A stretch of 64,000 nucleotides of DNA, from contig NZ_JABXKH010000161.1 in the NCBI RefSeq assembly GCF_017115105.1, forward strand, positions 1 to 64,000, given 5' to 3'. The notes beneath the pieces are model-generated. The model did not search any database. It had not been told where the DNA came from and worked only from the letters and a program-made list of their open reading frames with translations. This document shows positions 1-64,000 of the stretch, piece after piece. Source of the DNA: Nostoc sp. NMS2. GTDB taxonomy: Bacteria; Cyanobacteriota; Cyanobacteriia; Cyanobacteriales; Nostocaceae. Numbering within the stretch: the stretch's first letter is position 1; each line of letters opens with the position of its first letter. The position numbers and the translations under genes are program-made.

Positions 1-119
1 CTACCAATCTACATTCTGATTTTTTCTTTCTACCCCGATTTACCGAGCGGATACATTAAGCAACTATTTAAAATACATTTATTTGCTACCCAATACAAAA
101 TTGTTAATAGTTTTACATA

Positions 120-160
120 ATTCATTCACTGTGTAACTGTAAGCCACACAGTGAATGAAT
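120..160. terminator. Perfect 15-bp hairpin at the end of murD
   Basis: The arms ATTCATTCACTGTGT (120-134) and ACACAGTGAATGAAT (146-160) are perfect inverted complements around an 11-nt loop. The right arm touches the murD stop codon. There is no strong U-tract on the minus strand after it, so it may be a 3'-end stabiliser or a weak terminator. Upstream, 1-119 holds no gene I can see. Confidence 0.55.
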
Positions 161-1680
161 TATAGGGAGGATGAAAGAATCGAGTTGTATTGAAGCCTTA
201 CTCCTCCCGCCCAATCAAGGCACAACTGACGGAAACGATCGCCCCGCACTTCAAAATTCGGGTATTGGTCGAAACTCGCACAAGCTGGAGATAGCAACAC
301 CACAGACGCTTGATACTCCTTGGCTAATTCCGCCGACTTGGGAATTGCCCTTTCCATAGTTTCCACAATATGGTATGAATAATACCCCACCTCTTGGAGG
401 CGTTTGGCAAATGCGGGTGCAGCAGAGCCAATCAATAACACAGCAGCAGCTTTGGTTTGGATTTGTGCTAGCCAGCCAGTATCATCACCTGCTTTGGCTT
501 CTCCACCTGCAATTAAAATCGCTGGACTTTTTACAGATGCTAAACCAACTTCGGCCGCATCGTAGTTGGTAGCTTTGCTGTCGTTAATGAAATCGATACC
601 TTCCCAAGTGCAGATATGCTCCAAACGATGAGGAACGCCAGGGAATTCTTGAATTGCAAATGCGATCGCATCACGATTAATTCCTGCTAATCGTGCCGTT
701 GCTACTGCCATCAAGAGATTTTGCTGATTATGTTCTCCCACCATCCGCAAAGTAGATACTTTCACAATCGGTTCTGGTGCAGAGGTTGCAGTCAATTTTT
801 CCACAACCCAGCCATCCTCGATGTAAAAGCCTTTTTCGCTAATCAGGAAATCTTTTCCTCTGACACTTGTCCAATAAGCATTAGGCCAAGCACTTAAACC
901 TTGTTGGCTCAAGTAGGCATCATCGCCATTGAACACTTGCAACTCTGACTGATGCAATAGTTTGGCTTTGATGTTGTAATAGTTCTCTAAAGTCTTATGG
1001 CGACTCAGATGATCCGGCGTGAAAGTCGTCCAAACACCGATCCGGGGAGCAAGAGAACTGGAGGATTCTATTTGATAGCTGCTAACTTCCGCAATCACCC
1101 AATCAATATGATTTTGGATTTTAGATACTTCGACTTTGCTCAGTACAAGTTTTGGATTTTGGATTGGAGTTACCCCACCTCTTTCCCTATCCCTCTGTTC
1201 CCTATCTCCTGTCCCCTGTCCCCTGTAAGATAGGGCAACTTCACAAGCGGCGTAGCCAATGTTACCGCAGGCGGGTGCATCTAATTGTGCTGCTTGAAAA
1301 ATGGCAGCAATTAAAGCTGTGGTAGTAGTTTTACCGTTAGTACCTGTAATTCCTACCCAAGGTAGCGATTGCAAATTTCGCCAAGCGAGTTCCATTTCCC
1401 CAATGGTTTCAATACCTAATTGGCGTGCCTTGATTAATACGGGAATATCCCAAGGTACGCCAGGACTAACAACTATTAATTGAGGTAAATTATCACCATT
1501 TAATTCTAGGGATTGGCCAAGTTTAACGGTTATTTGCTCGGCAGCGAGTTCTTGTTGTTGTTGTAGGAGGGTTTCGGAGGTGTTGCCATCACTTAGCTCT
1601 ACCTCCCAACCTTCCCGTTTCAACAATCTCGCCGCAGCAACACCGGACTTTCCCAATCCAATAACATGAGCTTTGGACAT
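160..1680 (-). CDS. murD: UDP-N-acetylmuramoyl-L-alanine--D-glutamate ligase
   Basis: Cytoplasmic Mur ligase that adds D-glutamate to UDP-MurNAc-L-Ala in peptidoglycan precursor synthesis. An N-terminal Rossmann-like segment (VIGLGKSG, residues 6-13) is followed by the ATP-binding motif TGTNGKT (112-118), the Mur-ligase signature EVSSYQIE (about 198-205) and a C-terminal ligase domain with NDSKATN. The length (506 aa) exceeds the usual ~450-460 because about 39 residues (153-191) are translated from dispersed repeats inserted between the CGNIG and [10 protein letters not shown] blocks. The reading frame stays open, so the protein is probably functional with a surface loop. The ATG start gives the standard [11 protein letters not shown]-terminus. 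Confidence 0.96.
1108..1228. repeat. Mosaic of dispersed repeats inserted in frame in murD
   Basis: This stretch contains a ttttggatttt-type repeat, a truncated copy (1127-1150) of the acttcgact...cagtacaagt palindromic repeat seen at several intergenic places, another ttttggattttgga unit, and a pyrimidine-rich tct/ccc tract. None of this has counterparts in the conserved parts of MurD, and it is translated in frame. Confidence 0.75.
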
Positions 1681-1764
1681 AGATTGCAGCAGAGTGTCCC
1701 TGGTTAAGCACTCCCTATAGTAGCGTTTCTTGGCAAAAATTACACAACTTTTTGTTGACCTACG

Positions 1765-3954
1765 CTACAGATTTTTGACGATCGCACCAAAGTCAGCTAA
1801 AACACGGGCATGATTCCGAACTAATCCCAGTAAGTGTAATCGATTCCGCTTAATTTCTGGATCGGAATCCATTACTAAAACGCTGTCTGGCCCATCAAAG
1901 AAGTTACTAACTGTGGGAGCAATTTTTGCTAATGCTGCTACTAACAGTTGATAATTTCGTGTCTGCTGGGCTGTTTGAGTTTGCGGTACTGATTCGATTA
2001 AGGCATTATACAAGGCTGCTTCAGAGGGCTTTTGGAATAATTCTGGACGAACTACGGATGTTGGTTCTAGCTGTTTTGTATCCAAATCACCTTGGGCGGC
2101 TAATCGTGTGGAACGGTTAACGGTTTCGTAGATGTTATCTAAGGTACTGTCGTTACGGATTTGTTGTAAGTATAAGGCGCGATCGCGGACATCTAATAAA
2201 TCCTTTAATGTCCGTTCTGTGTATTCTGGGTCATTTTCTCCCAAAACTGCATTTACCAAGTCGTAATCAATCTGTTTTTCTTCTTGCAATAAAGTACGGA
2301 TGCGTTGTAAGAAAAACTCTTGTAATGCTGCGGTTAGTGATGCCCGATCTTTTTGATATTTCGCGGCAAAATCTGTTGCTATTTGCGCCAATAAATCATC
2401 TAAATTTATCGGCAGATTATAAAACCAAGTAATTTTAACTACAGCATTGGCAGCCCGACGCAAGGCGAATGGATCGGAGGAACCAGAGGGAATTAAACCT
2501 AAACCAAAGATACTTACCAAGGTATCTAATCTATCTGCCAAACCGACAATTTGACCTGTAAGTGTGTCGGGTAAATTATCACCGGCTCCTGTTGGCAAAT
2601 AATGTTGATAAATTGCCTTTGCTACTTCGGCATCTTCACCACTTGCTAAGGCATATTTTTCTCCCATAATGCCTTGCAATTCGGGGAATTCATACACCAT
2701 TTGAGTTACCAAATCTGCTTTACATAATAAAGCAGCACGTTGGATTCTTTTGCTTTGATTTTCAGCTAATTTTAATTGACTGCTAATTTGCTCGGCAATC
2801 TTTACTACTCTATCTATCTTGGTACGTACCGAGCCCAATTCTTCTTGGAAAGTGACTTTTTCTAACTGGGGTAAAAAGCTATCTATTGGCTTAGTTAAAT
2901 CAGCTTCGTAGAAAAATCTGCCATCAGCTAATCTAGCGCGAATTACCCTTTCATTCCCGACGGCAACAATATCTGATTTTTTGGGATCGCCGTTAGAAAT
3001 AGTGATGAAATTGGGCAATAATTCTTGCTCAAAACTACCTGGTTTGAATACAGGAAAATAACGTTGATGAGTTACCATGACTTCAGTAATTACTTCAGTT
3101 GGTAATTCTAAAAATTCTGGTTCAAATTTCCCAACAACTGTAGAAGGATATTCTACAAGGTTGGTTACTTCCGCTAACAAATCGGGGTAAATGACTGTAT
3201 AACCGCTTAAACTTTCTGCTACTGCCTTTACTTGCTCTTTGATTAGATTTTCCCGTTCTTCTGGGTCAACGGTGACATAAGCAGACTTGAGGGCGGTAAC
3301 ATAATCAGTAGCTTGAGCAATTGTCACAGGTTCAGGATGTAAGACGCGATGACCTTGAGAAATGCGATCGCTCTGAATCGTTTTAGAACCATTCACCAAT
3401 TCTAACGGTAGCACCGTCTCATCTAACAAAGCTACCAGCCAGCGAATTGGTCGAGAAAACCTCCCATCCCCATCTCCCCAACGCATTAACCGCTTACCTT
3501 CTAAACCCCAAATCCACTGGGGAACAAGTTCTGTCAAAATTTCTGCTATGGGACGACCAGGAATTCTTTTTTGCACAAATACAAATTCCCCTTTGTCAGT
3601 GGGGCGAACAGACAGCGCATCCAGTTCCACACCTTGCTTTTTGGCAAAGCCTGCTGCTGCTGCTGTTGGCTGACCATCTTTAAAGGCGGCTTGGGCGGGG
3701 GGCCCTTTAATTTCTTCTTCTCGATCTGGTTGCTGCAATGGTAGCCCTGTAATCACTACCGCCAGTCGCCGGGGAGTACCGTACACCTGGACACTTTCGC
3801 CCTTGAGACTATTTACTTCCAGGCTTTGGGGAATGCGTTCCTGCCATTGCACTAAAGCATCACTGAGAAAACTTGCAGGTAGTTCTTCTGTACCAACTTC
3901 TAATAGAAACGCTAAATTTCCTGATATATCAACACTCTTAACCTTTGCCATCAT
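1765..3954 (-). CDS. glyS: Glycine--tRNA ligase beta subunit
   Basis: Beta subunit of the heterotetrameric (alpha2beta2) bacterial glycyl-tRNA synthetase, which charges tRNA-Gly together with GlyQ. The N-terminal [15 protein letters not shown] block is diagnostic, and the full length (~729 aa) matches the family, including the HD-like middle region and the C-terminal anticodon-binding-like helical domain. I place the start at the ATG pair at 3954/3951 (M-MAKVKS); a TTG at 3966 is possible but lacks support. glyQ is not in the window. A diverged fragment of the same 5' region occurs at 6333-6422. Confidence 0.96.
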
Positions 3955-4216
3955 AATACTACACAAAAGATATATGATATTAGACTATTTAAGTGTGTAG
4001 CGCTACTTATTGAGTACCAAATAATACTTAAAGGCTACACTAACTTTTGTACCACCAAAATTATATATCTGTTGGATGTTGAAAGTTGATTAGACAAATA
4101 CTTCAAAGGCATACACTAAGTTTTTTCTCTTCAAAAGTGGAAACAGGGAAGTTAGCCGGTCTTGAAGTGTAAGATCAAACAATTAAATAAGTGTTATATT
4201 AATCACACGTTTAGAT

Positions 4217-4972
4217 ATGCTCAAAAAATCGATTATTGCTTGTGTAGCAGCTTTAGGTGCGCTACTACCATGTAGTGTGGATGCTGCTGAACTTAATCCA
4301 CATGCGTATGCTCTTCAGCGTTTTAGCGGTTATAATCATGGTGGTTATGCCCGTTTGGTAAACGGACAGGAAGATTTAAACCCCTCAACTTCGTGTTCGA
4401 CCGCAGTACAACGTCCTTCAATAAACAAAGAGATGTGGGTAATTCTGCGTGATGATAATGTAGCTACCGAGTGGATCGAAGCAGGACAAAAAAAAGGTTT
4501 ACAACTTAAAGATCTTTCAGTAAACGGTAATGATACGAATCCACAGCAGATTTACTGGGGAGGTCATTTTATAGGCAGAGCCATATTTGAAAGTACTACA
4601 GGGCAAGTTACATTTAGAGCAACTCCATACAGCAATATATGCCCTACGGGTAGTGCTACTTACCAAATAAAACAAACTGGTATTGATGGTGAATGGATTG
4701 TATATATCAATGGTAATCAAGCGTTGACCATCAGTAACACAGGTTATAGCGAGGCTCTATACATTGATCTCGGACTTGAATCAAAAGATAATTTAAATAC
4801 ATTTACAAGTGGAACCTACGCCGATTTATGGCAAAGACTCAGCCTCAGCAACACTTGGACAAATGTTAGTAACAGTCCTACTGCTGTGACTGACAGAGAT
4901 GCCAATATTTATAACGGCATGAATTCCACTTACAGTTCGAGTCTTAATCGTGTTACCTTAACACATAACTAA
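4217..4972 (+). CDS. Secreted protein of unknown function
   Basis: I do not recognise the family. The 251-aa product starts with a clear signal peptide: basic MLKKS, a hydrophobic core of about 14 residues, then a likely cleavage after VDA-A near residue 24. The mature part is rich in Gly, Asn, Ser and Thr, is predicted mostly beta by eye, and has Cys at about 59 and 141 that could form a disulphide in the periplasm. A second secreted gene follows 29 bp downstream on the same strand, so they may share a transcript. The neighbouring IS remnant and glyS fragment suggest a recombined accessory locus. Confidence 0.7.
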   Translation: MLKKSIIACVAALGALLPCSVDAAELNPHAYALQRFSGYNHGGYARLVNGQEDLNPSTSCSTAVQRPSINKEMWVILRDDNVATEWIEAGQKKGLQLKDLSVNGNDTNPQQIYWGGHFIGRAIFESTTGQVTFRATPYSNICPTGSATYQIKQTGIDGEWIVYINGNQALTISNTGYSEALYIDLGLESKDNLNTFTSGTYADLWQRLSLSNTWTNVSNSPTAVTDRDANIYNGMNSTYSSSLNRVTLTHN

Positions 4973-5001
4973 CTGGCTATCTAGTAACTATTGTAGTAAA
5001 G

Positions 5002-5514
5002 ATGATGAAATCATTTAAACAGGCACTTTTGATTATTTTAATCCTGTCGGCTGCTGTGGGTTCTATAGCACTTGTCTCAACAACAAGTTTTGCTATTAAC
5101 GAGGAACAGCAACAGCCAGAAACAAATCCTCCTTTACCTGCAAAATATGGCGACAACTCAAACAAATCTGATAGCGGATTTAAACTAAAAACACAAGATG
5201 AGGTAACTAAACTTTTAGGCAATCGAAAAATGAAAGAAATTAAATTCCTCAAGTGGAAAGATGCTAAACCTGCAACAGAAGATAACCCCGATATTGACGG
5301 GAACCGTAAGGTTTGGAAAGTTACGGCTGATTATGTAGGTGGCATCGATTTTGATAGTGGGCGTTGTAAATCAAATGCCAACTTGACTCAAGTACTTGAT
5401 GCCGAAACTGGTGATAATCTAATGTTTGAAGTCCGTTGTCCTAAAGGTAGCTTTGAGTCTGATCACCCTAAGCCTACAGCTGAAGAATTAAGAATTTTAG
5501 AAAACTCTAGGTAA
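5002..5514 (+). CDS. Small secreted protein of unknown function
   Basis: A 170-aa product with an N-terminal signal peptide (MMKSFKQ followed by a long hydrophobic stretch and a likely cleavage near TSFA-I, residue ~31). The mature part starts with a Gln/Pro/Asn-rich linker and continues as a charged domain with two Cys (in GRCKSN and VRCPKG), possibly disulphide-bonded. It lies 29 bp after another secreted unknown and may be co-transcribed with it. I cannot assign a function. Confidence 0.65.
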   Translation: MMKSFKQALLIILILSAAVGSIALVSTTSFAINEEQQQPETNPPLPAKYGDNSNKSDSGFKLKTQDEVTKLLGNRKMKEIKFLKWKDAKPATEDNPDIDGNRKVWKVTADYVGGIDFDSGRCKSNANLTQVLDAETGDNLMFEVRCPKGSFESDHPKPTAEELRILENSR

Positions 5515-5713
5515 CAGTATTTTAATAGGACTAGCCCTTTCAAGGTAGTGAAACTCCTAACGAAGATTGGTTATTTCAACCTTCAAAAAGCTAAAATATG
5601 AGTGAATAGCTCAAGATTATAGTACTGAGATAACGGATCTTTGTTGGGCACATTTAACGGGCTATAGCGGTTCTCGGTTGAGTGAGGTACACCCGTAGGC
5701 ACACGGCAGTGCC

Positions 5714-5730
5714 CATTGGTGTCAACTTAA
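5714..5730. repeat. IS4-type terminal inverted repeat end
   Basis: CATTGGTGTCAACTTAA sits 39 bp outside the 3' end of the transposase remnant. The same 17-mer, with at most one change, forms both ends of the MITE at 53215-53545. This marks it as the right end of the IS that supplied the remnant. I found no matching left end upstream of the transposase. Confidence 0.65.
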
Positions 5731-5769
5731 GAAGATTTTGCCCAAATTTGTTGGGTGTAAGCGTCAATC

Positions 5770-6192
5770 TCAAGGGTGACGCTTACGCCTAGTTTTAACT
5801 AATCCAAAGAGCTTTCGATGTTTGACAAGATAAGGAACAGCCTCAGAGGCATCACCACGGAGAACAGCTTTGGAAAAATGGTATAAACTACGGAAAACCA
5901 TCTCTGTATAAATTCGGTCTAAAGTTTGGTTGAGAGCGATCGCTACATCGATACACAATTGGTTTTGAACAGCATAAAAAATCCAAGTAGCTAGAATTTG
6001 GATTTGTACGCCATTTGTATCACCCACCCAGATATAAGCTAAACCTAAAAGCCGTTTTGTGAGCAGAAAAGCATCTTCCACACGCCAACGCCTGCGATAT
6101 AGTTCACAGACTTGTTGTGCAGATAAAATTTGCGGATTGAGTACATTTGTCAGGTAGTAATACCAAGTCGAACCCCATAAAACAGAAACCAA
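5770..6192 (-). pseudogene. Transposase remnant, IS4 family (C-terminal part)
   Basis: The translated stretch carries the IS4-family YREK signature with correct spacing: Y, two residues, R, three residues, E, six residues, K in YRRRWRVEDAFLLTK. It is followed by the C-terminal helices normally after the catalytic glutamate. Only about 140 residues remain. Upstream on the minus strand, homologous sequence continues in another frame (VYRQIAGLRDSFG) and hits a stop, so there is a frameshift, and the N-terminal catalytic aspartates are missing. It is not an active gene. A matching terminal repeat lies at 5714-5730. Confidence 0.75.
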
Positions 6193-6332
6193 ACGAATCT
6201 CTTAATCCTGCAATCTGACGATAAACTAAACTCACAACAATTGCGATCATTACTGGCAATGTTAATATTCGCGATGCCTGCGGCGGGCTGCGCCTACGAC
6301 AGATGTAGTTTTTCAAATTATCTATATTTGGT

Positions 6333-6422
6333 CTTTCCTATCAATCGCTCTCGCCACTGTATTAAGGCATCACTGAGAAAGCTTGCAGGTAATTCTTCTG
6401 TACCAACTTCTAATAGAAACGC
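6333..6422 (-). pseudogene. Fragment of a second glyS (5' end)
   Basis: Positions 6351-6422 match glyS 3841-3912 at 64 of 72 bases by eye, in the same relative orientation. Read on the minus strand it still encodes the GlyRS-beta start [20 protein letters not shown], then [10 protein letters not shown]. The differences are synonymous or conservative (V to I, Q to R), so this is a relic of a diverged glyS copy, not a fresh duplication. It breaks off on both sides. Confidence 0.7.
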
Positions 6423-7500
6423 AGGCATAGGTCACTGTTTTCAACTTTGCGTAGCTCAACTTTATCAGTTATTCTCAGGCGATCGCTCGTGATTTTTAGG
6501 TAATAAACCTTGCTATATACATCAAAATGGATAAAGTTGAGCTTAGTTTTGTTAGATAAACTTGACATCTTCTCGAAAACTTTAAAAAATAAGTGTTTGT
6601 CTTCATGTAGTTGTTATATTTACCCATTCTCTCATGTAGTATTTTCTTATATATATTTCTATCGTAAAGTTTAGTGTTGTTTGATGCACTGATATTTGCA
6701 TCATGCTAATAAATCTTGGAGTTATAACAATGAGAAATATTTTCAGTGAACTGGTGAATTTATCATCCAACCCGATCGGTTAGCGATCGCTCGAATACTT
6801 GTTTTCATAAATATTCGAGCGATTATAATCAAAAATATTTTCGCCACAATCGCTCTGACCATAGCAATCATTGCTACTTTTAGTATTGCGTAAGTGTAGC
6901 CCGCCACAGGTATCCCTAGTATTACTAACAACCCAAATAAAGCTGTTGATATCAAGTTGAACTGCCAAGGTGATATTGCGATACATTGCAGTTTTTTCCA
7001 GTTACAGCTTTAGTTACGAATTACGAATTACGAATTACGAATTACGAATTATCTTAATGCAATACTGATTACTTGGTTAAAAATACTTCATGTGCCAGTT
7101 CACAAGGCGGAATGCAGGTTATATGCATGATATTAAGTCTCATGCTACAATCCCCTCAGTGTAAATTTAACCACTCAATTCACTTTTAAATAAGTGAGCA
7201 ACTATCGCATATATGGGAAGGAACTTAAATAAGTGAACGGTCAAAATTTATTAGTTAACACTGGTAGCTTTTAAATATACGATTGCGAAACTTTATCCAA
7301 CCAGAAAACCTGATAATTGATAACTAATAACTGTTAAAATCCACCTAGAAATTTTCTCAGCATTGCTTACCGCAATTGTGATTTTAGAAAATCATAATCT
7401 AATCACAAACTAAATTAAATAATAAAAGTTATAGCCTTTACTGAAGTTAGCAATAAATCCGCTTATCTCAGGCTGTATTTACCAAATTTATAAATAGCTC
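6423..7500. other. Long AT-rich stretch without a convincing gene
   Basis: This holds a hairpin at 6786-6823 (arms ATCGCTCGAATA and TATTCGAGCGAT), a possible 17-codon ORF at 6730-6783 (MRNIFSELVNLSSNPIG), a hydrophobic frame (about 6791-6892) that has no start, and a heptamer array at 7015-7050. The last ~250 bases are the AT-rich leader of the downstream glycosyltransferase. I see no conserved protein in either strand. Confidence 0.5.
7015..7050. repeat. Tandem heptamer repeat (gaattac units)
   Basis: Five consecutive copies of the 7-mer equivalent to attcgta on the other strand. The same short tandemly repeated repetitive sequence occurs at 14840-14870, 27487-27524, 43912-43941, 48559-48589 and 56847-56880, nearly always just outside a gene. 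Confidence 0.85.
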
Positions 7501-8790
7501 ATGCACATTCTGATATATTCCTACAACTATCATCCAGAGCCGATTGGAATTGCTCCCTTAATGACCGAATTGGCAGAAGGACTAGTAAAGCGAGGTCATG
7601 AAGTGCGGGTAATTACTGGAATGCCCAACTATCCTCAGCGCCAAATTTACGATGGTTATCAGGGTCAATGGTACGTTACTGAACAAAAAAATGGTGTTAC
7701 AATTCAGCGAAGTTACCTCAGAATTAAGTCTAAACCTAACCTTGTAGATCGTCTGTTGCTGGAATTAAGCTTTGTTTTCACAAGCTTGCCTCAAGCCTTT
7801 AGAGGTGAACGTCCAGATGTGATTATTTTAACAGTACCGCCTTTACTAGGTATCTTACCAGCAACAGTATTTGGTTGGCTATACAACTGCCCCATAGTTC
7901 TAAATGTGCAAGATATATTACCAGAAGCTGCTGTGCGTGTCGGGCTACTGAAAAACAAGTGGATGATCCGAACTCTTGCAGCTTTAGAGAAATTTGCCTA
8001 TCGGACTGCACATACTATTAGTGTTATTGCCGATGGGTTTCGTGAGAATTTAGTGAATAAGGGAGTACCTGTTAATAAAATCGTTTGTATTCCTAATTGG
8101 GTGAATGTAAATTTCATCCACCCTTTACCGAAACAGAACAACTCTTGGATATCTAGCCATCAACTGGATGGGAAATTTATAGTCCTTTATTCAGGCAACA
8201 TTGCTCTAACCCAAGGTTTAGAAACAGTAATAGAAGCAGCAGTTTGCTTACGTCATATCAGAGAAATTGTCTTTGTCATTGTCGGCGAATCAAGAGCATT
8301 GCAAAGGTTGCAAGAGTATTGTCTATTACATGGAGCAGATAATGTTTTGCTGCTACCATTGCAGTCGAGAGAAAAATTACCCGAAATGCTAGCAGCATCT
8401 GATGTAGGGCTGATTGTGCAAAAGCGCAATGTAATTTCGTTCAATATGCCTTCAAAAATACCACTACTATTGGCAAGTGGTCGCCCGATTGTGGGTTCAG
8501 TTCCTGCAACTGGAACTGCTGCTAGAGCGATCGCACTCAGTGGTGGTGGGATAATTGTTGAGCCAGAATCGCCCGATGCAATGGCCGCTGCGGTGCATGA
8601 TTTATATGCTAATCCTACTCTCGGTACGAGGCTAGGTAATGCAGGAAGGCAGTTTGCCGAAGAAAACTATTCCTTAGAGCAAGCACTTGATAGGTATGAA
8701 GGGCTGCTTTCTCATATTGTTGCTAACCGAAAATCAACTGTGGGTATCTTGCCGAAATTGGATTCTAATGAATCAGTTCTAGATGCTTGA
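7501..8790 (+). CDS. Glycosyltransferase family 4 (WcaI-like)
   Basis: A GT-B fold glycosyltransferase, probably acting on exopolysaccharide or a lipid-linked oligosaccharide at the inner face of the membrane. The N-terminal acceptor domain starts with YSYNYHPEPIGIAPLMTELAEGL, typical of the WcaI-type GT4 group. The C-terminal donor-binding domain (about 215-385) has the FIVLYSGNIALTQGLE and IPLLLASGRPIVGS blocks and the acidic residue after GGGIIVEPE. At 429 aa it has family length. It stands alone, preceded by about 1 kb without genes, and is followed by two small hairpins. The sugar donor and product cannot be read from the sequence. Confidence 0.85.
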   Translation: MHILIYSYNYHPEPIGIAPLMTELAEGLVKRGHEVRVITGMPNYPQRQIYDGYQGQWYVTEQKNGVTIQRSYLRIKSKPNLVDRLLLELSFVFTSLPQAFRGERPDVIILTVPPLLGILPATVFGWLYNCPIVLNVQDILPEAAVRVGLLKNKWMIRTLAALEKFAYRTAHTISVIADGFRENLVNKGVPVNKIVCIPNWVNVNFIHPLPKQNNSWISSHQLDGKFIVLYSGNIALTQGLETVIEAAVCLRHIREIVFVIVGESRALQRLQEYCLLHGADNVLLLPLQSREKLPEMLAASDVGLIVQKRNVISFNMPSKIPLLLASGRPIVGSVPATGTAARAIALSGGGIIVEPESPDAMAAAVHDLYANPTLGTRLGNAGRQFAEENYSLEQALDRYEGLLSHIVANRKSTVGILPKLDSNESVLDA

Positions 8791-8845
8791 AGGGCATTAA
8801 GCATGGTCCGCTCACATATAGATAACCCTATTAGGATAAATTAAA

Positions 8846-8885
8846 TCACCCGAATGGGTGAGTTAAAAATCATCCGATTGGATGA
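8846..8885. terminator. Twin short hairpins after the glycosyltransferase
   Basis: TCACCC-gaat-GGGTGA (8846-8861) and TCATCC-gatt-GGATGA (8870-8885) follow the glycosyltransferase stop by about 55 bp. Both have 6-bp stems and 4-nt loops, separated by an A-rich linker. They could act as a terminator or processing signal. Confidence 0.4.
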
Positions 8886-9113
8886 CCTAAGTGTAGGAAG
8901 ATAAGACTCCTCAAAAATAGGACTCTAGAGAACACTATATTGATTACACCTTGTTCTTGGTGAGGATAACTCAATGAAACTCGCAACCTTGATGAATAGA
9001 GCCGAATTAATCAGCGTAGGCATCGCTCCATAGATTTTTCCTCCCTAAGATCAGTATTCAATACGACTCAAGAGGGATAAACTCATCTTTAACTTATACG
9101 AATCTAATTTGCT

Positions 9114-9434
9114 GTGTGGTTACAATGCAAGCAAGCGCTTGCAAACACTTATGGAAAACTTTCCCAATCCACTCGTCTGATTTTATACAAAGCCGACAAA
9201 TCGATGGTTGTGTGCTTGCAGAAAAGTCAAGATAAGGGTGAAGTATCTTCAGACATAGATTTAAAGGAATCTGTAGATAGTTTCACGGGTATGTTGTTTC
9301 ACGGTACTCTGCGTTTTAGTGATATCTTTACCACACTAAATTACAGTCGTGAGTAGTACATGGAAACTTCTTTGAATTTATTTGTGCGCGGTATTACGCA
9401 GTTTGCCATTGTAGGAGGCAGAAAATTCAGTTGA
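9114..9434 (+). pseudogene. TetR-family regulator remnant (C-terminal part)
   Basis: The frame reads a TetR-type C-terminal domain (KGEVSSDIDLKESVDSFTGM...), hits TAG at 9354-9356, and continues in the same frame with YMETSLNLFVRGITQFA to a TGA at 9432. That continuation is what an intact TetR C-terminus looks like. No N-terminal helix-turn-helix is visible in 8890-9113. TetR genes commonly sit upstream of RND pumps, and an RND pump follows here, so this is probably the dead local repressor. The remaining bases to 9719 hold nothing I recognise. Confidence 0.6.
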
Positions 9435-9719
9435 TTCCCTCGCAACAACATAAACCGTGTTTTCTCTAAGAGGGAAAGTGATGGGTTTATACCGACTAAA
9501 AAAGTTTTATAAATTACGCTTTAAAAAAATGATGGGAGTTAAGTAATGTACAAAATAATCATAATGTGCTGAAGAATATTTGTTTGTTTTAGGTACTAGA
9601 CATCGTGAGCGATCGCCCAAATACCCAAATATATATTTGTTATCAACATCAAGAACAAATGCTTTTTTAGCCAAAACATAGATTGCCTAAGTCTAAATCC
9701 ACAAGACGAGAAACCCAAG

Positions 9720-11348
9720 ATGTCGCATTCTGAGTTCCCTGATTCTACCCTTCCAGTTGAAATAGAACAGCCTGCTGTTACTGATTCTAGTCAAGAGTCA
9801 CAACCATTGTTAGAGCGATCGCCTAAACCACCTAAAAAGCGTCGTTGGCCTCTAATTTTGGGAATTATCCTCTTAATTGGAGGCATTGGTTTTGGTTGGC
9901 GCTGGTGGCAAACTAGTAGTGCTAGCAATCCACCAGCAGGTGGGCCAGCTGCTGGCCAACCAATGGCAATTCCAGTCAAGCTAGCGACTGTGCAAACTGA
10001 AACTGTGCAAGAAAGTTCGGAGTTTATTGGCTCCTTAGAGGCTCGAGGTTCGGTAATTATTAAGCCACAGGTTGATGGACGAGTTACCCAAATTTTCATC
10101 AAAGAGGGCAACCGGGTTCAACAAGGGCAAGTTATTGTCAGCATGGAAAGTGATAGTGTCCAAGCGCAATTATTACAAGCAAAAGCTGCACTAGCACAAG
10201 CTCAAGCCCGTCTTGCTGAACTGAAAGCGGGTACGCGACAAGAAGAAGTTGCCCAAGGTAGAGCGCAGTTAACCCAAGCCCAAGCTCGCTTTCGAGATGC
10301 CCAATCGGGGTCGCAACCACAAGAAATTGCTCAGGCTGAGGCTCAAATTCAGTCAGCTAAATCGGATCTGGAACTAGCACAATCACGAGCCAAGCGATAC
10401 GCACAATTGAGAAAAGAAGGTGCAGTTTCCCAAGATGTCCTAGAAGGATATGTCAAAGAACAGCAAAGTGCCGCAGCTGCCCTTGTGGTAGCCCAGAAAC
10501 GCCTAGACCAACTCCGTCAAAGCAGAAAATCTAGTGTGAATGAGCTAGCTGGAGCCTTGGAACAACAGAAACAAAACTTAAGGCAACTAGAAAATGGTTC
10601 CCGCCCAGAAGAAATTGCCCAAGCGCGATCGCAAGTAACGCAAGCAGCAGCCCAAGTCCAAGCAGCCCAAGTTCAACTGCAATACACAAAAGTTCTGGCT
10701 CCTTTTACTGGTATTGTTGGTGATATTCCAGTCAAGCTGGGAGATTATGTCGAAAAAGCAGATCAACTCACCACACTGACTAGAAACGACTCTTTAGAAC
10801 TAAATATTTCCGTTCCTCTAGAAGAAGGCAAAAAGCTGCGCTTGGGATTACCAGTGCAAATGCTGAACATCCAAGGCAAACCGACAGCAACGGGTAAGAT
10901 AAGTTTCATCTCTCCAGATGCTAGTTCTGATTCGCAGACAATTTTGGTTAAAGCTAATTTTGGTAATTCTAGAAGTCAACTGGTAAATCGCCAATCGGTG
11001 CAAACCAAAGTGATCTGGAACGAACGTCCAGGAATTTTAATTCCAGTTACAGCAGTATCTCGCCTGGGTGGAGAAACCTTTGTATTTGTAGCTGAAGCAC
11101 CAAAAGAAAAGAAAGCTGAAGCGCCAGCAGAAAAGAAAGCTGAAGCACCAGCAGAACAAAAAGCTGGAGCGCCATCTTTAGTTGCTCAACAAAAACCTGT
11201 GAAATTGGGAGTTATTGAGGGGAATAATTATCAAGTTATTGAAGGACTAAAAGCTGGAGACAAAATTGTTGTTTCCGGTATTCTCAACCTAACTAATGGC
11301 GCTCCCATCACTCCCGCAGCGCAAGAAGTGGGTAGTCAGAAGCCTTAG
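9720..11348 (+). CDS. RND efflux periplasmic adaptor (HlyD/AcrA family)
   Basis: Membrane fusion protein linking an inner-membrane RND pump to an outer-membrane channel. A cytoplasmic acidic/proline stretch precedes one membrane anchor at about 42-62. Then comes a lipoyl/barrel-sandwich half (VDGRVTQIFIKEGNRVQQGQ), a long coiled-coil hairpin with repeated GTRQEEVAQ/GSRPEEIAQ modules (about 145-320), the second lipoyl half (VLAPFTGIVGDIPVKLGDYV) and beta-barrel domains. Near residues 459-483 there is an Ala-Pro-Glu-Lys repeat (AEAPAEKKAEAPAEQKAGAP), probably flexible. At 542 aa it is longer than AcrA. The partner pump follows after a 300-bp repeat tract. Confidence 0.92.
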   Translation: MSHSEFPDSTLPVEIEQPAVTDSSQESQPLLERSPKPPKKRRWPLILGIILLIGGIGFGWRWWQTSSASNPPAGGPAAGQPMAIPVKLATVQTETVQESSEFIGSLEARGSVIIKPQVDGRVTQIFIKEGNRVQQGQVIVSMESDSVQAQLLQAKAALAQAQARLAELKAGTRQEEVAQGRAQLTQAQARFRDAQSGSQPQEIAQAEAQIQSAKSDLELAQSRAKRYAQLRKEGAVSQDVLEGYVKEQQSAAAALVVAQKRLDQLRQSRKSSVNELAGALEQQKQNLRQLENGSRPEEIAQARSQVTQAAAQVQAAQVQLQYTKVLAPFTGIVGDIPVKLGDYVEKADQLTTLTRNDSLELNISVPLEEGKKLRLGLPVQMLNIQGKPTATGKISFISPDASSDSQTILVKANFGNSRSQLVNRQSVQTKVIWNERPGILIPVTAVSRLGGETFVFVAEAPKEKKAEAPAEKKAEAPAEQKAGAPSLVAQQKPVKLGVIEGNNYQVIEGLKAGDKIVVSGILNLTNGAPITPAAQEVGSQKP

Positions 11349-11352
11349 TTGA

Positions 11353-11645
11353 GGAGGGGACAGGGGAGGCAGGGGAGCAGGGAGCAGGGAGCAGGGGGAG
11401 CAGGGGGCAGGGAGCAGGGGGAGATGGGGAAGATGAGGGGGATAAGGGGAGAAGAAGAATAACCATGCCCAATGCCCCATGCCCAATACTTCGACTTACC
11501 TCGGCTTCGCTCGGCACAAGTCGCTCAGTACAAGTGCCCCATGCCCAATGCCTCATTCCCAATGCCCAATACTTCGACTTACCTCGACTTCGCTCGGCAC
11601 AAGTCGCTCAGTACAAGTGCCCAATGCCCAATACCAAATTTTTTA
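11353..11645. repeat. Polypurine tract and duplicated palindromic repeat
   Basis: 11353-11455 is almost purely purine on the plus strand, built from ggggagcaggga-like units. It is followed by atgcccaatgcccc heptamer-like repeats and two copies (about 11488-11535 and 11571-11617) of a hairpin-forming repeat that begins acttcgacttacctcgg and ends cgctcagtacaagt. It separates the adaptor from the pump gene, and I see no coding potential. Confidence 0.8.
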
Positions 11646-11649
11646 AACT

Positions 11650-14600
11650 ATGTTTGTTGACTTCTTTATTAAGCGACCAATCTTTGCGTCGGTCTGTGCA
11701 ATCATTATCCTTTTAATAGGATTAATCAGTATTCCCACATTACCGATCGCTAGATTCCCAGAAATTAGTCCCACGCAAATCAGTGTAACTTCCAACTATA
11801 GCGGAGCTAGTGCAGAAGTCGTAGAAAGCGGAGTTACAAATATCTTAGAAAGGCAAATCAACGGGGTTGAGGGACTAAGATATCTCACTTCCAGCAGCAG
11901 TAACGATGGTACTAGTACTATTACAGCCACCTTTGATTCATCACGAGATAAAGATATTGCGGCTGTGGATGTGCAAAATCGTGTTTCTGTTGCCCAACCA
12001 CAACTACCGGATTCTGTACAACGCACAGGTATACGGGTATCGAAAGAGTCTAGCAACATTCTCTTGGCGATTGGTTTATACGCTGAAAATAAAGAGTACG
12101 ACAATATATTCTTAAGCAACTATGCCGACCTTTACTTAGCAGATGCCTTAAAAAGAGTCAAAGGCGTGAGCAACGCTCAAATTTTTGGTGAACGCCGCTA
12201 TGCAATGCGCCTGTGGTTAGATCCGAGTCGTCTTGCCAATCGGGGGCTAACAACTAAGGATGTAGCGAATGCTTTATCTGAACAAAACTTGCAAGTTGGT
12301 GCAGGGAGAATTGGACAAGAACCGGCTCCTGAAGGACAAAGGTATCAACTTGATGTGCGTGCTGCTAGCCGATTAGCAGAACCAGGAGAATTTGAAGAAA
12401 TTGTCCTCAAAACTGGAGATGATGGCACATTAGTCAAGCTCAAAGATGTTGGTAGAGCAGAACTGGGTGCAGAAAACTACAGTTCATTTCTGCGATTTCG
12501 TGGTAACGATGCTGTTGGTTTAGGGATTTATCAGGTTCCTGGTAGTAATGCCTTGGATGTGGCTAAGGGAGTCAAAGCCGAACTAGCGCGATTAGCTCCG
12601 AGTTTTCCCCCAGGGCTGAAATATCAGGTAGCTTTTGACACGACATCCTTTGTCGAAGAGTCGATGTCAGAAGTCATCAAGACTCTGATTGAAGCGGTAG
12701 TGCTAGTTGTGATTGTGATTTTTGTGTTCTTGCAGGATTGGCGAACCACTTTAATTCCTGCACTAACCATTCCGCTTTCCTTAATTGGGACATTTGCCTT
12801 TGTCAAACTTTTTAACTTTTCGATCAATAGTTTGACTTTATTTGGTCTGACTTTAGCATCGGGGATGGTGGTAGACGATGCGATCGTTGTGGTAGAGCAA
12901 ATCAGCCGTTTTATTCAGGATAAAGGCATAAATCCTCGCCGAGCCGCTAGTGAATCAATGGCGGAATTGTTTGGCGCGGTTATTGCCACTTCACTAGTGT
13001 TGATGGCGGTGTTTGTGCCAGTGGCATTTTTTCCGGGAACCACAGGCGCACTTTATCGGCAATTTGCCCTGACGATCGCTTTCTCCATTGCGATTTCAAC
13101 TTTTTTGGCTTTGACTTTGACACCTTCCTTGTGTGCGCTGCTACTGCGTCAAGGGCAAAAACCTTCAGGCTGGCTGGGTTGGATTTTTGGCAAGATAAAT
13201 CGCTTTCTTGACTGGGTACAGAATGGTTATAAGCGATCGCTTACCTTTCTCACAGGCATCAAAGGTATTGTGATTGGGTTGTTTATCGTTTCCTTGGGAA
13301 TGACTGCTTGGCTGTACACCACAGTCCCAACAGCTTTTCTACCCGATGAAGACGAGGGGTATTTTATCACAATTATCCAAGGGCCGCAAGGGGTTTCGCT
13401 GCAATATACCAGCGATGTGATTGCACAGGTAGAAAAAGAAATTCTCCAAATTCCAGAAGTATTGGGGACTTTTGCGATCGGAGGGTTTGGTTTTAGTGGT
13501 AACACAGCTAACAGTGGCATCATATTTACAACTTTAAAATCTTGGGACGAGCGCTCAAAACCAGATCAATCAGTACAGGCGATTATTGGCAGCTTGCAAG
13601 GGAAGTTGTTGGCAATCCCAGAAGCCAGGGTTTTTCCTGTGAATCCGCCAGCAATTCAGGGTTTAGGCAACTTTGGCGGCTTCGTCTTTCAACTGCAAGA
13701 CCGCAGAGGTAACAGTGGTTTAGAAAATCTGGTGCAGTCGATGGGTCAGTTGCTGGGTAAAGCTAATCAAACACCAGGATTACAAGCTGTATTTAGCACC
13801 TTTGCCGCAGATACACCACAATTGCTTGTGGAAGTAAACCGCAATAGAGCCAAATCATTGCAAGTTTCTATAGATGATGTCTTCAGTACTTTACAAACTG
13901 CTTTGGGATCGCAATATGTAAATGATTTCAATCTCCAGCAGCGCAATTACCGAGTATATATCCAGGCTGATCAACAGTTTCGTTCTAATCCCAAAGATAT
14001 TGGCAAACTATACGTTCGTTCTCAAAAGAATCAAATGGTTCCTTTGAGTAACTTAGTCACAGTTACTCAGACTGTGGGAGCGCAAACGATAAATCACTAC
14101 AATCTGTTCCGCTCAATTGAAATTAATGGTTCCGCCGCTCCTGGCTCTAGTTCGGGAGACGCAATTAAAGCAATGGAAAAAGTTGCTAAAGAAGTTTTAC
14201 CAGCCGGTTATGGTTACGAATGGTCAGGGACTGCATTAGAAGAAATAGATTCTGGTGGTTTAGCACCCCTAATCTTTGGATTAGGAATAATCTTCGTATT
14301 CTTGGTACTAGCCGCTCAATACGAGAACTACATCGACCCCTTTATTATTTTGTTATCAGTTCCCTTAGCTATCTTTGGAGCGCTTATAGCTCAATCAATG
14401 CGGGGTTTTGCCAATGATGTTTACTGTCAAATTGGTCTAGTAATGTTGATCGGTTTAGCTAGTAAGAACGCGATTTTGATTGTGGAATTTGCTAATCAAT
14501 TACGAGAGCAAGGGCTTTCGATTACTAAAGCAGTAATTGAGGCTTCACAAGAGCGGTTACGTCCAATTTTGATGACTGCTTTTTCTACACTCTTGGGGAT

Positions 14601-14841
14601 TTTTCCGTTAGCTGTTGCCACAGGTGCCGGTGCGGGTAGTCGGCAATCTTTGGGAACAGCAGTATTTGGTGGGATGTTAATTGCGACTTTCTTGAGTTTG
14701 TTTGTAGTACCAATTTTGTATATCGTGCTTAAGACGACAACAGAGCGCTTTATCAAACCAAATCGGCATCAAGGACTGCAAACAGATGCAGTTTCATTGG
14801 ATGGTAAAACTACTGCGTATGCAACAAAAGGCGAGAATTAA
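11650..14841 (+). CDS. RND multidrug efflux permease (AcrB/HAE1 family)
   Basis: Inner-membrane proton-driven efflux pump of about 1063 aa, with the family's two repeated halves of six helices and two large periplasmic loops each. It starts MFVDFFIKRPIFASVCAIIILLIG, the usual HAE1 start. The proton-relay pair is present in GMVVDDAIVVVE (helix 4) and the second-half helices end with GLASKNAILIVEFANQL. Together with the preceding adaptor it should form a tripartite pump with an outer-membrane channel encoded elsewhere. The local TetR gene is broken, so the pump may have lost its repressor. The substrate is unknown. Confidence 0.95.
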   Translation: MFVDFFIKRPIFASVCAIIILLIGLISIPTLPIARFPEISPTQISVTSNYSGASAEVVESGVTNILERQINGVEGLRYLTSSSSNDGTSTITATFDSSRDKDIAAVDVQNRVSVAQPQLPDSVQRTGIRVSKESSNILLAIGLYAENKEYDNIFLSNYADLYLADALKRVKGVSNAQIFGERRYAMRLWLDPSRLANRGLTTKDVANALSEQNLQVGAGRIGQEPAPEGQRYQLDVRAASRLAEPGEFEEIVLKTGDDGTLVKLKDVGRAELGAENYSSFLRFRGNDAVGLGIYQVPGSNALDVAKGVKAELARLAPSFPPGLKYQVAFDTTSFVEESMSEVIKTLIEAVVLVVIVIFVFLQDWRTTLIPALTIPLSLIGTFAFVKLFNFSINSLTLFGLTLASGMVVDDAIVVVEQISRFIQDKGINPRRAASESMAELFGAVIATSLVLMAVFVPVAFFPGTTGALYRQFALTIAFSIAISTFLALTLTPSLCALLLRQGQKPSGWLGWIFGKINRFLDWVQNGYKRSLTFLTGIKGIVIGLFIVSLGMTAWLYTTVPTAFLPDEDEGYFITIIQGPQGVSLQYTSDVIAQVEKEILQIPEVLGTFAIGGFGFSGNTANSGIIFTTLKSWDERSKPDQSVQAIIGSLQGKLLAIPEARVFPVNPPAIQGLGNFGGFVFQLQDRRGNSGLENLVQSMGQLLGKANQTPGLQAVFSTFAADTPQLLVEVNRNRAKSLQVSIDDVFSTLQTALGSQYVNDFNLQQRNYRVYIQADQQFRSNPKDIGKLYVRSQKNQMVPLSNLVTVTQTVGAQTINHYNLFRSIEINGSAAPGSSSGDAIKAMEKVAKEVLPAGYGYEWSGTALEEIDSGGLAPLIFGLGIIFVFLVLAAQYENYIDPFIILLSVPLAIFGALIAQSMRGFANDVYCQIGLVMLIGLASKNAILIVEFANQLREQGLSITKAVIEASQERLRPILMTAFSTLLGIFPLAVATGAGAGSRQSLGTAVFGGMLIATFLSLFVVPILYIVLKTTTERFIKPNRHQGLQTDAVSLDGKTTAYATKGEN

Positions 14842-14870
14842 TTCGTAATTCGTAATTCGTAATTCGTAAT
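14840..14870. repeat. Tandem heptamer repeat (attcgta units)
   Basis: Four copies of attcgta directly follow the stop codon of the pump gene. Same family as 7015-7050. Confidence 0.85.
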
Positions 14871-15020
14871 TAATTTTCCCTGTTGTCTATGCTCGTCTTC
14901 CCTGTCTCCTATAAACGTCGTAGTATGAGAAGATGGGGAAGACTAATTTTAAGGGGAAATGGCAGTGATGAGTGGAACATCTTGCAAATGGAGCAGATTA
15001 AACAGTTAGAGAAAAGTGCT

Positions 15021-16934
15021 TTATTTCAGCAATCTTAGACCACTGAGGGTAACTAATACTGTCGAGCCTTCATGCCCAATCACGCCAATCGGTAAGTTAA
15101 TACTTCCGAGAAAGTTAGCTACTAAAAGCAACATAATGAAACTCAACGCTACGACTATATTCTGTTTGACTATGGATTGCGATCGCCTCCCCAAATGTAT
15201 CGCCACGGCAATTTTTTCTAACTTGTCTGCCATCAGTACTATATCTGCGGTTTCTAATGCCACATCACTACCAGATATTCCCATCGCTATACCTACAGAT
15301 GCTTGGGCTAAAGCTGGTGCATCATTAATTCCATCGCCCACCATTGCCACAGTTTGATACTTTTGCTGTAGAAGGCGGATAACATCTAGCTTATCTTCTG
15401 GTAGAAGTTGAGCATATACCCCATCGATTCCGACTGCTTTGGCGACACTTTGAGCAGTTTCTTCATTATCCCCGGTTAACATGACAATTTGCTCAATTCC
15501 CAGTTTCCTTAAGCGGATAACGGTTGCGGCTGCTTGCGATCTTACTTCATCTGCGATCGCAATTACACCCATCACCCCTGCTATATTTCCTTGTGCTACC
15601 CAAACCACAGTTTTACCTTCTTGCTCCAAAGATTGAGCCATTTCTCGCAACTTTTCAGGTAAATTTGTCACATACTGCTGCACAAAAACGGCATTTCCCA
15701 CGATTACCTGTTGTTCTTGAGCAATTCCCACAATTCCCTGTCCAGGTATAGCTTGCACTTGGATTGCACCAACCAAATCCAAATCGCCAGCCGCCTCTAC
15801 AATTGCCTTACCGATGGGATGTTCTGAATAAGATTCCACACTAGCGGCGGCTTTTAATACATCAAGTTGAGTGTATTCACTAACTGAAATTACTTGGAAT
15901 ACTTGCAACTGCCCTGTTGTCAGAGTACCAGTTTTATCAAATGCGATCGCACGGACTTTGCCAATTTTCTCCAACTGCGCTCCATTTTTAAACAAAATCC
16001 CCTGTCTTGCACCATTGGCGATTCCCGAAAGCAGGGTGGGCATAATTGCAGCCATCAGCGCACAGGGAGAAGCAACCACTAGGAAAGTCAGCGCCCGATA
16101 AATTGTTGTTTCCCAATCCCAACCCCAAAGAAACGGCGGTAAAGTTGCCAGCAATATCCCGGCTACTACAATGACTTTGGCATATCCCTTCTCAAAGCGA
16201 TCGATAAACTCTTGGGAAGGTGGTGCTTCTGTCTGTGCTTGTTCTACCAAACGAATCACACGCTGAATCAAACTACTTTGGGCTGGTTTGTGTACCTTAA
16301 TCTGCAATGCACCATAGCCGTTGAGTGTACCAGCAAATACTTCTTCGCCCACCGTTTTCTCTATAGGTAAAGACTCGCCTGTAATCGCAGCTTGATTGAG
16401 GGTGCTGTAACCAGATAAAATTATCCCATCAGTAGGAATTAGCTCTCCAGGTTTGACGACAATCTCATCACCCACTTTTAATTGACTGATAGGAATCTCT
16501 TCTTCTCTTCCCTGAAGTAAAACCCTTGCTGTATCTGGTGTCAAACTCATCAAACTGCGGATACTGCGCTCAGTTCGCGCCATTGCATAGCCTTCTAATG
16601 CGCCACTGATAGCGAAAATCAGAATCAAAATTGCCCCATCAATAATTAGATGATATTCTCGTCGCCATAAGCCGAGGCTAGCAGCACCAATCGCTGCCAC
16701 AATCATCAGCAAATCTACATCGAGTTCTTTTTCTTTGAAAAGGGTAGTTAATCCTTCCCGCGCACTTTCGTAACCACCAATCACGTAAGCAGCCGGTAGC
16801 AGTAGCAACGCCAATCCTAACCAACCGAGATGCAAGGCGAACCATCCGAGAAATAGCAGTAACCCACATAAAAGGGCTGCTACGGTATCTGTGTGTTCTC
16901 TGGTGAATTGACTGAAACGTTGGGGGTAGAGCAT
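15021..16934 (-). CDS. coaT: P1B-4 type heavy-metal ATPase, probable cobalt exporter
   Basis: Inner-membrane metal-exporting P-type ATPase of 637 aa. TGES (about residue 184), DKTGT phosphorylation site (about 331) and the HP motif SEHPIGKA are all present. The membrane metal site has SPC (about 288) in place of CPC, and the last helix pair has HEGST (about 620); together these define the P1B-4 subgroup (CoaT, CzcP, PfeT). There is no N-terminal HMA or His-rich metal domain, as usual for that group. A perfect MerR-type operator lies 33 bp upstream of the start, and a CoaR-type regulator gene is nearby on the other strand, so cobalt is the best substrate guess; iron or zinc remains possible. 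Confidence 0.88.
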   Translation of the reverse strand: MLYPQRFSQFTREHTDTVAALLCGLLLFLGWFALHLGWLGLALLLLPAAYVIGGYESAREGLTTLFKEKELDVDLLMIVAAIGAASLGLWRREYHLIIDGAILILIFAISGALEGYAMARTERSIRSLMSLTPDTARVLLQGREEEIPISQLKVGDEIVVKPGELIPTDGIILSGYSTLNQAAITGESLPIEKTVGEEVFAGTLNGYGALQIKVHKPAQSSLIQRVIRLVEQAQTEAPPSQEFIDRFEKGYAKVIVVAGILLATLPPFLWGWDWETTIYRALTFLVVASPCALMAAIMPTLLSGIANGARQGILFKNGAQLEKIGKVRAIAFDKTGTLTTGQLQVFQVISVSEYTQLDVLKAAASVESYSEHPIGKAIVEAAGDLDLVGAIQVQAIPGQGIVGIAQEQQVIVGNAVFVQQYVTNLPEKLREMAQSLEQEGKTVVWVAQGNIAGVMGVIAIADEVRSQAAATVIRLRKLGIEQIVMLTGDNEETAQSVAKAVGIDGVYAQLLPEDKLDVIRLLQQKYQTVAMVGDGINDAPALAQASVGIAMGISGSDVALETADIVLMADKLEKIAVAIHLGRRSQSIVKQNIVVALSFIMLLLVANFLGSINLPIGVIGHEGSTVLVTLSGLRLLK

Positions 16935-16966
16935 GAGAGGTGAATTTATAGTGACTCTCTCAGGCT

Positions 16967-16998
16967 AAACCTTGACATTAATGTTAATGTCAAGGTTT
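16967..16998. promoter_or_regulatory. MerR/CoaR-type operator-promoter
   Basis: The two 15-bp arms AAACCTTGACATTAA (16967-16981) and TTAATGTCAAGGTTT (16984-16998) are perfect inverted complements around TG. Each arm contains a TTGACA -35 element. On the plus strand TTGACA (16972-16977) is followed after 20 bp by TATAAT (16998-17003). On the minus strand a 20-bp spacer leads to TAGCCT. Overlong 19-20 bp spacers spanned by a dyad are the hallmark of MerR-family activated promoters. The site can serve coaT leftwards and the ATPase/TOPRIM/coaR genes rightwards. Confidence 0.8.
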
Positions 16999-17156
16999 AT
17001 AATGATTTTGAAACGCAGAGGGGCGCTGAGGGAAGCGCGGAGGTACGCAGAGTTAAATCTTTATCTGTGTTCTTGAAGTGTTTTTCAAAAGCTGAATGTG
17101 GGTAAATGGGACGATTTAACTGTTACCTTTAAAATTGCACTAATAGGAAAAAATAT

Positions 17157-18278
17157 ATGCTAAAGCGAATATATATTGATAACTTTCGCGGGTTGGTAAA
17201 TTTTGAGATGAACTTTGATTCGATTAACCTCTTTCTTGGTGGTAATGGAGCAGGTAAATCAACAGTTTTTGAAGTTTTACGGAAAATTCAAATTTTTATA
17301 AGTGGTGACGAAAAAGTAGAACAAATTTTTAAATCTGCTGACTGTACTCGCTGGCAGACTTTACAGCTTCAGCGTTTTGAGCTAGAAATTGCTGGAAATG
17401 GTGGTAATTATAAATATGAATTTGCTATTAGACATAATCAAGATAAGATTCATGTTGAATATGAGCGTCTCTGGTTTAATAATCAAGTTTTACTTAAGTC
17501 TGAAGCTGGCGAAGTTCAACTTTTTAGCGATAATTATGAAGAGGTCGCAAAAGCTCCATTTCCTTCACCATCAGGATCTTTCCTATGGTTATTTACGGTA
17601 GATAGTGACAGTACAAAGCTGGACTGGTTCACAAAACGTATGCAGCGATTCATTATTGTACAAATTATTCCTAGCCTTATGCTTGATGGAAGTGAAAAGG
17701 AAGAAATTCATTTAACTTCGAGAATGGAAAACTTTGTTTCTTGGTATCGCTATATTTCGCAAGATCAGGGTAAAGTTGCTGAACTTATCAACGTTTTAAA
17801 AGATATTTTAAATGGGTTTTTAAGTTTTAAATTTGAACAGTTCAGTGAAAATTATCGGACTCTAAAATTAAGATTTTTAACTGATAAAGATAGGACAAAG
17901 ATTATTGATTATCGCTTTAGTGAATTATCCGATGGTCAAAAAGTGATAATTGCTCTTTACACCATTCTCTATTGCACTGAATCTGAAGATTATACACTTT
18001 GTATTGATGAACCAGAAAGTTTTTTAGCTCTGCCGGAAATTCAACCTTGGCTAATTCAACTTTATGATTTCTGTATTGATGGGAAAATACAAGCTTTACT
18101 AATCTCCCATCATCCTGTACTAATAAATTATCTTTTAGCTTCACCTATAGGTTATTGGTTTGAGCGTCAAAGTAATGCACCTGTACGAGTAAAACCAATT
18201 AGTAATCAAGAAGCTGAAAATTCAGGATTACCAATTTCAGAACTGATTGCACGGGGCTGGCTGTATGACCCAGAATAG
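17157..18278 (+). CDS. OLD-like/AAA-type ABC ATPase, putative defence ATPase
   Basis: A 373-aa soluble ATPase of the RecF/SMC/OLD-like ABC class. It starts IYIDNFRGL, typical of these proteins, then Walker A GGNGAGKST (28-36), a long variable middle, an ABC signature-like LSDGQK (about 256-261), Walker B LCIDEPES (about 281-288) and a switch histidine in ISHHP (about 316-320). It ends by overlapping the next gene by 14 bp, so the two are surely co-translated. Such ATPases paired with TOPRIM nucleases occur in anti-phage systems (OLD, Gabija, PARIS, AbiL), but I cannot place this one in a named system. It separates coaT from coaR and lies 158 bp from the MerR operator. Confidence 0.8.
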   Translation: MLKRIYIDNFRGLVNFEMNFDSINLFLGGNGAGKSTVFEVLRKIQIFISGDEKVEQIFKSADCTRWQTLQLQRFELEIAGNGGNYKYEFAIRHNQDKIHVEYERLWFNNQVLLKSEAGEVQLFSDNYEEVAKAPFPSPSGSFLWLFTVDSDSTKLDWFTKRMQRFIIVQIIPSLMLDGSEKEEIHLTSRMENFVSWYRYISQDQGKVAELINVLKDILNGFLSFKFEQFSENYRTLKLRFLTDKDRTKIIDYRFSELSDGQKVIIALYTILYCTESEDYTLCIDEPESFLALPEIQPWLIQLYDFCIDGKIQALLISHHPVLINYLLASPIGYWFERQSNAPVRVKPISNQEAENSGLPISELIARGWLYDPE

Positions 18279-18837
18279 AGTACAGATAGTAATTTTGTGT
18301 GAGGATCTACAACAGCAAGTTTTTGCATATCATTTTTTAAAAAAGCGAGGCTTTAATATAAATCCAAAAAACGTCACAATTAGGACTTCCCCAACAGGTA
18401 AAGGTGCAGGAGAGCAGTTCGTTAGAAAGCATTATGCAGCAGAGGTTAAAGAATACCGACGAAAAAACTATCGCTCAGGAATGCTAATAGTGTTGATTGA
18501 TGCAGATACTTCAACAGTAAAGGCAACACTGAAAGAATTAGATAATGCACTGATAGAAAATTCACAGGAACTTCGTAAGCCTGATGAGAAAATAGCAATC
18601 TTTGTGCCAAAAAGAAATATCGAAACTTGGATACATTATTTACGAACAGGAGAAGTTGTAGAAGAAGAAGCAGAAAAATCCAAATATCCAAAATTCCCTA
18701 AAAATGAGGCAATTTGTAAACCCGGTGTTGAACAATTAGCAAACCAGTGTTCTCAAGGGAGTTTAGATGAAAATGCACCGCCATCTCTTCAGGCGGCTTG
18801 TGAAGAGTTACAAAGAATTTTGCCGTTGTTGGAGTAA
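18265..18837 (+). CDS. TOPRIM-like partner of the ATPase
   Basis: A 190-aa protein from the ATG at 18265; a TTG at 18247 would add six residues. A hydrophobic strand leads to ILCED with Glu at 13, and a second strand ends in LIDAD with Asp at about 79 and 81. Glu plus DxD after beta strands is the TOPRIM metal-binding pattern, as in OLD, DUF4276 and RloB nucleases. A third segment, FVPKRNIETWIHYL, resembles the conserved helix after the TOPRIM core in DUF4276-like proteins. It overlaps the ATPase by 14 bp and its last codons carry the ribosome-binding site (GGAG) of coaR. The fold assignment is inference from motifs; nuclease activity is not shown. Confidence 0.65.
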   Translation: MTQNRVQIVILCEDLQQQVFAYHFLKKRGFNINPKNVTIRTSPTGKGAGEQFVRKHYAAEVKEYRRKNYRSGMLIVLIDADTSTVKATLKELDNALIENSQELRKPDEKIAIFVPKRNIETWIHYLRTGEVVEEEAEKSKYPKFPKNEAICKPGVEQLANQCSQGSLDENAPPSLQAACEELQRILPLLE

Positions 18838-18840
18838 ATC

Positions 18841-19965
18841 ATGAACGCTGGTTGCTTAACTATTAAAGAACTTACCGATGCAGTCGGCGGCGGTTTAACT
18901 CCGCGAATGGTGCGACATTACCATCAATTGGGGCTGCTACCGCAACCAGTGCGATCGCACAGCAATTACCGTCTCTACACTAAAAAAGATGTCCTGCGGT
19001 TGCAAAGGATTGTTGCACTGAAGCAGCAAGGGTTTCAGCTAAACCATATCCGCAATATTTTGGAGGTGGAACCAGAAGCCGATACAACTATTAACCTGAT
19101 GGGACAACTCCAGCAGCAATATCGGGCGGTGATGCAACAAATTTCGCAACTGCGGCAAACTGCATCAGCATTAGAAGGATTATTGGGGCGCGATCGCCAT
19201 TGTCAAATTATCCAGGCGGAAGTTTTGGCACAACTCAAGTTACTTGATGTCGAAACCCAAGCCGGATTGGGGGGATTGGAAAATCTCTGGAGTGGTTTGG
19301 ATGCCGAAATTCATACCCACTCGGAAGCTTTTTCTGAATCGTTACAACGTTTACTACCTGATTTGTCTCACCGTTCGGAAATTGAACAGCACTTAATTTC
19401 TCAGTTGGTTTTGGCTTGTGGCGATGTCAGTTTAGTGTCCTTTGTGAAATTGAGCCAAGATGCGATCGCAGCTAGTCGAGAAGCCTTATCTTCAAGCTGT
19501 CAAATCGTTGTTGATACCCAAACTGTTGCTGCTGCTTTGGATCAAACCCGATTACTTCACTTGGGATGCCACATTGAAACCTTGATTGATAATCCCCACA
19601 TTACTACCGCCACAGAAGCAGAACTCGCTTTTTGGCAACATCGAGAATGGCGAGATAAATTGCAGCAAGTCAGTCAGGGTTGCGTGTTGGTAGTTGGTTA
19701 TGCTCCCTCAGTACTTGTAGAAATTTGTGAAGCGATCGCCAAGCAAAAAATTCAGCCAGCATTAGTAATCGGAATGCCCATTGGCTTTAGTCATGCTCCC
19801 GCAGCCAAGCGACAACTGATGCAACAAGGGATACCTTTTATTACAGTTGCAGGAACTTTGGGAGGTGGTGCTTTAGCTGCTACTGCCCTAAATGCTTTGG
19901 TGGAGTCGCTGATTGATAAGCCAGATTGTCATTGTTATCTCAAAAATATAAGCGATAAGTCATGA
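18841..19965 (+). CDS. coaR: MerR-family cobalt-responsive regulator with precorrin-isomerase-like domain
   Basis: A 374-aa regulator. Residues 1-75 form a MerR winged HTH (MVRHYHQLGLLP, SNYRLYTKKDVLRLQRI), followed by the dimerisation helix and then a C-terminal domain resembling CbiC/CobH precorrin-8X methylmutase (LVVGYAPSVLVEICE, VIGMPIGFSHAPAAKRQLM). It ends with a Cys-His-Cys motif (DCHCY, about 362-366), which is a known effector-binding feature of Synechocystis CoaR. It should activate coaT through the operator at 16967-16998. In the described Synechocystis arrangement coaR and coaT are divergent neighbours; here two foreign-looking genes lie between them. It starts 4 bp after the TOPRIM stop with GGAG as the ribosome-binding site. 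Confidence 0.88.
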   Translation: MNAGCLTIKELTDAVGGGLTPRMVRHYHQLGLLPQPVRSHSNYRLYTKKDVLRLQRIVALKQQGFQLNHIRNILEVEPEADTTINLMGQLQQQYRAVMQQISQLRQTASALEGLLGRDRHCQIIQAEVLAQLKLLDVETQAGLGGLENLWSGLDAEIHTHSEAFSESLQRLLPDLSHRSEIEQHLISQLVLACGDVSLVSFVKLSQDAIAASREALSSSCQIVVDTQTVAAALDQTRLLHLGCHIETLIDNPHITTATEAELAFWQHREWRDKLQQVSQGCVLVVGYAPSVLVEICEAIAKQKIQPALVIGMPIGFSHAPAAKRQLMQQGIPFITVAGTLGGGALAATALNALVESLIDKPDCHCYLKNISDKS

Positions 19966-20417
19966 ATGCTGAGTGCTGAGTAAAACTAAGTAAAAAGGCA
20001 TAAATAAATATTATACTCAGATCGAAATTAAATATGCGTTATCCAGAATCCTTGTAGAGACGTAGCAGTGCTACGTCTCTACTTTTATTGAAAATAATAT
20101 TGTTAAATAATATTGAATTTGCTACACTTTACCAGTTTTAGTAATTCAATAATTCATAATTGTGGCCATAAGCCACCAACTTGATAAAGTTGCAATATAA
20201 ATTAGAACATTTTATAGTAAACAGACTCTGGCAATTAGAGTATAAATTATCATGCTATCCAATCTCAATTCAAGTATAAATCAATACAAATGCGCTGAAG
20301 GAACTTAGAAGTAAAGATAACTCAGATGTATAATTGGCGCGTCTCCTCCATAATCTTTAACAAGATTGTGATTTAAGACTGGTAGGCTTTCTATTTTTTA
20401 CTTTAATTAAGGGGCTT
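19966..20417. other. Intergenic stretch between coaR and the DUF4912 fusion gene
   Basis: Apart from the hairpin at 20054-20082 the stretch is AT-rich and holds no ORF I can support. The last 60 bases are the leader of the next gene, with an AAGGGGC ribosome-binding site 5 bp before its ATG. Confidence 0.5.
20054..20082. terminator. 14-bp perfect hairpin, probable coaR terminator
   Basis: GTAGAGACGTAGCA and TGCTACGTCTCTAC are perfect complements around a single G, followed by TTTTATT on the plus strand. It is also a recognised type of dispersed repeat in cyanobacteria, so it may be a repeat used as a terminator. Confidence 0.6.
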
Positions 20418-23400
20418 ATGTGGCAACAAGAAAAAAAAGATACTTCGATAATCAGGCTGATACTATGGGTTGCTTTAGCTACAACTCCTATGGCAGCAGG
20501 TTTGCTGGTGTCAGAACCCATACTGGCGCAATCTAAAACTGAGTCTCCTTCTTTTACACTGCCGCAAACAGTGCAGAATGGAACGACAATTCGGATTGAT
20601 GGTTCAAGTGGCTTGAGTGCAATCAACCAAAGCCTGAAAGAGAATTTTGAAAAACAGTTTTCGGGTAGTAAAGTTGAAGTTGCGGCTAATGGCACTGATA
20701 CAGCACTGAAAGATTTGCTCGATGGCAAAATCGACATCGTAGCAATGGGGCGTGGGTTGACACCAGCAGAAAAAGCCCAAGGACTAGAGCAAGTCCGCTT
20801 GCACCGTGAGAAGATTGCGATCGTGGTCAGCGCAGATAATCCTTTCAAAGGAAGCTTGACTAGTAAGCAATTTGCCCGAATTTTCCGAGGACAAATTACA
20901 AATTGGTCACAACTGGGAGGGCCTCCAAGAAAGATTCGGTTAATCGATCACCCGAACACAAGTGAGACTCGCAATACTTTTCGCACTTATCCAGCCTTCA
21001 AGACTGCTGAATTTGCTACAGGGTCTAATGCCACCCAACTAACTGAGGATAATACCGCAGAAATCATCAAACAACTGGGTAAAGATGGCATTAGCTATGT
21101 GTTAGCTAATCAGGTGTCGAAGCTGCAAAATGTGCGAGTTCTGCAATTACATCAAGCCTCGCCAGATGATGCAAAATATCCCTTCTCGCAACCTTTAGTT
21201 TACGTCTACAAAAAAAATCCCAGCTTAAGCATAGTAGATTTTCTTGGCTTTACCCTTGCACCCGCAGGACAGCAGGCTATAGAACAAGCGAGAACAGCTG
21301 AAGCAACTGCGATCGCAACCAACGTATCACAACCTATTGTCTCCCCTTCCCCCATTGCCGAAACAACACCTGCTGTTACAGCTTCCCCTAGTACTTCTGC
21401 ATTTGGCGAACAGCCTTTTGTCGCTCCTGCCACCGCACAAAAAAGTCCAATTGTCAACAAAGAAGTACCATTTTGGGTACTGCTACCTTTGTTCTTTGTT
21501 AGTATAATTGCAGCGTTGACCTGGTGGACTCTCGGTAAAAAACCATCATCCACTGATAAAACAGACAACTTACCAGAATCCAATCCTTATCCACCCGGTA
21601 CAGAAGATGGAGAGACAGCAGTACTTAATGCCAGTACAGCTGCCTCCATTAACGGAACGATACTTGAAGAGCAGCCAGTTCCACACTTCCAAGAGCAAGA
21701 AACCCCCGATCGCACTTCTTTCAATATCTATGCTCAAACCCAATCTGAACTGGCTGAAAATGGTACTCATGGCACATCCAATTTAGTCCAAGAGGCAACT
21801 AATGGCACTTCTAACCTCTATGAAGGCACAACCTCTACTGTCACCAATGGATCGGGAGCCGCAGCTTTAACTGGTGGTGCGGCTTTAGCAACAGGCATCG
21901 GAGCGGCTACCTGGTCTACCTTTAACAATAAAGGAACAGGAGCAAACGCAATCGATGAGACGGTCGAGCTAAATAATTATACTGAGACAAACACATCCGA
22001 CTCTGATGAGGTTGCATGGGACATAGAAGCCCCAGCAGCTGTAGTAAATACTCCATATCCTCACTTGGGTAATCTTCCCGAAGAAATATCTTCTGATGGA
22101 GAACTGCCTTTATCTGAGGTAACAGCCCCACTGCCAGAATTACCAGATGTGCCAGAAGTAACATCTGATTTGGAATATTGGGACACAGAAATTGCTGAAG
22201 ATGAAATAGATGAGGAACTTCAAGCAGAATTGAACTGGCTACAGAGTATCACCTCAACTGAAGATACAGCTTCAGTTGATGAATTGCCCTTACCAGACTC
22301 TGGCGAAGTGGAACCTTCACCGTCACCAACATCTTCACTGCTCAATTTGCCAGAATTGCCAGATGTAGATGTATTCAATGTGGTAGCGGATGCAGCCGAA
22401 CCTCCTATCGAGGTGGTAGGCGAAGAATCTCAGACAGAGCCAACTGTTGGTGAAGGTGCTGCTGAAAATGACTCCATAGATTTTGCAGGCGTTGCGGCTT
22501 TAGCAGCAGGCGCAGGGATTGGAGCCTGGGCGATTAATCTTGGATTGGATACTAAAGAAGAAACTAATACTACGGTTGACAATGTGCCAATTGCAGCCGA
22601 AACAGATATCCACTTGGTAGATGCAGATGAAGAAAGCAGTATTGTGCTAACACCACATACTTCTACATCAGCTAATGTCTCTTGGAAAATTTCTGAAACC
22701 AAGAAAGCAGAACTGTGGCAACAAGGCGGCTCTCATTTGGTAGTGCGGCTGTATGATGTGACTGGCATTGACTTGAGTTATCAAACTCCCCAGCTTATCC
22801 AGCAGTATGAATGTACAGAGACAGCACACGATCGCTTGGTAGAGATTCCCGTCAACGATCGCGACTACATAGCTGAAATTGGTTATATCGCTTATGGCGA
22901 GTACTGGTTATTTATCGCCCGTTCCGCAGTTGTTCGTGTCTTCAGTCCTGTGAATCCAGATCCCATAGTTGATCGTGTGGCGAACACAGCCGAAACAACT
23001 ATTGGTTTGGTAGATGCAGATGAAGAAAGCAGTATTGTCCTCACACCACATACTTCGACATCGGCTCATGTCTCTTGGGAAATTTCCGAAACCAAGAAAG
23101 CAGCACTGCGACAACAGGGCGGCTCTCAATTGATAGTGCGGCTCTATGATGTAACTGGGATTGACTTAAGCTATCAAATTCCCGAACTTGTAAAGCAGTA
23201 CGAATCTGAAGAGTCAGTAAACGACGGAATGGTGGATGTTCCCGTGAGCGATCGCGATTATATAGCCGAAATTGGTTATCTTGCTGATGGCGATGCCTAC
23301 GGCGGTGAACTACGCTGGTTATTCATCGCTCGTTCAGCAATTGTTCGTTTCTTCAGTCCTGTGCATCCAGATCCCATAGTTGATAACGTGGCGATTGCGG

Positions 23401-24434
23401 ATAAAACAAATATTCACTTGGGAGAAGCCCAAGAAGAAAGCAGTCTTATCCTCACACCTCGCACTTACCAATGGGCTGATGTCTCTTGGGAGATATCCGA
23501 AACCAAGAAAGCAGAACTGCAACAACAGGGCGGCTCTAAATTGGTAGTGCGGTTGTATGATGCAACTGGAATTGACTTGAGTTATCAACATCCTCAGTTT
23601 GTCCAGCAATATGAATGTGAAGAGACTGCAAACGATCGCTTTGTGGAAATTCCCATCAGCGATCGCGATTACATAGCCGAAATTGGCTATGTCGCTGATG
23701 GCGATGCCTACGGCGGTAAACTACGCTGGTTATTTATTGCCCGTTCTGCGATCGCTCATGTCTTCAGTCCGGTTCATCCAGATTCCACCGTTGAAAATGG
23801 AGCATTACCAAGCGAAAAAGCTTTTAACTTGGTAGACGTAGAAGTTAATAGCAGTGAAGAAGAAAGCAAAATCCTGCTCACACCCCGCACTCCCAAGTGG
23901 GCTTATGTCTCCTGGCACATTTCCCAGACTCAGAACAAAGCGCTGCAACAACAGGGCGGCTCACAATTGGTAGTGCGGCTTTACGATGTAACAGGGATTG
24001 ACTTGAGTTATCAAAGTCCCCAGCTTGTACAGCAGTATGAATGTGAAGAAGTAGCCCGCGATCGCTTTGTGGCGATTCCCGTGAGCGATCGTGACTATAT
24101 GGTTGAAATTGGTTATATAGCTGATAGCGATGCCTACGGCGGTAAACAACGTTGGTTACTCATCGCCCGTTCACCTAATGTTCGCATTTTCAATCGTTCC
24201 CACGAAGATTTTTGGTTTGTGGCAGATGCTGAGTTGATTATTCACGGAGCAACCCAACCAAATACAAGCGTAAACATTGCCGGACATCCCATCAAAATCA
24301 AACCCGATGGTACTTTCCACCTGCGTCTTCCCTTTTCAGATGGTTTAATGGACTATCTCATAACAGTAGCTGCTGACGGGGAATCCACTAGAACCATCCA
24401 TAAAAAGTTCTCTCAGGAAACTTCAGAAAGCTAG
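20418..24434 (+). CDS. Phosphate-binding-like domain fused to four DUF4912 repeats
   Basis: A 1338-aa protein. Residues 1-37 look like a signal/anchor. About 45-290 resembles a PstS-type substrate-binding domain (IRIDGSSGLSAINQSL, IVAMGRGLTPAEKA, ISYVLANQVSKLQ). A membrane helix follows at about 353-374, then an acidic Glu/Asp/Pro linker with two Ala/Gly hydrophobic segments. Four DUF4912 repeats lie at about 720-850, 851-986, 987-1123 and 1124-1262, each with VRLYDVTGIDLSYQ and DRDYIAEIGY blocks. A short beta-rich C-terminal domain closes it (1268-1335). The shape suggests an envelope protein joining ligand binding outside with DUF4912 modules on the other side, but the function is unknown. 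It ends with a good terminator. Confidence 0.8.
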   Translation: MWQQEKKDTSIIRLILWVALATTPMAAGLLVSEPILAQSKTESPSFTLPQTVQNGTTIRIDGSSGLSAINQSLKENFEKQFSGSKVEVAANGTDTALKDLLDGKIDIVAMGRGLTPAEKAQGLEQVRLHREKIAIVVSADNPFKGSLTSKQFARIFRGQITNWSQLGGPPRKIRLIDHPNTSETRNTFRTYPAFKTAEFATGSNATQLTEDNTAEIIKQLGKDGISYVLANQVSKLQNVRVLQLHQASPDDAKYPFSQPLVYVYKKNPSLSIVDFLGFTLAPAGQQAIEQARTAEATAIATNVSQPIVSPSPIAETTPAVTASPSTSAFGEQPFVAPATAQKSPIVNKEVPFWVLLPLFFVSIIAALTWWTLGKKPSSTDKTDNLPESNPYPPGTEDGETAVLNASTAASINGTILEEQPVPHFQEQETPDRTSFNIYAQTQSELAENGTHGTSNLVQEATNGTSNLYEGTTSTVTNGSGAAALTGGAALATGIGAATWSTFNNKGTGANAIDETVELNNYTETNTSDSDEVAWDIEAPAAVVNTPYPHLGNLPEEISSDGELPLSEVTAPLPELPDVPEVTSDLEYWDTEIAEDEIDEELQAELNWLQSITSTEDTASVDELPLPDSGEVEPSPSPTSSLLNLPELPDVDVFNVVADAAEPPIEVVGEESQTEPTVGEGAAENDSIDFAGVAALAAGAGIGAWAINLGLDTKEETNTTVDNVPIAAETDIHLVDADEESSIVLTPHTSTSANVSWKISETKKAELWQQGGSHLVVRLYDVTGIDLSYQTPQLIQQYECTETAHDRLVEIPVNDRDYIAEIGYIAYGEYWLFIARSAVVRVFSPVNPDPIVDRVANTAETTIGLVDADEESSIVLTPHTSTSAHVSWEISETKKAALRQQGGSQLIVRLYDVTGIDLSYQIPELVKQYESEESVNDGMVDVPVSDRDYIAEIGYLADGDAYGGELRWLFIARSAIVRFFSPVHPDPIVDNVAIADKTNIHLGEAQEESSLILTPRTYQWADVSWEISETKKAELQQQGGSKLVVRLYDATGIDLSYQHPQFVQQYECEETANDRFVEIPISDRDYIAEIGYVADGDAYGGKLRWLFIARSAIAHVFSPVHPDSTVENGALPSEKAFNLVDVEVNSSEEESKILLTPRTPKWAYVSWHISQTQNKALQQQGGSQLVVRLYDVTGIDLSYQSPQLVQQYECEEVARDRFVAIPVSDRDYMVEIGYIADSDAYGGKQRWLLIARSPNVRIFNRSHEDFWFVADAELIIHGATQPNTSVNIAGHPIKIKPDGTFHLRLPFSDGLMDYLITVAADGESTRTIHKKFSQETSES

Positions 24435-24449
24435 CAATTATCCTAAATT

Positions 24450-24505
24450 ATCCCCTCTCACCTTATTCTTCTCTTTACGGGGTAATAGGGAGAGGGGATT
24501 TTATT
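24450..24505 (+). terminator. Rho-independent-like terminator of the DUF4912 gene
   Basis: ATCCCCTCTC (24450-24459) pairs with GAGAGGGGAT (24490-24499), with further partial pairing inside, and is followed by TTTATTAT. It sits 16 bp after the stop codon. Confidence 0.7.
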
Positions 24506-25107
24506 ATATATAGCGGTTTTCGGATGGATGGAATACACTACTCTAATCCTTAATCCTCTAGTCCCTTTCCTTGACCAAAGTGTATTTTACACAACCGACA
24601 AGCGTTATATTTTGGTTAAGGTTACGCAATGCGACAGTTCTTGGGAGAGAGTTAATTTGCTTGCTCAAAGTCTTGCATAATATAAATCATTGCCCTAGCT
24701 TTTACTTGCGGAAAACACCAAAATGAGAAAGCAAACTGGAGTTTGAATAAGTAAAAAGTCATTTTACTTGCGGAAAACACCAAAATGAATAAGTCAAATG
24801 ACCTTTTGAGTAAGTCAAATGCCATTTTGATAAAGCATTTCAGTATTTTGAGTAGGTCAAATGCCATTTTGATAAAGCAATTAGGCATTTTGATAGAGTA
24901 ATCAGCAAATATACCTAGCAGGAAAAGTTAAACGCCTAAGTACTGGACTATTTACCAAGCATCATATTGAAGATAAATATCAGATTTTTATAGCTGATGA
25001 GGCGTTGGAGCAAATTCTAGATTTAAATTGCCCCTACAGCCTGTAGTTTTGCGTAAGTCTTATATAAAAGCATTAGGACTTGCTGTAACAATCAAAATAA
25101 CGATTAT
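24506..25107. repeat. Non-coding stretch with imperfect direct repeats
   Basis: About 24700-24900 contains two copies of ttacttgcggaaaacaccaa about 65 bp apart, and at least four versions of agtaagtcaaatgccatttt followed by gataaagca. Near 25024 there is a ttgcccctacag unit and a gcgtaagtctta unit that recur elsewhere in the window. The only frames through it are made of the repeats themselves, so I do not call a gene. Confidence 0.6.
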
Positions 25108-25686
25108 TTATGCAAAAATTGGCTGTAAATTTAAAATAAAACCAGGTAAAACATCTTCACCAGATAAACTTGTAGGAGATTGTAAAACTTCTGGTGCAAG
25201 ATTTGGACGATAAATAATTACTTGTTTATCTTTGGGATTAATTAACCAACCAAGTTGTAAACCATTTGCTAAGTATTCTCGCATCTTGGCCTGAGTGTCC
25301 TCGACATCATCACTTTCAGAAACCAATTCTACTGCAAAGTCTGGGCACAAGGGGAGATATTTTTTTCTTTGTTCTGATGTGAGAGCATCCCAACGTTCCA
25401 TCTTTACCCAAGAAGCATCAGGAGAACGAGTTGCACCATTAGAAAGTTTAAAACCAGTAGAAGAATCAAAAGCTTTTCCTAAATTGTTTTGACAGTTCCA
25501 AAACCATAGTTGACCTAACAAATCAAAATTACGGTTTCCTGTTTCTCCTCCAGTGGGTGACATGATTACCAATTCTCCTTCAGCAGTTAATTCCAAACGC
25601 AACTCTTTATTCACAGCAACAATCTGTTCAAATTCTTCATCCGTAAATTTGAGATTAGGAGGTAATTGTAAAGTTAAAGCAGTCAT
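25108..25686 (-). CDS. Uma2 family (DUF820) putative restriction-endonuclease-like protein
   Basis: A 192-aa protein of the large cyanobacterial Uma2 family with a PD-(D/E)XK nuclease fold. It has the typical NRELRLELTAEGELVIMSPTGG-like start, the GFKLSNGATRSPDASWV block and the core CPDFAVELVSESDD, which supplies the catalytic Asp and Glu, then MREYLANGLQLGWLINPKDK. Members are very numerous in cyanobacterial genomes and usually stand alone; some are linked to mobile elements. Its target is unknown. A MITE-like repeat region lies directly upstream. Confidence 0.9.
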   Translation of the reverse strand: MTALTLQLPPNLKFTDEEFEQIVAVNKELRLELTAEGELVIMSPTGGETGNRNFDLLGQLWFWNCQNNLGKAFDSSTGFKLSNGATRSPDASWVKMERWDALTSEQRKKYLPLCPDFAVELVSESDDVEDTQAKMREYLANGLQLGWLINPKDKQVIIYRPNLAPEVLQSPTSLSGEDVLPGFILNLQPIFA

Positions 25687-25718
25687 AATTAATTCCGCTC
25701 CACAAAATTCTAGTTGCG

Positions 25719-26062
25719 TTAGAGGATGTTTTAAAAGTGTTTCACTGTGACTTTAAGTACTTTTAGATCCCCCGTAAATCCCCCTTTTAAGCTCCGGTGT
25801 ACACACAAGTCTGCTCACCTGATTCCATATCGTTTTGATCCCCCCTAACCCACGCCAGTCGCTCCACTTGGGGGTTTCCCCCATGAGCAGGTGGCATGGA
25901 TTTAGGGGGATCTTCAACGATTTTGGTTTTATACAAAGACTTGTGTGTACACCGGAACTAAAAAGGGGGGAACCAGAATCAAAGTCTCCCAATTTATCGG
26001 GAGATTTAGAGGGATCTAAAACTTTTGATACCGACAAGAGGACTTTTCAAACATCCTCTTAC
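25719..26062. mobile_element. Nested inverted-repeat element (MITE-like)
   Basis: The outer ends TTAGAGGATGTTTTAAAAGT (25719) and the complement of a TAAGAGGATGTTTGAAAAGT end (to 26062) match at 18 of 20 positions. Inside, CCGGTGTACACACAAGTCT (25794-25812) and AGACTTGTGTGTACACCGG (25937-25955) form a perfect 19-bp inverted repeat. Between the two sets are inverted ttttagatccc and ccccctttt blocks. A single outer end also occurs at 32620-32640. No transposase lies within. Confidence 0.6.
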
Positions 26063-26430
26063 ACCCATGCGCTGCCAATAGCGAAGACTAAACCTCTACC
26101 TCTACTTTATCTAACAGAATTCAGGAGTCAGGAGCAAAGCCGGAGACGCTCCGCCTCCGGTCAGAATACAGTAAGCGTAGGCGCAGCCCAAACTAGGCAT
26201 CGCTAGCCCAAATCCTCATCAAAGCTACTGAGTAAACCTTGGTTATATCTTAGACGACCTACTAAGTATCTATGCTCTGAGTGCAAGATTCGCTGAAAAT
26301 TCATTTCTTTAGTTTATCTAAAGTCGCATCTAAGTTATCAAATTACCTTTCTAAGATAGAAGCAGCAACCATAAGTTGCCATACACGATTAAAACCCAAT
26401 TAACAGCTAGTGGCTGCGGAGAACATAAAA
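26063..26430. other. Leader region of fbp
   Basis: Contains small palindromes (for example ggagacgctccgcctcc near 26142) and AT-rich sequence leading to fbp. I see no gene and no firm promoter assignment. Confidence 0.4.
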
Positions 26431-27480
26431 ATGGCTAAAACGCCAGAATCCTTAGAATCTTCTATCAATGAAATTACAGATAGAGCTTTAGATCGTGATT
26501 GTACAACCTTATCTCGTCACGTCCTCCAGCAACTTCAGAGTTTTTCGCCCGATGCCCAAGATTTAAGTGCGCTGATGAGTCGCATCGCCTTAGCAGGTAA
26601 ACTGGTTGCTCGCCGCATGAGTCGCGCTGGTTTAATGGAAGGCGTTCTCGGTTTTACTGGGGAAGTTAATGTCCAAGGAGAATCCGTCAAGAAGATGGAT
26701 GTCTACGCCAATGATGTGTTTATCTCAGTGTTTAAGCAAAGCGGCTTAGTCTGTCGCCTCGCTTCTGAGGAAATGGAAAATCCCTACTATATCCCCGAAA
26801 ATTGCCCCATTGGTCGTTATACCCTGTTGTATGACCCAATTGATGGCTCATCCAATACTGATAATAATCTCAGCTTGGGTTCCATTTTTGCCATTCGCCA
26901 ACAAGAAGGAAATGATAGCGATCGCAAAGCAAGCGATCTGCTCACCAATGGACGGAAGCAAATTGCTGCCGGATACATCCTGTATGGGCCATGCACAATG
27001 CTGGTTTATACTATAGGTAAAGGCGTTCATTCCTTTGTTCTCGATCCCAGCTTAGGAGAATTTATTCTCACAGAAGAAAATATTCGGATTCCTAACCACG
27101 GTTCCGTTTACAGCGTGAATGAAGGTAACTTCTGGCAGTGGGAAGAATCGATTCGAGAATACATCCGCTACGTTCATCGCACAGAAGGCTACAGCGCTCG
27201 TTATAGCGGCGCAATGGTGAGCGACATCCACAGAATTTTGGTTCAAGGCGGCGTGTTCCTCTACCCAGGCACAATTCAAAACCCAGAAGGGAAATTGCGC
27301 TTGCTTTATGAAACCGCTCCTCTCGCCTTTTTGATTGAGCAAGCAGGCGGCCGTGCTACTACAGGATTGGTAAATATCTTGGATGTAGTGCCGAAAAAAC
27401 TCCATCAGCGCACACCTTTAATTATTGGCAGCAAAGAAGATGTCGCAAAGGTAGAGTCTTTTATTCAAAACGGACACTAG
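26431..27480 (+). CDS. fbp: Fructose-1,6-bisphosphatase class 1
   Basis: Hydrolyses fructose-1,6-bisphosphate to fructose-6-phosphate in gluconeogenesis and carbon recycling. The 349-aa product from the ATG at 26431 starts [20 protein letters not shown], as in Nostoc relatives; a GTG at 26410 is open but adds an atypical extension. The metal-binding motif DPIDGSSN and the C-terminal [12 protein letters not shown] are present. It is the first of fbp-tal-zwf-opcA, an arrangement known in heterocystous cyanobacteria where it supports the oxidative pentose phosphate cycle in the dark and in heterocysts. A heptamer array follows the stop. Confidence 0.97.
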
Positions 27481-27486
27481 AAGACG

Positions 27487-27524
27487 ATTCGTAATTCGTA
27501 ATTCGTAATTCGTAATTCGTAATT
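27487..27524. repeat. Tandem heptamer repeat (attcgta units)
   Basis: Five copies follow the fbp stop codon. Same family as 7015-7050. The rest of the 313-bp fbp-tal gap is AT-rich and leads to a good AGGAG ribosome-binding site before tal. Confidence 0.85.
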
Positions 27525-27793
27525 ATTGTTACGTAAGGGTTTTAGACGTTTTATAAGGGTGACTTATTTTCTCTGTGCTGTACTCTCATCTGCCATTAAT
27601 TAAACGTTAATCATGGTGATTTAGGATTGGGAATGCACAATAGCGTTTTTTGAAGATCAAGAAAAGATTATCTCAGCTGGCCGATGCGATAAGTAATTGG
27701 CAACGCCACAATTCAAAAGTAACCATCAATATTTGATGCGTTTTGCCAACTTTACTTAGAAACATCACTATACAGGAGTGAAATAAATTAGCT

Positions 27794-28939
27794 ATGTCTA
27801 CCAATCATCTACTAGAAATTAAGCAATACGGTCAAAGTATCTGGATGGATAATTTGAGCCGTGACATTATTCAATCAGGTGAACTCAAAAACCTGGTTGA
27901 AAATCAAGGTATTTCTGGGATTACCTCTAACCCAGCTATCTTTGAAAAAGCGATCGCAGGTAACGTCATTTATGATGCCGATATAGAAGCCGGAGTTCGC
28001 GCTCACTTACCGACATACAAAATTTACGAATCCCTAGTTTTTGCAGATATCCGTAATGCTTGTGATATTTTACGCCCTGTTTATGAAGCCTCGAATAGAC
28101 TAGATGGTTATGTGAGTATCGAAGTCCCACCAACTATCGCCCATGATACTGAAGCCACAATAAAGGAAGCTCGGCGATATTTCCAAGAAATTGGTCGGGA
28201 AAATCTGATGATTAAAATTCCTGGTACAGAACCTGGTTTGCCAGCAGTGGAGCAAGTAATAGCCGAGGGGATGAATGTCAATATTACGCTGTTGTTTTCT
28301 GTAGAAAGCTACGTAAACACAGTTTGGGCTTATATTCGTGGCTTAGAAAAACGACTGGCTGAAGGTAAAGACATCAGTAGAATTGCTTCAGTCGCTAGCT
28401 TCTTCCTCAGCCGAATCGATAGTAACATTGATGGCAAAATAGATGCTAAGTTGAAAAAAGGCGTTGATGATATTGCCGTGGAAGCAAAGCTAAAAGCTGT
28501 GAAAGGAAAAGTAGCGATCGCAAACGCCAAGGTAGCGTACCAAGAATACAAGAAAATCATTAGAAGTGAGCGTTGGCAAGAGTTGCTAGCAAAAGGGGCC
28601 ACAGTACAACGGCTACTTTGGGCTAGTACCAGCACAAAAGACCCCAACTACAACGACGTGATGTATATCGAAGAGTTGGTTGGCCAAGATACCGTTAACA
28701 CCGTACCACCAGCGACCATTAAAGCTTGTGCCGATCATTGTAACGTGAGCGATCGCTTAGAAACAGACGTAGATAAAGCTTACACGCTGATCGAAAACCT
28801 CAAAGATCCCGACATCAACATCGATCTCGATGCCGTCATGGATGAACTGTTAGATGAAGGTATCGACAAATTCATTCAGCCCTTCCAGTCCTTGATGAAC
28901 TCTTTAGAAGACAAGATCAAGGTATTGTCACCAGTGTAG
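27794..28939 (+). CDS. tal: Transaldolase
   Basis: Transfers a dihydroxyacetone unit between sugar phosphates in the non-oxidative pentose phosphate pathway. The 381-aa length and GISGITSNPAIFEKAI start belong to the long transaldolase group found beside zwf. The Schiff-base lysine is in ENLMIKIPGTEPGLPA, and ASVASFFLSRIDSNID follows. AGGAG lies 17 bp before the ATG. It sits between fbp and zwf, all on the same strand, and the cluster feeds glucose-6-phosphate carbon back through the cycle. Confidence 0.96.
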   Translation: MSTNHLLEIKQYGQSIWMDNLSRDIIQSGELKNLVENQGISGITSNPAIFEKAIAGNVIYDADIEAGVRAHLPTYKIYESLVFADIRNACDILRPVYEASNRLDGYVSIEVPPTIAHDTEATIKEARRYFQEIGRENLMIKIPGTEPGLPAVEQVIAEGMNVNITLLFSVESYVNTVWAYIRGLEKRLAEGKDISRIASVASFFLSRIDSNIDGKIDAKLKKGVDDIAVEAKLKAVKGKVAIANAKVAYQEYKKIIRSERWQELLAKGATVQRLLWASTSTKDPNYNDVMYIEELVGQDTVNTVPPATIKACADHCNVSDRLETDVDKAYTLIENLKDPDINIDLDAVMDELLDEGIDKFIQPFQSLMNSLEDKIKVLSPV

Positions 28940-28944
28940 GGGGT

Positions 28945-29070
28945 GGGTATTGGGAATTTTGGATTTTGGATTTGCGATTTTAGATTGAAGTCCAATTCAA
29001 AATTGCAAATCTCAAATCGTTTCCCAATCCCAATCCAAAATCCAAAATCCAAAATCCAAAATCCAAAATT
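28945..29070. repeat. Inverted and tandem ttttggatt repeats between tal and zwf
   Basis: ggaattttggattttggatt at the left pairs with an array of aatccaaaatcc units at the right (29030-29070). The gap between tal and zwf is made almost wholly of this repeat and could fold into a long hairpin in the transcript. Confidence 0.75.
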
Positions 29071-29073
29071 CCT

Positions 29074-30603
29074 ATGGTTAGTCTGCTAGAAAATCCCTTG
29101 CGCGTTGGTCTGCAACAACAAGGGATGCCTGAACCCCAGATTATAGTTATCTTTGGCGCTTCTGGTGATCTCACCTGGCGCAAACTAGTGCCAGCACTTT
29201 ACAAATTGCGGCGAGAACGGCGCATTCCGCCAGAGACTACCATTGTTGGCGTAGCCCGTCGAGAATGGAGCCATGAATACTTCCGCGAACAAATGCTGAA
29301 GGGCATGGAAGAGGCACATCCTGATGTTGATTTAGGGGAACTCTGGCAAGACTTCTCACAAGGTCTGTTCTACAGTCCTGGGGATATAGACAACCCCGAA
29401 GGCTACCAGAAACTAAAAACTTTATTGAGTGAATTAGACGAAAAACGGGGCACGCGAGGCAATCGTATGTTCTACCTCTCCGTTGCCCCCTCATTCTTTC
29501 CCGAAGCTATTAAGCAGCTAGGAAGCGGCGGGATGCTAGAAGATCCCTACAAACATCGTCTAGTAATTGAAAAACCCTTTGGTCGGGACTTGGCTTCTGC
29601 CCAAAGTCTTAACCAAGTGGTACAGAAATATTGCAAAGAGCATCAAGTATATCGTATTGACCACTACTTGGGTAAAGAAACAGTCCAGAATTTGCTGGTG
29701 TTTCGCTTTGCCAATGCGATTTTTGAACCCTTGTGGAATCGTCAATTTGTTGACCACGTGCAAATTACCGTAGCAGAAACCGTGGGCGTAGAAGACCGGG
29801 CTGGTTACTATGAAAGCGCCGGCGCACTGCGGGATATGTTGCAAAATCACCTCATGCAACTTTACTGCCTAACGGCGATGGAAGCACCCAACGCAATGGA
29901 TGCCGATAGCATCCGCACAGAAAAAGTGAAAGTACTTCAAGCTACTCGTTTAGCTGATGTTCACAATCTGTCGCGGTCAGCAGTCCGTGGGCAATACAGT
30001 GCTGGCTGGATGAAAGGTCAAGCAGTGCCAGGGTATCGGACAGAACCAGGCGTTGACCCCAACTCCACCACACCCACTTATGTAGCAATGAAGTTTTTGG
30101 TGGATAACTGGCGTTGGAAAGGTGTTCCTTTCTACTTGCGGACTGGCAAGCGGATGCCGAAAAAAGTGAGTGAGATTGCGATTCACTTCCGCGAAGTTCC
30201 ATCTCGGATGTTCCAATCTGCCGCCCAACAGACAAACGCCAATATTTTGACAATGCGGATTCAACCAAATGAAGGTATTTCCCTGCGTTTTGATGTGAAA
30301 ATGCCGGGGGCAGAATTCCGCACCCGTTCCGTTGATATGGACTTTAGTTATGGTTCCTTTGGCATCCAAGCAACATCCGATGCCTACGATCGCTTATTCC
30401 TTGATTGTATGATGGGCGATCAAACATTATTCACACGGGCGGACGAAGTAGAAGCAGCTTGGCAGGTAGTAACACCAGCCCTTTCCGTTTGGGATGCACC
30501 CGCCGATCCTACTACTATTCCCCAATACGAAGCCGGTACTTGGGAGCCAGAACAAGCAGAACTCTTAATTAACCAGGATGGCCGTCGCTGGCGCAGACTC
30601 TAA
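29074..30603 (+). CDS. zwf: Glucose-6-phosphate 1-dehydrogenase
   Basis: Oxidises glucose-6-phosphate to 6-phosphogluconolactone with NADP, the entry step of the oxidative pentose phosphate pathway and the main source of reductant for nitrogenase in heterocysts. The 509-aa product has [16 protein letters not shown] (NADP-binding Rossmann motif), the active-site [16 protein letters not shown] and the [11 protein letters not shown] block. Family length is normal. It lies between tal and its activator opcA. The ATG is only 3 bp after the repeat array, so the array overlaps the translation-initiation region. Confidence 0.98.
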
Positions 30604-30609
30604 ATATTA

Positions 30610-30680
30610 GTCATTAGTCATTAGTCACTAGTAAAAACAAATGACCAATGACCAATGACCAATGACAAATGAAAAATGAC
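30610..30680. repeat. Heptamer repeats (ttagtca / caatgac) between zwf and opcA
   Basis: ttagtcattagtcattagtc is followed by the inverse-oriented units aatgaccaatgaccaatgac, giving an array that can fold on itself between two co-oriented genes of one pathway. Confidence 0.85.
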
Positions 30681-30697
30681 AAAATCCAAAATCTCCT

Positions 30698-32059
30698 ATG
30701 GCTCTCCAAACTTCTACAATTTTTTCACTCCAAGCACCGAAAGATATTTCGCTTAACGAAATAGATGCGGAACTGAATCAAATTTGGCAAAGCTATGGCA
30801 TAACTGGCGAGGACGGTGGACTCCCCAGTGCTACTAGGGCAACAACATTTACTTTAGTAGTCTACGAACCAGAAGAAACTCAGTATTTGTTGGCTGCTTT
30901 AGGATTTTACAACGGCCCAATTGATGGCATCTTAGGGCCACAGATGGCAGCAGCATTGCGGGAAGCGCAAAATAAACATGGTTTACCACAAACCGGAACA
31001 GCAACACCAGAAACTCTGACTGTATTACGAGAAGAATTCGCTAAAGGTCAGCGAGGTGGGTCTGGGGGGGAACATCCTGCTGCTGGATTAAATAGCGGCA
31101 GCCCCAGAATTGCCGATGAAATCGCTCTCCGCAACCCCTGCCGCATCATTGCGCTATTTCCCATTGCTGGCGAAGATGAAGGAGTTAAGGCTCAAGTTTC
31201 TGCCTATTGCCCCATTCAAAAGCAATCATCAAGCACACTTATCTGCTGCGAATATATTACTCTCAGTGGTACTGCTGCTGCCTTAGAACGCATCGGTGGC
31301 ATGATTCCAGCATTGTTGATTGGCGGTTTGCCGAAGTTTCTCTGGTGGAAGGCGACACCAGACCCTAACAACGGTCTATTCAAGCGTCTAGCAGCAATCT
31401 GTAATAATGTCATTGTAGATTCTTGCAACTTTAACGAGCCAGAAAGTGATTTACTCCGCCTAGAAGAGTTGGTAGAAACTGGTGTACCTTTAGCTGATTT
31501 GAACTGGCGTCGCCTCGCATCATGGCAAGAATTGACAGCTGAAGCCTACGATTCTCCTAAGCGTCGCGCCGCCCTCAAAGAAATTGACCGCGTTACGATT
31601 GATTACGAAAAAGGCAACCCTGCCCAAGCTTTGCTGTTTTTGGGTTGGCTGGCAAGTCGGTTAGACTGGCAGCCAGTTTCTTATCAAAAGGAAAGCGGTG
31701 ATTATGATATCACTCGCATCCATTTTATTTCTCAAGATCAGCGACAAGTAGAAGCCGAGTTAGCAGGAGTTCCGGTTGCTGATGTGGGCGATATTATTGG
31801 TGACTTGATTGCCTTGCGCCTCAGTTCGACAAATCCCCAGGCAGACTGTGGTACAGTTATCTGCTCGGAAACTGGTGGTTGTATGCGGATGGAAACACAT
31901 GGTGGTGCCCAATCTGCCGGTCTGTTTCAACAGGTAACTTCACTTTCGGAACAAAAAGCCGAAGCATTACTGAGTCAGCAGGTGCAACGCTGGGGTCGTG
32001 AGTCCCTTTTTGAAGAAAGTCTGGGAGTGACAGCAAATATTTTCAAATTGGCGAATTAA
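30698..32059 (+). CDS. opcA: OpcA, allosteric effector of glucose-6-phosphate dehydrogenase
   Basis: OpcA assembles and activates Zwf in cyanobacteria and is a target of thioredoxin control. The 453-aa protein shows an N-terminal segment, a small peptidoglycan-binding-like module (FYNGPIDGILGPQMAAALREAQ, about 73-130), and the OpcA core (GGLPKFLWWKATPDPNNGLFKRL, about 208-230). Cys residues are in NPCRIIA, AYCPIQ and the C-terminal ETGGCMRMETHGG; some of these are candidates for redox control. It is last in the fbp-tal-zwf-opcA cluster and is followed by a strong terminator. Confidence 0.95.
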   Translation: MALQTSTIFSLQAPKDISLNEIDAELNQIWQSYGITGEDGGLPSATRATTFTLVVYEPEETQYLLAALGFYNGPIDGILGPQMAAALREAQNKHGLPQTGTATPETLTVLREEFAKGQRGGSGGEHPAAGLNSGSPRIADEIALRNPCRIIALFPIAGEDEGVKAQVSAYCPIQKQSSSTLICCEYITLSGTAAALERIGGMIPALLIGGLPKFLWWKATPDPNNGLFKRLAAICNNVIVDSCNFNEPESDLLRLEELVETGVPLADLNWRRLASWQELTAEAYDSPKRRAALKEIDRVTIDYEKGNPAQALLFLGWLASRLDWQPVSYQKESGDYDITRIHFISQDQRQVEAELAGVPVADVGDIIGDLIALRLSSTNPQADCGTVICSETGGCMRMETHGGAQSAGLFQQVTSLSEQKAEALLSQQVQRWGRESLFEESLGVTANIFKLAN

Positions 32060-32078
32060 CTTAGACCTAACCCCTCTA

Positions 32079-32111
32079 CCCTGCTTTCCGACGCAGGAAG
32101 CAGGGTGTTTT
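32079..32111 (+). terminator. Rho-independent terminator of the fbp-tal-zwf-opcA cluster
   Basis: CCCTGCTT (32079-32086) and AAGCAGGG (32098-32105) form a perfect 8-bp stem followed by TGTTTT. It begins 20 bp after the opcA stop. Confidence 0.8.
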
Positions 32112-32120
32112 CATAAAAAC

Positions 32121-32160
32121 TACAGTTCAGTTAAGGATTTATGAGCTTAACTGAACTGTA
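32121..32160. repeat. Perfect 15-bp palindromic hairpin
   Basis: TACAGTTCAGTTAAG and CTTAACTGAACTGTA pair perfectly around a 10-nt loop, just after the opcA terminator and before the MITE island. Confidence 0.8.
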
Positions 32161-32194
32161 TTGCTTTTTAAGGGAGATTTAGAGGGATCTAAGG

Positions 32195-32328
32195 CAATAC
32201 TGTTCGGTTTAGACAAGAGACGCGATGAATCGCCGTCTTTACAACAATCAGTCTTTCGTCTTGACGGCGATTTATCGCGTCTTTGCGATCTAGAATTTTC
32301 ATCAAAAAACCTTAACCGAACCGTATTG
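32195..32328. mobile_element. 134-bp MITE with 10-bp target duplication
   Basis: The ends CAATACTGTTCGGTTTA (32195-32211) and the complement of CAATACGGTTCGGTTAA (32312-32328) form a 17-bp inverted repeat with two mismatches. The element is flanked by GGATCTAAGG on both sides (32185-32194 and 32329-32338), a clean 10-bp target-site duplication. The interior is itself palindromic (gacgcgatgaatcgccgtc and gacggcgatttatcgcgtc). A partial relative lies at 47420-47515. Confidence 0.8.
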
Positions 32329-32338
32329 GGATCTAAGG

Positions 32339-32709
32339 GACTTCCAAATAAAAAACATCCCAAATTTTCTTGTGGGATGGGCATCTTGCTCGTTCCAGAT
32401 TTAGGGCGCTCATGTTGCCCACCCCACAAGATGGATAATTTATTTCTTGGAAGCCGGGCGACTAGAAGTCGCGGCTACACAAACAAAACCCACCTGCGTG
32501 GGTTAAAAACCTTGATTTTGTATTAGTCCACCTCGGTGGACTTGGTTTGTGTAGTAGCGATGCTCTATTCTATTCGCCCAATACTTTTCAAAAATTCTCT
32601 AAAGCTTTTGATGCCAATTAGAGGATGTTTGAAAAGTCTTCTAATTGGTAAGAGGCTGATTACACTATTATATATTGCTAGCTATCTTGACAGGCTTTTT
32701 CATAATTTA
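32339..32709. other. Repeat-rich non-coding stretch
   Basis: Contains gtcgcggctacacaaacaaa (about 32470) and its inverse tttgtgtagtagcga (about 32550) enclosing small hairpins CCCACCTGCGTGGG and GTCCACCTCGGTGGAC, plus a lone ttagaggatgtttgaaaagt end (32620). No gene is supported. Confidence 0.6.
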
Positions 32710-32871
32710 AGGGAGCATCCCAAATGTGCAAGTTTATTTTTATAGGGTATTTGGAATTAGACTAGGAATGAAATAACGAACCGCCAAGGACGCAAAGAAC
32801 GCAAAGGAAAGATGTTTGTACAGAGTTTTTGTGCCAGTTCTGTGCCTTTTAGCAAAATTGGGATGCTCCCT
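32710..32871. mobile_element. 162-bp MITE with probable 6-bp target duplication
   Basis: AGGGAGCATCCCAA at 32710-32723 and its exact complement TTGGGATGCTCCCT at 32858-32871 form the ends; similarity extends to 18 of 22 positions. AATTTA flanks both sides (32704-32709 and 32872-32877). The interior has a gacgcaaagaacgcaaagg unit seen in other intergenic repeats and no ORF. Confidence 0.65.
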
Positions 32872-33008
32872 AATTTAACTATCTAATTTGACTATATGAC
32901 AAAAGTAATGGTTCCTACAAAAAATAGAAATTAATGGGAACCTAATACTTTAGTAAATGTCTAATTAATTAACAGTAATAAAAATAATTGTACTGGGGTT
33001 AAAAATTA

Positions 33009-34250
33009 ATGTTTACTTTTAATCGGTTGCAATCTGGCACAGCTGCACTCATGGCTTTGAGCGTCACAGTCGGCACTGTAGCGCCTTTTATTACAGCTTC
33101 GCCATCTTTAGCTCAAACTACTTTTTCTGATGTTTCATCTAATTATTGGGCGGCACAATTTATTCAACAATTGTCACAGCGAGGGGTAATTGCCGGATTT
33201 CCTGATGGTAGTTTCCGCCCTGAAGAAGCGGTGACACGCGCTCAATTTGCCGCTATGGTCAACAAAGCTTTCCAAAAATCACAGCAGCGATCGCCAATCA
33301 ATTTTGCTGATGTGCCCAGCAATTATTGGGCATCAAGTGCTATCCAGCAAGCTTATACCATTGGTTTCTTATCTGGATATCCTGGTAATCGCTTTGAACC
33401 TAACCAAGCTATTCCCCGCCAACAGGTTTTAGTTTCCCTCGCTAACGGTCTAGAATATACTCCCAGTCGCAATACCGAAAGCACTCTGCAATACTTCAAC
33501 GATGCCTCTAACATCGCTAGCTATGCCCGTAGCCCGATCGCAGCCGCAACTGAAAAGCAAATCGTCGTGAACTATCCGAATGTGAAGTTCCTGAATCCAA
33601 CTGCAACCGCTACTCGCGCCCAAGTAGCAGCTTTTATCTACCAAGCATTGGTTAGTTCTAACCAAGCCTCAGCAATTAACTCGCCTTATGTTGTGGCTGT
33701 CGGGTCTACTACCCCAACGCCTGTATCAGTCACAATTCCTCAAGGGACTGCTATCCCTGTGAAGTATGACAAGGCAGAAAAAATTCTGGTTACAAAGGAT
33801 GAAACAGCGCCTTTGACATTGACAGTATCGCAAAACGTAGTAACACAAGACGGATCTGTAGTGATTCCGGCTGGTAGTCAAGTAATTGGTCAACTCAAGC
33901 CTGCTACAGGCGGTTCTCAATTCGTTGCTGAGAAACTGGTTTTAAACAATGGTCAGGAGTATCAACTTAACGCTACTTCTGAAGTGATTACCAAAACTGA
34001 AACCGTCAAGAAGGGCACTAGTATTGGTTCAATTATCAAGGATACTGTATTGGGCGCAGGTGCAGCAACTGCGGTATCTGCTGTAACTGGCGATCGCGCG
34101 ATCGCCACAGAAGAAGTCTTGGGTGGCGCTGGTATCGGTGCGTTAGTTGGTCTGTTCTTCGGTAAGAATAGTGTTGACTTAGTGGCAATTGACCCAAATA
34201 CAGACTTACAAATGACAATCAATCAAAACTTGTTGGTTTCACTAAAATAG
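33009..34250 (+). CDS. SLH-domain envelope protein
   Basis: A 413-aa secreted protein: signal peptide ending near ASPSLAQ (residue ~36), then three SLH repeats (FSDVSSNYWAAQFIQQL, FADVPSNYWASSAIQQA, YARSPIAAATEKQI) that anchor to peptidoglycan or its polymer. The C-terminal half (about 235-413) is a beta-rich domain with a glycine/alanine-rich stretch (GSIIKDTVLGAGAATAVSAVTG) followed by IGALVGLFFG. It is not a canonical SLH-porin because the large beta-barrel is missing. A close paralogue, cut short, lies at the window end (63802-64000) on the other strand. Expected location is periplasm or outer membrane. Confidence 0.88.
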   Translation: MFTFNRLQSGTAALMALSVTVGTVAPFITASPSLAQTTFSDVSSNYWAAQFIQQLSQRGVIAGFPDGSFRPEEAVTRAQFAAMVNKAFQKSQQRSPINFADVPSNYWASSAIQQAYTIGFLSGYPGNRFEPNQAIPRQQVLVSLANGLEYTPSRNTESTLQYFNDASNIASYARSPIAAATEKQIVVNYPNVKFLNPTATATRAQVAAFIYQALVSSNQASAINSPYVVAVGSTTPTPVSVTIPQGTAIPVKYDKAEKILVTKDETAPLTLTVSQNVVTQDGSVVIPAGSQVIGQLKPATGGSQFVAEKLVLNNGQEYQLNATSEVITKTETVKKGTSIGSIIKDTVLGAGAATAVSAVTGDRAIATEEVLGGAGIGALVGLFFGKNSVDLVAIDPNTDLQMTINQNLLVSLK

Positions 34251-34383
34251 TCATTGGTCATTAGTCACTTGTACTGAGCGTAGTCGAAGTATTGGTCATT
34301 GGTCATTAGTATTTATAAAGGAAAAATGACTGATGACTAACTTCATTTATTAGCCATTATGACAAAGCACAAATGACAAATGA

Positions 34384-35727
34384 CTAATTTTGAACTTCTG
34401 GCAACCAAATAATAAAAGTAGTCCCCCGCGCATTGGGTGAAGTTAGCTTAGAGTTAATTGCAGGACTGAAAACCTCGATTTCGCCCTGCATTTGCTCTAT
34501 TAATTGTTTTGCGATCGCTAACCCTAAACCAGTGCCAGGGATTTCTGTTTGCGCTTGTACACCCCGATAATGCCGTTCTCCAAGATGTTCTAAATCTTCG
34601 GGTGGAATGCCAGGCCCGTTGTCACCGATCGCAATTCCCTGAAAATTAGCTTTTTCTTGCCCCGCCTGAATCAAAATTTTGCCCCCAGTAGGAGTATATT
34701 TCAAAGCATTATCGATGATGTTAGTTAAAACTTCTCGTAATGCTTTGATGTTGGCACGTACTAGGGGTGAATTCTGTTGAATTTCAGTTATTAGTTTTAG
34801 CTTTCGCTCTTGGGCGATCGCTTTGGCTGATATTAATAATGGTTCTAATATCTCTGCTAACGAGCAGTCAACTGCTTTATCTCCCGTTCCCGGCAATAAT
34901 AACGGCGGTTTAGCGGATTTTTGGATAGTTGCTTCCACAAATACTTCTTCAGGGAGATGTAGTGGTGCTAAATCTGTCTCTGTCAAGTCAATTACTTGAT
35001 CGAATTGTTGCAGCAATTCTTGGAGGCGATCGCTTTCTCGCACAATACTATTAGCCACATCTCGGTTGGTATCTCCCGGTCGCAGCCGCTTCAATAGCAG
35101 TTTACCAAAAGTCCGCAACGCCGTTAATGGGTTACGAAACTGATGCAACAGGTTATCCAGCAAATCTCGCTGTTTTTCTTGGAGAATTTGTTGCTCGCGT
35201 AACTGTTGTTCAAACCATGCCCGGCGTTGATCTAAAATACAAGCGATCGCTAATGTTTGGGCTATCCGTTGAATTTGACTTTCCTCGTGTTCATTCCATG
35301 CCCGGTCTTGCCTACCCGTCACCAGTAACCCCATCATCACACCCTCATAAACCAGAGGTAAAACAATTTGGTTGCCACTAAAGAGGTATTCCTCTTTTAA
35401 ATGGGGTTGAGATGCCTCAGACTCCTGTGAAGAGGTTGGAGATTCCGATCCTGCTGTCAATAACCTTCTGCGATCGTTGGGTAATATAAACACATTTCCA
35501 ACTTGAAGTTGCTTGTGTACTGTCGTCTCAGCAGTCTCTTCTCCTGGAGGTAATAATGCTGTTTCTGGGTAAATTACCACAGGAATCAGTTTGGCCTCAC
35601 CAGAAGGAGTCTCTACCAATTCTTGTGTCAGGTACACAATACTTAAAGTTGCTCCCAGCCCTTGGGTTAGCAGCGCTATTTGCTCTCGACACAGAGCAAT
35701 AAAATCGGAACTGGCAGACATTAACAT
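34384..35727 (-). CDS. GAF-domain sensor histidine kinase, Hik2/CSK-like
   Basis: A soluble 447-aa kinase. The N-terminal GAF-like domain (1-165) begins SSDFIALCREQIALLTQGLGA with a Cys at 13 in the position where Hik2/chloroplast sensor kinase relatives carry a conserved Cys. The phospho-acceptor region is LLHQFRNPLTALRTFGKLLLKRL (about 189-211), followed by an HATPase domain with IIDNALKYTPTGG and IGDNGPGIPPEDL. Hik2-type kinases sense plastoquinone redox state and control photosynthesis genes; that role is inferred from similarity I recall, not shown here. The cognate regulator is not adjacent. The start could be 35727 or 35721. Confidence 0.75.
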   Translation of the reverse strand: MLMSASSDFIALCREQIALLTQGLGATLSIVYLTQELVETPSGEAKLIPVVIYPETALLPPGEETAETTVHKQLQVGNVFILPNDRRRLLTAGSESPTSSQESEASQPHLKEEYLFSGNQIVLPLVYEGVMMGLLVTGRQDRAWNEHEESQIQRIAQTLAIACILDQRRAWFEQQLREQQILQEKQRDLLDNLLHQFRNPLTALRTFGKLLLKRLRPGDTNRDVANSIVRESDRLQELLQQFDQVIDLTETDLAPLHLPEEVFVEATIQKSAKPPLLLPGTGDKAVDCSLAEILEPLLISAKAIAQERKLKLITEIQQNSPLVRANIKALREVLTNIIDNALKYTPTGGKILIQAGQEKANFQGIAIGDNGPGIPPEDLEHLGERHYRGVQAQTEIPGTGLGLAIAKQLIEQMQGEIEVFSPAINSKLTSPNARGTTFIIWLPEVQN

Positions 35728-35953
35728 TTTTTAGCTCTTGCTCAAGATTACAGATTTTGAGGCATGATGATAAGAGAGGATACTTAATTTTTACCTCACT
35801 CATTCAATAAAGCTTAACTAAAATCTTCTTAGTGATGGTTTGCACCAAGGAATTATTTTCTTAGGTAATCTTGTTTTATCTATTTTCAAAGATGTTAATT
35901 TTCTTGCATGAAAAGGTTAAAAACTATTGATATTTTGAACTAGAACTTATATA

Positions 35954-36331
35954 ATGACGACGGATTTTGTAGCTAACACTACAATCTATAGCTTGAAAGA
36001 GGAGGACAATAGGTTGGCAAGGAGACGCAAAAGGAAAAGTCGCCGTCGTCAGGAAGGACGGCGGATTTTGGAACACGTGCCTCAATATAGCATCGAAAGT
36101 GGCGAAGAAAAACCTGTGACAGCAGCGAGAAGATTCATTCAAGCTGAAGGGATTTTGCCACCGGCGTTGCTACTCGTAAAGCGAAATGAACACACCACAG
36201 ATCGTTATTTCTGGGCAGAAAAGGGACTGTTTGGTGCTCAATACGTAGAGGAAAACCATTTCTTGTTTCCTAGCTTGAGGGTATTAGAACCTTCGCCTGG
36301 TCAAGAACCTCTTGCTTTAGCTAGCCGGTGA
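35954..36331 (+). CDS. DUF3155 family protein
   Basis: A 125-aa cyanobacterial protein of unknown function. It has a very basic segment (LARRRKRKSRRRQEGRRI, about 22-39) followed by the conserved block RRFIQAEGILPPALLLVKRNEHTTDRYFWAEKGLFGAQYVEENHFLFPSLR. The basic patch suggests nucleic-acid contact, but no role is established that I can name. The family often starts near the basic stretch, so the first 18 residues may be extra. It stands alone between AT-rich gaps. Confidence 0.88.
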   Translation: MTTDFVANTTIYSLKEEDNRLARRRKRKSRRRQEGRRILEHVPQYSIESGEEKPVTAARRFIQAEGILPPALLLVKRNEHTTDRYFWAEKGLFGAQYVEENHFLFPSLRVLEPSPGQEPLALASR

Positions 36332-36769
36332 ACCATAGATGGTCATCTTACGCATTGAATGTGGCTCCTGACTATTCATTAACTGGCAAAATAGCTAAGT
36401 TTATGCAAAATTTAATTTTTTTTTAGTTTGGAGCTGATTTGCCAGTCAACCTAGTCCAGGTAGTTGGAACATAAACTAGTCTCAAAGCACGCTAGATTGC
36501 ATGGGTTGATACTAGTGTCATGATATAGAAGGGAGTGGGTATAGAGCCAAGCGCCTTCAAAAGCGCTAGTTAAGTTGCGCTCTCATGCCGTAAATTGTTA
36601 ACCAAGCTCTGTCAACGAATTTAAGTTAATAAATTTAAATTTTTCCCCGCGACTCATATCGTGGGGAAAATTGACAAAGCAGAGGTCTTGATTTCCTCCT
36701 TCCTACTTTTCATTACCTAAAGATTAGATCAGGTCAGAAGTCTGCATATCATAGTTAAAAAACCAACAA
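36332..36769. other. Non-coding stretch after the DUF3155 gene
   Basis: AT-rich. No ORF, long repeat or strong terminator is visible to me; a short cccgcgactcatatcgtggg stem near 36645-36664 is the only structure. Confidence 0.4.
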
Positions 36770-37300
36770 TTATTCACCAGCCTTAAGCTGTAGAGTGCTT
36801 TGTAACTCACTGAGTTCATCTCGATGGGCAACTACAGTGATCTTACTTGAGGAGGTTTGTTCACTCTGAGTTGTTTCTACTTTGAGTGACACCTTCTCAA
36901 GTCTTCCAGATTTTTTCCAATAAAATAGACCACTTAAAGGCGACAGCAGTACCATAGCCAAAACAAGGGGACTGAGGTTAGGAAAAAGCAGGTATACGAC
37001 TAGTGAGAGACAAACAATCCCAGTCGCTGCCAGCAGAGTTAAAAATATAGCTAAAAACCAACTGGGGCGAACATTGCCTTCAAAAGTCACTTTGTTTTGT
37101 TCTCGGTCTACCTCTGCCACTTGGTAAGACCGGGAGTGAAAATACTCTTTTAATTGAGACATTAAAACAGATTCGTCTTGCTCAGATACCAGTTGCACTG
37201 TTTGTATGCGGTCTTTAGTCGAGGCACGAATAAAGAAAAACAGCCCAACCGATAACAACAAGGTTAGCAGGAACGTAGATGGCAGAATAGCAGTATCCAT
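36770..37300 (-). CDS. Cofactor assembly of complex C subunit B (CCB2/CCB4-like)
   Basis: A 176-aa membrane protein with one N-terminal helix (LLTLLLSVGLFFFIRAST), a cytoplasmic or lumenal segment with EDESVLMSQLKEYFHSRSYQV, and a helical hairpin (about 95-150) followed by a charged tail. This matches the cyanobacterial and plastid CCB2/CCB4 group (DUF2930), which helps attach haem c' to cytochrome b6 of the b6f complex. The assignment rests on overall pattern and remembered family sequences. Confidence 0.7.
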   Translation of the reverse strand: MDTAILPSTFLLTLLLSVGLFFFIRASTKDRIQTVQLVSEQDESVLMSQLKEYFHSRSYQVAEVDREQNKVTFEGNVRPSWFLAIFLTLLAATGIVCLSLVVYLLFPNLSPLVLAMVLLSPLSGLFYWKKSGRLEKVSLKVETTQSEQTSSSKITVVAHRDELSELQSTLQLKAGE

Positions 37301-37429
37301 AACTGATTGTTATTGTTTGACTGGAGGAGACTTATTCATTATCAATTATTCGTTATACCGATTTGAACAATGATTGCGACAAATGGAGCGCCAAAAAGCG
37401 ATTACCAGGGACTCTTCCACAATCCAAAA

Positions 37430-37495
37430 TCCAAAACTTGTACTGAGCGACTTGTGCCGAGCGAAGTCGAGGTAAGTCGAAGTATCCAAAATCCA
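37430..37495. repeat. Copy of the acttgtactgagcgacttgtgc palindromic repeat
   Basis: acttgtactgagcgacttgt, then gccgagcgaagtcgaggtaa and gtcgaagt, flanked by aatccaaaatcc units. It is the reverse orientation of the repeats at 11488-11617 and 48614-48664. Confidence 0.75.
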
Positions 37496-37503
37496 AAATG
37501 GTA

Positions 37504-37851
37504 TTACTTTATCCTCCTGTTGATGTAGTTAAACCATTGAAAAGCTAAATCTTGCGCTTGAACTTGCCATTCTGGAGAAACTTGGTACATCCGCCTGGGC
37601 CGTCCTCGTCCTTCCAGTTTCTTCCAATATCCAGTGATTGCCTTTTGGTCTTCCAGAAATTTGATTGCACTATAAAGTACAGTGTCCGAAAGCCTATAGG
37701 TTGGATATTCAGTTTCTAATTGCTCAATCAACTCGGTTCCGTAGGATTCACCTTGTAATAAAACAGACAGTATGTAACAAACTGCTACTTCCTGACAAAG
37801 GTAAGTTGGCGGAGGATTCTCAAAGAATTGATATATATCCTCAAGTTTCAT
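37504..37851 (-). CDS. PadR-family transcriptional regulator
   Basis: A 115-aa winged-helix regulator. YILSVLLQGESYGTELIEQLETEYP and LSDTVLYSAIKFLEDQKAITGYWKKLEGRGRPRRMYQVSPEW give the PadR helix-turn-helix and wing. There is no C-terminal effector domain beyond a short helix. Relatives in cyanobacteria include the Pex clock modulator, but I cannot tell if this is its orthologue. The target is unknown, and the divergent upstream region is long and gene-free. Confidence 0.88.
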   Translation of the reverse strand: MKLEDIYQFFENPPPTYLCQEVAVCYILSVLLQGESYGTELIEQLETEYPTYRLSDTVLYSAIKFLEDQKAITGYWKKLEGRGRPRRMYQVSPEWQVQAQDLAFQWFNYINRRIK

Positions 37852-38816
37852 GGTTAGTGAATGGCTAAAAAAATGCCTTATGGTAAGGTCTACAATCCTT
37901 GTAGTCAGTATACAGTGCTACTGCCAAGTGAGTAATATATATAATGCTACTTAGACTAGATTTCCAAAGCGTAAATACCAAACGATTATCTACGCCTGTG
38001 AAGTTGTGGAAATTGCGAGTTTTAGGGATACCAAAAAATTTACCCTAACCCAAGCTTGATACGGTGTGGTGAGGAGCTAACAGAGAGTAGCAAATTCACT
38101 TAGTACACAAGGTACTTATTCTGGTCAGATTAGGGCAAATGCCAAGCCCCAGCTTTTAGGCATGGGGTTTCTGACTGTCTTGGTGTTAAGTAATGCCAAG
38201 CTAGTTAGAAGTTGCTTAAGCAATAAAATGCCATCGAAGAAATTTTACAGGTAAAATGCAATTTTGTCTGTAAAACTTAATAAACACTTTGTTTTACAGT
38301 AATTTTCCCAATGCAAATTATAAGAAATTAAGCTAAGGGATGTGTGTGGTTTCAAGCTGCTACGGCGGTGGACACACTTAAGTAGTAAGCATTACTGATT
38401 TGCTGGACAAGAGAATCTCTTGTCGCATTTGGTAAATGTGATAGTAAATTTATCAAAGAAGACGCAAAGACTAGAGCATCGATTTGGTAATCAAAAACCT
38501 AACCCCCAGCCCCCTTGACTAAAAGATAAGGGGTTGGGGAGACGTTATTCGTTACTGATAGGATTTACGCAAGACTAGTTGCTGTAGGGGCAATTTATGA
38601 ATTGCCCTAAGAAGAAAATCCTTCTTTTCGGCCATTATTTACGTAAGTCTTGACTGAATTGGTGTTCTCGGAGATACAGAGACGTGGAGTGAGATACCTC
38701 TTAACACAGTTCTCCGTGTTTTCCGAAGTTTTGAGCTAAGGCTTTCTTAGATTAAACTTTTGTCTTTGTGTCTTTGTGTCCTTTGAAAGTGCCCGGCACA
38801 TTGGCAATCTTTTATT
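37852..38816. other. Long non-coding stretch with hairpins and repeats
   Basis: Hairpin-forming units include AGCCCC/GGGGTTT near 38141-38171, an aacccccagccccctt/aaggggttgggg pair near 38503-38541, and a repeat block 38566-38656 with atttacgcaagact and atttacgtaagtct ends enclosing gtaggggcaatttatgaatt. I find no protein-coding frame that looks real. Confidence 0.55.
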
Positions 38817-39389
38817 ATGTCACAGACTCCCGATGCTCCATCATCTTCTCTGCGGGCAATCGCCCAAACCTTTCGCCTTACAGGTTGGATTAGCTTCTGG
38901 ATTCAGCTAGTATTAGGCGTTGTTTCTAGCATAATTGTGTTGCTATTCGCCATCTTTAATCAAAGAACTGGTAGTCCTAGTAATAATCCTGGGACTGGCT
39001 TTGGCGTATTTTTAGCAATTTGTGGACTGGTTGTTTTGGGTGGGGGAATTTATTTAGCTTATCGTTACACTAGAATTGGCAAGCAATTGGAATCCTCTAA
39101 TCCTAGCAACCGACCTCGGAAAAGCGAGACTGTGCAAGTATTACGCTTAGGGCTGTGGGTGAATTTAGGGGGAACGCTGGTGACTCTTTTAGGAGCGCAG
39201 GCGATCGTTGGTACACTGGTAGCAAGATCCATATCTCCTCAAGCTATAACTACACAATTTTTTGACCCTACCCGCATTATTAGCGGTCTAGATATGCTCG
39301 TGGTACAGGCAAATACCAACACTGTATCAGCCCATTTTGCAGGGCTTATAGCCTCACTATGGCTACTCAATCGGATTAATCGACCCTAG
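38817..39389 (+). CDS. DUF3611 family membrane protein
   Basis: A 190-aa protein with four predicted membrane helices: TGWISFWIQLVLGVVSSIIVLLF (about 19-42), the FGVFLAICGLVVLGGGIYLAY stretch, LGLWVNLGGTLVTLLGAQAIVGTLV, and a C-terminal HFAGLIASLWLLNRI. This is the DUF3611 family found in cyanobacteria and plant chloroplasts (related to CLT/TIC21-like pattern only loosely). Its function is not known to me. No RBS-linked partner is adjacent. Confidence 0.85.
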   Translation: MSQTPDAPSSSLRAIAQTFRLTGWISFWIQLVLGVVSSIIVLLFAIFNQRTGSPSNNPGTGFGVFLAICGLVVLGGGIYLAYRYTRIGKQLESSNPSNRPRKSETVQVLRLGLWVNLGGTLVTLLGAQAIVGTLVARSISPQAITTQFFDPTRIISGLDMLVVQANTNTVSAHFAGLIASLWLLNRINRP

Positions 39390-39747
39390 TTATGAGTTCT
39401 GTTAGTGGATAGCTAGGGTTTAGCCCGGACTAAGTTTGCAGGATTCAAAGAAATTATCATACTTTTCCGAAACAGGCAAAACTGGGTGTGAAGACAACTA
39501 CATAATCCTTGAAAGAACATCCTGCTAGTACAGCACTGCGTAAATGAACTATCCATTTCAAATCAATGAAACGCTTGCGGTATAGAAATTACCAATTACC
39601 TTAGCAAGTCGGGAGAGCAGTACACTACGCATATAAATATCTCCGTAGAGGTACGGGTGTCATTAATAATTCCAGCAAGCTGTACTAATAGATGATGCCA
39701 AAACTAGCACAGGGATGGTATGTACCTTTTTTGTAAGTCTGAACACC
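39390..39747. other. Non-coding stretch with a repeat shared with recJ
   Basis: 39399-39427 (CTGTTAGTGGATAGCTAGGG and the next 9 bases) matches, inverted, 28 of 29 bases inside recJ at 58814-58842. The remainder shows no gene. Confidence 0.6.
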
Positions 39748-40086
39748 ATGAAAAATCAATTTGACACCACGAGAAATCAACCAGTACGGAAATTTAATCA
39801 AGACGCATGGAGATTTGGTGTACAGGTTTTCTTTAGTAGCATCGTATTGGGGTTATGCATTTTCAAGCTTGGCTCGCCAGGAGAAGATAAGAATGTTGCC
39901 CTTTACTGGGGTGGTTTATCAAGTGTGCTTGCATACTGGTTGCCTTCACCTGGACAAACTCGAGACGATAAGGAACAACCGAGTATCACTCAAAGGACGT
40001 TTGCAGCCGCTGATAGCAATAATGGTAATGGTCAGAGTCTTGCCCAGGTTACTGAAACGAAAGTGACTCCAAATACGAATTCATGA
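39748..40086 (+). CDS. Small membrane protein of unknown function
   Basis: About 112 aa from the ATG at 39748; an upstream GTG/ATG-like extension to 39715 is less likely. The N-terminus is polar (MKNQFDTTRNQPVRKFNQDAW), then two hydrophobic segments (FGVQVFFSSIVLGLCIFKLG and VALYWGGLSSVLAYWLP) form a probable helical hairpin, followed by a disordered Gln/Asn/Thr-rich tail. I do not recognise a named family. Confidence 0.6.
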   Translation: MKNQFDTTRNQPVRKFNQDAWRFGVQVFFSSIVLGLCIFKLGSPGEDKNVALYWGGLSSVLAYWLPSPGQTRDDKEQPSITQRTFAAADSNNGNGQSLAQVTETKVTPNTNS

Positions 40087-40282
40087 TTGGTTAAATGCAA
40101 TATATGGTTTCTTAGCCCTGGCATTGATGCTAGGGTAAAATCTTGATTCAGAGGTTGAGACTGAATTTTTGCAATAAACTTTGTTTTTCCAGTCACAGCA
40201 AACCAAAATTACTATATGCTAAATGCTTAATGTGTTAACTGTATTGACAGAAAGATTTTAGGCTAGAAACTGAGAAAAATCT

Positions 40283-41755
40283 GTGCTGGATATTAAGCAA
40301 ATACGGGAAAATCCGCAATTAGTTCAAGAACGATTGAATAGTCGTAGTGGTAAATACGACATTGAACCGATTTTACAGTTAGATCGGCAACAACGGGAAC
40401 TTGAGGGGGCGCGTAGTCAACTCCAAGCCCGTAGCAACGAAATTGGTAAAATTGTTGGGCAAAAGATTAAATCTGGGATTAATCCTCAAGACCCAGAAAT
40501 TCAAGCTTTGCGTGATGAAGGTAACTCAGTTAAAGCTACGTTGAGCGAACTGGAACCCCAGGAAAAAGACCTCAAAGCTCAAATTGCTCAACTTGTGTTG
40601 GCACTTCCCAACTTACCAAGCGACTCTACACCCCTTGGTAAGAATGAAGAAGACAACGTAGAAGTGCGCCGTTGGGGTGATGAGTATATTCCCCAAAATC
40701 CGAATATTCTCCCTCACTGGGAAATTGGCGAAAAGCTAGGTATTCTCAATGTTGAGAGAGCAGTAAAAGTTGCTCAAAGTCGCTTTGTGACATTGATGGG
40801 CGCTGGTGCGGCATTGGAAAGGGCATTAATTCAATTTATGCTGACTCTCCATACTCAAGCTGGGTATGTGGAAGTCAGTCCGCCGTTGTTAGTTAATACC
40901 GAGTCTTTGACGGCGACTGGTCAGTTACCCAAGTTTGCTGAAGAAAGCTTTAAATGCGCTGATGATGATTTGTGGCTGATTCCGACGGCGGAAGTTCCAG
41001 TTACAAATCTCTACCGGGGTGAAATTCTTGCTGCTGAAGATTTGCCTATTTACCACTGTGCTTTTACTCCCTGTTTTCGCCGCGAAGCTGGTAGCTATGG
41101 GCGCGATATGCGGGGATTAATTCGCCTGCATCAGTTCAACAAGGTGGAAATGGTGAAATTTGTCGAACCAAGTACGTCTTTTGATGAACTGGAGAAATTG
41201 GTGGGGAATGCAGAAGCAATTTTACAGGCGTTGCGGTTGCCTTACCGAGTAGTAAATTTAAGTACTGGGGATTTGGGATTTGCCTCTACCAAAACTTATG
41301 ATTTAGAGGTTTGGTTGCCATCTTCTGGCAAATACCGCGAAATTTCTAGCTGTTCCAATACTATAGATTTCCAAGCAAGACGGGCTGATATTCGCTTCAA
41401 GGAGGCGGGGAAGAAAGGAACTCAGTTCGTGCATACCCTCAACGGTTCGGGTTTGGCGGTGGGAAGGACGATGGCTGCCATTTTGGAGAATTATCAACAA
41501 CCTGATGGGACAGTGAGGATACCAGAAGTGTTGCAACCTTATTTTGAACAGGGAGAAAAGTTAGGTTTTCCATCGCTGCGGAATTTACAAAGAGTTCAAA
41601 AGTCACCAGTTGTACCCCAACTTTTACAACCAGTCTTACCAGAACGTATTTCAAAGCCAACAATACAATTCCAATACCGTTATATTGTTGATTTGCTGTT
41701 TTGGCTCCCAATCGCCTCTTATGTTGTGTGGGTAATACTATCATTGTTGTTTTAG
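40283..41755 (+). CDS. serS: Serine--tRNA ligase with C-terminal membrane tail
   Basis: Class II aminoacyl-tRNA synthetase that charges tRNA-Ser. The N-terminal coiled-coil arm (about 30-105) binds tRNA. Motif 2 is [21 protein letters not shown] and motif 3 is [19 protein letters not shown]. The start is GTG ([18 protein letters not shown], the standard N-terminus). The usual protein ends near residue 425, at RIPEVLQPY; this one continues about 65 residues through a Pro/Arg-rich linker to one strongly hydrophobic helix ([20 protein letters not shown], about 469-490). That tail is not part of normal SerRS. It recalls the CAAD membrane domain attached to other synthetases in cyanobacteria but has only one helix. 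Confidence 0.95.
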
Positions 41756-41799
41756 CAGAAAAACCAATCTGACCAAAACTTACATTTGGAGTATGTGGA

Positions 41800-42060
41800 C
41801 AAAATGGTGCGTTACGCTGTCGCTAACGCACCCTACTGGCGTGGCACAGCTAAAATAGTCCGTTAGATGTAGGTTGGGTTAAGCAACGCGAAACCCAACA
41901 TTTCGGAGTGTTGGGTTTCGTTCCTCAACCCAACCTACAATTTTTTTGCAACAATTTAGCCTCATCACGCCACTACTAGCTTTAGATGTTAGAACCAGAT
42001 ACGAAAAATCGAACTATGACCAATGCCCAATGCCCCATGCCCAATATCCAATGCCCAATT
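41800..42060. repeat. Palindromic repeats between serS and rseP
   Basis: First, GGTGCGTTA-cgctgtcgc-TAACGCACC (about 41804-41832). Second, a large cruciform at 41868-41939 with outer arms TGTAGGTTGGGTT / AACCCAACCTACA and an inner stem CGAAACCCAACA / TGTTGGGTTTCG, followed by TTTTTTT. It is a probable bidirectional terminator. Third, atgcccaatgcccc heptamer-like repeats at 42017-42060. Confidence 0.75.
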
Positions 42061-42103
42061 AGAATGGAGATAACTATAGCTTAATATCTTCACAATTTAC
42101 TCT

Positions 42104-43204
42104 ATGTCAGTTTTAGCAGCGATCGCAGTCTTGGCTGTTTTAATCTTGGTACACGAGTTGGGACATTTTGTTGCAGCCCGTTCTCAAGGCATTCTCGTTA
42201 ACCGTTTTTCTTTGGGTTTTGGCCCAGTTCTTTTGAAGTACCAAGGTTCACAAACCGAATATGCTGTCCGCGCCTTTCCCTTGGGCGGTTTTGTGGGCTT
42301 TCCCGATGATGACCCTGATAGCGATATTCCACCCAATGACCCAAATCTGCTGCGTAACCGTCCAGTTTTAGACCGGGCGATTGTTATCAGTGCCGGAGTG
42401 ATTGCAAATTTAATATTTGCCTATTTGGTGCTGGTTCTGCAATTGGGTATCGTCGGTATTCCCAAAGAATTAAACTATCAAGCTGGTGTCCTTGTACAGC
42501 CTGTTAATCAAGAATCTGTTGCTTATCAAGCAGGAATTCGGGAAGGAGATATTATTCTGGCTGTGAACGGTCAAGAACTCCCGGCTTCTGATAAGTCAAC
42601 TCCTTTGCTGACAAAAGAAATTCAAACTCATCCCAATCAGCAAATCGAACTGAAAATTCAGCGTGAAAACCAACAACAATCGCTGAAATTAACACCAAAA
42701 CTCGGAGCCGATGGCAAAGGTGTAGTAGGGGTGGCACTGAGTCCAAATGCTACAGCAACTTATCGCCGTCCTAATAGTCCTTTTGAAATTTTCGGCATTG
42801 CTGCTAACAGATTTCAACAATTATTTGTTGGAACACTAAGTGGTTTTGGGCAGTTGATTACCAACTTTCAACAAACTGCTGGACAAGTTTCTGGGCCAGT
42901 TAATATTGTCAAAATAGGTGCAAAGTTAGCTGAGGACAATAGCGTAAATCTGTTGTCTTTTGCGGCAATTATCAGCATTAATTTGGCTATTATCAACATT
43001 TTGCCTTTGCCAGCCTTAGATGGCGGACAACTGGCTTTTTTGCTGATTGAAGGTTTGCGCGGTAAGCCCGTTCCGGCTCGGATTCAAGAAGGTGTAATGC
43101 AAACTGGCTTGGTGTTACTCTTAGGGTTAGGAATTTTTCTGATCGTCAAAGAAACTACTCAATTAACTAGCCAATTGGAGTGGGTACAAAAATTATTTCA
43201 GTGA
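42104..43204 (+). CDS. rseP: Site-2 intramembrane metalloprotease (RseP family)
   Basis: A 366-aa membrane zinc protease that cleaves transmembrane substrates such as anti-sigma factors. The HELGH zinc motif is at 17-21 in the first helix, the central part (about 125-205) is a PDZ domain (YQAGIREGDIILAVNGQEL), and the third zinc ligand is in LPLPALDGGQLAF (about 303-315). Length is normal. nth follows after 16 bp on the same strand, suggesting co-transcription. Confidence 0.95.
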   Translation: MSVLAAIAVLAVLILVHELGHFVAARSQGILVNRFSLGFGPVLLKYQGSQTEYAVRAFPLGGFVGFPDDDPDSDIPPNDPNLLRNRPVLDRAIVISAGVIANLIFAYLVLVLQLGIVGIPKELNYQAGVLVQPVNQESVAYQAGIREGDIILAVNGQELPASDKSTPLLTKEIQTHPNQQIELKIQRENQQQSLKLTPKLGADGKGVVGVALSPNATATYRRPNSPFEIFGIAANRFQQLFVGTLSGFGQLITNFQQTAGQVSGPVNIVKIGAKLAEDNSVNLLSFAAIISINLAIINILPLPALDGGQLAFLLIEGLRGKPVPARIQEGVMQTGLVLLLGLGIFLIVKETTQLTSQLEWVQKLFQ

Positions 43205-43220
43205 AAATAGGGAGTGGGGA

Positions 43221-43904
43221 GTGGGGAGTAGGGAAAAGAAAATTTCACCTTTAAGGAAGCGGGCGATAGAAATTTTAGCTCGTCTGAAGCGTCTTTATCC
43301 AGATGCTACTTGCTCTTTGAACTACTCAACGCCAGTACAATTGCTGGTGGCAACGATTCTCTCTGCTCAGTGTACTGATAAGCGGGTGAATAAGGTGACA
43401 CCAGCTTTATTTGGTAAGTTTCCTGATGCTGAGAGTTTAGCGATCGCTGACTTGGTAGAATTAGAAAGTTTGGTGCGTTCTACAGGGTTTTATCACAATA
43501 AAGCTAAAAACATTCAAGCCGCCTGTCGGATGATTGTTACTGAATTTGACTCTGTTGTGCCTAACCAAATGGAACAGTTGTTAAAGCTTCCTGGTGTGGC
43601 GCGGAAGACAGCAAATGTAGTTCTGGCTCATGCTTATGGCATTAATGCTGGTGTGACAGTAGATACTCACGTCAAGCGCCTCAGTCAACGTTTGGGTTTA
43701 ACTGAAGCAAAAGACCCCGTTCGGATTGAGCAAGATTTAATGGGTTTATTGCCGCAACCTGATTGGGAAAATTGGTCAATTCGGTTGATTTATCACGGTC
43801 GTGCTATTTGTAAAGCCCGCTCTCCAGTTTGTGTTGCTTGTGAGCTTGCCGATTTATGCCCTGCTGCTAATAAGCCAGTGGTTGTAGGTTCAGCGACCAA
43901 ATAA
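43221..43904 (+). CDS. nth: Endonuclease III
   Basis: Bifunctional DNA glycosylase/AP lyase that removes oxidised pyrimidines. The helix-hairpin-helix LPGVARKTANVVL with the catalytic Lys, the catalytic Asp in GVTVDTHVKRL, and the 4Fe-4S ligands C-x6-C-x2-C-x5-C (CKARSPVCVACELADLC) are intact. The only plausible start is the GTG at 43221, which lies inside a gggagtggggagt repeat; the repeat provides both the start codon and the purine-rich ribosome-binding region. It lies 16 bp after rseP. Confidence 0.95.
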   Translation: MGSREKKISPLRKRAIEILARLKRLYPDATCSLNYSTPVQLLVATILSAQCTDKRVNKVTPALFGKFPDAESLAIADLVELESLVRSTGFYHNKAKNIQAACRMIVTEFDSVVPNQMEQLLKLPGVARKTANVVLAHAYGINAGVTVDTHVKRLSQRLGLTEAKDPVRIEQDLMGLLPQPDWENWSIRLIYHGRAICKARSPVCVACELADLCPAANKPVVVGSATK

Positions 43905-44100
43905 TTACTAATTCGTAATTCGTAATTCGTAATTCGTAATTGAAGAAAGTAAAGAGCAAGCACTGAAATCTTTGATTTCAGTGGTCAACAATCGGTGGAG
44001 GGTTCAGAGCAAGCACTGATTGCAACTACGAATTACGTTCACGGAGCGTGCCGGAGGCTCTATTATCAATTACGAATTATGTTGACACAAGTAACCCCAG
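43905..44100. repeat. Heptamer repeat and hairpins after nth
   Basis: 43912-43941 has four attcgta units, 43961-43983 is a perfect 10-bp hairpin CACTGAAATC-ttt-GATTTCAGTG, and near 44035-44060 another palindrome (acgttcacggagcgtgc) adjoins a second run of acgaatta units. Confidence 0.75.
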
Positions 44101-44157
44101 AATTGATGGAGAGACTGTAGAATGGAAAACGGTGTCTTTAAATAAGTTAGAGAATAT

Positions 44158-44460
44158 ATGGCAAAAAAGAGCATGATTGAGCGCGAGAAAAAGCGCACCA
44201 GGTTGATAGAAAAGTATGCTGACAAGCGGGAAGCCCTTTTGGAAGAGTTCAGAAGTGCAGCATCTCCTTTGGATAAGTTGGAAATCCACAGAAAGATTCA
44301 ACAGCTACCCCGGAATAGTGCGCCCACCCGCCACCGCAATCGTTGCTGGTTGACTGGTCGTTCTAGAGGAGTTTACCGCGATTTTGGACTCTCTCGGAAC
44401 GTGCTGCGAGAATGGGCGCATGAAGGTCTTTTGCCTGGAGTTGTTAAGTCTAGTTGGTAG
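44158..44460 (+). CDS. rpsN: 30S ribosomal protein S14
   Basis: A 100-aa small-subunit protein of the 30S head. [21 protein letters not shown] and the C-terminal [35 protein letters not shown] are diagnostic. It lacks the CxxC zinc ligands, so it is the long zinc-independent form usual in cyanobacteria. It stands alone, away from the main ribosomal operons, which is also usual in this group. Confidence 0.98.
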
Positions 44461-44590
44461 TTAAGAGTCATTAGTCATTAGTCATTGGTGAGCCAGTGCG
44501 GTCTTGGGGGTTTCCCCCATGAGCAACTGGTGAACCCGAAGGGTCATTGGTAAATAACAAAGGACTAATGACAAATGACAAATGACAAAA
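44460..44590. repeat. ttagtca/caatgac repeats after rpsN
   Basis: ttagtcattagtcattggt is followed by a gggggtttcccccatgagcaa unit and by an aatgacaaatgac run in inverse orientation. The same gggggtttcccccatgagca unit occurs inside the 25719-26062 element. Confidence 0.75.
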
Positions 44591-44592
44591 TA

Positions 44593-44922
44593 TTATTGAC
44601 CACAACACTTATCAATTCCCAGACTTTCTAAGAGTAGATCGCTGACGGCGTTAGCGATCGCAAACTCTCCATAAAAGCTATTGGAAAAATCATAGGACTG
44701 CATCTCTGTGACAATGGCAATTACCAGAGAACCAAGGTCATTTTCTCCTTCCATCCGTTGACGCACAAAAATCTGTGCGGCTCGTTGGGCAATATTTTGG
44801 TTGACTGCTTCGGGGATAAATTCTGTATCTAGCCACCGTTGTAAGCGTTCTCGTAACCATTCTCCTTCGAGTAGAGGGTTTTCGGGGGGTGGTAGGGTGA
44901 TGGGTGGAATTGGTTGAGTCAT
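44593..44922 (-). CDS. Conserved cyanobacterial protein of unknown function
   Basis: A 109-aa soluble protein: Pro-rich start (MTQPIPPITLPPPENPLLEGEWL), then a helical body with LQRWLDTEFIPEAVNQNIAQRAAQIFVRQRMEGENDLG and SNSFYGEFAIANAVSDLLLESLG. It ends in CCGQ. I do not know a function. It faces rpsN tail to tail and diverges from aat, which starts 94 bp away on the other strand. Confidence 0.75.
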   Translation of the reverse strand: MTQPIPPITLPPPENPLLEGEWLRERLQRWLDTEFIPEAVNQNIAQRAAQIFVRQRMEGENDLGSLVIAIVTEMQSYDFSNSFYGEFAIANAVSDLLLESLGIDKCCGQ

Positions 44923-45016
44923 TTTTTTTTTAAACGCTAAGGGAAACGCAGAGGAACGCAGAGAATGATTGTTAGCATCAAATTGCGTTTCTAAGAGTGT
45001 TTTTTTATATTTATTT

Positions 45017-45592
45017 ATGCAATATGATATCGCCGCTATTGTTGAGGGCTATGCACAAGGCTATTTTCTCATGGCTGATGAGCGCGATCGCTTAAGTTGG
45101 TACGGAAGTCGCGATCGGACTTTTATTCCTTTGGATGAGAGGTTTCGCTACCCTAAGTCTTTGCAGCGTGTTCTGAATCAAGAACGGTTTACTGTGGCGA
45201 TTAATCGGGATTTCCAAGCTGTGGTGGCTGGGTGTGCTGACAGAGAGACAACTTGGATTTCACCGGAATTGGAAAAGATTTACTGGCTACTTTACCAGGG
45301 TGGTTATGCTTTTAGTTTTGAAACTTGGCAGGGTGACGAATTAGCTGGGGGAATTTTGGGGATTGTCATTGGCGGTGCTTTCATTGGCGAGTCGATGTTT
45401 TACCGCATTCCCGAAGGTTCAAAGGTGGCGATGGTAAAGTTGGTGGAAAGATTGCGTCAGAGGAAATTTGTGTTTTTTGATGCCCAAATGATGAATCCTC
45501 ATTTGGAGAGGTTTGGGGCTTATCGGGTTGAGGATGGAGAATATCAAATGCTACTTAAGAAAGCGTTGCAATGTAACTGTTATTTCGTATAA
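45017..45592 (+). CDS. aat: Leucyl/phenylalanyl-tRNA--protein transferase
   Basis: Adds Leu or Phe from aminoacyl-tRNA to N-terminal Arg/Lys of proteins, marking them for ClpS/ClpAP degradation (N-degron pathway). The 191-aa form from ATG 45017 ([21 protein letters not shown]) is the cyanobacterial length. [32 protein letters not shown] and [16 protein letters not shown] are the conserved GNAT-like core blocks. An upstream in-frame start at 44969 would add an unusual hydrophobic lead. Confidence 0.93.
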
Positions 45593-45705
45593 AAAATAAC
45601 AGTTATACATCGTTATTGACGAACTACGCCTACTCAAGATTTATCATTCATCTGAAAATAAGCGATAATGGGCTTAACTGTTTGTGTATTGTTCATTAAG
45701 CCTTC

Positions 45706-45984
45706 ATACAGTTTGAGTGGGAGGAAACAAAGAATCTTGAAAATATTCGTAAACACCAAATTGATTTTGCAGATGTCCCCGGAATGTTTGACAATTCCAT
45801 GCTGATTGAGCTTGATGAGCGTTTTGATTATGGCGAAGATCGCTGGATCGGAATCGGCTTTTTAGGCAACGGTGTAGCGGTTGTAGTTTGGACAGAACGA
45901 CAGAACAACATAGTCCGCATTATCTCAGCACGAAGGGCAAACCGATATGAGCGTCAACGACTTGAACAATACCTCACGTACTGA
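45706..45984 (+). CDS. brnT: BrnT-like toxin with an ATA at the start position
   Basis: The frame encodes a complete BrnT ribonuclease toxin (RelE-like fold): IQFEWEETKNLENIRKHQIDFADV, then ERFDYGEDRWIGIGFLGNGVAVVVWTE and IVRIISARRANRYERQR. There is no ATG, GTG or TTG between the in-frame stop at 45697-45699 and the internal ATG at 45784; the codon where the family starts (M-QFEW) is ATA. Starting at 45784 would remove about 26 conserved residues. The toxin is either translated poorly from ATA or inactive. The antitoxin overlaps its end by 38 bp in the normal BrnTA arrangement. Confidence 0.75.
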   Translation: MQFEWEETKNLENIRKHQIDFADVPGMFDNSMLIELDERFDYGEDRWIGIGFLGNGVAVVVWTERQNNIVRIISARRANRYERQRLEQYLTY

Positions 45985-46225
45985 TTGGGCTGCATTAGAG
46001 GCGATGACGGATGAGGACATTGATTACTCAGACATTCCATCGTTGAGCGATGAGTTTTTTGAAAATGCCACGTTGAGGATTCCGGCAACACGAGCCAGTG
46101 ACCTGATTGAGTTAGATTCAGAAGTGATAACGTGGTTTCGTAAACAAGGTGCAGAGTACAAAACATTGATTAACTCAGTTTTGCGCCGTTACATTGAAAA
46201 CAGTGGCGATCAGGGCGCAGGCTAA
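45947..46225 (+). CDS. brnA: BrnA-like antitoxin
   Basis: A 92-aa antitoxin that neutralises BrnT and represses its own operon. The N-terminal part is acidic (ALEAMTDEDIDYSDIPSLSDEFFENA) and the C-terminal part is a ribbon-helix-helix-like DNA-binding segment (SEVITWFRKQGAEYKTLINSVLRRYIE). It overlaps brnT by 38 bp. It is intact while the toxin start is damaged, as expected if the antitoxin must be retained or if decay has just begun. Confidence 0.85.
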   Translation: MSVNDLNNTSRTDWAALEAMTDEDIDYSDIPSLSDEFFENATLRIPATRASDLIELDSEVITWFRKQGAEYKTLINSVLRRYIENSGDQGAG

Positions 46226-46384
46226 CAATAACTTTACAGCGAACAGTCTACCACTTACTTTTAAAATATAAGGTTGGGTAGAGGGACGGCGTTACCCAAC
46301 ATCTTCTTGCAGTCACAATGTTAAATATTCCACTTTGAAAAGTGCGATCGCAGTTTAACAAACCTATTGCACCGTAACAAGGCT

Positions 46385-46492
46385 GTGATTGTTATCAGCG
46401 ATACGTCGGCAATCACAAATTTGGCAGCAATTCAACACTTGCAACTTCTGCCTCAACTCTACACTCAAGTCACCATTCCAAAAGCCGTATAA
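46385..46492 (+). pseudogene. N-terminal fragment of a DUF3368/PIN-type toxin
   Basis: The short frame reads VIVISDTSAITNLAAIQHLQLLPQLYTQVTIPKAV and stops. This is the first ~35 residues of DUF3368 (PIN-like nuclease) proteins, including the metal-binding Asp in ISDTS. The rest of the gene is missing. It lies 160 bp from brnTA, so the locus holds two toxin relics. The remaining non-coding parts of 46226-46563 show only a gttgggta...tacccaac hairpin near 46272-46302. Confidence 0.7.
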
Positions 46493-46563
46493 AGCTGATA
46501 AGTTGCAACTATGAAAAGTGGTTAGCAGAGGAGTAATGAAGCGATCGCAATTTCACAAACCAC

Positions 46564-47373
46564 TTATACCCTTTCTTGAGTAACTAATGTTAGACTAACC
46601 CATTCGCCTTTCTCGTTATAGCTGCGAATCATCCTCTGGCGCAGGTTTGGCTGGATTAACCAACCCGCTTCCAAGAATAAGGGTTGACGTAACTGCACTT
46701 TGAGGGGAGAAGTTGCAGAAGCGCCATCAGGTAACAATAATACTTGTACCTGTTTTTGGGGATCTTGGTCAAAGAGAACGATGGAACCTTTGATGGTGGC
46801 AGTTGAGGTAATTGTACGTTCCTCAAAAGAGGTAGTTTGAATTAATCGCCCAGCATCATCAAGTTGTATTTTCAAAGTTGTAGAGTAAATATCAGGCGAT
46901 CGCAAATCTCGATAGATTGTCACTGCTTGTCCTCGCCATTCTCCCAATAAGTCATGTATCTGCAAAGGGCGATGTTCTGCTACTGGGGTTCCAGTTAGAT
47001 GTTCTCGAATCAGAGTTAGTCCATTTAGATGACCATTTTTATCAAACAGTTGCACCAGACGTAAGCGGCGATTTTCATGAACAAAAGCGAGTTCTGCACC
47101 AAATTCGGAAAATGGCCCTAGCTGCATTAAACCTTCAGAAAATGAACCATTTTCAAAAAATAGCAGACCCCCTCCCACAGACATAAATTCTCTGATTACA
47201 TCATCCTTTCCCGAACGGCTCAGAGTTAAGCGCACTGTCTGGTTATTGTTTAAACCTTCTAGGCAAAGACGGCTAGAAGTATCGTTCAGAAGCGTACCTT
47301 GGGGAGAGAAATTAGTAAATGAACCTTCCCATACACCCAGATTTTGCAGAAAACATTCCCATTGCGATTTCAT
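46564..47373 (-). CDS. DUF3598 family protein (calycin-like)
   Basis: A 269-aa soluble protein composed of two related beta-rich halves, WECFLQNLGVWEGSFTNFSPQG (residues 4-25) and DLLGEWRGQAVTIYRDLRSP (about 142-161). This is typical of the cyanobacterial DUF3598, which is thought to have a lipocalin-like fold. I know no established function. The ATG start is preceded by a heptamer-repeat region. Confidence 0.85.
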   Translation of the reverse strand: MKSQWECFLQNLGVWEGSFTNFSPQGTLLNDTSSRLCLEGLNNNQTVRLTLSRSGKDDVIREFMSVGGGLLFFENGSFSEGLMQLGPFSEFGAELAFVHENRRLRLVQLFDKNGHLNGLTLIREHLTGTPVAEHRPLQIHDLLGEWRGQAVTIYRDLRSPDIYSTTLKIQLDDAGRLIQTTSFEERTITSTATIKGSIVLFDQDPQKQVQVLLLPDGASATSPLKVQLRQPLFLEAGWLIQPNLRQRMIRSYNEKGEWVSLTLVTQERV

Positions 47374-47654
47374 AACTATTTCGTCATTTGTTATTGGTCA
47401 TTTGTCATTTGTCATTGGATTTATCGCCAAGACGCGATAAATCGTCGTCTTTACAAGAATTATTCCTTCGTCTTGACCGCGATTTATCGCGTCTCTTGCC
47501 TTAACCAAACAGTATTGGGATTAGCCCTGTTAAATTGATATGTAGGTTTAATTTCATCTTCGTTCAATTCAAAACTCCGGTTGTTCTTTTAAAATCTTGA
47601 AAATTTCAAGTTCAAAGGACAAAGGACAAAAGACCAATGACCAATGACAAATGA
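47374..47654. repeat. Repeat block between DUF3598 and ftsX genes
   Basis: 47388-47418 has ttattggtcatttgtcatt heptamer units. 47420-47515 is a partial relative of the MITE at 32195-32328: it shares the gacgcgataaatcg...cgatttatcgcgtct palindrome and one end (ttaaccaaacagtattggga) but lacks the other. 47615-47655 has a second heptamer run in inverse orientation. Confidence 0.7.
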
Positions 47655-48557
47655 CTATCCTTTAGCAAAACGTCGGACTGCAAATAAGCTCCCCATTAAT
47701 CCTACAGCTGCACCGAAACTCAAGAGAATCAAGGGTAATAGTAAAATTTGGGCTGGAGTGAGTTGCACACCGTTGGTGATAGCTTGGATAAATTCAGGTT
47801 GATTGGCTAGCAATTTACCAAGAAACTGTTGAATCACAGAGATGAAACTCCAAGCGATCGCACCACCAACTAAACCAAAAGCAATTCCTTGTAAAATAAA
47901 TGGGAGGTAAATCCATGCAGAGGTTGCTCCCACCAGTTGCATAATTTCAATTTCTTGCCGTCGTGCCATGACAATCAGCCGAATTGTGGTTGTAGTCACT
48001 GCGATCGCTGTTAAGGTCAGAATAATCGTAATTGTTAAAGTAATCCAGTTCAGACCCCGGTGCAACTGTGCAATACGTTTAACTGCTTCATCGATATACT
48101 CCACTGTATCAACTCCGGGTAACTTAGCCAGTTGCGTTGCTAAAGTTGGTACAACTTGAGAATTACGCGCTTTCACCTTCATCTCATCAACCAAAGGATT
48201 CTCACCTAGCTGCTGAGTAGCGCCCTCAATATCAGAAATTCTCATTTCCTTAACTAACTTAGTCCAAGCCTGTTCTTTAGTGATGGTTTGCATCGCCGCG
48301 ACCTCTGGCATTTTTGCGATCAGTGGCTCAATATTTTCGGCCCGCGTATCCGGTTCAAGATAAACTGATACTTCTAGCTGACTACCGAACTGATAAAGGA
48401 GTTTTTCGACTTGCCAAGAGGTTTGCAAACTCAAACCAAATAAAAACAGTAATACCGTCACCGTACTTACAGCCGCCCAATTCATCCACCCCCCCCGCAT
48501 TAAACCGAGGAAAGTTTCTTTAAGCAGATAGTCTAGTTTCGTAAAAGACTTAAACAT
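47655..48557 (-). CDS. ftsX: Cell-division ABC transporter permease FtsX
   Basis: A 300-aa membrane protein with four helices: one N-terminal (WAAVSTVTVLLFLFGLSLQ), then a periplasmic loop (about 50-165) that activates murein hydrolases, and three C-terminal helices (WITLTITIILTLTAIAVTTTTIRL, GIAFGLVGGAIAWSFISVI, ILLLPLILLSFGAAVGLMGSLFAV). The conserved VMARRQEIEIMQLVGAT block precedes helix 3. It works with the ATPase FtsE, which is not in the window. A heptamer array lies right at its upstream edge. Confidence 0.94.
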   Translation of the reverse strand: MFKSFTKLDYLLKETFLGLMRGGWMNWAAVSTVTVLLFLFGLSLQTSWQVEKLLYQFGSQLEVSVYLEPDTRAENIEPLIAKMPEVAAMQTITKEQAWTKLVKEMRISDIEGATQQLGENPLVDEMKVKARNSQVVPTLATQLAKLPGVDTVEYIDEAVKRIAQLHRGLNWITLTITIILTLTAIAVTTTTIRLIVMARRQEIEIMQLVGATSAWIYLPFILQGIAFGLVGGAIAWSFISVIQQFLGKLLANQPEFIQAITNGVQLTPAQILLLPLILLSFGAAVGLMGSLFAVRRFAKG

Positions 48558-48558
48558 A

Positions 48559-48680
48559 ATTCGTAATTCGTAATTCGTAATTCGTAATTAATAATTCCCA
48601 ATTCCCAATGCCCAATACTTCGACTTACCTCGGCTTCGCTCGGCACAAGTCGCTCAGTACAAGTGCCCAATTCCCAATTC
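48559..48680. repeat. Heptamer array and palindromic repeat between ftsX and def
   Basis: Four attcgta units (48559-48589), cccaattcccaatgccca units, and one copy of the acttcgacttacctcggc...cgctcagtacaagt palindrome (48614-48664). It separates two divergent genes, so it sits in their shared promoter region. Confidence 0.8.
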
Positions 48681-48743
48681 CCCACTCCCCAACTTGATAG
48701 AATAAAAATAATACGAATTTTCACCATCTAGCCATTGAGACTC

Positions 48744-49307
48744 ATGCCCTCTGAAATTGCTGTAGAGAAAAAAAAGTTAAAAAATCCACCTTTGGAGCTT
48801 CATTATTTAGGCGATCGCGTGCTGCGTCAAGCTACAAAGCGGGTTTCTAAAGTAGATGAGGAACTTCGCCAGATGGTGCGCGAAATGCTGCAAACTATGT
48901 ACAGCAAAGATGGCATCGGTTTGGCTGCCCCCCAAGTGGGAATTCACAAACAACTAATTGTCATCGACCTGGAACCAGAGAATGCAGCTAATCCGCCTTT
49001 GATTTTGATTAACCCCACCATTAAACAAGTCAGCCGCGACATCTCTGTTGCCGAAGAAGGATGCTTAAGCATTCCTAACGTATATCTAGACGTAAAGCGT
49101 CCCGAAGTCGTGGAAATCGCCTATAAAGACGAGTATGGCCATCCCCGGACATTAAAGGCTAATGACCTTTTAGGACGCTGTATTCAGCACGAGATGGATC
49201 ACCTTAACGGCGTGGTATTTGTAGATCGTGTAGAAAACTCCTTGACTTTAGCCCAGGAGCTATCTAAGAATGGCTTCTCGTATCAAGCGGTGAAACCAAT
49301 AGCATAG
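48744..49307 (+). CDS. def: Peptide deformylase
   Basis: Removes the formyl group from nascent N-terminal methionine. The 187-aa product has motif 1 GIGLAAPQVG, motif 2 EEGCLSIP and motif 3 QHEMDHLNGV, with Cys and the two His as metal ligands. The ATG at 48744 gives MPSEIAVEKKKLKN; a TTG at 48735 is open but unnecessary. A small membrane-protein gene follows after 10 bp. Confidence 0.96.
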   Translation: MPSEIAVEKKKLKNPPLELHYLGDRVLRQATKRVSKVDEELRQMVREMLQTMYSKDGIGLAAPQVGIHKQLIVIDLEPENAANPPLILINPTIKQVSRDISVAEEGCLSIPNVYLDVKRPEVVEIAYKDEYGHPRTLKANDLLGRCIQHEMDHLNGVVFVDRVENSLTLAQELSKNGFSYQAVKPIA

Positions 49308-49317
49308 GGGGCTAGTA

Positions 49318-49521
49318 GTGTATTTAACTCCAAAAAGCGGTTTATTTCTGGGTGGTTCTTGTGTAAGTGCGATCGCAGCTGTCGGTTCGATTTTTGAACT
49401 CAGTTACGGACAACCAGATTTGGGTTTCCAAGTCACGGCGATTATCCTCGCATTGAGCATTCCACTCACCGGATTATTTTTCTTTGCCGCAGTGAAGGAC
49501 GCAAGGGCTAACATGAAATAA
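49318..49521 (+). CDS. Small two-helix membrane protein
   Basis: A 67-aa protein from GTG 49318, with helices at about 8-30 (GLFLGGSCVSAIAAVGSIFELSY) and 36-58 (GFQVTAIILALSIPLTGLFFFAAV). It is 10 bp after def and probably in the same transcript. Similar small proteins after def are seen in cyanobacteria as far as I recall; the function is unknown. A bidirectional terminator follows. Confidence 0.7.
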   Translation: MYLTPKSGLFLGGSCVSAIAAVGSIFELSYGQPDLGFQVTAIILALSIPLTGLFFFAAVKDARANMK

Positions 49522-49536
49522 GCATCAGGTACATAA

Positions 49537-49586
49537 AAAAGGTAAAAGGATGAAGTAACTCGGCAAAATTCATTCTTTTACCTTTT
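49537..49586. terminator. Bidirectional terminator
   Basis: AAAAGGTAAAAGGATGAA (49537-49554) and TTCATTCTTTTACCTTTT (49569-49586) pair at 17 of 18 positions, with A-run and T-run edges on both strands. It lies between converging genes and can end both. Confidence 0.8.
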
Positions 49587-49590
49587 ATTT

Positions 49591-52500
49591 TTACTCTGGA
49601 TCTTCCACTGCCCCTAAAGCTTTCAGCGTTACTAACTGCGCTGCGGTTAACCCTGTCACGGCAGTGATATTCATTCCTTCGTAGGGTTTTGGCGATCGCA
49701 GTGTTTTTAGGCACTCACCTGTCAATACATCCCAAACTTTAATTGTCTCATCTTGGCTACCACTAATTAGGGTTTGACCATCGGAACTAAAGGCAACTGA
49801 CCTGACCCAATTAGCCCCATACAAGGTTTTGAGACACTTGCCCATATAGACATCCCATAATTTTACTGTTTGGTCTTCACTGGCGCTAGCTAAAGTCCGA
49901 CCATCAGGGCTGAAGGCAACTGACCATACCCGATTAGTATGTTCTTGTAAAGTTGTGAGACACTTACCCATTTGGACATCCCATAATTTCACCATTTGGT
50001 CGTCACTGCCACTAGCTAAAATATGACCATCGGGACTGAAAGTAACTGACCTGATCCGATTACCATGTCCCTCCAAAATTTTCAGGCATTGTCCGGTTTG
50101 AACATCCCATAACCTGACTTTTTGGTTTTCACTGCCACTAGCTAAAGTTTCACCATCAGGGCTAAAAGTAACTGATCTTACCCAACTGGTATGCCCTTGC
50201 AAAGTTTTGAGGCATTCTCCCGTATGGACATCCCATAATTTCACTGTTTGGTCGTCACTGCCACTAGCTAAAATCTGACCATCAGGACTGAATGCAACTG
50301 ACCTAATTCGATTGGTATGTTCCTGCAACCTTTTGAGGCATTTTCCCGTTTGGACATTCCATAATTTCACTGTTTGCTTTTCACTACCACTAGCCAAAGT
50401 CTGACCATCGGGACTGAAAGCAAGCGATCGCACCCAGCTATTATGCCCTTGTAAAATTTTAAGGCACTTATCGTTACGGACATCCCATAATTTCACTGTT
50501 TGTTTTTCACTGCCACTAGCTAAAGTTTGACCATCGGGACTGAATGCAACTGACCTAATTCGATTGGTATGCCCCTGCAAAGTTTTCAGGCATTTTCTCG
50601 TGTTGACATCCCATAACTTCACTGTTTGGTTTTCACTACCACTAGCCAAAGTTTGACCATCGGGACTGAATGCAACTGACATTACCCGATTGCTATGCCC
50701 CTGCAACTTTTTGAGGCATTTTCCCGTGTGGACATCCCATAACTTCACTGTTTGGTCGTCACCACCGCTAGCCAAAATTTGACCATTAGGGCTGAAAGCA
50801 ACCGACCAGACGCGATTGGTATGTCCCTCCAAGGTTGTCAGACATTTTCCTGTGTGGATATTCCATAACTTTACTGTTTGGTCGTCACTGCCACTAGCTA
50901 AAATTTCACCATCGGGACTGAATGCAACTGACCTTACCCAATTGCTATGTCCCTGAAAGGTTATGAGGCATTCTCCGTTGTGGACATCCCATAACTTTAC
51001 TGTTTGCTTTTCACTGCCACTAGCTAAAGTTTGACCATCGGGACTGAAAGCAACTGACCTGACTCTATTAGTATTTCCCTGCAAAGTTTTAAAGCATTTT
51101 CCCGTGTGGAGATCCCATAACTTTACTGTTTGGTCTTCGCTGCCACTAGCTAAAATTTGACCATCGGGACTGAATGCAACTGACCTGACCCAATTACTAT
51201 GTTCTTGCAAGGTTGTGAGGCACTTACCGTCTTGGACATCCCATAACTTGACTGTTTGATCGTCACTGCCACTAGCTAAAATTTCACCATCGGGACTGAA
51301 GGCAACTGATTTTACCGAACCGCTATGTCCAGTACAAGTAAAAAGTAGCTTTCCATCTTCAACTTGCCACAAGTAAGTCTTACCATCAGCATCACCAGTA
51401 GCTAAAAGTTTTCCATTCGGGCTAAATGCCACTGACGAAATACTAACTAATGTTTCTGCAAAAACGGATTTAGCTAAATCAGCTTTGGCAAAATTCACCT
51501 GATGCAAATTCACACTTTGTAAATATGCTTGCCAAATAGTCAGACTAGAAAAGTCATAGCCGCTTAAATCAGTTTGTAGTTGACAAAGCATATTTAGCAG
51601 ATTTCCACCAGCGTATCCTGCCGCTTGGGGAGTTTTATTTTGTAGGTCAAATAAAATTTGAGATAAATGAGTTTCTAGATTTTTAGGAAATCTAAAAATC
51701 GTGGATAACCTATCTATAACCTGCTTAAGAATAAGGGTAATTTGAGTGTTGCGAATATAATCTTTGGCTGTCGCTTCCATTAAAGCGTGGCTCATAAATA
51801 GCTTAATGTCACCAGTAGTAATTTCCTGACAAACCTGTTCAATTAATCGGTCAGTTATGTATTCCATCACCACTGACTGAAGGGTGAAAAGTGCAGTTCT
51901 TTGTTCAATTAGCGATCGCCTCCGTAGTGACTCTAGTGCCTCCAGTACTTCCCTTTTGGGCAAGGGACGCACAATATCATCTAGCAATTCTTCTAGCGAA
52001 ACTAACTCGCGTTTGATTGCTAGCCAATAAATTATTTCTTTTTCGATCTCTGACAATCGCTCAAATTGCTGGTCTAATAAATTTCGGGTGTCGCCAAAAA
52101 TTATCTCCCCTTCAGCAAGAAAGGCAGCGATATCACCGCCAAATAACTCCCGAATTGGCTCAGAGACAAGTTTCAATGCCAAGGGATTGCCGGAATATTT
52201 CTCAATCAGCTTGGCCCATTTCTGCTGTGAACCAGATAATCCTTTATCTTGGAGAATTTCTTGTCCTTCTGTTTCTGCCAAGCCAACTAAGGATAATGTT
52301 CTGACTGGTGATGCCTCTCCCTCTAAAGGGGCAAATTCTTTTGGTTTTTCTCTCGAAGTCAGCACTAAGCAGCTTTGATGCGGTTCTTCCCCTATGCGTC
52401 GGAGTAGTTGACCATAATCTTGATATTCTTCTTTATATTCTCCGGCGCGATCGCCTTCTTGTAAAATTGTCTCTGCATTATCTAATACCAAAAGACAACG

Positions 52501-53121
52501 ACGCTCTCGTAAATAATTAATTAGCAGTGTTACTCTACCATCTACAGTTTCTGGTAATTCCGTTTCTCTCTCATCAGATAAAAAGCGGATTAGGTTTGCC
52601 AACATCTCTAAGACGGGTGGCGCATTACGGAGACTTCGCCAAATTAGGTATTCAAAATTCTCCTGAACTTCCTTCGCTAACTTTACAGATAAGGCAGTTT
52701 TACCAATTCCACCCATGCCCAATATTGCCACCAGTTGGCAGTTATCCTGGGTTAGCCACTGGGTTAACTGAGATAATTCTGTTACACGTCCATAAAAAAT
52801 GCAGATTCCAGGCGCTTCACCCCAATCTTGGCGGTTTTGGACAATGGGTTTATCATTCAGTGAAAATGCTTGATATTCAGATTCGATAACTTGTTGTAAC
52901 TTAGTGAGCTTACCCGGCCCGCTACCAGTAACATTAAATTTCTTGTAAACTTCGCTCAATCTTTTACGTACTGCTTCGGCACTGATAGCCAATTCTTTAG
53001 CGATCACATTTGGCGATTGTCCCCGAACAGCATATAAAAACACCTCTACCTCGCTGCTAGACAGGCAACGTTTTTGGGCTAAAGCTAAAATCACGTTTTC
53101 AGAAATCACACTCATACTCAC
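49591..53121 (-). CDS. HTH/NB-ARC/WD40 STAND protein with 14 WD repeats
   Basis: A 1176-aa NLR-like signal-transduction ATPase. Residues ~15-70 form a LuxR/sigma-like HTH ([29 protein letters not shown]). NB-ARC follows with Walker A GMGGIGKT (135-142) and Walker B LLVLDNAE (about 210-217). Then there are helical linker repeats. From about 555 to 1142 there are 14 WD40 repeats, enough for two seven-bladed propellers, ending in a short [19 protein letters not shown] tail. The repeats are very alike ([23 protein letters not shown]), which indicates recent internal duplication. STAND proteins act as ligand-triggered switches, some in phage defence or cell death; this one's effector would be the HTH. 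Confidence 0.9.
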
Positions 53122-53214
53122 ACTAAGACAGACTACACCCCAATGTTATCTCACTAGGTGAGACAACATCCTGTTAAAAGTGAGCATTCATCGAAAGCAG
53201 TGCGAAACTTCGTC

Positions 53215-53545
53215 TATTGGTGTCAACTTAAGTCAGAAAGCTTATTCCACGGTCGTTTTACCCCACACGCCAGATGCTCCACTACAGCGCAACTCTTGGA
53301 GACGCTTTGCGTTAAGCGAAGCTATGCCGTTCGCGCAGCGTCTCTAAGAGTTGGCTTTACGCGCATCCTGCGGCGGGGGAGACCCCTGTTCCCGCACTGG
53401 CTCCCCTTAATCCCCTCCCCGTTCACGGGGAGGGGAGATTTTGTCGCTAGACAAAAGCGGGGTGGGGTTCCGACGACTTAATTGGTAATTGAGTAGGCTT
53501 GATATAACGCCATTGCGAGGGTTTCACGTTAAGTTGACACCAATG
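53215..53545. mobile_element. 331-bp MITE with IS4-type ends and 9-bp target duplication
   Basis: The ends TATTGGTGTCAACTTAA (53215-53231) and the complement of CATTGGTGTCAACTTAA (53529-53545) match at 16 of 17 positions. AACTTCGTC flanks both sides (53206-53214 and 53546-53554), a perfect 9-bp duplication. The ends equal the terminal repeat at 5714-5730 beside the IS4-family remnant. The interior has palindromes (gagacgctttgcg / cgcagcgtctc, and cccctccccgttcacgggga) and no transposase. Confidence 0.82.
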
Positions 53546-53554
53546 AACTTCGTC

Positions 53555-54100
53555 CCCTCATGAACAAGGTTTTCCAACTGGATTTGATTTCTCATTTGTT
53601 GATTTTACGTACATTTGTAGCATCTTTATGCCGTTTAAATAATTTTCTCTATAGTTTACCTTGACCTAAGTAGCCAAGTTATTTTATAGTGAGTTTAAAG
53701 CTTAAAATCTAGTAACTTAGTGAATTTTTGGAAAATAAAAAGAAACTTAGTGAGTCAAGACTTACGCAATAACTTTTTAAAACTCTCATTCCTACGCTTC
53801 TCTACGAGAGGCTTCACCAATGTGAACGGTAACGCCTTCAAGGAATATATCCTCTGTTTGTTTCATAATTTTGCGTAAGTTTTTAATATCAAGATTGCCC
53901 TGGCAATTGACCGAGGAGCTTAATTTTTCATTATCTGCAAATATCAAGACCACCTTTGGCAGCATTCCAACTTTATTCAAGAGGATGACTGTTGTTTAGC
54001 TTTGCTTGGTGGGAGCAATGTGGGTATTAGCTGTTTCCTTAGTGTGGTCGGGGAAGCGCTACCTGCTACCTAGATTCAACTTTCAAAACAGGAAAAAACT
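53555..54100. other. AT-rich stretch with a second small inverted-repeat element
   Basis: AAGACTTACGCAA (53757-53769) and the complement of AAAACTTACGCAA (to 53883) enclose ~127 bp; this gcgtaagtctt unit also appears near 25045 and 38570-38655. A 62-codon minus-strand frame (53792-53980) runs through it but looks accidental. Otherwise I see nothing. Confidence 0.5.
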
Positions 54101-54340
54101 ATGAAACCCAGTTTTAAAGACAACGATAACTTGCTGTTCAGATTGTTTTGCAAGGGACTCAAGTATTTTCTGCTAGCGCTGTTGGGCGTTGCAGTGGTCT
54201 TTGTTGTGTCTCAAACTTTTAGGGCTGACATGATAGTTAGGGTGCTTTTATCGGAAATTCTCTGGATATGGATTGCAAGGATAGCAATTTTCCTAGTCTG
54301 TCTATTTGCGATCGCCATGATTATTGAGTCTTGGAGTTAA
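54101..54340 (+). CDS. Small two-helix membrane protein of unknown function
   Basis: A 79-aa protein with helices at about 21-41 (YFLLALLGVAVVFVVSQTF) and 55-76 (LWIWIARIAIFLVCLFAIAMII). The N-terminus is polar and basic. An AGGAAAA sequence lies upstream of the ATG. I do not recognise the family, and it may be lineage-specific. Confidence 0.55.
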   Translation: MKPSFKDNDNLLFRLFCKGLKYFLLALLGVAVVFVVSQTFRADMIVRVLLSEILWIWIARIAIFLVCLFAIAMIIESWS

Positions 54341-54573
54341 TAGAACAGGCGTTGCTATTCAAGGCTCATGTTCAAACTTAATAAATTGTTTTTGGCTAAC
54401 TTCCACTCAGCCAAAGGCTGCTTAACTTTCCATTTGGAGATTATATCATGCCAAACAGCAACGGCTCTGGGGGAGAAACATAGCAGCCATCAGAACTATA
54501 GCAGTTCTTATTTGGGTGTCAACTTAGAGCCAGGGCGGAGGTCATTCGCCCTTTTAACTTCTAAAATAGAAGA
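54341..54573. other. Gap before the PD-(D/E)XK nuclease gene
   Basis: Contains tgggtgtcaacttagagcca near 54515, a weak relative of the IS4-type end at 5714 and 53215. An ORF through it (54368-54631) has no recognisable product and overlaps the next gene, so I do not call it. Confidence 0.4.
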
Positions 54574-55392
54574 ATGCTGTCAACTCCTACTCAACTACTG
54601 CGACTGTCTCAAGGACAACTTAACTTACTAGAAACTTGTCCGCGTAAATTTCAACATACCTATCTAGAAAAACTCAATTCGCCCTCAAATCCAGAACAAG
54701 AAGAACGGCAAACTTTGGGTAGTCGTTTTCACTTGCTAATGCAGCAGCGAGAAATGGGTTTGCCAATTGATAGTTTTTTGCAAGCAGATGCTAAACTACA
54801 AAGCTGGATGCTAGCTTTTGCCGATGCAGCCCCAGAAATTTTAACATCTGCATCCGATAATCAAACTTTCCGTGAGAGTGAACACTACCGAACTCTGCAA
54901 GTTGAGGATTATTTGCTGACGGTTGTCTATGATTTGTTGATTGCAGATAACCAACAAGCGCAAATTCTCGACTGGAAAACTTATCCTAAGCCACCCAATA
55001 AACGCAAGTTAGAATCCAACTGGCAAACACGGCTTTATCTGTATGTGTTGGCAGAAACTAGCGACTATTCGCCAGAAAATATTTCCATGACTTACTGGTT
55101 TGTCCAATCTGAAGGCAAACCGCAGAATATTAAATTTAATTACAATACTGCTCAACACACACAAATAGCAAAGAAACTTAATCAACTGTTAAGTCAGTTA
55201 ACTAATTGGCTGGAAGATTATCAAAATAACCAGCAGTTTCCTCAAGTGGTGGAGGGTAGCAAAACCTGTGATTATTGTCAGTTTGCCAAACGGTGCGATG
55301 CCTACGGCGGTAAACTACGCATACAAGCAACTGAAGAAGCAGTAAAAGACTCATTGCCCAATTTTGACAGTATTCAAGAAGTCTCACTTTGA
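54574..55392 (+). CDS. PD-(D/E)XK nuclease with predicted 4Fe-4S cluster (Cas4/AddB-like)
   Basis: A 272-aa protein of the RecB-like nuclease clan. It begins with an SQGQLNLLETCPRKFQHTYLEKL motif (first Cys at 22), the motif LGSRFHLLMQQRE (the His of the RecB-family motif), the catalytic core VVYDLLIAD...AQILDWKTY (about 115-135) and a conserved QTRLYLYVLAE. The C-terminus has CDYCQFAKRC (Cys at about 232, 235, 241). The 1+3 cysteine layout is the iron-sulphur pattern of AddB and Cas4 nucleases. No CRISPR array or helicase is adjacent, so it is probably a housekeeping DNA-repair nuclease of cyanobacteria. Confidence 0.85.
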   Translation: MLSTPTQLLRLSQGQLNLLETCPRKFQHTYLEKLNSPSNPEQEERQTLGSRFHLLMQQREMGLPIDSFLQADAKLQSWMLAFADAAPEILTSASDNQTFRESEHYRTLQVEDYLLTVVYDLLIADNQQAQILDWKTYPKPPNKRKLESNWQTRLYLYVLAETSDYSPENISMTYWFVQSEGKPQNIKFNYNTAQHTQIAKKLNQLLSQLTNWLEDYQNNQQFPQVVEGSKTCDYCQFAKRCDAYGGKLRIQATEEAVKDSLPNFDSIQEVSL

Positions 55393-55454
55393 TTTTATCC
55401 GCAGGATTTTGTTACTAAAACAGATTTTTTATACCTGTATACTATTGTGAAAAA

Positions 55455-55994
55455 CTAAAAAGTAATATAAAGTCCTTTTTTTAAATCTAAAGCATTTGAA
55501 AGCATTTTCATTAAAAGGGCTATATTCGGTAAATGTTCTTTCTTTTCATTCAATAATAAATTAAGTAATTCAAAGTTATTCTTCACTTGCTCAAGAGATT
55601 GAAAATACGATCCCATTTTGCCAGGGTTAAAATAGTTTCCTGGAATGCCGAAATTTTTACCTAACAAGGGAGATGTATCTTTATCCAGTTCATTGAGTAG
55701 CATATTATAGAGAGGCAACCAATCATAGCCAAGTCCAATATCACATTGAGGATTATAATACTTGGTAATTGCAAAATCACCATACTGGCTTATGTCCTCT
55801 ATCTCGATCATTTCTTTCCATAAATAATCTAAAGGTTCGCCTTCATCGGGATTTTTAAGGTATGAAAAGTTATTTTCGATAAAAGTAATCAATTCATTTC
55901 TTTGGTTAATAACAAGTGCATTTTCTAAAATATCAGCTAATTCTTGAATAAACGCATCGTAATCAAAGACAAATGCTTTATGCTCCATTGACAT
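55455..55994 (-). CDS. AT-rich gene of unknown function
   Basis: A 179-aa soluble protein (MSMEHKAFVFDYDAFIQELADILENAL...). It is acidic, with YLKNPDEGEPLDYLWKEMIEIEDISQYGDFAITKYYNPQCDIGLGYDWLPLYNML as its most distinctive block. I do not recognise it. It is clearly richer in A and T than its neighbours, and the flanks are AT-rich too, which suggests an acquired gene. The general look resembles immunity or antitoxin-like small proteins, but that is a guess with no motif behind it. Confidence 0.6.
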   Translation of the reverse strand: MSMEHKAFVFDYDAFIQELADILENALVINQRNELITFIENNFSYLKNPDEGEPLDYLWKEMIEIEDISQYGDFAITKYYNPQCDIGLGYDWLPLYNMLLNELDKDTSPLLGKNFGIPGNYFNPGKMGSYFQSLEQVKNNFELLNLLLNEKKEHLPNIALLMKMLSNALDLKKGLYITF

Positions 55995-56129
55995 TTTTTA
56001 AAATTCCTTGTCGTCAAAATTTAACATAGTTGTGTTAGCTGAAAAAATAAATCTTCTTAAATAAATTTTTTGTTGATATCGCTAAAATTCCGGGATCATC
56101 TATATAAAAAAATCACAACTTCTAAATTT

Positions 56130-56771
56130 ATGTCAACTTTTGACGAAACTGAAGCTATTTATGTCCGCGAATTAGGAATTGATGACATTGCCCCCGTTTA
56201 CCACTTGGGAGAAGGGTTATTTACCAGCGATTTATATCCTTATTTATACCGCACTTGGGATGAATGGGAGGTGATTGGACTTTACAACACCGATCCAGAA
56301 TACTGTCTCGTAGCCGAAACAGATGGAGAATTAGCAGGATTCATTTTGGGAACCATTATCACCAAAGCATCCTGGACTTATGGATACATTATATGGTTAG
56401 GAGTTAGCCCGAAGTATCAGCGTCGGGGAGTAGCAGACAAGTTGGTTGATAAAGTAGTCGCCCGGATGATTGAAGATGGGGCGCGGTTCATGCTGGTAGA
56501 TACCGATCCTACCAATACTTCAGCTTTAAAGTTTTTTAACCGCAAAGGTTTTGGTAATATTCGCCAGCATATTTTCTTGTCGATGAATTTAAGCAAACAT
56601 GAATATTATGGCAGATTGATTGATTACGAACACCAAAAAGCTGAAAGAGCAGGTTACAAGCGATCGCGTCCAGCAATTCGCGCCCGTAAACCCGATAGCG
56701 TCGCCAATGAAGTAGTCCTCAATCCCCTAGTGAATGAATCTCAAATAACCGAGGATCAATCCCCCATTTAA
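56130..56771 (+). CDS. GNAT family acetyltransferase
   Basis: A 213-aa acetyl-CoA-dependent N-acetyltransferase starting at ATG 56130 (MSTFDETEAIYVRELG). An upstream in-frame start at 56070 would add 20 residues with no family support. The acetyl-CoA motif is LGVSPKYQRRGVADKLVDKVV (about 90-110), followed by ARFMLVDTDPTNTSALKFFNRKGF. The C-terminal ~50 residues are a basic, low-complexity tail. Similar proteins are common in cyanobacteria; the substrate is unknown. Confidence 0.88.
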   Translation: MSTFDETEAIYVRELGIDDIAPVYHLGEGLFTSDLYPYLYRTWDEWEVIGLYNTDPEYCLVAETDGELAGFILGTIITKASWTYGYIIWLGVSPKYQRRGVADKLVDKVVARMIEDGARFMLVDTDPTNTSALKFFNRKGFGNIRQHIFLSMNLSKHEYYGRLIDYEHQKAERAGYKRSRPAIRARKPDSVANEVVLNPLVNESQITEDQSPI

Positions 56772-56844
56772 CTAGTTCCGTAGATTTAAGTTCCCCGCTT
56801 CTATCAAGCGCCATGTTTTGTAGCGCCGTCTATCTTGCAAAACC

Positions 56845-56880
56845 TAATTACGAATTACGAATTACGAATTACGAATTATT
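56845..56880. repeat. Tandem heptamer repeat directly before recJ
   Basis: Five acgaatt units end 6 bp before the recJ ATG. They are open in frame with recJ and would encode NYELRITNY-type peptides if translation began upstream. Confidence 0.85.
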
Positions 56881-56885
56881 CAAAA

Positions 56886-59336
56886 ATGCCAGAACAACAG
56901 CAGTGGACTATAACAGCAACCGAACAACCCCCGGAGTGGTTCATCCAAGCGGTGAAACAGCATACACCCCTATCAAGTGGAATATATGCAGCACAATTGT
57001 TGTGGCAACGGGGAATTAAAGATAATCAACAATTAACAGCTTTTATTAACCATAAAGCTTATCAACCAGCAAGTCCCTTTGAGTTTGGGCAAGAAATGCA
57101 CTTAGCGATCGCCCGGTTGCAACAAGCATATAACGCCAAAGAAAAAATTGCCATCTGGGGAGACTTTGATGCTGATGGAATTACTGCCACATCTGTACTT
57201 TGGGATGGATTAGGGCAATTTTTTAAACAAAATACTCAGTTAATTTACTATATTCCCAATCGCCTGAAAGAATCTCACGGCCTCAATAACCAAGGAATTG
57301 ATAACTTAGTAAAACAAGGTTGCAAATTAATTGTTACTTGCGATACTGGCAGCACAAATATTGAGGAAATTATCTACGCTAAACAGCTAGGTATAGATGT
57401 AATAGTTACAGACCATCACACTTTACCCACCGAACGCCCACCCGTCGCAGCAATTATCAATCCTCGCTATTTTTCAAGGGAACATCAGCTATTTAATCTT
57501 TCTGGGGTAGCGGTAGCTTATAAATTAGTCGAAGCATTATATCAAAGTCTGCCTAATATTGCAAAACATCCTTTAGAAGATTTATTAGATTTAGTAGCAG
57601 TAGGATTAATTGCCGACTTAGTGCAGTTAAGTGGAGATTGCCGTTATTTAGCACAGTTGGGCATTCAACGACTGCAAGCAGATTTTCAACAGCCGCCAGC
57701 AGCGCGTCGCCGTCCAGGGGTGGGGCGATTATTAGAATTGTGCCAGAAAAGTGGCGATCGCCCCACAGATATTTCCTTTGGTTTGGGGCCAAGAATTAAC
57801 GCCGTTAGCCGCATCCAAGGTGATGCCAGTTTTTGCGTCGAATTATTAACCAGTCGAGATGTCAAACGTTGTAACGAATTAGCCGAAGTTACAGAACTTG
57901 CAAACACCAGGCGCAAATCTTTACAAAAAGATGTGCAAGCACAAGTAGCACAAAAACTGACTCAATTAGACTTATCAACCACCAGCGTCATAGTCCTAGA
58001 AGATGCCCAATGGCCTGCGGGTGTATTGGGCTTAGTTGCTGGACAAGTGGCACAAGAAACAGGTCGCCCGACTATTTTGTTAAGTACGGAAGGAGTAGGG
58101 GGAGATGAGGGAGATGGGGGAGATGGGGAAGGAAAAATTTCTCCCTCATCCTCCTCATCCCCTCCCCTCGCCCGTGGTTCCGCCCGTTCGGTGAATTCTG
58201 TCGATTTATACCAACTGGTGAAAGACCAAGCACATTTGTTACATCGCTTTGGCGGACATCCCTTTGCAGCAGGTTTGAGTTTGTTGGTGGAGAATATTCC
58301 TTTATTTACAGCAGCGATTAATCAGCAGTTGCGGCAATCTTTAGGTAGTACAACCCTAACGCCAACCGTGCAAGCAGACTTGACAGTGACAGTCGCAGAC
58401 TTGGGGAAAGAGTTATTTTTAGAACTGAAAGTGCTAGAACCTTGTGGAATGGGTAATCCTGTTCCGAAATTGTTAATTCAAAACTGTTGGTTTGAAAATG
58501 CTTGGCATCGCAATCAGCAGGATTGGCAAGGGAAAAAGGTACAGTACATTAAAACTGAGTTTGATATTCGAGATGATTCCGGCAGAAGTGCTTTTCCTGG
58601 CTTATGGTGGGGACACTACAAAGATGAATTACCTATAGGAAGGTGTGATTGCATAGCCGAATTAGATTACAACACCTTCAAAAAACGTTATGAAATCAGA
58701 TTAATTGTCGTGCGTCCCAGTGTTAACTCAGCACTTAACACTCGGAACTTACCACTCATCTTAGACTTACGAAATCAGGAACACTCACAGGCCACGGCTA
58801 ACACAACTCAAGACGGGCTAAACCCTAGCTATCCGCTAACAGCGTTGATTCTTGAAGATTGTCCCACGAGTTGGGATAATTTACGCCTGTGGTTGCGGCG
58901 ATGTTTAACGACAAGCCGTTCCGCGTCTATGCTTTATAATCAACAACAATTAGCGATCGCTTGGTCTAAACCCAACCACCAACCACCCAATCAAATTTGG
59001 CTGACTCTTGTAGGAATTGCCAAATATCTCAGCCGCACAAATCAACCAGTTACGCGCGTCCAACTTTTAGAGAAAATCGGTATCAGCGACCAAACTTTAC
59101 TTGTAGGAATCAAAGCTTTAAAACATTTAGGGTTCACAGTCAAACGACAAGACAATTATTTACAAATTACCTGGCATCCGAGTGATAGGGCAGAAAACCT
59201 TGCTGATGAAGCGGCGGCAAGATTTTTAGCTGCTGTCCGAGAAGAACAATTTCAGCAACAATATTTTGCTGACGTGCCTTTATCTACTATTGTGGCGATC
59301 GCAAGCTACGACAATTATATGGGTACAAATCTTTAA
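56886..59336 (+). CDS. recJ: Single-stranded-DNA exonuclease RecJ
   Basis: A 5'-3' ssDNA exonuclease of the DHH superfamily, used in recombination and mismatch/base-excision repair. From ATG 56886 the product has 816 aa (MPEQQQWTITATEQPPEWF). IWGDFDADGITATSVL (about 90-105), VTCDTGSTN, VTDHHTLP (about 172-179) and the DHHA1 motif FGGHPFAAGLSL (about 456-467) are intact. An acidic Gly/Asp then Ser/Pro insert at about 403-427 is translated from a gggagatgggg purine repeat and its complement, splitting TILLSTE from LARGSARSV. A second repeat-derived segment lies near 643-652. The C-terminal half is the long cyanobacterial RecJ extension. Confidence 0.94.
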   Translation: MPEQQQWTITATEQPPEWFIQAVKQHTPLSSGIYAAQLLWQRGIKDNQQLTAFINHKAYQPASPFEFGQEMHLAIARLQQAYNAKEKIAIWGDFDADGITATSVLWDGLGQFFKQNTQLIYYIPNRLKESHGLNNQGIDNLVKQGCKLIVTCDTGSTNIEEIIYAKQLGIDVIVTDHHTLPTERPPVAAIINPRYFSREHQLFNLSGVAVAYKLVEALYQSLPNIAKHPLEDLLDLVAVGLIADLVQLSGDCRYLAQLGIQRLQADFQQPPAARRRPGVGRLLELCQKSGDRPTDISFGLGPRINAVSRIQGDASFCVELLTSRDVKRCNELAEVTELANTRRKSLQKDVQAQVAQKLTQLDLSTTSVIVLEDAQWPAGVLGLVAGQVAQETGRPTILLSTEGVGGDEGDGGDGEGKISPSSSSSPPLARGSARSVNSVDLYQLVKDQAHLLHRFGGHPFAAGLSLLVENIPLFTAAINQQLRQSLGSTTLTPTVQADLTVTVADLGKELFLELKVLEPCGMGNPVPKLLIQNCWFENAWHRNQQDWQGKKVQYIKTEFDIRDDSGRSAFPGLWWGHYKDELPIGRCDCIAELDYNTFKKRYEIRLIVVRPSVNSALNTRNLPLILDLRNQEHSQATANTTQDGLNPSYPLTALILEDCPTSWDNLRLWLRRCLTTSRSASMLYNQQQLAIAWSKPNHQPPNQIWLTLVGIAKYLSRTNQPVTRVQLLEKIGISDQTLLVGIKALKHLGFTVKRQDNYLQITWHPSDRAENLADEAAARFLAAVREEQFQQQYFADVPLSTIVAIASYDNYMGTNL
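58092..58166. repeat. In-frame repeat insertion in recJ
   Basis: gagggagatgggggagatgg is followed by an inverse pyrimidine-rich stretch tccctcatcctcctcatccc, so the insert is a purine/pyrimidine palindrome of about 75 bp. It keeps the frame and interrupts a conserved region of RecJ. Confidence 0.75.
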
Positions 59337-59413
59337 AAATAAAAGCCTGATTCAGTAATGAATACAGGCAATTGAAATTTTTTATTAAATTTACACTCAC
59401 AACTTCAGTTTAA

Positions 59414-60097
59414 TCACTGAATAGCAAATCCTTCCGGTCTGATAGCATCGTCCAAATCAACCCCCATCAGGTTAGCCCCCTGGATGTTTGCATTTGTGAG
59501 ATTTGTATTTTCCAAGTCTGCGTTCTGTAGGTTAGCCATTTGCAGATTTGCTCCCAACAGGTTGGCTTTTTCTAGGTCTGCATCAAATAGGTTTGCTCCT
59601 AACAGGTTTGCTCCCAAAAGGTTTACCTTACCTAAATCTGCTCCTTGAAAGTTTGCCCCTTGTAAGTTTGTTTGCTGTAGGTTAGCTCTTTCTAAGTCTG
59701 CATTTTGTAAGTTAGCACCCTCCAAGTTTGCCGCTTGCAGGTTTGCATCCTTAAGCATTGCTCCAGTTAGGTTACATCCGACACATTCATTGGTTTGTAA
59801 TAAATGTCTGACATTTGTTGCTACAGACACTACTGGCGATACAACTGGAGGTATGACTGGGGAAGTTACAGATTGCATTGGCGATGTAACCGGAGGTATA
59901 ACTGGGGAAGTTACAGACTCCATTGGCGGTGTAACCGGAGATATGACTGGAGCTAGTTCAGACTCAGCAGGTATGGATGTTGTTAGTGTTTGAGCTTTAA
60001 CTGCTTGCTGGTCAAGGAGCGAAAATCCTGCTACAAGTACCAGAAATACTGCTGTTACGATCCACCGAGTTAATTTTTTAGAATTTGATTGATTCAT
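59414..60097 (-). CDS. Secreted pentapeptide-repeat protein
   Basis: A 227-aa protein from ATG 60097, preceded by GGAAGGAACTC; the longer frame to 60199 is not needed. It has a signal peptide (KKLTRWIVTAVFLVLVAGFSLL, ending near AVKAQ), then a Pro/Val/Ser-rich linker with repeated VTSPVIPPV units, then a CVGC pair and about 20 A(N/D)LxxA pentapeptide repeats forming a right-handed beta-helix. It is expected in the periplasm. Pentapeptide proteins of this form are numerous in cyanobacteria and mostly have no known role. Confidence 0.85.
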   Translation of the reverse strand: MNQSNSKKLTRWIVTAVFLVLVAGFSLLDQQAVKAQTLTTSIPAESELAPVISPVTPPMESVTSPVIPPVTSPMQSVTSPVIPPVVSPVVSVATNVRHLLQTNECVGCNLTGAMLKDANLQAANLEGANLQNADLERANLQQTNLQGANFQGADLGKVNLLGANLLGANLFDADLEKANLLGANLQMANLQNADLENTNLTNANIQGANLMGVDLDDAIRPEGFAIQ

Positions 60098-60348
60098 GAG
60101 TTCCTTCCTATCGTTATTCGTAGTAGTGGGTTTGCTTTTATAAGAGCCATCAATAATGTGCTTTATTCTCACTTTAGATAAATTGATTGATAACATCAAA
60201 TATTATTTTGATTCCAATTGATAAATTCAAGTGATTAAAAAATCTTTTTGGATTGGAAACGATCAGGTGATTGTTTGGTTATGTCAGGGAATAGCACCCA
60301 TCTGCGATCGCATTTCCAGGTAACAAGTTTTCAATTCGGGTGTAATGC

Positions 60349-61023
60349 CTAATTAGAAAGCATTGCCAGACTAGGTAACAGTCGATATGATTCACTTTTA
60401 ATTAAGATAGAGAGTCCCAGGTAAATTAAGACAAATGGGAAGACTTTTCGGCCGAAGCGGGTTAAAACGGGAGTCATCAGAGGATTACGAGTCAGGTTGT
60501 AAGAAAGGAAACACCATACCCCAATACTGAAATAACAAACACACAAAATCACACTCAAACTTGGAAGATTGCTACTAGCAAACAACGGTACATAGATCCC
60601 AATGTTGTTTCCTCCATTAGCAACGGTGACAGCAGAAACGCGGTAGGTTTGAGGATCGCGGATGGTTGCTAATAATGATTTATTCTGGCGTTCAGATTTG
60701 ACAGGAGAGGTTAACTCAACTGACACAGCTTGCACTGTCTCTCCTTCCTCTTCTCGACTGATGAAATTACTGATACCAATGGCGATGGGAAGCAAACCTA
60801 GTAATCCAATCCAGGTGCTAGGAATCAGAAGACCACCGAAGAAGCCAGGAAGACTAGCACATACTAAGGTAGTAAATCCCAGAAATTCACCGATAATAAT
60901 ATGCTTAGGACGAAAGGTGCGATTGACTTTTCCGAAAAAAGCTGTCAAATATAAATTGTCGTCAAAGGTAGTTGCAAAAGCGACAGAGATTCCAATAAAT
61001 AATGTACTAATTAGCCAAGTCAT
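60349..61023 (-). CDS. CadD-like cadmium resistance transporter family protein
   Basis: A 224-aa membrane protein with about five helices. It starts MTWLISTLFIGISVAFATTFDDNLYLTAFF, with the TxDDN motif typical of the CadD family, and has FRPKHIIIGEFLGFTTLVCASLPGFFGG and a mid-protein TVANGGNNIGIYVPLFA, the second family signature. CadD members export cadmium or related ions, or sometimes quaternary amines; the actual substrate here is unknown. The gene stands alone. Confidence 0.85.
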   Translation of the reverse strand: MTWLISTLFIGISVAFATTFDDNLYLTAFFGKVNRTFRPKHIIIGEFLGFTTLVCASLPGFFGGLLIPSTWIGLLGLLPIAIGISNFISREEEGETVQAVSVELTSPVKSERQNKSLLATIRDPQTYRVSAVTVANGGNNIGIYVPLFASSNLPSLSVILCVCYFSIGVWCFLSYNLTRNPLMTPVLTRFGRKVFPFVLIYLGLSILIKSESYRLLPSLAMLSN

Positions 61024-61329
61024 AATTGTTGCTCACGATAATTCAATGCTGTTTGTTCTAGTCCTTCTCTGCTCTTGGCTGTGAGGGCAGATAAGGAGAT
61101 TTTGTGACTGTTTTACCTAACGACAACCGATTGAGGTTCGCTAGTTATCAGCCAGTTCCTCATTTTTTAGAGGCGATTGCCTCTAATCAAATTGGTGATT
61201 TTTTTCTCAGCAAGGTACCTTGGGAGCTCATGAAGTCAATATTATGGCTTGCAACCAAATAAGAGCAAATACTCTTGTTTTTTAAAACGATAAATAAAGG
61301 TGATTGATAAACAGTCTATTTTATAGGTG

Positions 61330-61530
61330 TTGCTTTAGCGGGGCTTGAATAAGAGGCAAGGGGGCAGGGGGCAGGGGGGACAAGGGAGACAAGGGAGACA
61401 AGGGGGACAAGGGAGACAAGGGGGACAAGGGAGATAAGGGAGAGACTTAATTTTAATAATTCCCCCTCATTCCCCATACTTCGACTGCGCTCAGTACAAG
61501 TTCCCCATTCCCCCTGCCTCTTCTTATTGG
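61330..61530. repeat. Purine-rich tandem array and palindromic repeat fragment
   Basis: 61350-61443 consists of gggggcagggg and then repeated gggagacaa / gggggacaa 9-mers. 61476-61502 is a short form of the acttcgact...ctcagtacaagt repeat. The rest of 61024-61650 shows no gene; 61530-61650 is the leader of the next CDS. Confidence 0.75.
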
Positions 61531-61650
61531 AGACAGGCTAAAGTTTGAGATATTCTTGGCGGCTAGCGTTCAACATCGGTTAATATGACTAATCGCGCTC
61601 TGGCTTCAGGTTTAAAATTTACAGTAATGTTTTATGTTTAATTTGTAATT

Positions 61651-62088
61651 ATGCTAACCAGTGTTGACCGTTTATTATTTGTCCGGCGAGTCCCGATTTT
61701 TAAGGAATTGCGGGATGATTTTATTGTGCGGCTCACTTCAGTGATGAACGAACTTTCATTTCCAGCTAATTACACTATCTTTCGCCAAGGAGAAGAAGGG
61801 CGATCGCTTTATATTGTCGTGTCAGGCCGGGTTAAAGTTCACATCGGCAATAAACTGCTTGCAGAGGTGGAGCAGGGAAAATACTTTGGTGAGATGGCAG
61901 TATTTGATACTCAACCTCGTTCTGCCACTGCAACGACTTTGGAACCTTGCGAATTTTTGGAACTGACTCAAGAGCAACTGTATGATGCGATCGAAGAAAC
62001 TCCTGAAATTGCGGTGAATATCATTCGTGAGTTATCCCGTCTGATTCGCAAGTTGAATGACGATATGAATCTATCGAACTCACGTTGA
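61651..62088 (+). CDS. Cyclic nucleotide-binding domain protein
   Basis: A 145-aa protein that is essentially one cNMP-binding domain: IFKELRDDFIVRLTSVM, YTIFRQGEEGRSLYIVVSGRVKVHIG, and the phosphate-binding cassette KYFGEMAVFDTQPRSATATTLEPCEFLEL. The PBC has the GE...RSAT residues that bind the ring phosphate. A C-terminal helix (VNIIRELSRLIRKLNDDM) could dimerise, but there is no DNA-binding HTH. It may be a cAMP/cGMP sensor acting on a partner protein. Confidence 0.88.
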   Translation: MLTSVDRLLFVRRVPIFKELRDDFIVRLTSVMNELSFPANYTIFRQGEEGRSLYIVVSGRVKVHIGNKLLAEVEQGKYFGEMAVFDTQPRSATATTLEPCEFLELTQEQLYDAIEETPEIAVNIIRELSRLIRKLNDDMNLSNSR

Positions 62089-62238
62089 ATTAAACCTAAA
62101 ACCTCCTACCACAGTCAATTCACTCCGTCGAACTCATGTTAAATAGGCTTAAAATCCTTACTAATGACCAATACTTCGGCTTCGCTCAGTACAAGTGACA
62201 AATGACAGCCTTAGCTAGTTAGCTTTAATTGCGCCGAC

Positions 62239-63651
62239 CTACTTATAAGTTCTACATTCTTTAAGAAACTGTTCGGGAATTTCTCTACTTTCTCCCCAAT
62301 GCAAATGCACATAAGAAGCATGAACATTTGCGGGGAAACCCCATCCTTCGCATCCCATATTTTCGTCACAATCGTAGCGAGAAGTTTCAAATAGGGGCTG
62401 AGTGGGAATTAAGGTTAAATGGGAACGATGAAATTCATGCCCGTAGACAGTTGTATTTGCCTTAACTAAGAGATTATCTTGCAAAGCTACAGCACGACGA
62501 TAGCCCAAAGTTAAACGCCCACCCATGACAGCAGATGTCGGTAAAACTCCCGTCATCGACCAGGATTTACCCTCAAAATCGATAATTTGCTCACATAAAT
62601 ACATTAATCCTCCGCATTCAGCGATCGCAGGCATTCCTTTGATAATTGCTGTTTTCACTGCATCACGAACGCTGGTATTTTCTGCTAGTTGCTGGGCAAA
62701 AACTTCTGGGAAACCTCCGCCAAAATACATTCCCTGCACATTATTTGGTATGTCAGCATCTTCTAAAGGACTCCAGAAAACCAGTTCTGCGCCAAGTTGT
62801 TGCAGCAAATCGAGATTGTCTTGGTAATAAAAATTAAAAGCGCGATCGCGGGCAACTGCAATTCTGATGGAGGAGGGGGGATGAGGGGGATGAGGGGGAT
62901 GAGGGAGAGGTTGTGATTTTAGCAGGGGTAATAAGTTTTGCCAATCGAAACAGGTATCTCCTAAATCGGCGAGGCGATCAATTAAAGCGTTGAGTTCGGG
63001 AAGTTCTGCTGTGGGTACTAAACCCAAATGGCGATCGGGAATTGTGATGTTATCTTGACGACGCAGCACGCCGAGAATAGTTAATTGTAGGGGTTCTAGG
63101 GAATCTTTGAGGAGAGAGAGGTGGCGATCGCTTCCCACGCGATTTAATACTACCCCAGCTATTTTAATTCGGGGGTCAAAAGATTGGTAGCCGTGAGCGA
63201 TCGCAGCTACAGAACCAGATAAGCGACTACAATCAATTACCAACACCACAGGTAAATCTAAAAGCCGTGCAATGTGTGCCGTACTTGCAAAATCAGTAAT
63301 TTGTCCTTTGTCATTAGTCATTTGTCCTTTGTCATTTGCAGAAGACAAATGACTAATGACCAATGACGAAATTCCATCAAATAACCCCATTACCCCTTCC
63401 ACTAGGGCATATTCACTCACTTGACTATGATGGGCAAAACATTGCTGAACGTAGGTTTCTGAAGTCAACACTGGGTCTAAGTTGCGACAAGGACGACCAG
63501 TTACGTGTTGATGAAACATCGGATCGATGTAGTCTGGGCCTACCTTGAAAGATTGCACCAAGCGATCGCGACGACGTAAAGATGCTAAAAGGGTAAGCGT
63601 GACTGTTGTCTTGCCCACCCCACTACGTTCTCCAGCAATGATTATAGACAT
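62239..63651 (-). CDS. cbiA: Cobyrinate a,c-diamide synthase
   Basis: ATP- and glutamine-dependent amidation of cobyrinate side chains a and c in cobalamin/pseudocobalamin synthesis. From ATG 63651 the product is 470 aa, MSIIIAGERSGVGKTTVTLTLL with the P-loop. The C-terminal glutamine amidotransferase has the Cys in MPAIAECGGLMYL and the His in YGHEFHRSHL. Two repeat-derived inserts interrupt it: about 95-118 (SHLSSANDKGQMTNDKGQIT, from a caatgac heptamer array) and about 245-262 (PLPHPPHPPHPPSS, from a ggggatgag purine array). Both keep the frame. The longer frame to 63738 begins in repeat sequence. Confidence 0.93.
   Translation of the reverse strand: MSIIIAGERSGVGKTTVTLTLLASLRRRDRLVQSFKVGPDYIDPMFHQHVTGRPCRNLDPVLTSETYVQQCFAHHSQVSEYALVEGVMGLFDGISSLVISHLSSANDKGQMTNDKGQITDFASTAHIARLLDLPVVLVIDCSRLSGSVAAIAHGYQSFDPRIKIAGVVLNRVGSDRHLSLLKDSLEPLQLTILGVLRRQDNITIPDRHLGLVPTAELPELNALIDRLADLGDTCFDWQNLLPLLKSQPLPHPPHPPHPPSSIRIAVARDRAFNFYYQDNLDLLQQLGAELVFWSPLEDADIPNNVQGMYFGGGFPEVFAQQLAENTSVRDAVKTAIIKGMPAIAECGGLMYLCEQIIDFEGKSWSMTGVLPTSAVMGGRLTLGYRRAVALQDNLLVKANTTVYGHEFHRSHLTLIPTQPLFETSRYDCDENMGCEGWGFPANVHASYVHLHWGESREIPEQFLKECRTYK
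63300..63370. repeat. In-frame heptamer array inside cbiA
   Basis: tttgtcctttgtcattagtc units followed by the inverse aatgactaatgaccaatgac units, making a hairpin-capable array within the coding sequence. The same unit family is intergenic elsewhere (30610, 44462, 47388, 63733). Confidence 0.8.
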
Positions 63652-63801
63652 GGATAATTGTTGATTAAGTAAGTTGGCGCGAAAAAAACCAAGTATATTA
63701 CGAAACGTAAATAGGCTTAAAACCTTTACTAATGACAAAGGACAAAGGACAAATGACAGCCTTAGCCAGTTAGCTTTAATTGCGCCGATCTACTTAAGCA
63801 G

Positions 63802-64000
63802 TTAATTGCTGAGGTTTGACACGACATAAGGCGAGTTAATTGCTGAGGCTTGGTTAGAACTAACCAGTGCTTGGTAGATAAAAGCTGCTACCTGGGCGCG
63901 AGTAGCGGTTGCGGTTGGATTCAGGGACTTTACATTTGGATAGTTCACCACAATTTGCTTTTCAGTTGCAGCTGCGATCGGGCTACGGGCATAGCTAGCG
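63802..64000 (-). CDS. SLH-domain protein, C-terminal end (cut by the window edge)
   Basis: The minus strand reads ...ASYARSPIAAATEKQIVVNYPNVKSLNPTATATRAQVAAFIYQALVSSNQASAINSPYVVSNLSN and stops. It is about 94% identical by eye to 33518-33700 of the SLH gene at 33009, but ends where that gene continues for another ~180 residues. The stop comes from a 15-bp direct repeat (agttaattgctgagg at 63800-63814 and 63834-63848) that puts the second copy out of frame. It is a shortened paralogue; the rest lies outside the window. Confidence 0.8.
   Translation of the reverse strand, partial: ASYARSPIAAATEKQIVVNYPNVKSLNPTATATRAQVAAFIYQALVSSNQASAINSPYVVSNLSN

Follow-up and report, generated by a model that had tools for sequence, protein, structure and literature searches.

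Modules that combine an ATPase with a TOPRIM protein are already known. In PARIS, a phage protein is recognised by AriA, the ATPase, and tRNAs are cleaved by AriB, its TOPRIM partner (PMC12409363, PMC9122126, PMC12839542). The rule published for this system calls for an ATPase that scores at least 32 bits against AAA_15 or at least 27 bits against AAA_21, and for a partner that scores at least 27 bits against DUF4435 (PMC9122126). The window studied here (the whole stretch of DNA analysed, 64,000 nucleotides) contains two genes that form one unit:

17157-18278, plus strand: OLD/Rad50-type ABC ATPase, 373 aa; proposed to be the sensing and regulating subunit
18265-18837, plus strand: predicted TOPRIM-fold protein, 190 aa, from an ATG at 18265 to a stop codon ending at 18837; proposed nuclease effector
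18265-18278, plus strand: 14-nt overlap of the two genes, from the coordinates of both ORFs

An earlier note, made from the DNA letters alone, had placed ORFs of 373 and 190 aa at these positions, and both are found there together with the 14-nt overlap that it described. The GC content of the ATPase and TOPRIM genes is 34% and 37%, respectively, compared with 45% and 46% in two flanking genes. Mononucleotide shuffling of the window, repeated five times, produced no stop-to-stop frame as long as 373 aa and one of at least 190 aa. More weight attaches to the finding that 627 of 703 candidates are homologous to the small protein at E ≤ 0.001 and to the invariant residues listed below, because of which the pair is taken to be more than a chance arrangement of frames.

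The 373-aa protein carries every feature by which an OLD-type ABC ATPase is recognised (Walker A, signature, Walker B, switch His and AAA_21/AAA_15). The four motifs that the earlier note had read in it, namely Walker A, LSDGQK, Walker B and the switch His, are all located in 17157-18278. Conservation is given for 31 aligned ATPases, including that of the window:

17238-17261, plus strand: Walker A, GGNGAGKS; G28, N30, G31, G33 and K34 invariant
17517-17606, plus strand: hypervariable segment, residues 121-150, judged by identity to relatives; candidate trigger-sensing region
17925-17942, plus strand: ABC signature, LSDGQK; L257, S258 and G260 invariant
17997-18017, plus strand: Walker B, LCIDEPE; D284, E285 and P286 invariant
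18105-18113, plus strand: switch region, SHH; S317 invariant, H318 and H319 at least 90% conserved
18249-18260, plus strand: C-terminal ARGW motif, a possible partner contact; R366 and W368 invariant

The small protein was aligned with 29 relatives, down to 30% identity, and the Glu and DxD pattern seen earlier in the 190-aa protein corresponds to E13, D79 and D81. The following elements are conserved across these 30 sequences:

18301-18303, plus strand: catalytic-type Glu13, within LCED (18295-18306); invariant
18499-18507, plus strand: DxD, Asp79 and Asp81, within IDAD (18496-18507); invariant
18604-18630, plus strand: VPKRNIETW block with Glu120; P115, I119, E120 and W122 invariant

An AlphaFold2 model of the 190-aa protein (pLDDT 87, pTM 0.86) finds its best structural matches in OLD TOPRIM domains, by a modest margin. 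The small protein is predicted from this model to have a TOPRIM-like core, as the earlier note had supposed, and it retains an intact acidic active-site pattern. AriB and GajA do not appear among the best 50 structural matches listed for the model, which is no evidence against kinship. The protein from the window has no Pfam match at E ≤ 1, and a sequence search of solved structures, using either the single TOPRIM protein or a profile, gave no credible match.

The earlier note had also asked whether homologues of the two genes occur together and whether they cluster with known defence genes. A scan of a collection of species genomes returned 62 loci, 37 from cyanobacteria and 25 from other organisms that, by record titles, include Chloroflexi, Desulfobacterales-type deltaproteobacteria, Planctomycetota, Acidobacteriota, Verrucomicrobia, Armatimonadetes-type bacteria, Poribacteria and Pseudomonadales; record titles place the family in nine phyla. 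The nearest named relatives are Nostoc, which marks the host as a Nostoc-like cyanobacterium. The two genes are indeed paired, with the ATPase gene directly upstream of the TOPRIM gene in 58 of the 62 loci. Three of the four loci that have no upstream ATPase match lie at or near contig ends (L032, L059, L061), and the fourth (L041) has a truncated TOPRIM gene and no ATPase. With start codons chosen by script, the identical 14-nt overlap recurs in 30 of the 58 pairs, another short overlap or a 3-nt gap is found in 23, and in five a broken or cut frame makes the overlap unmeasurable. The pair is patchily distributed across the genomes surveyed. Among viral contigs, none of 81 pattern matches was confirmed, and neither these contigs nor plasmid and phage records held copies of the pair at the sensitivities used.

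Within 192 Nostocaceae genomes, the ATPase was detected in 29 (E ≤ 1e-70) and the TOPRIM protein in 32 (E ≤ 0.001). Seven of these 32 hold only TOPRIM remnants (G028, G037, G038, G101, G134, G190, G191), and the ATPase is present in all of the remaining 25. Conversely, an intact TOPRIM gene is missing from three of the 28 genomes with a full-length ATPase (G094, G101, G190). This excess of ATPase-only genomes is what restraint of the effector by the ATPase would predict, on small numbers, and the trend is less clean in the 62-locus set, where the TOPRIM frame of L029 and L052 is intact and the adjacent ATPase frameshifted; frameshifted copies such as these may partly be assembly errors. At one locus (L083, in G190), a full-length ATPase is followed by just the last 40 TOPRIM residues, which amounts to an effector deletion that spares the ATPase. 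In Calothrix sp. NIES-4105, one pair is intact and another, at a separate place in the genome, is broken (L030, L050).

Clustering with defence genes did not emerge from the survey: the surroundings of the pair outside the site described below are mostly ordinary and mostly not defence islands. Around the 25 non-cyanobacterial loci, all 124 ORFs of 150-1500 aa (158 from 100 aa up) were scanned, and PADLOC matches at E ≤ 1e-20 are scattered over methylases, HmaC, SspH, DUF499, RT_UG29, RtcR-like proteins and generic ATPase models. Around 25 cyanobacterial loci, 129 of the 158 ORFs of 150-1500 aa (192 from 100 aa up) were scanned; the frequent matches among the 25 of 58 PADLOC families listed (mad3, 2OG, PD-T4-6 and others) look like broad ATPase, kinase or enzyme models. 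Ten cyanobacterial neighbours compared with Pfam comprise ABC-F-like, SSB, methyltransferase, glycyl-tRNA synthetase, dehydrogenase, CbiX and similar proteins. Neighbourhood-based discovery could miss a family of this kind, because it mostly lies outside defence islands and its effector has no Pfam domain.

In the window, the pair lies between two genes that we take to represent the coaT and coaR arrangement, the name coaT being assumed from the CoaR-like partner:

15021-16934, minus strand: heavy-metal P-type ATPase, coaT-like, bordering the slot on the left; TIGR01525, 6.5e-175
16966-16999, no strand assigned: perfect 16-nt inverted repeat, probably the operator of CoaR; it lies upstream of coaT, on that side of the insert
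18841-19965, plus strand: CoaR-like regulator with MerR and precorrin isomerase (CbiC) domains, right border of the slot; CbiC 2.8e-49, MerR_1 4e-14

A degenerate form of the inverted repeat occurs in 58 of 175 loci, and loci with and without cargo both keep it. The window also has a short, GC-richer, repeat-like stretch (17010-17050) upstream of the ATPase gene that looks similar to interspersed repeats of Nostoc. By eye from the translations, an RND-type efflux pump gene (11650-14841) and a protein of 1338 aa (20418-24434), whose N-terminus is phosphate-binding-like and which contains repeated segments, lie near the slot. The window contains no tRNA and no Rfam family, and therefore no tRNA-based integration site.

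Twenty of the 25 Nostocaceae genomes with a non-remnant TOPRIM gene were covered at this position (G115, G126, G138, G145 and G171 being left out), and the pair sits between coaT and coaR in 14 of them. It lies elsewhere in the other six (L070, L071, L076, L077, L080, L081), among which L071 and L081 adjoin coaT only. The distance from pair to coaR is about 10 nt or less in 11 of the 14 slot copies and about 70 nt in L075, and L068 and L072 have another gene between the pair and coaR. Because of this short spacing, and because the probable operator lies beyond the pair, the pair is probably co-transcribed with coaR.

A survey of the slot took in 84 loci from the same 192-genome draw (G128 twice, the window included); seven loci without coaR in the stretch and 21 without an upstream coaT, some of them cut by contig ends, were set aside, and none of these 21 has the pair. 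The remaining 56 slots have both borders. A full pair occupies 14, two of them with extra cargo; one holds the ATPase with a truncated TOPRIM gene; four retain only a C-terminal TOPRIM remnant, one of them with extra cargo; and 12 are empty, with a gap of 64-314 nt (cut-off up to 320 nt) that in one case holds an 85-aa ORF. In the other 25 the gap is longer and the pair absent; they are counted as other cargo, a class that includes L130, with no ORF of 60 aa in the gap, and L153 and L167, with short ORFs only. The figure of 14 in 56 is not a frequency, because pair carriers were chosen on purpose and only 60 regions were taken, from the better-scoring part of 146 coaR-positive genomes.

The other cargo is diverse. 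Ten ORFs from eight loci were scanned and the rest were grouped by ORF length, some by first residues. Among the scanned cargo are a cytosine methylase fused to an EcoO109I-type restriction enzyme (L127, 6698-8860), a type IIG restriction-modification enzyme (L146, 3195-6227), a putative nuclease of Uma2 type (L156), a PspA-like protein (L136) and a DEDDh exonuclease (L145). A set of HATPase-like, DUF4325 and 207-aa genes in L125 (6974-8872) recurs by ORF length in L126, L128 and L143 and in part in L121. A protein of about 514 aa recurs in eight loci by ORF length (e.g., L072:8737-10278, L009:6740-8281, L148:7302-8846); the one copy scanned has no Pfam or PADLOC match, and its N-terminal start looks membrane-protein-like. 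L117 (2636-3796) holds a 387-aa ORF without a Pfam or PADLOC match, and L118 has an ORF of equal length. The coaT-coaR gap is thus a slot with variable insertions; restriction-modification genes are among them without being the rule. What is new here is the coaT-coaR location of the pair in Nostocaceae, in a slot that elsewhere is empty or holds remnants or other cargo; the literature search found no publication recognised, in the portions of text retrieved, as describing either the pair or the slot.

The slot borders and the pair have different histories. In several close relatives coaR is 92-96% identical to that of the window and the pair is strongly different. Of 13 relatives compared, whose coaR is 85-96% identical, 11 share 26-46% of ATPase residues 121-150 with the window, the exceptions being L002 and L005 at 80-83%. 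Relative to the window, L014, L015 and L069 have dS values of 0.24-0.37 in the flanking genes and 0.59-0.80 in the TOPRIM gene, and for ATPase residues 121-180 dS reaches 1.1-1.4 with dN of 0.28-0.36. L003 and L004 are the reverse mosaic, with a TOPRIM-gene dS of 0.10-0.14, lower than that of the flanks (0.29-0.35), and an ATPase diverged in the middle and conserved at the ends. Trees of the TOPRIM, ATPase and CoaR proteins from 14 genomes reject each other (AU p from 6.3e-6 down to 1e-60). Because overall dN/dS for the pair, from a simple custom counting script, is well below 1 (0.09-0.31), positive selection is not shown. By these sequence comparisons, the pattern is compatible with alleles being exchanged by recombination while the site stays fixed, which an immune sensor would be expected to show; transfer combined with relaxed evolution is a possible alternative. 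We tentatively suggest that the coaT-coaR gap might serve as a miniature immune slot in which pair alleles are exchanged as cassettes, the ATPase middle (residues ~60-300, chiefly 121-150) being swapped while the ends and flanks stay, and that it might constitute an allelic trigger-recognition locus whose expression is coupled to the CoaR operon.

Two separate proteins, an ABC ATPase and one with a TOPRIM-like predicted fold, are thus encoded as one overlapping unit that is paired across phyla, patchy, and represented by alleles that do not follow the fixed flanks. The reading that we favour, with moderate confidence, is a two-gene immune module of the OLD class in which a sensor ATPase restrains a TOPRIM nuclease until infection triggers it, with growth arrest or death of the infected cell as the outcome. 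The ATPase would dimerise on ATP and hold the TOPRIM protein in check, and its fast-evolving middle segment may sense a phage product. On such a trigger the ATPase would release or activate the TOPRIM protein, a putative two-metal nuclease that would stop the infected cell by cutting tRNA or DNA, with tRNA somewhat favoured by analogy with AriB. Near-identical flanks around different sensor segments make this a fixed, fast-changing allele locus in cyanobacteria at which trigger recognition can be tested directly.

Compatible with this mechanism, and bearing on the name alone, is a reading in which the pair is a divergent branch of the PADLOC candidate HEC-01 and so already catalogued, which we consider possible and somewhat doubtful. 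HEC-01 likewise combines an ATPase with a partner of about 200 aa, HEC-01A covers the window ATPase from residue 2 to 359 of 373 (8.9e-18), and six or more HEC-01A models match every one of the 31 aligned ATPases at E ≤ 1e-5. These ATPase models are promiscuous, however: the window ATPase matches 113 PADLOC families at E ≤ 1, and PDC-M25A (1.2e-23), another candidate, and AriA (6.2e-21) rank first and second, ahead of HEC-01A. On the partner side, the HEC-01B model PDLC04205 is matched by 16 of the 30 small proteins at E ≤ 0.1, with a best E-value of 5.5e-6 across all HEC-01B models, but the window protein matches HEC-01B weakly (1.2e-4, E-values here not being PADLOC's own cut-offs) and over profile positions 31-114 of 197, less than half of the profile.

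It is unlikely that the pair is instead a module that resembles toxin-antitoxin systems or maintains DNA and has no specificity for phages, in a slot that merely tolerates insertions. Lineage-specific positions, C-terminal TOPRIM remnants that mark losses, and three ATPase-only against zero TOPRIM-only intact genomes (n = 192) are what such a module would leave, but the counts are small, the ATPase middle diverges fast and alleles are exchanged. Moreover, the asymmetry need not indicate a toxin and antitoxin, because deletion of either PARIS gene was reportedly harmless and abolished defence (PMC9122126). A module linked to metals or B12, sharing a transcript with coaR and connected with cobalt efflux, such as a Co2+-responsive nuclease or regulator, is very improbable: the nesting of the pair between coaT and coaR, the CbiX and tetrapyrrole methylase genes upstream of a pair outside the slot (L023), and the activity with Co2+ reported for AriB and OLD nucleases would suit it, but 37 of the 56 slots are empty or otherwise filled, the stretches around pairs of other phyla and most other cyanobacterial loci have no coaR or coaT, and pair alleles do not track coaR.

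Returning to the immune module of the OLD class, comparison with named systems gives partial support to the earlier note, which could not match the pair to any of them: it is not PARIS. PARIS ('class 4 OLD') likewise has separate, adjacent ATPase and TOPRIM genes, and the window ATPase exceeds the published AAA_15 and AAA_21 limits (46.9 and 63.4 bits); the small protein, in contrast, has no match to DUF4435, which is absent among the 25 of 26 Pfam families listed for the 30 members, and PARIS identity was rejected on this ground. By profile similarity the nearest named entry is HEC-01, its ATPase well matched and its partner weakly and in part. In the portions of the literature searched, HEC-01 and the HECs as a group are named without a description. 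The AbiLi model of AbiL matches the window ATPase (6.5e-15), whereas AbiLii matches one of the 30 small proteins (6.2e-4) and not that of the window; RloB likewise matches one of the 30 (0.019) and not that of the window. In Septu and the retron PtuA-PtuB systems, PtuB is an HNH nuclease, and here a TOPRIM-like partner takes its place. OLD class 1 and Gabija GajA share the ATPase and TOPRIM folds, and the GajA model matches the window ATPase at 1.7e-9, but the two folds here reside on two polypeptides rather than one, and where Gabija has an adjacent helicase gene, the pair is flanked directly by the genes of a P-type ATPase and a regulator. From these sequence comparisons, the pair looks like a relative of known phage-defence modules.
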